IMG/VR virus record: IMGVR_UViG_3300025120_000657
Span: 1-21,636 of that record
DNA from: a virus
DNA length: 21,636 nucleotides
Strand: one strand, 5' to 3'
Shown: piece after piece, positions 1 to 21,636 of the stretch
Layout: each line of letters starts with the position of its first letter
How positions within the stretch are numbered: position 1 is the stretch's first letter
Position numbers and translations under genes: made by a program
The notes under the pieces: generated by a model
Database searches by the model: none
Seen by the model: the letters and a program-made list of their open reading frames with translations, nothing else
What the model was told of the DNA's origin: nothing

Positions 1-45
1 CTTCTAAGGTATCGGTCGTAGGTTCGAATCCTACCGGGTTCACCA
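1..45 (+). tRNA. tRNA-Arg(UCU), 3' portion, cut by window start
   Basis: The window opens inside the anticodon loop. Bases 1-7 (CTTCTAA) fit positions 32-38, with U33 and anticodon UCU at 3-5. Bases 8-12 are the 3' anticodon stem and 13-17 a 5-nt variable loop. Bases 18-22 and 30-34 form a perfect 5-bp T stem around the canonical loop TTCGAAT. Bases 35-41 are the 3' acceptor strand, 42 the discriminator A, and CCA is encoded at 43-45. The 5' half, including the D arm, lies outside the window. The tRNA would read AGA/AGG, the dominant arginine codons in the neighbouring genes; for example, all seven Arg codons of the gp25-like gene are AGA or AGG. Confidence 0.9.
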
Positions 46-48
46 CAT

Positions 49-125
49 AGGCATGTATCTCCTCAAGCTTATACCTTGTAGAAAGAGTAATTGGTTACAT
101 GAGAGTTCAAGTCTCTCCTTGCCTA
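49..125 (+). tRNA. tRNA-like element, atypical or degenerate
   Basis: It starts four bases after the tRNA-Arg. Bases 101-105 and 113-117 (GAGAG/CTCTC) form a perfect 5-bp T stem around TTCAAGT, which fits the TTCRANY loop rule. Bases 49-55 (AGGCATG) pair with 118-124 (CTTGCCT) at six of seven positions as an acceptor stem, and 56-57 are the usual T8-A9. The interior does not fit a cloverleaf: there is no GG-containing D loop and no clean 5-bp anticodon arm. The best local hairpins are CAAG/CTTG at 64-67/75-78, with a 7-nt loop CTTATAC that would present UAU, and GTAA/TTAC at 87-90/95-98. Discriminator A125 is followed by CCT, so CCA is not encoded. It may be a decayed tRNA, a tRNA with a missing D arm and a long variable arm, or a tRNA mimic. 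Confidence 0.4.
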
Positions 126-193
126 CCTTAAAGAAGATTTACATATGTATTAGTGATAAAACGTTATTCTACTTTTACACTCTCTATTACTTA

Positions 194-1189
194 ATGTATA
201 AATACTTTCTTACCCTTGCGGTTTTATTACTACCGTTATCTTTATTCCCCCAATCTTCAGATGCTATAATAGGTGATGTAGAAATTGAAACTGGATGTAT
301 TGGTGATACACCCTTTTACAATATAAATTATGTTGTGTGGAATTTAGGTAATGAAGAAATTACTAACTATTGTATTGAAATATGGAATGAAGATTACTAT
401 CAATGTTTTAGTAGTGATTTATTTGGGGCTTATGGAATTCCTCCTGGGGAAGGACAATTTTTTACTACCCCTTATTTTGAAATGGGGGGACCCGGTAATC
501 TTTTTGTAATGTCTGTTGATGATGTTAATGATGAAATAGTTACTGGGAATAATAATACAACTGTATTTTTACCTGAAATACCGGAATGTCCTGTAGAGTG
601 TTTAAACGATACAATTACTATAATCTTACCACCAGATACTATTATACAAACACAAATTGACACCGTTATAACGCATGAGTACGTGTATTTAACCGATACA
701 CTCATACAGTATGTGGATGTATATGTTAATGATACTACTTACATTTATATCACAGAATTTGATACAGATACAATTTATGTAGATAATACTTTACTTATTT
801 ATTTAACAGATACTATTACAAATACTATTGAAATTGATTGTCATACAGGTTTACCTTGTAATGAGTTAATTATTGATAGTTGTTGGCCTTGGAATGTTTT
901 TATACCTAATGTGTTAACCCCAAATAATGATGGCATAAATGATATTTGGGAAATAATTTTTGATTTAGAGTGTTGGGTTGACGTGGAGTTTAAAATCTAT
1001 AATAGATGGGGGGGTTTAATATTTGAAGGATATGGGGAAGATTATAGTAGTTATCCTTATTGGGATGGTAGTATGCAAGGTGGACCTACTTATGTTGCTA
1101 ATGGGGTATATGTTTATACTTTTTATGCTAGAAAATATAATTCACCTGAAGTATATCAAAGATCTGGACATCTTACAGTATTAAGGTAA
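194..1189 (+). CDS. Secreted protein with CARDB-like domain and T9SS type B sorting domain
   Basis: A 331-aa secreted or surface protein. The ATG at 194 is chosen because it gives a clean signal peptide (K3, hydrophobic residues 5-18). The frame is open back to 53, but that part overlaps the tRNA-like element. No lipobox cysteine is near the cleavage site; the first Cys is C35. Residues about 24-130 resemble a CARDB/Ig-like adhesion domain (YVVWNLGNEEITNY near 46-59, PPGEG at 83-87, an NNNTT strand near 119-123). Residues 139-216 are a stalk rich in Asp-Thr pairs. Residues 236-331 match the gliding-motility-associated C-terminal (CHU_C, type B) domain: FIPNVLTPNNDGINDIW, then YNRWG, WDG, VANGVYVY and a final SGHLTVLR. 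In Bacteroidota this domain directs export through the type IX secretion system and surface attachment. It sits between tRNA genes and phage late genes and was probably acquired from a host. Its job in the phage is not shown by the sequence; superinfection exclusion, altered adhesion or virion decoration are possible. Confidence 0.85.
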   Translation: MYKYFLTLAVLLLPLSLFPQSSDAIIGDVEIETGCIGDTPFYNINYVVWNLGNEEITNYCIEIWNEDYYQCFSSDLFGAYGIPPGEGQFFTTPYFEMGGPGNLFVMSVDDVNDEIVTGNNNTTVFLPEIPECPVECLNDTITIILPPDTIIQTQIDTVITHEYVYLTDTLIQYVDVYVNDTTYIYITEFDTDTIYVDNTLLIYLTDTITNTIEIDCHTGLPCNELIIDSCWPWNVFIPNVLTPNNDGINDIWEIIFDLECWVDVEFKIYNRWGGLIFEGYGEDYSSYPYWDGSMQGGPTYVANGVYVYTFYARKYNSPEVYQRSGHLTVLR

Positions 1190-1208
1190 TAATAATTTGG
1201 ATTACTAG

Positions 1209-1217
1209 TATTTATAA
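1209..1217 (+). promoter_or_regulatory. TATTTATAA motif, candidate late promoter
   Basis: TATTTATAA lies in the 62-bp gap between the T9SS-cargo gene and the 62-aa gene, with 34 bases from motif end to the ATG at 1252. The same 9-mer recurs in three other intergenic gaps here. It resembles the T4 late-promoter box TATAAATA (TATAACAT at 1213-1220 in this copy). No hairpin terminator is visible in the gap. The promoter role is inferred from recurrence and position. Confidence 0.35.
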
Positions 1218-1251
1218 CATATATTATTGATAATTTATTAAAATTTTAAAA

Positions 1252-1440
1252 ATGTCTACATACGAAGATCAATTAATGGAAGTTTATTTAGAAGTAGAGA
1301 AAAGAGGTATAAGAAATAAATTTGAAGAACAATGTAAAAAGATGCAATCCCAAGAAAAACATAAATACAAAACAGTTGCTGAAAAATGGGAGTATGCTTT
1401 ATATAGAGTACGAGGAGGAGTTTCAAAAGAAAACTATTAA
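1252..1440 (+). CDS. Small phage protein of unknown function (62 aa)
   Basis: A 62-residue, highly charged, probably helical protein, rich in Lys and Glu, with no signal peptide or membrane segment. The ATG follows an A/T-only leader (ATTTTAAAA) and has no Shine-Dalgarno. Its TAA stop shares its last A with the ATG of the next gene (TAATG at 1438-1442), so the two are probably translationally coupled. The purine run GAGGAGGAG near 1412-1420 is about 20 nt before the next start, too far to act as a usual ribosome site. I do not recognise a family. Compact size, charge and position suggest a small cytoplasmic accessory phage protein. Confidence 0.75.
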   Translation: MSTYEDQLMEVYLEVEKRGIRNKFEEQCKKMQSQEKHKYKTVAEKWEYALYRVRGGVSKENY

Positions 1441-1943
1441 TGGGTAAAATTGGAAATTTAGATGAAATATTTGGATTATTTTCACATGATGATAATGATA
1501 TATCTAATGGTAAAACTTCATATCAAGATTTAAAGTCTTCCCCTATATATTATGTAGGGATGTATAAAAAATTAATCTTAAACCATATTAACTTCAATAA
1601 AAAAGTTTTAAGTTTTTTCAAAAAATCTAATGCTGAGCTGGATATAGCGGATATAAAGGAAGCTGGTGAGTTTGTTACCTACAACAGAGCATGGTCTTAC
1701 ATTAATAATTTAGATATTAATAACCCTGAACATATAGAAGGAATTAATTATTATAAAGATGAGTATTTAGATACTTCATTAGAATTGGGGATATCTTTCT
1801 TCCAGCAACATGAAGAATATGAAAAATGTGCCTTTTTATTAAAAATTCAGAAAAAATCACAATTTCTTCAATCTAAGGTTGGAGACGAAAAACACTCAGC
1901 GTACATTGGAGGTACAGAGGTTAAGGGAAAGAAAGATAAATAG
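1440..1943 (+). CDS. Hypothetical phage protein (167 aa)
   Basis: A 167-aa soluble protein that starts on the last base of the preceding stop codon. The N-terminal ~25 residues are Asp/Asn/Gly-rich and probably flexible. From about residue 35 onward it looks helical and mixed-charge. The last ~15 residues are a Lys/Gly-rich tail ending GKKDK. No catalytic motif, membrane segment or signal peptide is visible. Coupling with the 62-aa gene suggests the two products work together or are needed in similar amounts. Function unknown; a small virion or regulatory component cannot be distinguished. Confidence 0.75.
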   Translation: MGKIGNLDEIFGLFSHDDNDISNGKTSYQDLKSSPIYYVGMYKKLILNHINFNKKVLSFFKKSNAELDIADIKEAGEFVTYNRAWSYINNLDINNPEHIEGINYYKDEYLDTSLELGISFFQQHEEYEKCAFLLKIQKKSQFLQSKVGDEKHSAYIGGTEVKGKKDK

Positions 1944-1973
1944 ATAAGAGAAATAAGGTATAAAGGGGTACAG

Positions 1974-1988
1974 GGTACCTAAGGTACC
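1974..1988 (+). repeat. Double GGTACC inverted/direct repeat
   Basis: GGTACCT-A-AGGTACC is a 7-bp perfect inverted repeat with a 1-nt centre. Because GGTACC is itself palindromic, it is also a direct repeat of that hexamer spaced by TAA. It sits in the 73-bp gap between the 167-aa and 64-aa genes and is GC-richer than its surroundings. Upstream bases (GGGGTAC near 1965-1971) partly echo it. No T-tract follows, so it is not a standard intrinsic terminator. A protein-binding site or RNA processing hairpin is possible. This gap lacks the TATTTATAA motif found in the other larger gaps. Confidence 0.5.
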
Positions 1989-2016
1989 TAGTAATAATAT
2001 TAATTAAAAAATAATC

Positions 2017-2211
2017 ATGGCATTACGTAACGCAGAAACAATTGTCCACCTAACAAATAAAATACAAGGTAATTTAACAAATTTAAAATTAATGGTAAAA
2101 TCACAACAACCAGTAGAGGAGTTTGTTAAAAAAATAGAACAAACCGAAAATGTTCTAAGAGATTTAGAAACTCAATTAGAAAGAGAACATGCAGCATTAA
2201 GAAACGGATAA
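2017..2211 (+). CDS. Small coiled-coil protein of unknown function (64 aa)
   Basis: A 64-aa, almost entirely helical protein. Regularly spaced hydrophobics (I, L, V) alternate with Glu, Lys and Gln through residues 5-60, suggesting a two- or three-helix coiled coil. There is no membrane segment or signal peptide. The ATG is preceded by the A-rich leader AATTAAAAAATAATC with no Shine-Dalgarno. It is followed after 15 bp by the HD-domain gene and may share its transcript. I do not recognise a family; a small scaffold or adaptor is possible but unproven. Confidence 0.7.
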   Translation: MALRNAETIVHLTNKIQGNLTNLKLMVKSQQPVEEFVKKIEQTENVLRDLETQLEREHAALRNG

Positions 2212-2226
2212 TTAAAAATAAAAGTT

Positions 2227-2997
2227 ATGGCAATTTCAGCAGAAAAGATTCAATTAAATTGGGTAGAGTTTTTAAGTAACATTGATACTTATATCTCTTC
2301 TCCTCGTAAAGAACAACTAACAAAATTTTATGAAACGTATGCAGATCGTATTATGATGATGCCTGCTGCTCACAAAAAAGAATACCATTCAGCATTTCCT
2401 GGAGGGTATGTAGACCATGTTAATAGGGTTGTAAAAGCATCTTTATCAATGTCTGCTGTATGGGAAGGATTTGGATGTGATATGTCTACATTTACTCAGG
2501 AAGAATTAGTATTTTCAGCAATAAATCATGATTTAGGTAAAATGGGAGATAGTAATCATGAAGCCTATATCCCCCAAACTGATAAGTGGAGGAGAGATAA
2601 ATTAGGTGAAGATTATATGTTTAATAAAGAGTTAGCATTTGCAGCAGTACCAGATAGAGGATTATTTCTACTACAAGACAATGGTATAAAATATACATTT
2701 AATGAGATGGTGGCAATACAAACTCATGATGGGTTATACGATTCAGCAAATGATAAGTATTTAAAAGGTTATATGCCAGAACAAAAACCACGCACATCTT
2801 TACCTTTTATTTTACATCAGGCTGATATGATGGCTGCTAGAATCGAATTTGAAATAGAATGGTTGCCTAAATTCAAGAATAGCGTGGATACTAGCAAGAA
2901 GAATTATACATTAACCAATGATAATAAATCCACTAAATCTAAAGCACTTGGTACAATATCAAGTCCAGGACTTAAAAATATGTTAGATAATTTATGA
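2227..2997 (+). CDS. HD-domain phosphohydrolase
   Basis: A 256-aa cytoplasmic HD-superfamily metal-dependent phosphohydrolase. Visible metal-ligand candidates are H64 in GGYVDHVNRV (59-68), the H101-D102 pair in NHDLGK (100-105), H167 in QTHDG (165-169) and D200 in HQADMMA (197-203). That gives the H...HD...H...D order of the superfamily. The GG-x-x-x-H lead-in resembles YhaM-type 3'-5' exonucleases and related HD nucleases. Those usually also carry an OB-fold domain, which is not evident here. The C-terminal ~40 residues are Lys/Ser/Asn-rich and look disordered. The substrate cannot be read from sequence; nucleotides, cyclic nucleotides or RNA ends are all possible. Its stop overlaps the start of the next gene (ATGA at 2994-2997). 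Placement just before the late sigma gene fits a nucleotide or RNA metabolism role during infection. Confidence 0.85.
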   Translation: MAISAEKIQLNWVEFLSNIDTYISSPRKEQLTKFYETYADRIMMMPAAHKKEYHSAFPGGYVDHVNRVVKASLSMSAVWEGFGCDMSTFTQEELVFSAINHDLGKMGDSNHEAYIPQTDKWRRDKLGEDYMFNKELAFAAVPDRGLFLLQDNGIKYTFNEMVAIQTHDGLYDSANDKYLKGYMPEQKPRTSLPFILHQADMMAARIEFEIEWLPKFKNSVDTSKKNYTLTNDNKSTKSKALGTISSPGLKNMLDNL

Positions 2998-3269
2998 TAA
3001 CAACAATAATAATACTTTCAATAATAGTCGTAGCTTTAGGGTTTACGACTATTAATCTACTACGTAAGAATGAAAAACAAGAAGATATTTTACTAGGATA
3101 TCTAACTTATTTAGATAATATATCTAGAGTAATAGAACTTACAGATGAAAAGTTAAAAAAAATAGATATTAAAGGTTCATTTGAGGGTGATGATGAGGTA
3201 GGTTTTTTCTTTAAAAGTATAAAAGATATCCAAAAAGTTCTTAATGATTTTAACATTAAGAAAATTTAA
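2994..3269 (+). CDS. Small single-pass membrane protein (91 aa)
   Basis: A 91-aa protein with one strongly hydrophobic segment at residues 2-22 (Ile/Val/Leu-rich), followed by Arg-Lys (R24, K25) and a charged, probably helical, soluble tail. This suggests an N-terminal anchor with a cytoplasmic domain. It is less likely to be a cleaved signal peptide, because there is no N-terminal positive charge and no cleavage-type motif. The start overlaps the HD-domain gene stop by four bases (ATGA), and the late sigma gene begins four bases after its stop, so all three probably share one transcript. Family unknown. Confidence 0.75.
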   Translation: MITTIIILSIIVVALGFTTINLLRKNEKQEDILLGYLTYLDNISRVIELTDEKLKKIDIKGSFEGDDEVGFFFKSIKDIQKVLNDFNIKKI

Positions 3270-3272
3270 AAA

Positions 3273-4082
3273 ATGGATTATATAATAGAAAAAAATAAAA
3301 AAGAAAGAAAAGGTAGAGTATACTTTACAAAAGAAACAGAAGCAGCTATTGTAAAATATAATAAATCTGAAGATGAGGAAGAAAGAAGTAATTTATATCA
3401 AGATCACATACATTGGCCCTTTTATAAATTAACTCAAAATATAATCCATACCTTTAAGTTTTACTATACTGAAGTTGAAAATTTAGAAGATTTACAACAT
3501 GAACTTATGGTATTTCTTTTATCTAAAATACACTTATTTAACCCAGATAATGGAGCAAAAGCATATTCTTATTTTGGTACTATAGTAAAAAGATGGCTAA
3601 TAGTATATAATACTAAAAACTATGGTAAAAAAATCCAAAATATCACAATAAGTGATTTAAATAATTATTCTAATTTAGATCAACTCAACCCAGGATTTAT
3701 TACCTCCCAAAAAATGGAAGATGGAATGTCCAAAGTAGTTGAAGAAGAATTTGAAGGAGATGATTTAGCATTAAAAGGATATAAATATGAAGATAAGTTA
3801 TCTATTTTTATAGATCAATTTGTAAATGACTGTACTGAAAGAATATATACTATATTTCCTAAAGGAAATGATGCTCAAATAGCAGATGCAATTTTAGAAT
3901 TATTTCGAAAAAGAGATAATATAGATGTTTTTAATAAAAAAGCCTTATACATTTATATAAGAGAGATGGTAGATGTAAAAACCCCAAAAATTACAAAAAT
4001 AGCTAATGTTTTATATAAAATATTTAAAGAAAAATATTTAATTTATTTAGAACATGGTTATTATCCTCCCTCAAAAATATAA
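3273..4082 (+). CDS. gp55-like RNA polymerase sigma factor for late transcription
   Basis: A 269-aa protein read as a phage late sigma factor related to T4 gp55. Residues about 41-120 look like sigma region 2, the core-polymerase and -10 binding region: LEDLQHELMVFLLSKIHLFN, then a PDNGAKAYSYFGTIVKRWL segment matching the pattern (F-x-P-x-x-G-x-x-x-x-x-Y-F-x-x-x-x-x-x-x-L) seen in sigma-70 family members. An acidic linker follows at 155-165. Residues about 224-262 form a Lys-rich helical segment that could be a region-4-like or helix-turn-helix unit. It is longer than T4 gp55 (185 aa). By analogy it would redirect host RNA polymerase to late promoters, and matching TATTTATAA/TATAAATA boxes lie before late genes in this window. 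It is a divergent member, so gp55 orthology is probable but not certain. Confidence 0.72.
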   Translation: MDYIIEKNKKERKGRVYFTKETEAAIVKYNKSEDEEERSNLYQDHIHWPFYKLTQNIIHTFKFYYTEVENLEDLQHELMVFLLSKIHLFNPDNGAKAYSYFGTIVKRWLIVYNTKNYGKKIQNITISDLNNYSNLDQLNPGFITSQKMEDGMSKVVEEEFEGDDLALKGYKYEDKLSIFIDQFVNDCTERIYTIFPKGNDAQIADAILELFRKRDNIDVFNKKALYIYIREMVDVKTPKITKIANVLYKIFKEKYLIYLEHGYYPPSKI

Positions 4083-4090
4083 TTTGAGTA

Positions 4091-4102
4091 TATTTATAAC
4101 CA
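4091..4102 (+). promoter_or_regulatory. TATTTATAA motif, candidate late promoter
   Basis: TATTTATAA at 4091-4099 (TATAACCA from 4095) lies in the 26-bp gap after the sigma gene, nine bases before the ATG at 4109. If it acts as a T4-type late -10 box, the transcript would be almost leaderless. It would place the small helical protein and the spike gene under late control directly downstream of the sigma gene. Confidence 0.4.
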
Positions 4103-4108
4103 AAAATT

Positions 4109-4453
4109 ATGAGCCAATTAGATTCAATAATATTTGGGGATAAAAAATTTTCTGACATTTTAGAAGAAATTTATACTAATCAACGAAAAAAATCAAAACA
4201 AGTAAGTGGATTAATATCAGAATTAAAACCCTTAATACAAGAAATAGGTGATGCTACTCTTATAGTTCCTTTAATTAAAGAGTATATGGAAATTGGAGTT
4301 AAAAATGATGATGCATTAATTAAAATGGCTACTATTATTCAGAGAGCAGTTCAAAACGAAGGTGAAGATGGTAGCTTTGGAATAAGTGATGAAGAAAAAG
4401 AAGCACTTATGGCTGAAATGGATAAATTAAATATAAAGGATAAAGAAGAATAA
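4109..4453 (+). CDS. Hypothetical helical phage protein (114 aa)
   Basis: A 114-aa all-helical protein with no membrane segment. It contains IIFGDKKFSD near the N-terminus, a run around ELKPLIQEIGDATLIVPLIK (38-57), and a Glu-rich C-terminal tail after GISDEEKEAL. Its stop TAA abuts the ATG of the spike gene with no gap, implying coupled translation and a role in tail or baseplate assembly. The product could be a small virion component or chaperone for the spike. I do not recognise a named T4 counterpart. Confidence 0.75.
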   Translation: MSQLDSIIFGDKKFSDILEEIYTNQRKKSKQVSGLISELKPLIQEIGDATLIVPLIKEYMEIGVKNDDALIKMATIIQRAVQNEGEDGSFGISDEEKEALMAEMDKLNIKDKEE

Positions 4454-5689
4454 ATGGCTTTAAAACCAACAACAGGCTTAGGCTCTTTAGGAGGATCAAA
4501 CTCTACACCACCCGGACAATCTAATGTATTTTCTGGTAGGGTTAAATATGCTATGCTTGAAGATAAAACCCAAAGTAAAGCTTTTAAAGAATTTGGAGAA
4601 TGGAGTTCTATAGGATGTATATTTTTTGATAAATTAAACCAACCAAATCCAGATCAACAATTTTCAACTGACAACTTTGCCAGACCTTTATTTCCAAACC
4701 AAAATTTAGTTCCCTTAGAAAATGAAATAGTATACATAATAGCTTTACCTAATGCCGAAGTACAATCAAATGTAAACGATTTATCATATTATTATTTCCA
4801 ACCTGTTAATATATGGAATAGTGTACACCATAATGCAATACCCGATCCTATAAATGGGAACACACTCCCAGATTCACAACAACAAGATTATGAACAAACA
4901 GAGGGTGGATCCGTAAGAAGAGTAACAGATGGAGGTACTGAAATAGATTTAGGAGATACGTTTGTTGAAAAATTAAGCATTAGAAATTTATTACCCTATG
5001 AAGGTGATTTAATATATCAAGGAAGATGGGGTAACACTATCAGATTAGGTTCAACAGTTATAGATTCAGTTATTTCAAATCCTTGGTCTAAAACAGGGGA
5101 TTCTGGTGATCCTATTACAATCTTAAAAAATGGCCAACATGATGAAGAAACAGATCCATGGGTGCCTCAAGTTGAAGACATTAACACAGATAAATCAAGT
5201 ATATATCTTACATCAACACAAGCAATTCCTTTAGAACCCTCAAGTACATCTTATAGTTCTTATTTTCAACCACCAACAACTGCTAATAAATTTACAGAGG
5301 AGCAAATAATTTTAAATTCGGGTAGATTATTTTTAAATTCTAAAAGTGATTCTATATTATTAAGTGCATTTGATACAATTAATTTAAATTCTGTAAATAG
5401 TGTTAATATAGATTCACCTACCACTGTAATAAAATCAGATAAAATATTATTAGGAGATAAAAGTGCAAGAGAATCTGTTATATTGGGAGATAAATTTTTA
5501 ACAGACTTTCAATCATTAATGAGTACTCTTATTACACTAACGGCCGCATTGCAAACACCTATAGGAACATCAATACCTTATGTGCCTAACGTAGCTATTC
5601 CAGTACCAGCCGTTCAAGTACAAAATGCTGCTAATAAAATGTTAAGTAAGATTCAACAATATAAATCACAAATTAGTAAAAGTAAGTAA
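4454..5689 (+). CDS. Baseplate central spike protein, gp5/gpV-like
   Basis: A 411-aa protein with the architecture of a contractile-tail puncturing spike. The N-terminal 25-125 region is strand-rich and suits an OB-fold (GRVKYAMLED, then EIVYIIALPN). Residues 181-228 carry a conserved-looking patch, YEGDLIYQGRWGNTIRLGS, followed by GDPITILKNGQ. Residues 283-348 form a repeating strand pattern (IILNSGRLFLNSKSDSILLS, ending ILLGDKSARESVILGD) that fits the start of a triple-stranded beta-helix. The C-terminal 350-411 is helical. No lysozyme domain like that of T4 gp5 is seen, so the length difference is explained by its absence. It would sit at the centre of the baseplate beneath the tail tube. 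It is flanked by coupled genes on both sides, and its stop overlaps the next ATG by one base. Confidence 0.72.
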   Translation: MALKPTTGLGSLGGSNSTPPGQSNVFSGRVKYAMLEDKTQSKAFKEFGEWSSIGCIFFDKLNQPNPDQQFSTDNFARPLFPNQNLVPLENEIVYIIALPNAEVQSNVNDLSYYYFQPVNIWNSVHHNAIPDPINGNTLPDSQQQDYEQTEGGSVRRVTDGGTEIDLGDTFVEKLSIRNLLPYEGDLIYQGRWGNTIRLGSTVIDSVISNPWSKTGDSGDPITILKNGQHDEETDPWVPQVEDINTDKSSIYLTSTQAIPLEPSSTSYSSYFQPPTTANKFTEEQIILNSGRLFLNSKSDSILLSAFDTINLNSVNSVNIDSPTTVIKSDKILLGDKSARESVILGDKFLTDFQSLMSTLITLTAALQTPIGTSIPYVPNVAIPVPAVQVQNAANKMLSKIQQYKSQISKSK

Positions 5690-7371
5690 TGGGGTTTGAA
5701 AAAATAGTAATAAAGCAAGTGGTAAAAGTAGCCAAAGATACAGCTAAAATAGAAGCTGCATTATCTACTATACAAGATAAACTTATTAATGACTCACTTA
5801 AAGCTTTTGATAAAACAGAAATCAATCCATCATTATTAGAATTTAATATTGAAGATTTAGCAAATAATAGAATAGAAGATCCAAATAGTGTCTTTACTCC
5901 TGAAAATTTATGTGCTCCTCCACCATTAACTGAAACACAAAAACAACAATCTATACAAGCTGTTGAAAAATTACAATCAGATATTTCTACTGTAGTTGAT
6001 AATGTTGATTCTTTAAAACAAGCATTATTAATTGTTAAACAACCTTTACAAGTTTTAGAAGTAACAGCTTCTAATTTAAGTACTATAATAGGTACAGTTA
6101 AAAATGCAATTAAAGTTATAAAAGCAATTCCTATACCTACAGCAATAATACCCCCATCTGGAGGGGTAGGAGTGCCAATTAATGTTTTAACAATACTTTC
6201 TGATTCTTTAGATACATTAGATAAATTATTAGGAAAAGCAAAAGGTGTAACTTCAATAGTAGGTCCATTAGTAAGAAGTGTATCAACTATGATAACTGGA
6301 ACTATTACATCTGTAGATACATTAGTAGGTAATATTCCTGGGGCTTTAGTGGTATGTAGTTTTATAAAATCTAAAGTTGAATTAGGAGATTCTTGCCCAA
6401 CAGTAAATCAACAAGATATGAATGCTGTCCAAACAGCTGTATCACTAGATATTCAAACAGCTGTAGCAGGACTTGGAGATTCTTCAATAGAGGAAGTAAA
6501 TTTATTAAATGAAACTCAATTATTAGAAAGATTACAATATAATTCTAGTAATCCTATTATTTATAAATGGTTTACACTTAACTTACAAAATAATCCTGAT
6601 AATCCTTATAATTTCTCATCAAGAAGAATTATTGGGAGAAGATATTTTTCATGGGATTATGACCAAACAGGATCAGGTGTTTTACACTTCAAACCAGGCC
6701 AAGATGGAATACTTCTTGAACCTTTAGTTGGTCCTATAGAATTATTTAGTGATCCTTTAGGATCAGGAGAATATTCATTTGCATCATCAGCTCAAGTATT
6801 AGTTGAAGAAATGAAATATGCAATAGATCAATTTTTAATAGATGTTACATCTGAACTCCAACTTAATTTAGACTTCAACCCCCAACGTGAAGTAATAGGA
6901 GAAATTGATTTACAAAGTCTAAATAATCCATTAGGTTTAAACAGCACTGAGGGTACAGAAGACACAGATAATGCTATTTTACCAGACTTTATATTAAATG
7001 GTCAAAATATAGTTAGACCTGAATTACCTTCATATAACCCTAATACAGGTTTAGTAACTATGTTAGGAGGACCTAAACAAGTTAGTGGTTCTATTCAAAT
7101 TAATAAACCCGGAACTAGAATTAAGCTAGAATCATTTGGTGGAACTAACCAAGGAGATTTTTTAAATACTCTTCTTAATATAACTCCTCCATATGGGGTA
7201 GGATTACCTAACCAAGCATCAATTATAAGCAGACTCACAGAAGTATTGGCATATGATAATGCAGAAGAAGAATACACATTCCCGGCTACAGGATCTTGGG
7301 GGTACTTAATGAAAATAACAGCTAATGATGGAGGAACCCCACAATCTACTTTTGATTTAATATCCCCATAG
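5689..7371 (+). CDS. Virion structural protein, probable baseplate/tail component (560 aa)
   Basis: A 560-aa protein whose ATG overlaps the spike stop codon (TAATG). Residues 1-45 are helical. Residues 80-145 have coiled-coil character (EKLQSDISTVVDNVDSLKQA). Residues 140-225 are markedly hydrophobic and small-residue-rich, including IPIPTAIIPPSGGVGVPINV and two further Gly/Thr/Val runs. Residues 285-440 are mixed, with an aromatic-rich patch (RRIIGRRYFSWDY at 312-324). Residues 440-560 are Gly/Asn/Pro-rich and probably beta. Its position between spike and gp25 suggests a hub or tail-tip role. Length is close to T4's tape measure gp29 (590 aa), but the helical part is too short for a simple tape measure. 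Exact role unknown. Confidence 0.65.
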   Translation: MGFEKIVIKQVVKVAKDTAKIEAALSTIQDKLINDSLKAFDKTEINPSLLEFNIEDLANNRIEDPNSVFTPENLCAPPPLTETQKQQSIQAVEKLQSDISTVVDNVDSLKQALLIVKQPLQVLEVTASNLSTIIGTVKNAIKVIKAIPIPTAIIPPSGGVGVPINVLTILSDSLDTLDKLLGKAKGVTSIVGPLVRSVSTMITGTITSVDTLVGNIPGALVVCSFIKSKVELGDSCPTVNQQDMNAVQTAVSLDIQTAVAGLGDSSIEEVNLLNETQLLERLQYNSSNPIIYKWFTLNLQNNPDNPYNFSSRRIIGRRYFSWDYDQTGSGVLHFKPGQDGILLEPLVGPIELFSDPLGSGEYSFASSAQVLVEEMKYAIDQFLIDVTSELQLNLDFNPQREVIGEIDLQSLNNPLGLNSTEGTEDTDNAILPDFILNGQNIVRPELPSYNPNTGLVTMLGGPKQVSGSIQINKPGTRIKLESFGGTNQGDFLNTLLNITPPYGVGLPNQASIISRLTEVLAYDNAEEEYTFPATGSWGYLMKITANDGGTPQSTFDLISP

Positions 7372-7390
7372 CAAAAGCCTAATAATTTAA

Positions 7391-7402
7391 TATTTATAAA
7401 TA
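7391..7402 (+). promoter_or_regulatory. Candidate late promoter with exact TATAAATA box
   Basis: TATTTATAA at 7391-7399 runs into TATAAATA at 7395-7402, identical to the T4 late-promoter -10 consensus read by gp55. It lies in a 41-bp gap, eleven bases from box end to the ATG at 7413, and ahead of the gp25-gp6 wedge run. T4 late promoters need no -35 element, and none is obvious here. This is the strongest of the four motif copies. Confidence 0.5.
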
Positions 7403-7412
7403 AAACAATATA

Positions 7413-7763
7413 ATGAAGACATCAGCATTAAAAATAATAATAAAAGAAGCCGTAAAAGAAGCAATTCAAGAAGAATTGAAGGACATTTTATTAGAAGCTG
7501 TTAAGACTCCAAAAGTTATAACACAAGCACCTATGACCTCTATGGTTGAAAGTGTAAATCCTACACTCCCCCCTCAACCATCAATGTCATCTGAAGAAAA
7601 AAGAGCAGCTTATGCTAATATCTTAGGAGATACTGGAGCAGCTTTAAATAGTAATAATGTTCAATCTTTTCAACCTCAAGCGGGGATGGATGTAGCTAAT
7701 GGAACATTACCATCAGGAGAAGTAGATATGTCTCAAATAATGGGATTAATGAATCAAAAATAA
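7413..7763 (+). CDS. Hypothetical phage protein with N-terminal helix (116 aa)
   Basis: A 116-aa protein. Residues 1-31 (beginning MKTSALKIIIKEAVKEAIQE) form a strong Lys/Glu amphipathic helix. The rest (Pro, Ser, Gln, Asn, Met-rich) looks disordered, with one short helix around 60-72 (SSEEKRAAYANILG). It ends in a Met-rich tail. Its stop overlaps the gp25 ATG by one base (TAATG). The helix-plus-flexible-tail design would suit a tail assembly adaptor or chaperone, but no family is recognised. It is the first gene after the best late-promoter candidate. Confidence 0.7.
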   Translation: MKTSALKIIIKEAVKEAIQEELKDILLEAVKTPKVITQAPMTSMVESVNPTLPPQPSMSSEEKRAAYANILGDTGAALNSNNVQSFQPQAGMDVANGTLPSGEVDMSQIMGLMNQK

Positions 7764-8170
7764 TGGCAAGAATATTACAAAGTAGATTTCCTATAGACCT
7801 TCAACCTAGCAGAGCTGTTGGGTTTGGTTTTCCTTTAAATGGAGATGCTGTCTTTGTACCTACTTATACTACAAGGGAACAAATTAAAGCTAATATGATT
7901 AATTATTTGTTAACTAATAAAGGAGAAAGAGTATTTAGACCCCTATTTGGTGCTGATTTAAGAAATTTATTATTTGAAAATATTTTAGATGTTACTGTAG
8001 ATGATTTAAAAACATCGATACAAAATGACATTTCAGTATATTTCCCAAATGTAGAAATAAAAGAAATAGAATTTAATAACCAACCAGATAATAATACTAT
8101 CAATTTTAACTTAACTTATCAAATAGTAAATTTTGGAATAGAAGATAGTTTAAATATATCACTACAATAA
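7763..8170 (+). CDS. Baseplate wedge protein, gp25-like
   Basis: A 135-aa homologue of T4 gp25 (132 aa)/P2 W, the small wedge protein that helps start sheath assembly at the baseplate. The family signature is visible: GFGFPLNGDAVF near residues 20-31, then NYLLTNKGERVFRPLFGADL (residues about 48-67), including the diagnostic ER-x-x-x-P-x-x-G arrangement, followed by LLFE. The C-terminal half alternates strands and helices as in the family. It starts on the last base of the preceding stop and its own stop overlaps the gp6-like ATG, so the three genes are translationally coupled. All seven Arg codons are AGA or AGG. The gp25-gp6 order is the usual conserved baseplate order. Confidence 0.92.
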   Translation: MARILQSRFPIDLQPSRAVGFGFPLNGDAVFVPTYTTREQIKANMINYLLTNKGERVFRPLFGADLRNLLFENILDVTVDDLKTSIQNDISVYFPNVEIKEIEFNNQPDNNTINFNLTYQIVNFGIEDSLNISLQ

Positions 8171-10038
8171 TGGCTAAATTAGAAAGAGACATAAGATACA
8201 TAGATAGAGATTTTAATACACTTAGAAACTCTTTAATACAATATTCTAAAACTTATTTTCCCGATACATACAATGATTTTTCAGAAACATCTACTGGGAT
8301 GTTATTTATGGAAATGGCAGCTTATGTAGGTGATGTTTTATCTTTTTATTTAGATAACCAGATTCAAGAAACTTTTATTCAAAAGGCAAGACAAACCACA
8401 AATTTATATGCTTTAGCTTATTCTTTAGGGTATGTGCCTAAAGTTACAACAGTTGCTTCTGCTATGGTAGATTTTTACCAACAAGTACCAGCTATATTTG
8501 ACATACCTACAGGTGAGTATGTCCCTGATTATAATTATTCATTAATTATTCCAGAAAACACTCAGGTAGTGTCTAATACTGACTCAACCCAAAAATTTAT
8601 AATTGAAGATGCTATTGATTTTTCAGCATCAAGTTCATTAGACCCAACTATAAGTTCAGTATATCAAATAGCAGGTTTAAACCCTACTTATTATTTACTA
8701 AAAAAATCAAGAAAAGCAATATCGGCAACTGTAAACACACAAGAATTTGTATTTACAGCATCTAAAAAATTTGACACTAGAACTATTAATAATACTAATA
8801 TTATAGGCATATTAGACATAGTTGACAGTGATGGTAATACTTGGTATGAAGTGCCCAATTTAGCGCAAGAAAACGTATTTAATACAATAAGAAACACAAA
8901 TACAAATGATCCCAACTTTATAGTAGATCCTGAAGTTCCTTATTTATTAGAATTAAAAACAGTACAAAGAAGATTTGCGTCTAGATTTTTAAATGAAAGA
9001 AATCTCCAATTACAATTTGGAGCAGGAAGTACTAGATCAACAACAGAAGAAATAATTCCAAATCCTGATAATGTAGGTTTAGGATTACCTTTTGAAAGAA
9101 CTAAATTAACAACAGCCTTTTCTCCTGTAAATTTTGTATTTACTAATACTTATGGAATTGCTCCCTATAATACCACTTTAACAGTAAGATATTTAACTGG
9201 GGGAGGAGCAGCAGCTAATGTAGAAGCTGGAGCTTTGACAGTAGTAGATGATACTAATATTGTTTTTATTAACCCAGATTTAGCAAATGAAGCTTTAGCA
9301 AATCAAATATTTAATACTATATCTAGTAATAATCCAAAAGCAGCAGATGGAGGTATGGATGGGGATACTATAGAAGATATAAGACAAAACTCATTAGGAA
9401 ATTTCCAAAACCAATTAAGAACAGTAACTACACAGGATTATTTAATTAGATCATTATCTATGCCTTCTAATTTAGGGGTCATAGCTAAAGCACATGCCCA
9501 GCCCCAAAAAATAGGAGATTATCAAGCTGGTGAACTTCCAACAGTATTAGATTTATATGTTTTATCTTATGATGCTAATAAAAAATTAAGAGAGGCCTCA
9601 TTATTACTAAAACGAAATCTACAGACATATTTATCAGAGTATAGAATGATAAATGATTCAATTAAAATCAAGGATGCTTATATAATTAATATTGAAGTAT
9701 TGTTTGATATTATTGTATTACCTAATTTTAATAATAGTGAAGTAATAACTAAATGTGTAGATTCACTAACTAGTTATTTTGACATAGATAAATGGCAAAT
9801 TAATGAACCTATTTTATTAAAAGATATATCTATACTTTTAGATAAAGTAGAAGGAGTTCAAACTGTAAATGATATAACAATTAATAATTTATCTGGAGAA
9901 AATTTAGGGTATAGTAAATTTTCATATGATATAACAACAGCTACCATAAAAGGTGTAGTTTACCCATCTATAGATCCTATGGTTTTTGAAGTTAAAAATC
10001 CAACACAAGATATAAAAGGTAGAGTAGTACAATTATAA
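8170..10038 (+). CDS. Baseplate wedge protein, gp6/J-like
   Basis: A 622-aa homologue of T4 gp6 (660 aa), the wedge protein that forms the inner ring of the baseplate. The N-terminal ~105 residues are diagnostic: RDFNTLRNSLIQYSKTYFPD, then TGMLFMEMAAYVGDVLSFYL and QARQTTNLYALAYSLGY-like spacing. The central J-like domain includes a DIRQN...FQNQLRTVTTQDYLIRS segment near residues 400-428, the typical joint before the C-terminal domain. The C-terminal ~150 residues carry alternating strands and helices (e.g. EPILLKDISILLDKVEGVQT) that probably mediate dimerisation. It is coupled to gp25 by TAATG. A 9-bp gap separates it from the next wedge gene. Confidence 0.9.
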   Translation: MAKLERDIRYIDRDFNTLRNSLIQYSKTYFPDTYNDFSETSTGMLFMEMAAYVGDVLSFYLDNQIQETFIQKARQTTNLYALAYSLGYVPKVTTVASAMVDFYQQVPAIFDIPTGEYVPDYNYSLIIPENTQVVSNTDSTQKFIIEDAIDFSASSSLDPTISSVYQIAGLNPTYYLLKKSRKAISATVNTQEFVFTASKKFDTRTINNTNIIGILDIVDSDGNTWYEVPNLAQENVFNTIRNTNTNDPNFIVDPEVPYLLELKTVQRRFASRFLNERNLQLQFGAGSTRSTTEEIIPNPDNVGLGLPFERTKLTTAFSPVNFVFTNTYGIAPYNTTLTVRYLTGGGAAANVEAGALTVVDDTNIVFINPDLANEALANQIFNTISSNNPKAADGGMDGDTIEDIRQNSLGNFQNQLRTVTTQDYLIRSLSMPSNLGVIAKAHAQPQKIGDYQAGELPTVLDLYVLSYDANKKLREASLLLKRNLQTYLSEYRMINDSIKIKDAYIINIEVLFDIIVLPNFNNSEVITKCVDSLTSYFDIDKWQINEPILLKDISILLDKVEGVQTVNDITINNLSGENLGYSKFSYDITTATIKGVVYPSIDPMVFEVKNPTQDIKGRVVQL

Positions 10039-10047
10039 TAATATAAT

Positions 10048-11928
10048 ATGGCAATATATAAAATTTTTCCAACAAAAGATACAACCTTATATACTATATC
10101 CCAGAGTATGAATACTGGTATTGATGAAATATTAGAGGCATCTACTTATATTCGAGCAACTAAAGCTCAAGTTAGTAGATATTTATTAAAATTTTCACAA
10201 CCAGAAATCAATAGTTGGATTCAAACTTATATATCAGGTTCAGGAGTTACAGTACTTAATACAAATATAGGTGAATCTGATTTTTTATATGATCAAACAA
10301 TGACATCATCTGCTAATTACCCAACACAATCAAATGGTGTAGGGTTTATTACAGATTCATGGGATTTAATACCATCTTCATCAACTGGAAATGGAAAAGG
10401 ACAACATTTTAATGTTCAAACACATGGAGCTTATTTTATACCTAATAGAGACATAGCAGACACATTAGTAATTACACCCACATTTACTGCAAATGATGGT
10501 ACTTATGGCCCCTTTATTATATCAAATGATGATGTACAAAATACAGTTACAACATCTTCTTTAAGTGCTTCAATAAATTTAATAGTTAAAGATAATAAAG
10601 TAATATCTGCACCAATAGTAAATAATGGATCTTCTTCATATGTAAGTCAAGATTATTTTTCATATTTTGATAATAGAGACATTTACTTAACACCAGCAGC
10701 TATTGACTCAACAGTTGGGGCTGGGGTATTTACATTTAACCAAGCATATCCTAACGATACTTTTTATTTTAAAATCCATGCTGATGATTTAGTAACAACA
10801 GTAGCAGTTTTAGAAGCACAACCTCCTTATGGAATTGGTTATAAACCTGGAGATAAATTAGTATTTAAATCAGAATCATTTGCAGGTTACCCAATGTCAG
10901 ATGATATAAAAATAACACTATCATCACCTGCAGTATCAGCATCTAATTGGAGTAATAGAAATTTTGGGGTAGATTTAAGAAACTCAGCAGCTGTTGTAAG
11001 TGGTCTAAACATAAATCAAGAATTAAAAATATACCCTATATCAGGAAGTTGGGGGATGGGAACTGGGAAATTATTTAATATCCCACAAACAACAGATGGT
11101 GCTAGTTGGATATGGAAAACATATTCAGGATCAGCAGGAACAGGAGCTGAAAAATGGCAAACAGTAGGACCTTATGGTAATTATGCAACAGCGTCTTATG
11201 AATCATCTGACAATGAAGGTGGGGGAAATTGGTATACAGGTTCAAATTTAGACTTACCTATTACTCAATCTAGAGTATTTTCTTATGGTTTTGGAGTTGA
11301 TTTAAGTGTTGATGTAACAAATACTATAAAAACATGGTATACTAATTCATTGGTTGATAATTCAAAAGGGTTTCCTAATGATGGGTTTTTAGTTAAACAA
11401 TCAAGTTCGAGAGAATTTATTTTAAATGAAAATGCAACAGCTACTTTTAGATATTTTTCAGTAGATACTAATACTATATACCCTCCTCTTTTAGATTTAA
11501 AATGGGAAGATTGGTATTATAACACAGGATCATCAGATAATTTAATATTAGGTACTCCTGAAGCATTTATTTCTATATATAATAATGCTGGTACTTATTA
11601 TTCAGAAAGTGTTGAAAGATTTAGAATAGCAGCAATACCTAAATACCCAGATGTAGTGTTTCAAACTGCATCTTTATATACAACTAATTTTTACCTCCCA
11701 CCAGGATCTTCTTCATATGCTATTAAAGATAGTTATACTAATGAATTTGTAATCCCTTTTGATAATAAATTTACACAAATAAGTTCTGATACAACTTCAA
11801 GCTATTTTGATATTTACATGAATGGGTTAGAACCTGAGAGATATTATACAATTTTAATTAAATCTACATTAGATGGTACTACACAAGTATTTGATGAAAA
11901 TATAATGTTTAAAGTAATAAATGGGTAA
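10048..11928 (+). CDS. Virion structural protein with split DNRLRE-like module (626 aa)
   Basis: A 626-aa strand-rich protein. The first ~55 residues (FPTKDTTLYTISQSMNTGID, then YLLKFSQPEI) look like the start of a DNRLRE-type beta-sandwich. The pattern typical of the second half of such modules appears only near residues 410-490 (VDLSVDVTNTIKTWY, then GFLVKQSS, FRYFSVDTNTIYPPLLDLKW). About 350 residues seem to be inserted between, including a GIGYKPGDKLVF motif near 263-274. The C-terminus (RYYTILIKSTLDGTT to FKVING) is another beta domain. Position right after gp6 and before the giant protein suggests an outer wedge or fibre-connector role. Not assigned to a named T4 protein. Its stop overlaps the next ATG by one base. 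Confidence 0.7.
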   Translation: MAIYKIFPTKDTTLYTISQSMNTGIDEILEASTYIRATKAQVSRYLLKFSQPEINSWIQTYISGSGVTVLNTNIGESDFLYDQTMTSSANYPTQSNGVGFITDSWDLIPSSSTGNGKGQHFNVQTHGAYFIPNRDIADTLVITPTFTANDGTYGPFIISNDDVQNTVTTSSLSASINLIVKDNKVISAPIVNNGSSSYVSQDYFSYFDNRDIYLTPAAIDSTVGAGVFTFNQAYPNDTFYFKIHADDLVTTVAVLEAQPPYGIGYKPGDKLVFKSESFAGYPMSDDIKITLSSPAVSASNWSNRNFGVDLRNSAAVVSGLNINQELKIYPISGSWGMGTGKLFNIPQTTDGASWIWKTYSGSAGTGAEKWQTVGPYGNYATASYESSDNEGGGNWYTGSNLDLPITQSRVFSYGFGVDLSVDVTNTIKTWYTNSLVDNSKGFPNDGFLVKQSSSREFILNENATATFRYFSVDTNTIYPPLLDLKWEDWYYNTGSSDNLILGTPEAFISIYNNAGTYYSESVERFRIAAIPKYPDVVFQTASLYTTNFYLPPGSSSYAIKDSYTNEFVIPFDNKFTQISSDTTSSYFDIYMNGLEPERYYTILIKSTLDGTTQVFDENIMFKVING

Positions 11929-12371
11929 TGGCAGAAAAAATATACACTAAAGAAGAATTAGATGTAATTAGAAGAGTTACAGAAGAACAAGCAAAATTAA
12001 GAAATGAATCTGTAACGCTAGTAAAACAAGCATTTAATAAAGATAAATTTAATGAAACTGTAAATACAGACTTTACAGAATTGGGAGTTCCTGAAGTAGA
12101 TTTAAGTTTTTTCGACCCAAACTTGGCTACTATAGGAGATTTTTTTACCATATATAATAATTTATTCTTTTTAATTCCAAAAACAGGTCCTAACTCACAT
12201 ACCGAATTAATAATTCAAAGTAGTGAATATGTAGATTATAAAGCAAACCAAGAAGAAATTCAAGCATTATTAGACGAAATAACAGACTTAAGAGAACAAA
12301 ATTTACAATTAAATATAGATATAGGTAATGTTCTCCAAGCAACGGAAGAAATACAATCATCAATAAACTAA
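11928..12371 (+). CDS. Probable baseplate accessory protein with C-terminal coiled coil (147 aa)
   Basis: A 147-aa protein that starts inside the previous stop codon (TAATG). Residues 1-45 are helical and charged. The middle has an aromatic, strand-like segment (IGDFFTIYNNLFFLIP around 67-82). Residues about 103-145 form a heptad-like Glu/Leu/Ile coiled coil (EEIQALLDEITDLREQNLQL). No membrane segment is convincing. Tight coupling to the 626-aa wedge protein and a 7-bp gap to the giant protein suggest a bridging role or an assembly chaperone. Function unknown. Confidence 0.7.
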   Translation: MAEKIYTKEELDVIRRVTEEQAKLRNESVTLVKQAFNKDKFNETVNTDFTELGVPEVDLSFFDPNLATIGDFFTIYNNLFFLIPKTGPNSHTELIIQSSEYVDYKANQEEIQALLDEITDLREQNLQLNIDIGNVLQATEEIQSSIN

Positions 12372-12378
12372 CTAAAAA

Positions 12379-15300
12379 ATGGCATTAATAGAAGTTTCAT
12401 CATCCATTTCCACATTAAACCCATCATCTTTTTTAACTGATGGGTTTGAACTTTCTTCTCAGGCTATTATACCTAGTGAAGAATATTCAGGATCTTTTAT
12501 TGAAGGTGAAAATAATGTAGAATTTTTTATATATAATTCCCAAACAAGAGTAGAATATGCTGATTACAATTTTACAAACTATAAAATAGTTAATAATTCT
12601 AACCCTAATAGTGAGGGTACTAATATGATTAATTTATCTCCTGAAAGAGATGTATTAGATAAAGGATATTCTAATGGTAAATTAACTGCTTTTTATAATT
12701 TTGTAAATAATGAATTAAGCTCTTCTATAGATAATACATATTTTATATCAGAAATATCATCAGATAGAACGGAAATAAAAATAAATTCAAATTTTATATC
12801 TAATAATGATATTCAATCTTCATTTATAAAATTCCAACAACAACTTCAAACTGCTGAGTATTTTGACGAGTTTTACATTTCATTTGGTAATAATGAAAAT
12901 CATATAGGAATAAATACAAAAATTGAAATAGATATTAAAGATGCAGAACGAGCTCCAACATCTATTTTTATAAAATTATATGACGCATTACCTTTAAAAT
13001 ATAAAGTTAGTGATCAATTATATGTTTTTACTAAAACAGCAGAATCATTAGCTTATCAAATTGAATTTGAAGAAAGTTTTACTCTTCCTGATACTAATAT
13101 CCAATTAAAAGGTCCTAATACCAATTTAAATATTCAAGATTTTACTAATGGGGACAGTGTATATAAAAATAAAAATCAATTAATAGAAACTAAATCATCA
13201 TCATCAAAGGATGAATTAGTAAATGTATTAAATAGAAAAGGAATACATTTAACTCCTAACTATTCATCAGCTTCCTTTAATGAATTTGTTAATTTTTCCT
13301 CAGCAAAAGCTAGAGTAAATAATTTTGTTACTAAAGTAACAAATATTCAAACTTATGAAAATGATATAAGATTATTAAGTGCAACAACTGGATCAAACTC
13401 CACAGCGGTATCTTCTAGTATATCATCATTATGGACTAAAATTGAAGAAGAAATTAAAAACTTTGATGGGTTTGAATATTACCAATATTATAATACAGGG
13501 TCAGATACTTATCCTAAAACAGGGGATGTTTACCCATTTGAATTATTAGATGTAGATAATACTGAAGTTAAAACATGGTTAGGTAGTGATAATTCATTAA
13601 ATCAGTACTATGGAGGAATGATATATTCAGCTTCTATATATGATGAAAATAATGAAAATTGGTTATATTATACAATTCCTGCATTTATTACTGAACAAAA
13701 TAATAATGATAATTATATTGAATTTTGTAATTTAGTAGGTCAATCTTTTGATGAATTATGGTTATATACAAAAGCAGTAACTAATAAACTAAATACTACA
13801 AACCAACTAGATAAAGGTGTACCTTTATCATTAGCTGATGATGTAATTACATCCTTAGGATACACTGGGTTTGGGAATAATTACAATAATCAAGATAATT
13901 TTATTGGACTAGTAGGTAATGATAATGGTAGTTATGTTCCTCCTACAGGAAGTGAATACATAACAAATTATATAGCTATAAATAAAGGGACTATTACTAA
14001 CTATTGGCAAGATAATTATTCTTGGGAGGACTATGTTGAACAATTAATAACAGCTGGTTTTCCTTATCCTGTAGATAGAGTAAGTAAAGAAATTTTTAAA
14101 CGTCTTTACCATAATATGGCTTACTTAGTTAAAAAGAAAGGGACAATAGCAGGTTTACGACAATTAATTAATATTTGGGGTATTCCTAGTACTATATTAA
14201 GAATTAGTGAATTTGGGGGCAAAAATAAAGATGAAACAGATGATTATGATTTGTGGTATCAGAGGTATAGTTATGCATACACTCCTGTAGCTAATTCTTA
14301 TAGAGCAAGTGCATCAGCAATAGTGCCTTGGATGCCATTAGAAAGAAACTATATAGCAGAAACAGAATACATTGTACCTGATGGGGTAGGATTTAGGTTT
14401 AAAACAACAGGTTTTCCTTCTTCCTCATATGCGGGTGATGGTTTTGCTAGTCAGTCTTTAGCAGTTAAAAAATCAAATGGAACAAATGATGATGAATTTG
14501 ATTGGAGTATAGCATTATTTTACACAGGGTCAACATCTGGTTCATATTCAGGAGCAACAAATAGTGACTATGTAGACTACGGAGAAATGAGACTTATAAT
14601 GTCAGCTTCTGTAGAAGATGGAGGAACAATAATATCTGATCCTATTTATTTACCATTTTTTGATAAGGGTTGGTGGACTGTTCTTTTACAAAGAGATAAC
14701 CATTCTAATGCAAACAATTCTATTACCAATTATACATTATTTGTTAAAAATAAATTATATGATGGTTGGGATGGTAATAGTATAGGGTTTGAAGGTTCAA
14801 CAACAATATCTAATTTTGACCCAGGTCAAGGAGGACTTTATGGAACCGATGTTTATCAAACAGCTTTATATGGAGGTTATATATCTGAATCTGTAAACCA
14901 TGGTTGGAATAAATATGGAACAGATGGTACCGTTGATGGAGTTTATATAGGGGGTAGATTAAATGGTTCAAGAGTAGGAGAACCAGGATTTACAACAAAT
15001 GAAGCAGGATTTGGTTTTTCAGGATCATTTCAAGAATTTAGATATTATTCTAATGCTATAAGTGAATCAGTATTTAATGATACTGTTATGAATCCTGAAT
15101 CTATTGAAGGTAATAGTATAACAGGATCTCTATCTTCATTCGATATAGTTAATTTTAGAGCTCCTTTAGGAAATGAATTAGAAAGTTTCTTTACAGCTTC
15201 TTCATTAACACAACATGAAGAAGTAATATCTTCATCCCACCCAGCTATAACAGCATCTGCCCCAGAATATATAACAGGATCTTTTATAAATCCTGCTGAT

Positions 15301-18300
15301 GGGGGTATTACCTCAAGTTATTTTATTAGATATGAAGATAACCAAGTAAAAAGAACATATAGCAAACAAAATGTAGAGACATATTTTTTAGATCAACCAT
15401 CAATTGGGATTAGGAATAGAATTTCAAATAAGATCCAAGCTACAAGTAATTTAAATTTTGGAACAGCACTATCAGATGTTGTAAGTATACAAAAAGACCC
15501 GTTTATAAGTCAAAGTTATACAGAAAATATTAATACTTTAGAAGTAGCATTTTCACCCCAAAATGAAATTAATGATGATATAATTCAAACTTTAGGTTAT
15601 GGTGCTATACAAAGTGCAATTGCTGATCCTAGATTTAGATCTCAATCATCTTTAACATATCCAGAATTAGATAAAATATCAGATGATTATTTTAGAAAAT
15701 ATGTAGGGAGTGATGTGTTTGATTATTTAAGATTAATAAAATATTTTGATGATTCTTTATTTAAAGCAATTAAAAATTATGTACCAGCACGTACTAGTGT
15801 GTCTACAGGTATAGTAATTAAACAAAATATGCTTGAACGTAATAGGTACCGAGAACCACAAGTGGATATGGTTACTACGCAGTCCTACGCTATTCAAAAT
15901 ATTCCTTTAACAACTAAAAACCTACTATTAACCGGAAGTATTGAAACTGTAGACATTGAAGGTGGAGCAGGAGGAAGTGTAAATGAATATAATACTTTAT
16001 CTTCCCAATCTGGGGTTTTTGTAGCTACAGGAACAAATACATTTATTCCAGCAGGAGATACAAGAAATCTTTGTAATGGTAGTTTTGTTAGTTATACAGA
16101 AATAGGAGACTTATATACTCAAAATAATAATGATTTTTCAGATTCTACTGTAAATACAAGAGTTCTTAAGTCAAAAAAGCCAATTAAAGCTCATATTTCT
16201 CTTTATGGTGTGGGAAACTTTGCTTCATCCTTCCAATTAATTGTTTCTTCTTCATTAAGGGGTGAATTAGCTAGATCTCCATTAGGTGTAGGACTTGCTC
16301 CCCCGATTTATGTGACACCTCTTATAGATATACTTCCTGAAGAATCAATTGCATTTTTTGCAGATAATAATAATAATATAAGTTCTATAATGTTTACTAG
16401 TTTAATATGTAAAACATATGAATATACGAACCCGGGATTAACTACAGATTTCTCACAAATGGATATATCATCATCCATCAATCCTTCTTCACAGGCATAT
16501 ATAGAAAATAATATTACATCACTTGGAGTAATTTCAGATGTTATTAACTTTCAAGAAGAATTTTATGATGGTGAATATAGTGGAAGTGCTTTAGAAACAC
16601 TATTAACACAATCTAACCCATATAATAAGGTCTTACCTTCAGAAACACTTTCTAGTACTCAACCTACTATTGATTTTAACTTTGCTCATGACATGAATAA
16701 TGTTGGACAAGTAACAGCAACTTCAGAAAATTCCTTTGATTTTAATACTCTCGTTAATAATACTAATAATTTCTTTACAGAAATAACAGACTTTACAATT
16801 ATACCTTTTCAAACATATGAAATTTCTTATGATGTATATATAGGTTTTCAAAACATTGGAGGAACTGGTGTAGGTTTATCTCCTATTATAGGTTATGGAG
16901 CTAATAGTATATATTTTTATGGCAATTCAGCTGAAAATTACGCAGGATCTCAAAATGGATCTTTTGATGCTATTATAAATGGAACTCCTACCCCAGGTGG
17001 AGCATATCTTACTAATTTTGGGAATAATGCAGTTACATTTTCATTTATGTTTACTCCCCCAGAAATCACTCCTGGAAATAACTCAGCTGCTGTTAAAAAT
17101 AATGATTTATGGAATAATACTCATTATTCATACTCTTTAATGATGTTTATTGAAGCGGGATTAGTAGGTAATCTTACAAACTTTAATATTAAGGGAGTAG
17201 GGGGAATATATGAAGAAACACAAGCTTTAATTCCTTGGGATTTAAACGTTATAAATAACTATAATCCTCTAACTTCTGGCTCATTTAACATATATAATAC
17301 TCAAAGTATAATATTTGAAACTTCTGATTATAATCCCTTAAATAATAATGTAACTGAAAGTAGACCAAATAAAAGACATTATGTATTAGACTTTTATAAC
17401 GACCCATATCCAGAAAATAGACAAACAATTATAGATGTAACTTATAATCCATTTTCAGCATCCTCCCCTATATTAGTGGCTGAATTTTCAAGTGTTCCTG
17501 AAAGTAATTATACTGCTTTATCACATTTAAATCCTACATATAGAGGAACTAAAATATCATCTTTAACATATAATACTTATACCCCATCTGGAAGTGTAAG
17601 ACCTATTAATCAATTAAAAGCTCAACCTTATAATAAAGGAAGAGTTGGAGTATCTTCAAGTGTTGCTGTTGAATTCTTAGATGGGACAACTGGTAGTTGG
17701 GAAGGAGATACTTCATATGGTAAAAAATCAGTTATTGACCAACACCCACAATACATAGCTCGTTTTGATAGATCATTTGAACAATTTAATATATATGATT
17801 CTCGGGAATTTACTATTAGTTCATTAATTTCTATTTCAATGGATCCTGAAAATATAAAAACAATTAAAAAACCTGAATCCATAGATATAGAGGGTTCAAA
17901 TGCAAACAAAAAACCAGTATCTACTACATTTTCCCCAAATAGAAAAATGGCCGTGTCATTTGATAGTGTTGATTCATTAAATACTAAATTTGTTGATTTA
18001 GAAACCGTTCAAGTAGGAGATTATGATTTATTAGGAGGTAGTATACAATTTTTAACAATAAACTCAAATGCTAAATCTAAAAATCAATCATCTACAGCTT
18101 ATTGGTATACAAAAGGAGATCAACAATTGGGTCAAGTTATACCTTTTGAAGGTAATGTAACTGGATCTATTACTAACAAATTCGATCCTTCAAATCCATC
18201 TGCTGGGGGAATTATTTTAAGTTCTTCTCTTGGAACTGTTAGTGGTCCGTTTTTACTGCCCCTTGATCAATCTGGTAATGTTATATCCGGGAAGGGATCA

Positions 18301-19863
18301 GGTGGAGAATGTCAATTCACAGTGGATAGTGCTGGTTCTGTAAATAGTATTATTTTATATAATGATAACTCTATAAATTATCAACCTGGAGATAGGGTTA
18401 CAATTATCCAAAATAATATAAATGTTTTTCCTGATCATAATGGTTTTGTTGGTGATGTACAATTCCAATTACCAGAAATAAATGTTCAATATGTAAATAC
18501 TACATATATTCCACAAAACACTAATACTGTACAGATGGTAACAGCTAGTCAAGTTACCCCACAAGGTCAACAATATGGGTTTTTACTAAGTGGTAGTGAT
18601 ACAACAGGATCAGAAGGTACATATTTAGTTCCTTTTTCACAAAATTTACCTAAATCAGGATTTTCTGGATTACCGGATTCTTCAAAACTATCAATTGGAG
18701 GCCCACAATTAGCAGTATATCATACTTATAATCAATTAGTAGCAAGTGCATCTACCCAACCTCCTTTAGAATGTAGTACGGTATCTAGATCATATGCATG
18801 GGTATTAGATGGATTATCACCTTCAAACCCTGATAATTATTACCAATGGGCACCATCATCATCTGATTGTGGGTTTTATGAAGATAATAAGCAATCATAT
18901 TTAATAGAAAGGGGAGATGTTTTAAGAGTTGAAGGTATAAAATCTTTACTTACTGGTGTTTCACAATTAACTTCATCTATTGAATTCCAAGAAGACTTTA
19001 TAGTAGAAGAAATACAAAATTATTTTTATACATCATCTACATTTGCAGATGGTCCTGGTACCCTAATTACAGGAACTGGGTTTATAATTAATAATGTTGT
19101 CTTTGATTCTTTCGCCACCCCAACTATAGGAATGTTAATTACAGGTCATAGTGCACCAAGAATAAGATCAATTGGTGGTCCTGGATCAGGAGGTACAGAA
19201 TTTACAACAAACGGAAGTGGTGTTGGAGGTACTATTCAAGTTACTTCTTTTAATGAAAAAACCACTAATGCATCCATTGATTTTTCATCATTTACAATTA
19301 GTGCACAAGGGACGGGATATGCTGTAGGGGATATAATTACTATACCTGCATCATTTTTTAATGCTGCTAATAATTTTAATATGGGATTAGGTGCTGGTAT
19401 TAGTTTAACACTAACAAATTTCAATGTTATAACAGCAGGTCAAGGAAATCCATTTACAGTAGAATCAGCTTATAATTTTGGTTGTGGTCCTGGAAACCCA
19501 GGCAATGAAACCCCTTATAGAACCCACCCAAAGGGACAAATAGGATTAAATTTACCTACATTTATTAAAACTGATAGAAATCCATCGGATGTATTATTAG
19601 GAGTAAATGCTGGTGAAATTACTAAATTTACAATAAGAAGACAAATCGAAAATGAGAAAAAAGTAATGACTAAAAATACTAAAACAACTTTAGGATCACA
19701 GGGATATCTAACCCAAACAGGAGGTGGATTTTTACTTCCTTCCGATTTAAGTGAAACCCAAAAACAAAATGCATTAAATACAATAAATGAATTAAGATCT
19801 AAAAATGCATTCCCTGGAAGTAATAATCAAAAATCAACAGACAGCACAACTAAGAATGACTAA
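12379..19863 (+). CDS. Giant mosaic baseplate/fibre structural protein (2,494 aa)
   Basis: A single uninterrupted 2,494-residue frame, the dominant gene of the window. It starts at an ATG after CTAACTAAAAA. Residues 1-300 are strand-rich. Residues 300-500 include FSSAKARVNNFVTKV and a helical section around FCNLVGQSFDELWLYTKAVT. Residues about 570-615 carry KRLYHNMAYLVKKKGTIAGL and INIWGIPSTILRISEFGG, reminiscent of the KGT...G motif of P2 gpI-type tail proteins. Residues about 650-900 look like a LamG/concanavalin-like beta-sandwich (FDWSIALFYTGS, then WWTVLLQRD, SGSFQEFRYYSNAIS). Residues about 1430-1615 suggest a jelly-roll carbohydrate-binding-like insert. GD-containing strand motifs occur near 2000 and 2312. 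The last ~100 residues are Lys/Asn/Ser-rich. It probably acts as a wedge protein extended by receptor-binding modules. It is far longer than T4 gp7 (1,032 aa), and equivalence to gp7 is only positional. Confidence 0.75.
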   Translation: MALIEVSSSISTLNPSSFLTDGFELSSQAIIPSEEYSGSFIEGENNVEFFIYNSQTRVEYADYNFTNYKIVNNSNPNSEGTNMINLSPERDVLDKGYSNGKLTAFYNFVNNELSSSIDNTYFISEISSDRTEIKINSNFISNNDIQSSFIKFQQQLQTAEYFDEFYISFGNNENHIGINTKIEIDIKDAERAPTSIFIKLYDALPLKYKVSDQLYVFTKTAESLAYQIEFEESFTLPDTNIQLKGPNTNLNIQDFTNGDSVYKNKNQLIETKSSSSKDELVNVLNRKGIHLTPNYSSASFNEFVNFSSAKARVNNFVTKVTNIQTYENDIRLLSATTGSNSTAVSSSISSLWTKIEEEIKNFDGFEYYQYYNTGSDTYPKTGDVYPFELLDVDNTEVKTWLGSDNSLNQYYGGMIYSASIYDENNENWLYYTIPAFITEQNNNDNYIEFCNLVGQSFDELWLYTKAVTNKLNTTNQLDKGVPLSLADDVITSLGYTGFGNNYNNQDNFIGLVGNDNGSYVPPTGSEYITNYIAINKGTITNYWQDNYSWEDYVEQLITAGFPYPVDRVSKEIFKRLYHNMAYLVKKKGTIAGLRQLINIWGIPSTILRISEFGGKNKDETDDYDLWYQRYSYAYTPVANSYRASASAIVPWMPLERNYIAETEYIVPDGVGFRFKTTGFPSSSYAGDGFASQSLAVKKSNGTNDDEFDWSIALFYTGSTSGSYSGATNSDYVDYGEMRLIMSASVEDGGTIISDPIYLPFFDKGWWTVLLQRDNHSNANNSITNYTLFVKNKLYDGWDGNSIGFEGSTTISNFDPGQGGLYGTDVYQTALYGGYISESVNHGWNKYGTDGTVDGVYIGGRLNGSRVGEPGFTTNEAGFGFSGSFQEFRYYSNAISESVFNDTVMNPESIEGNSITGSLSSFDIVNFRAPLGNELESFFTASSLTQHEEVISSSHPAITASAPEYITGSFINPADGGITSSYFIRYEDNQVKRTYSKQNVETYFLDQPSIGIRNRISNKIQATSNLNFGTALSDVVSIQKDPFISQSYTENINTLEVAFSPQNEINDDIIQTLGYGAIQSAIADPRFRSQSSLTYPELDKISDDYFRKYVGSDVFDYLRLIKYFDDSLFKAIKNYVPARTSVSTGIVIKQNMLERNRYREPQVDMVTTQSYAIQNIPLTTKNLLLTGSIETVDIEGGAGGSVNEYNTLSSQSGVFVATGTNTFIPAGDTRNLCNGSFVSYTEIGDLYTQNNNDFSDSTVNTRVLKSKKPIKAHISLYGVGNFASSFQLIVSSSLRGELARSPLGVGLAPPIYVTPLIDILPEESIAFFADNNNNISSIMFTSLICKTYEYTNPGLTTDFSQMDISSSINPSSQAYIENNITSLGVISDVINFQEEFYDGEYSGSALETLLTQSNPYNKVLPSETLSSTQPTIDFNFAHDMNNVGQVTATSENSFDFNTLVNNTNNFFTEITDFTIIPFQTYEISYDVYIGFQNIGGTGVGLSPIIGYGANSIYFYGNSAENYAGSQNGSFDAIINGTPTPGGAYLTNFGNNAVTFSFMFTPPEITPGNNSAAVKNNDLWNNTHYSYSLMMFIEAGLVGNLTNFNIKGVGGIYEETQALIPWDLNVINNYNPLTSGSFNIYNTQSIIFETSDYNPLNNNVTESRPNKRHYVLDFYNDPYPENRQTIIDVTYNPFSASSPILVAEFSSVPESNYTALSHLNPTYRGTKISSLTYNTYTPSGSVRPINQLKAQPYNKGRVGVSSSVAVEFLDGTTGSWEGDTSYGKKSVIDQHPQYIARFDRSFEQFNIYDSREFTISSLISISMDPENIKTIKKPESIDIEGSNANKKPVSTTFSPNRKMAVSFDSVDSLNTKFVDLETVQVGDYDLLGGSIQFLTINSNAKSKNQSSTAYWYTKGDQQLGQVIPFEGNVTGSITNKFDPSNPSAGGIILSSSLGTVSGPFLLPLDQSGNVISGKGSGGECQFTVDSAGSVNSIILYNDNSINYQPGDRVTIIQNNINVFPDHNGFVGDVQFQLPEINVQYVNTTYIPQNTNTVQMVTASQVTPQGQQYGFLLSGSDTTGSEGTYLVPFSQNLPKSGFSGLPDSSKLSIGGPQLAVYHTYNQLVASASTQPPLECSTVSRSYAWVLDGLSPSNPDNYYQWAPSSSDCGFYEDNKQSYLIERGDVLRVEGIKSLLTGVSQLTSSIEFQEDFIVEEIQNYFYTSSTFADGPGTLITGTGFIINNVVFDSFATPTIGMLITGHSAPRIRSIGGPGSGGTEFTTNGSGVGGTIQVTSFNEKTTNASIDFSSFTISAQGTGYAVGDIITIPASFFNAANNFNMGLGAGISLTLTNFNVITAGQGNPFTVESAYNFGCGPGNPGNETPYRTHPKGQIGLNLPTFIKTDRNPSDVLLGVNAGEITKFTIRRQIENEKKVMTKNTKTTLGSQGYLTQTGGGFLLPSDLSETQKQNALNTINELRSKNAFPGSNNQKSTDSTTKND

Positions 19864-19890
19864 GCTTGGAATAAAAACAAAGAAATTATA

Positions 19891-19902
19891 TATTTATAAA
19901 CA
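19891..19902 (+). promoter_or_regulatory. TATTTATAA motif, candidate late promoter
   Basis: TATTTATAA at 19891-19899, with TATAAACA at 19895-19902 (seven of eight matches to the T4 late box). It lies in the 51-bp gap after the giant gene, with 15 bases from the 9-mer end to the ATG at 19915. Shared flanking context with the 7391 copy (TTTATAAAyAAAAy) supports a common regulatory element. Confidence 0.45.
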
Positions 19903-19914
19903 AAATACGATAAC

Positions 19915-20607
19915 ATGGGATATTTAAATAATCAGGTAATAACTGTAGATGCTATTCTTACAAATAAGGGAAGAGAGTTACTAGCAAAGGGAGATGGTTC
20001 CTTTAATATAACACAATTTGCATTATCTGATGATGAAGTTGATTATACTCTATATAATCCAAACCATCCATCAGGTTCAGCTTATTATGGCGAAGCAATT
20101 CAAAATATGCCCTTAATGGAAGCATTTCCAGATGAGTCACAAATGATGAAATATAAGTTAGTTTCATTAAATAGGGGAACATCAGTAATGCCTACTATTG
20201 GGGGGGTAAATCAAATAAAAGCACAGCAATTAGTAGCTGTAACAGTAATTCCACAAACTTCTAATTATTTAGGAAATGTAGAAGGAGTATCTGAATCAGG
20301 ATATTCATTTACTATAGCTGATATTAGAGTATGTAGAACTAATACTGGATTTATAGCAAGTGGAACTAATACAGAAGCAGCAACAGCTCTAAACATTCAA
20401 AATGCAAATCAAGTAATTACAAATGGAACAGCAGTATCTCAAACAGTAATTGGTACTTCATTAACATTGGTAGGAACAGGAAATGATTTTCTATTTAATA
20501 ATAATACTTCATTATATACTACATTAACAGTAATAGGATTAGATAGTGGAGCTAGAGTGCAAGTACCTGTACAAATAACTAGAAATTCAGTTTCAGCAAC
20601 CTTATAA
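19915..20607 (+). CDS. Virion structural protein (230 aa)
   Basis: A 230-aa protein. The N-terminal ~105 residues form a compact conserved-looking domain beginning MGYLNNQVITVDAILTNKGR, then KGDGSFNITQFALSDDEVDY and YYGEAIQNMPLMEAFPDES. The domain resembles virion proteins I have seen in large marine phages, but I cannot attach a T4 name. Residues 105-230 are Thr/Val/Asn-rich and strand-like, as in an Ig-like or jelly-roll tail domain. There is no signal peptide or coiled coil. It follows a candidate late promoter and is 13 bp from the next structural gene, so both are probably co-transcribed. A tail or baseplate peripheral role is inferred from context. Confidence 0.7.
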   Translation: MGYLNNQVITVDAILTNKGRELLAKGDGSFNITQFALSDDEVDYTLYNPNHPSGSAYYGEAIQNMPLMEAFPDESQMMKYKLVSLNRGTSVMPTIGGVNQIKAQQLVAVTVIPQTSNYLGNVEGVSESGYSFTIADIRVCRTNTGFIASGTNTEAATALNIQNANQVITNGTAVSQTVIGTSLTLVGTGNDFLFNNNTSLYTTLTVIGLDSGARVQVPVQITRNSVSATL

Positions 20608-20620
20608 CAAAAAATAAATT

Positions 20621-21636
20621 ATGGCAGCAACACCAGATTTCACAGCACAACAAAATGGAGGTAGAGGAGCCTTTATACCACTATCTAGTGATGATGTAGT
20701 ACTAAGTAACGACTCAGTTACTTCTGCTATGTGGAGTAATAATTCCCCAACATTAAGAGAATATTACACCAGTTCAGCACAATTAGCTAGTGCAGCAGCT
20801 CCTTATTATATAACAGTTTACCAAACGGCATCTACAGACACAACAGCAGAAATCCAATTTGATGTAGCTTATTCTGATGCAGCTGGAAGTGGGAGTAAAT
20901 TTTTAAATCCCTTAGTTATAGGAACTACTCCTACAAGAACTAATTATGGGCAATATAGAAATTTAGTTTTAGGGGATGAAAATGCTTCATTTATTTTTGG
21001 TAATTATTCATCCTCATATTTTTATGTATTAAATTTAGAAAGAGCAAGATATAAGCAAAGTATACTTCCTGGAACATGGACACTAAAACTATCAGGTTCT
21101 ACGAATGCTGCAGCTGATAAGTTAATTTTAACAGATGATAGTATAGTCAATAATGTAGCAAAATTTTCAGATGCTGGTAGATATTATAATATAATATCAG
21201 GATCAGCAGGAACAGTAGCAGCAGGATATGCAGGTTCGAACCAAGCAGATGGTTGGACCCCAGGTTCTGGATCTTATGGTTGGGTTTTACCTGATGTTAA
21301 TTTATTAATATTAAATGGTGCAGCATTAGATGGTGCTATTGCTGATGGAGGTATCAATTTAGGTACAGATCAATCATATGATACTTATGATTTAGCAAAT
21401 GGAGGTAATCCTTATTTATTAATTGATGCTTTAAATAGAGCAGGATTAAGTGAAAATGCTCCAACTGGATTCACAATAAATAGTCAGGAAAATTTATCAA
21501 GTGATTTTATATTTTGTAGGGCTAAAAATAGTGAATTTAATTACTCAGGCAACCCATCATTCATATCATCTTCAACAGGAGAAATTATATATGATTCATT
21601 CATTACTAATCCAACTACTTACATTACAACTGTAGG
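20621..21636 (+). CDS. Virion structural protein, 3' end beyond window
   Basis: An open frame starting ATGGCAGCAACACC after an A-rich leader (AAAAAATAAATT) and running 338 codons to the window edge without a stop. The product is Ala/Ser/Gly/Thr-rich and strand-rich. It has an N-terminal arm (FIPLSSDDVVLSNDSVTSAM around 20-39), a segment YYITVYQTASTDTTAEIQFD near 65-84, and RAKNSEFNYSGNPSFISSS near 300-318 followed by TTYITTVG at the cut. These segments resemble a structural protein of unknown role common in large marine phages. Location after the baseplate block suggests a tail or baseplate part. It lacks recognisable sheath or tube motifs in the visible part. The gene continues past 21636. 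Confidence 0.75.
   Translation, partial: MAATPDFTAQQNGGRGAFIPLSSDDVVLSNDSVTSAMWSNNSPTLREYYTSSAQLASAAAPYYITVYQTASTDTTAEIQFDVAYSDAAGSGSKFLNPLVIGTTPTRTNYGQYRNLVLGDENASFIFGNYSSSYFYVLNLERARYKQSILPGTWTLKLSGSTNAAADKLILTDDSIVNNVAKFSDAGRYYNIISGSAGTVAAGYAGSNQADGWTPGSGSYGWVLPDVNLLILNGAALDGAIADGGINLGTDQSYDTYDLANGGNPYLLIDALNRAGLSENAPTGFTINSQENLSSDFIFCRAKNSEFNYSGNPSFISSSTGEIIYDSFITNPTTYITTV

Follow-up and report, generated by a model that had tools for sequence, protein, structure and literature searches.

The window analysed here covers positions 1-21,636 of IMG/VR virus record IMGVR_UViG_3300025120_000657 (21,636 nucleotides). Close to its start lies a complete gene whose product ends in a CHU_C domain, with tRNA sequences on its 5' side and conserved phage genes on its 3' side. 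The features located in and around this gene are as follows:

1..45, plus strand: 3' portion of a tRNA gene that the window truncates, identified as tRNA-Arg(tct) from its counterparts in relatives
49..125, plus strand: tRNA-like element (Rfam tRNA, 27.3 bits, below the gathering threshold of 29), near-identical in several relatives
171..625, plus strand: segment exchanged as a whole in L015, a related phage, and comprising the signal peptide, the passenger and the beginning of the linker; blastn similarity stops at 170 and resumes at 626
194..1189, plus strand: whole CHU_C gene, 331 aa
194..253, plus strand: residues 1-20, predicted signal peptide with an estimated cleavage site, based on hydropathy and on conservation among relatives
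254..586, plus strand: passenger, a predicted CARDB/Ig-like beta-sandwich, residues 21-131 (AF2 model and PDB comparison)
587..889, plus strand: Asp-Thr-rich linker, residues 132-232 (DT pairs; pLDDT below 50 over most of its length)
899..1189, plus strand: CHU_C/TIGR04131 type B T9SS sorting domain, residues 236-331, stop codon included
1252..1943, plus strand: a pair of conserved phage genes encoding 62 and 167 aa, directly 3' of the CHU_C gene, their order kept in relatives
2227..2997, plus strand: gene matching an Immutovirus gene annotated as phosphohydrolase (47% identity, same order; phrog_5889)
7763..10038, plus strand: baseplate wedge genes of the gp25 and gp6 types (PF04965, phrog_261, phrog_10646; Immutovirus)

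The initial annotation of this DNA had read the gene product as a signal peptide, a CARDB-like domain, an Asp-Thr stalk and a complete gliding-motility-associated C-terminal domain (CTD), and that description was borne out. A hydrophobic stretch covers residues 6-17 (KD 2.46, versus at most 1.46 elsewhere), and the same signal-peptide-like pattern recurs at the N-terminus of all 16 relatives checked. A start at position 53, which would give the longest open reading frame, was rejected; the frame 5' of 194 is closed in the related locus L003, and 194 is where the signal peptide starts. The linker contains 8 DT dipeptides against a mean of 2.3 in shuffled sequence and is predicted by AF2 to be unstructured. 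At the C-terminus, two of the HMM searches that had been proposed as a check returned matches above cut-off: PF13585 (CHU_C) scored 55.8 bits (E 5e-15, cut-off 27) over residues 236-314, and TIGR04131 (NCBIfam) scored 39.3 bits (cut-off 35) over profile positions 3-82 of 85, the latter profile matching in 0 of 14 control genomes. The CTD was modelled by AF2 with moderate confidence. The CARDB-like assignment has a structural basis: when residues 22-131 were modelled by AF2 (pLDDT about 74), the result could be aligned with 2kl6, a CARDB domain (Z 9.3, rmsd 2.9, 99 residues), which is one among many Ig-like folds matched by the model. At the level of profiles, no Pfam family, CARDB or catalytic, matched the passenger, which is accordingly described as CARDB-like by predicted fold only. 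The AF2 models are of moderate quality, with mean pLDDT values of 61 and 68, and a search of PHROGs gave no match for the window protein. The reading of this ORF best supported by its sequence is that of a phage gene for a putative T9SS type B-sorted surface protein, the export and surface location of which are predicted on the same grounds.

The placement of the gene between tRNA genes and phage late genes, as first annotated, was likewise upheld. No complete tRNA was detected in the window by ARAGORN because the window start falls inside a tRNA gene; the stretch of L002 equivalent to positions 1-45 matches the Rfam tRNA family, and complete genes for tRNA-Leu(taa) and tRNA-Arg(tct) lie immediately 5' of the CHU_C gene in relatives L003, L005 and L010. 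On the 3' side, the conserved phage genes lead into the gp25/gp6-type baseplate genes. The base composition of the gene is phage-like (G+C of 0.309, compared to 0.299 for the phage), and promoter-like sites near it showed no excess over shuffled sequences. The tRNA-like element at 49-125 has a good T-arm and is perhaps a degenerate or unusual tRNA.

Distribution of the gene among phages

Twelve proteins of the window are matched, in collinear order and with the baseplate region included, in Flavobacterium phage immuto (Immutovirus), a 160-kb phage of Flavobacterium sp. LMO8, and the window gp6 shares 44% identity with the immuto gp6 along its full length. Judged by these matches, the window phage is a relative of the cultured Immutovirus. 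We infer a host equipped with a T9SS both from the CTD and from the infection of Flavobacterium by Immutovirus. No CHU_C gene was seen at the corresponding place in Immutovirus, its nearest cultured relative, and the gene is for that reason regarded as accessory. Among long contigs that carry the gene, the closest (G002-G004; 164 kb) encode a T4-type Gp23 and a terminase, both of which are also found in Immutovirus; the window is a fragment that ends short of the genes for these two proteins.

Close relatives of the CHU_C gene number 27, all of them in viral contigs, and a profile search gave 165 loci in IMG/VR, with several lineages of T4-type (Gp23) phages represented. The gp6 type of the window occurs in 8 of the 34 records tested, in one of them only distantly, and many other carriers are different phages, several also with Gp23. 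There is usually one CHU_C copy per phage record (records of up to 212 kb). The gene was found again, with the same junctions to the same flanking phage genes, in independent metagenomes, on contigs of up to 164 kb, and in other phages it has different neighbours. A protein search of INPHARED returned only two uncultured megaphages, matching about the C-terminal third of the window protein, and with two other relatives as queries the same two CTDs were recovered together with one protease-only match. Across 84,980 genomes of bacteria and archaea, a close scan gave no whole-protein relative, and a bacterial profile scan gave mainly CTD-length alignments among the matches listed, the best listed being 43% over 115 residues. 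Signals of type A are present in only two (G010 and G012) of 19 of the same phages.

Two further observations concern the carriers. CHU_C-like proteins are encoded by uncultured phages of about 640 kb at LR756502.1 (about 519115-519387; L051) and LR745206.1 (about 27643-27963; L052), the latter protein being 732 aa in length, and the trait thus reaches megaphages. In G015 (116905-118037), two different CHU_C genes (L030/L047) are adjacent.

Passenger exchange and selection

The gene behaves as a display cassette in which the linker and CTD are kept while the signal peptide and passenger are swapped wholesale. In addition to the segment replaced in L015, the L020 and L003 loci share 93.5% identity over 10.3 kb from the linker on and 100% over 92 b upstream but carry unrelated passengers, and between L068 and L012 identity is about 96% on either side of passengers that differ; flank identity around swapped passengers is 93-96%. 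At the DNA level, the L068 passenger shares 86% identity with the one in L015, a phage unrelated to L068 whose locus otherwise has only tRNA genes and the CTD family in common with it. With respect to architecture, the CARDB-like domain occurs alone in the window protein, L003, L011 and L013, a second beta-sandwich alone in L015, L020 and L068, and the two together in L012, L014, L021 and L025, while L023, L024 and L026 combine an M43 metalloprotease with further domains (Peptidase_M43, 64-67 bits in the two proteins scanned); other architectures also exist. For the fold of the L015 passenger, no reliable match was obtained (pTM 0.69, best Z 7.0). Values of dN/dS were 0.03-0.12 for the CTD, 0.14-0.23 for the passenger and 0.12-0.58 for the linker; the CTD is under strong purifying selection, the passenger is under laxer selection, and the linker is the most variable part.

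The proteins with the M43 domain (L023:89-2971, L024:2070-4979 and L026:1035-3890) are about 960 aa long, carry it N-terminally (HEMGHYLTLYH), and have the appearance of T9SS-tagged proteases. A small secreted protein, about 120 aa long and containing a loop of the EF-hand/dockerin-like kind, is encoded next to the CHU_C gene at L068:10665-11030, L020:149-511, L012:11055-11417 and other loci, 3' of it in some phages and overlapping its 5' side in others; it is absent from the window and may be a partner of the displayed protein. Finally, L068 (at 1184, 7182, 8293, 11046 and 17286) and L012 contain a repeat of about 75-95 bp, its copies roughly 86-93% alike, one of which lies just past the CHU_C and companion genes; it is possibly a promoter or recombination element.

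Proposed export route and possible functions

Type B substrates require a PorP/SprF-like shuttle, usually encoded next door, and three orphan type B substrates of F. johnsoniae share a single one (PMC12618676). The same paper names five motifs, A-E, within the final 100 residues of such substrates. PorP-like proteins probably also anchor type B proteins at the cell surface (PMC9143113). A phage-encoded shuttle of this type was sought but not found: PorP/SprF was found in 0 of 30 phage records, the same search having recovered 3-25 copies in each of 8 of 8 Bacteroidota genomes, and directly 3' of the CHU_C gene in 0 of 81 phage loci compared to 12 of 80 bacterial loci. To compare sorting domains, 60 CHU_C domains from three host genomes were classed as paired (18) or orphan (42) according to whether a shuttle gene lies just downstream. 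The phage CTD profile scored the host orphans at a median of 53.1 bits and the paired domains at 44.2 (means differing by 9.9 bits; stratified permutation p 0.003 over the three host genomes), with p values of 0.007 for genome G033 and of 0.12, not significant, for G031. In a tree built from 92 columns, many forks of which are weak, the 14 phage CTDs cluster together, in a region where every host CTD is an orphan. This grouping of phage CTDs with host orphan type B CTDs suggests the use of a shared host shuttle, on which the phage protein would depend given that no shuttle gene was found in the phages and that its CTD resembles the orphan class.

It appears likely from these findings that the gene is a phage-encoded surface-display cassette exported by the T9SS of the host. 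In the infected cell, the Sec signal peptide would take the protein across the inner membrane, and the host T9SS would then recognise the CHU_C domain and carry the protein over the outer membrane. It would stay at the cell surface, attached to a PorP/SprF-type shuttle of the host, probably a shared one of the Fjoh_1677 kind, with the Asp-Thr linker keeping the exchangeable N-terminal passenger at a distance from the cell. The features expected of such a protein are those of the orphan type B substrates of Flavobacterium johnsoniae (Fjoh_1123, 1720 and 4934), which likewise combine a Sec signal peptide and a C-terminal type B domain with no adjacent PorP/SprF (PMC12618676); the likeness lies in these features, and the protein considered here is encoded by a phage. 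SprB with SprF and PG1035 with PorP similarly involve a type B CTD protein thought to be surface-anchored via a PorP-like protein (PMC9143113), whereas no such partner gene was found in the phages.

Of the uses to which a displayed passenger might be put, receptor masking or superinfection exclusion is ranked first as the most likely, with adhesion or aggregation next. That the passenger alters the exposure of the cell to other phages in this manner is nonetheless a tentative proposal. It would explain the rapid swapping of passengers, and fast exchange of the exposed part is to be expected for a protein whose extracellular partners vary. A secreted adhesin or enzyme that serves as a public good, helping the infected cell or the progeny to adhere or aggregate, degrading matrix or releasing nutrients instead of excluding rivals, is possible but somewhat doubtful. 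The M43 protease variants, the adhesin-like Ig/CARDB fold and the glycoside hydrolases among the type A cargo of Cryophage (PMC7468147) would all be accommodated by it, but the window passenger matches no catalytic family and the gain for a phage with a short infection is hard to see. Conservation is greatest in the CTD, and the shuttles of F. johnsoniae are scarce, needed stoichiometrically and apparently not recycled (PMC12618676), as would suit an abundant type B CTD that occupies the limited host shuttles and blocks the export of host adhesins, for example to stop gliding or change adsorption, with the passenger playing a minor part. A pure decoy, however, has no need of passengers that are elaborate, under purifying selection, moved between phages and in some cases proteases, and this explanation is thought unlikely.

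Still less probable is a virion component, such as a decoration or fibre, in which the CHU_C domain has been reused as a fold. The position of the gene upstream of the baseplate block and the frequency of Ig-like folds on virions are in keeping with such a role, as is the discussion of T9SS-domain genes of crAss-like phages as structural by position (PMC6949934). Virions assemble in the cytoplasm, however, whereas the signal peptide is conserved in all relatives checked; moreover, Immutovirus, which is collinear in its structural genes, lacks the gene, and in other phages the gene neighbours differ. An accidentally acquired host gene with no role in the phage is highly improbable. Capture would be easy given the dozens of CHU_C genes per Bacteroidota genome, but the same junctions recur in many independent contigs of up to 164 kb, the gene is under purifying selection, its G+C content is phage-like and the close scan revealed no full-length bacterial relative. 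An assembly chimera of host and phage DNA, against which the initial annotation had cautioned, is ruled out by the recurrence in independent long phage contigs.

Returning to the surface-display cassette, we propose, again with reservation, that large Bacteroidota phages may maintain a dedicated recombining display locus, in which a fixed orphan-class T9SS signal and linker receive swapped passengers that remodel the cell surface against rivals via a shared shuttle. If true, this would represent a common but little-described remodelling by phages of the Bacteroidota cell exterior through the type IX machine of the host, and it would connect competition among phages with the machinery for secretion and gliding in a major group of marine and gut bacteria. 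The superinfection-exclusion proteins known to us work within or at the envelope and use no dedicated secretion route across the outer membrane. The finding also supplies specific genes for experiments, an export tag that is conserved and a collection of naturally occurring passengers.

The best match of the AF2 model in a viral structure library, A0A7S9STS8 (E 6e-19, 28% identity), is a gliding motility-associated CTD protein of Virus NIOZ-UU157 and, to our knowledge, only a database entry; the papers found on the subject contain no characterisation of it. The initial annotation named no characterised phage strategy of this kind, which needs amendment for type A cargo: the idea of T9SS hijack by a phage has a precedent in Cryophage, for which Bellas et al. 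2020 described three variable type A T9SS cargo genes and proposed hijack and possible superinfection exclusion (PMC7468147). As here, the cargo genes differ between variants of one phage, but the domains of this cryoconite phage are of type A (with endoglucanase, GH39 and PA14), in contrast to the type B CTD and linker of the present gene, which occurs in several T4-type lineages, has its exchange boundary inside the gene and involves transfer between unrelated phages. T9SS sorting domains are also present in some crAss-like phage proteins with BACON domains (PMC6949934), which belong to another phage group, bear another passenger and have been discussed in structural roles by gene position. 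For type B cargo in phages, no papers were found in the open-access literature. As far as that literature shows, what is new is the occurrence of type B cargo, how widely it is spread among T4-type phages and the position of the cassette boundary within the gene; the same applies, on the same footing, to the transfer of a passenger between phages that are unrelated and to the connection with orphan signals where the phages have no shuttle gene that could be found.

The type A signals of records G010 and G012 belong to long Por_Secre_tail proteins (L049 and L050) with CTDPxAxNYxPxA-like repeats. Directly 3' of their genes is encoded a protein of 360-370 aa (that of L049 without a Pfam match) which resembles an outer-membrane barrel.
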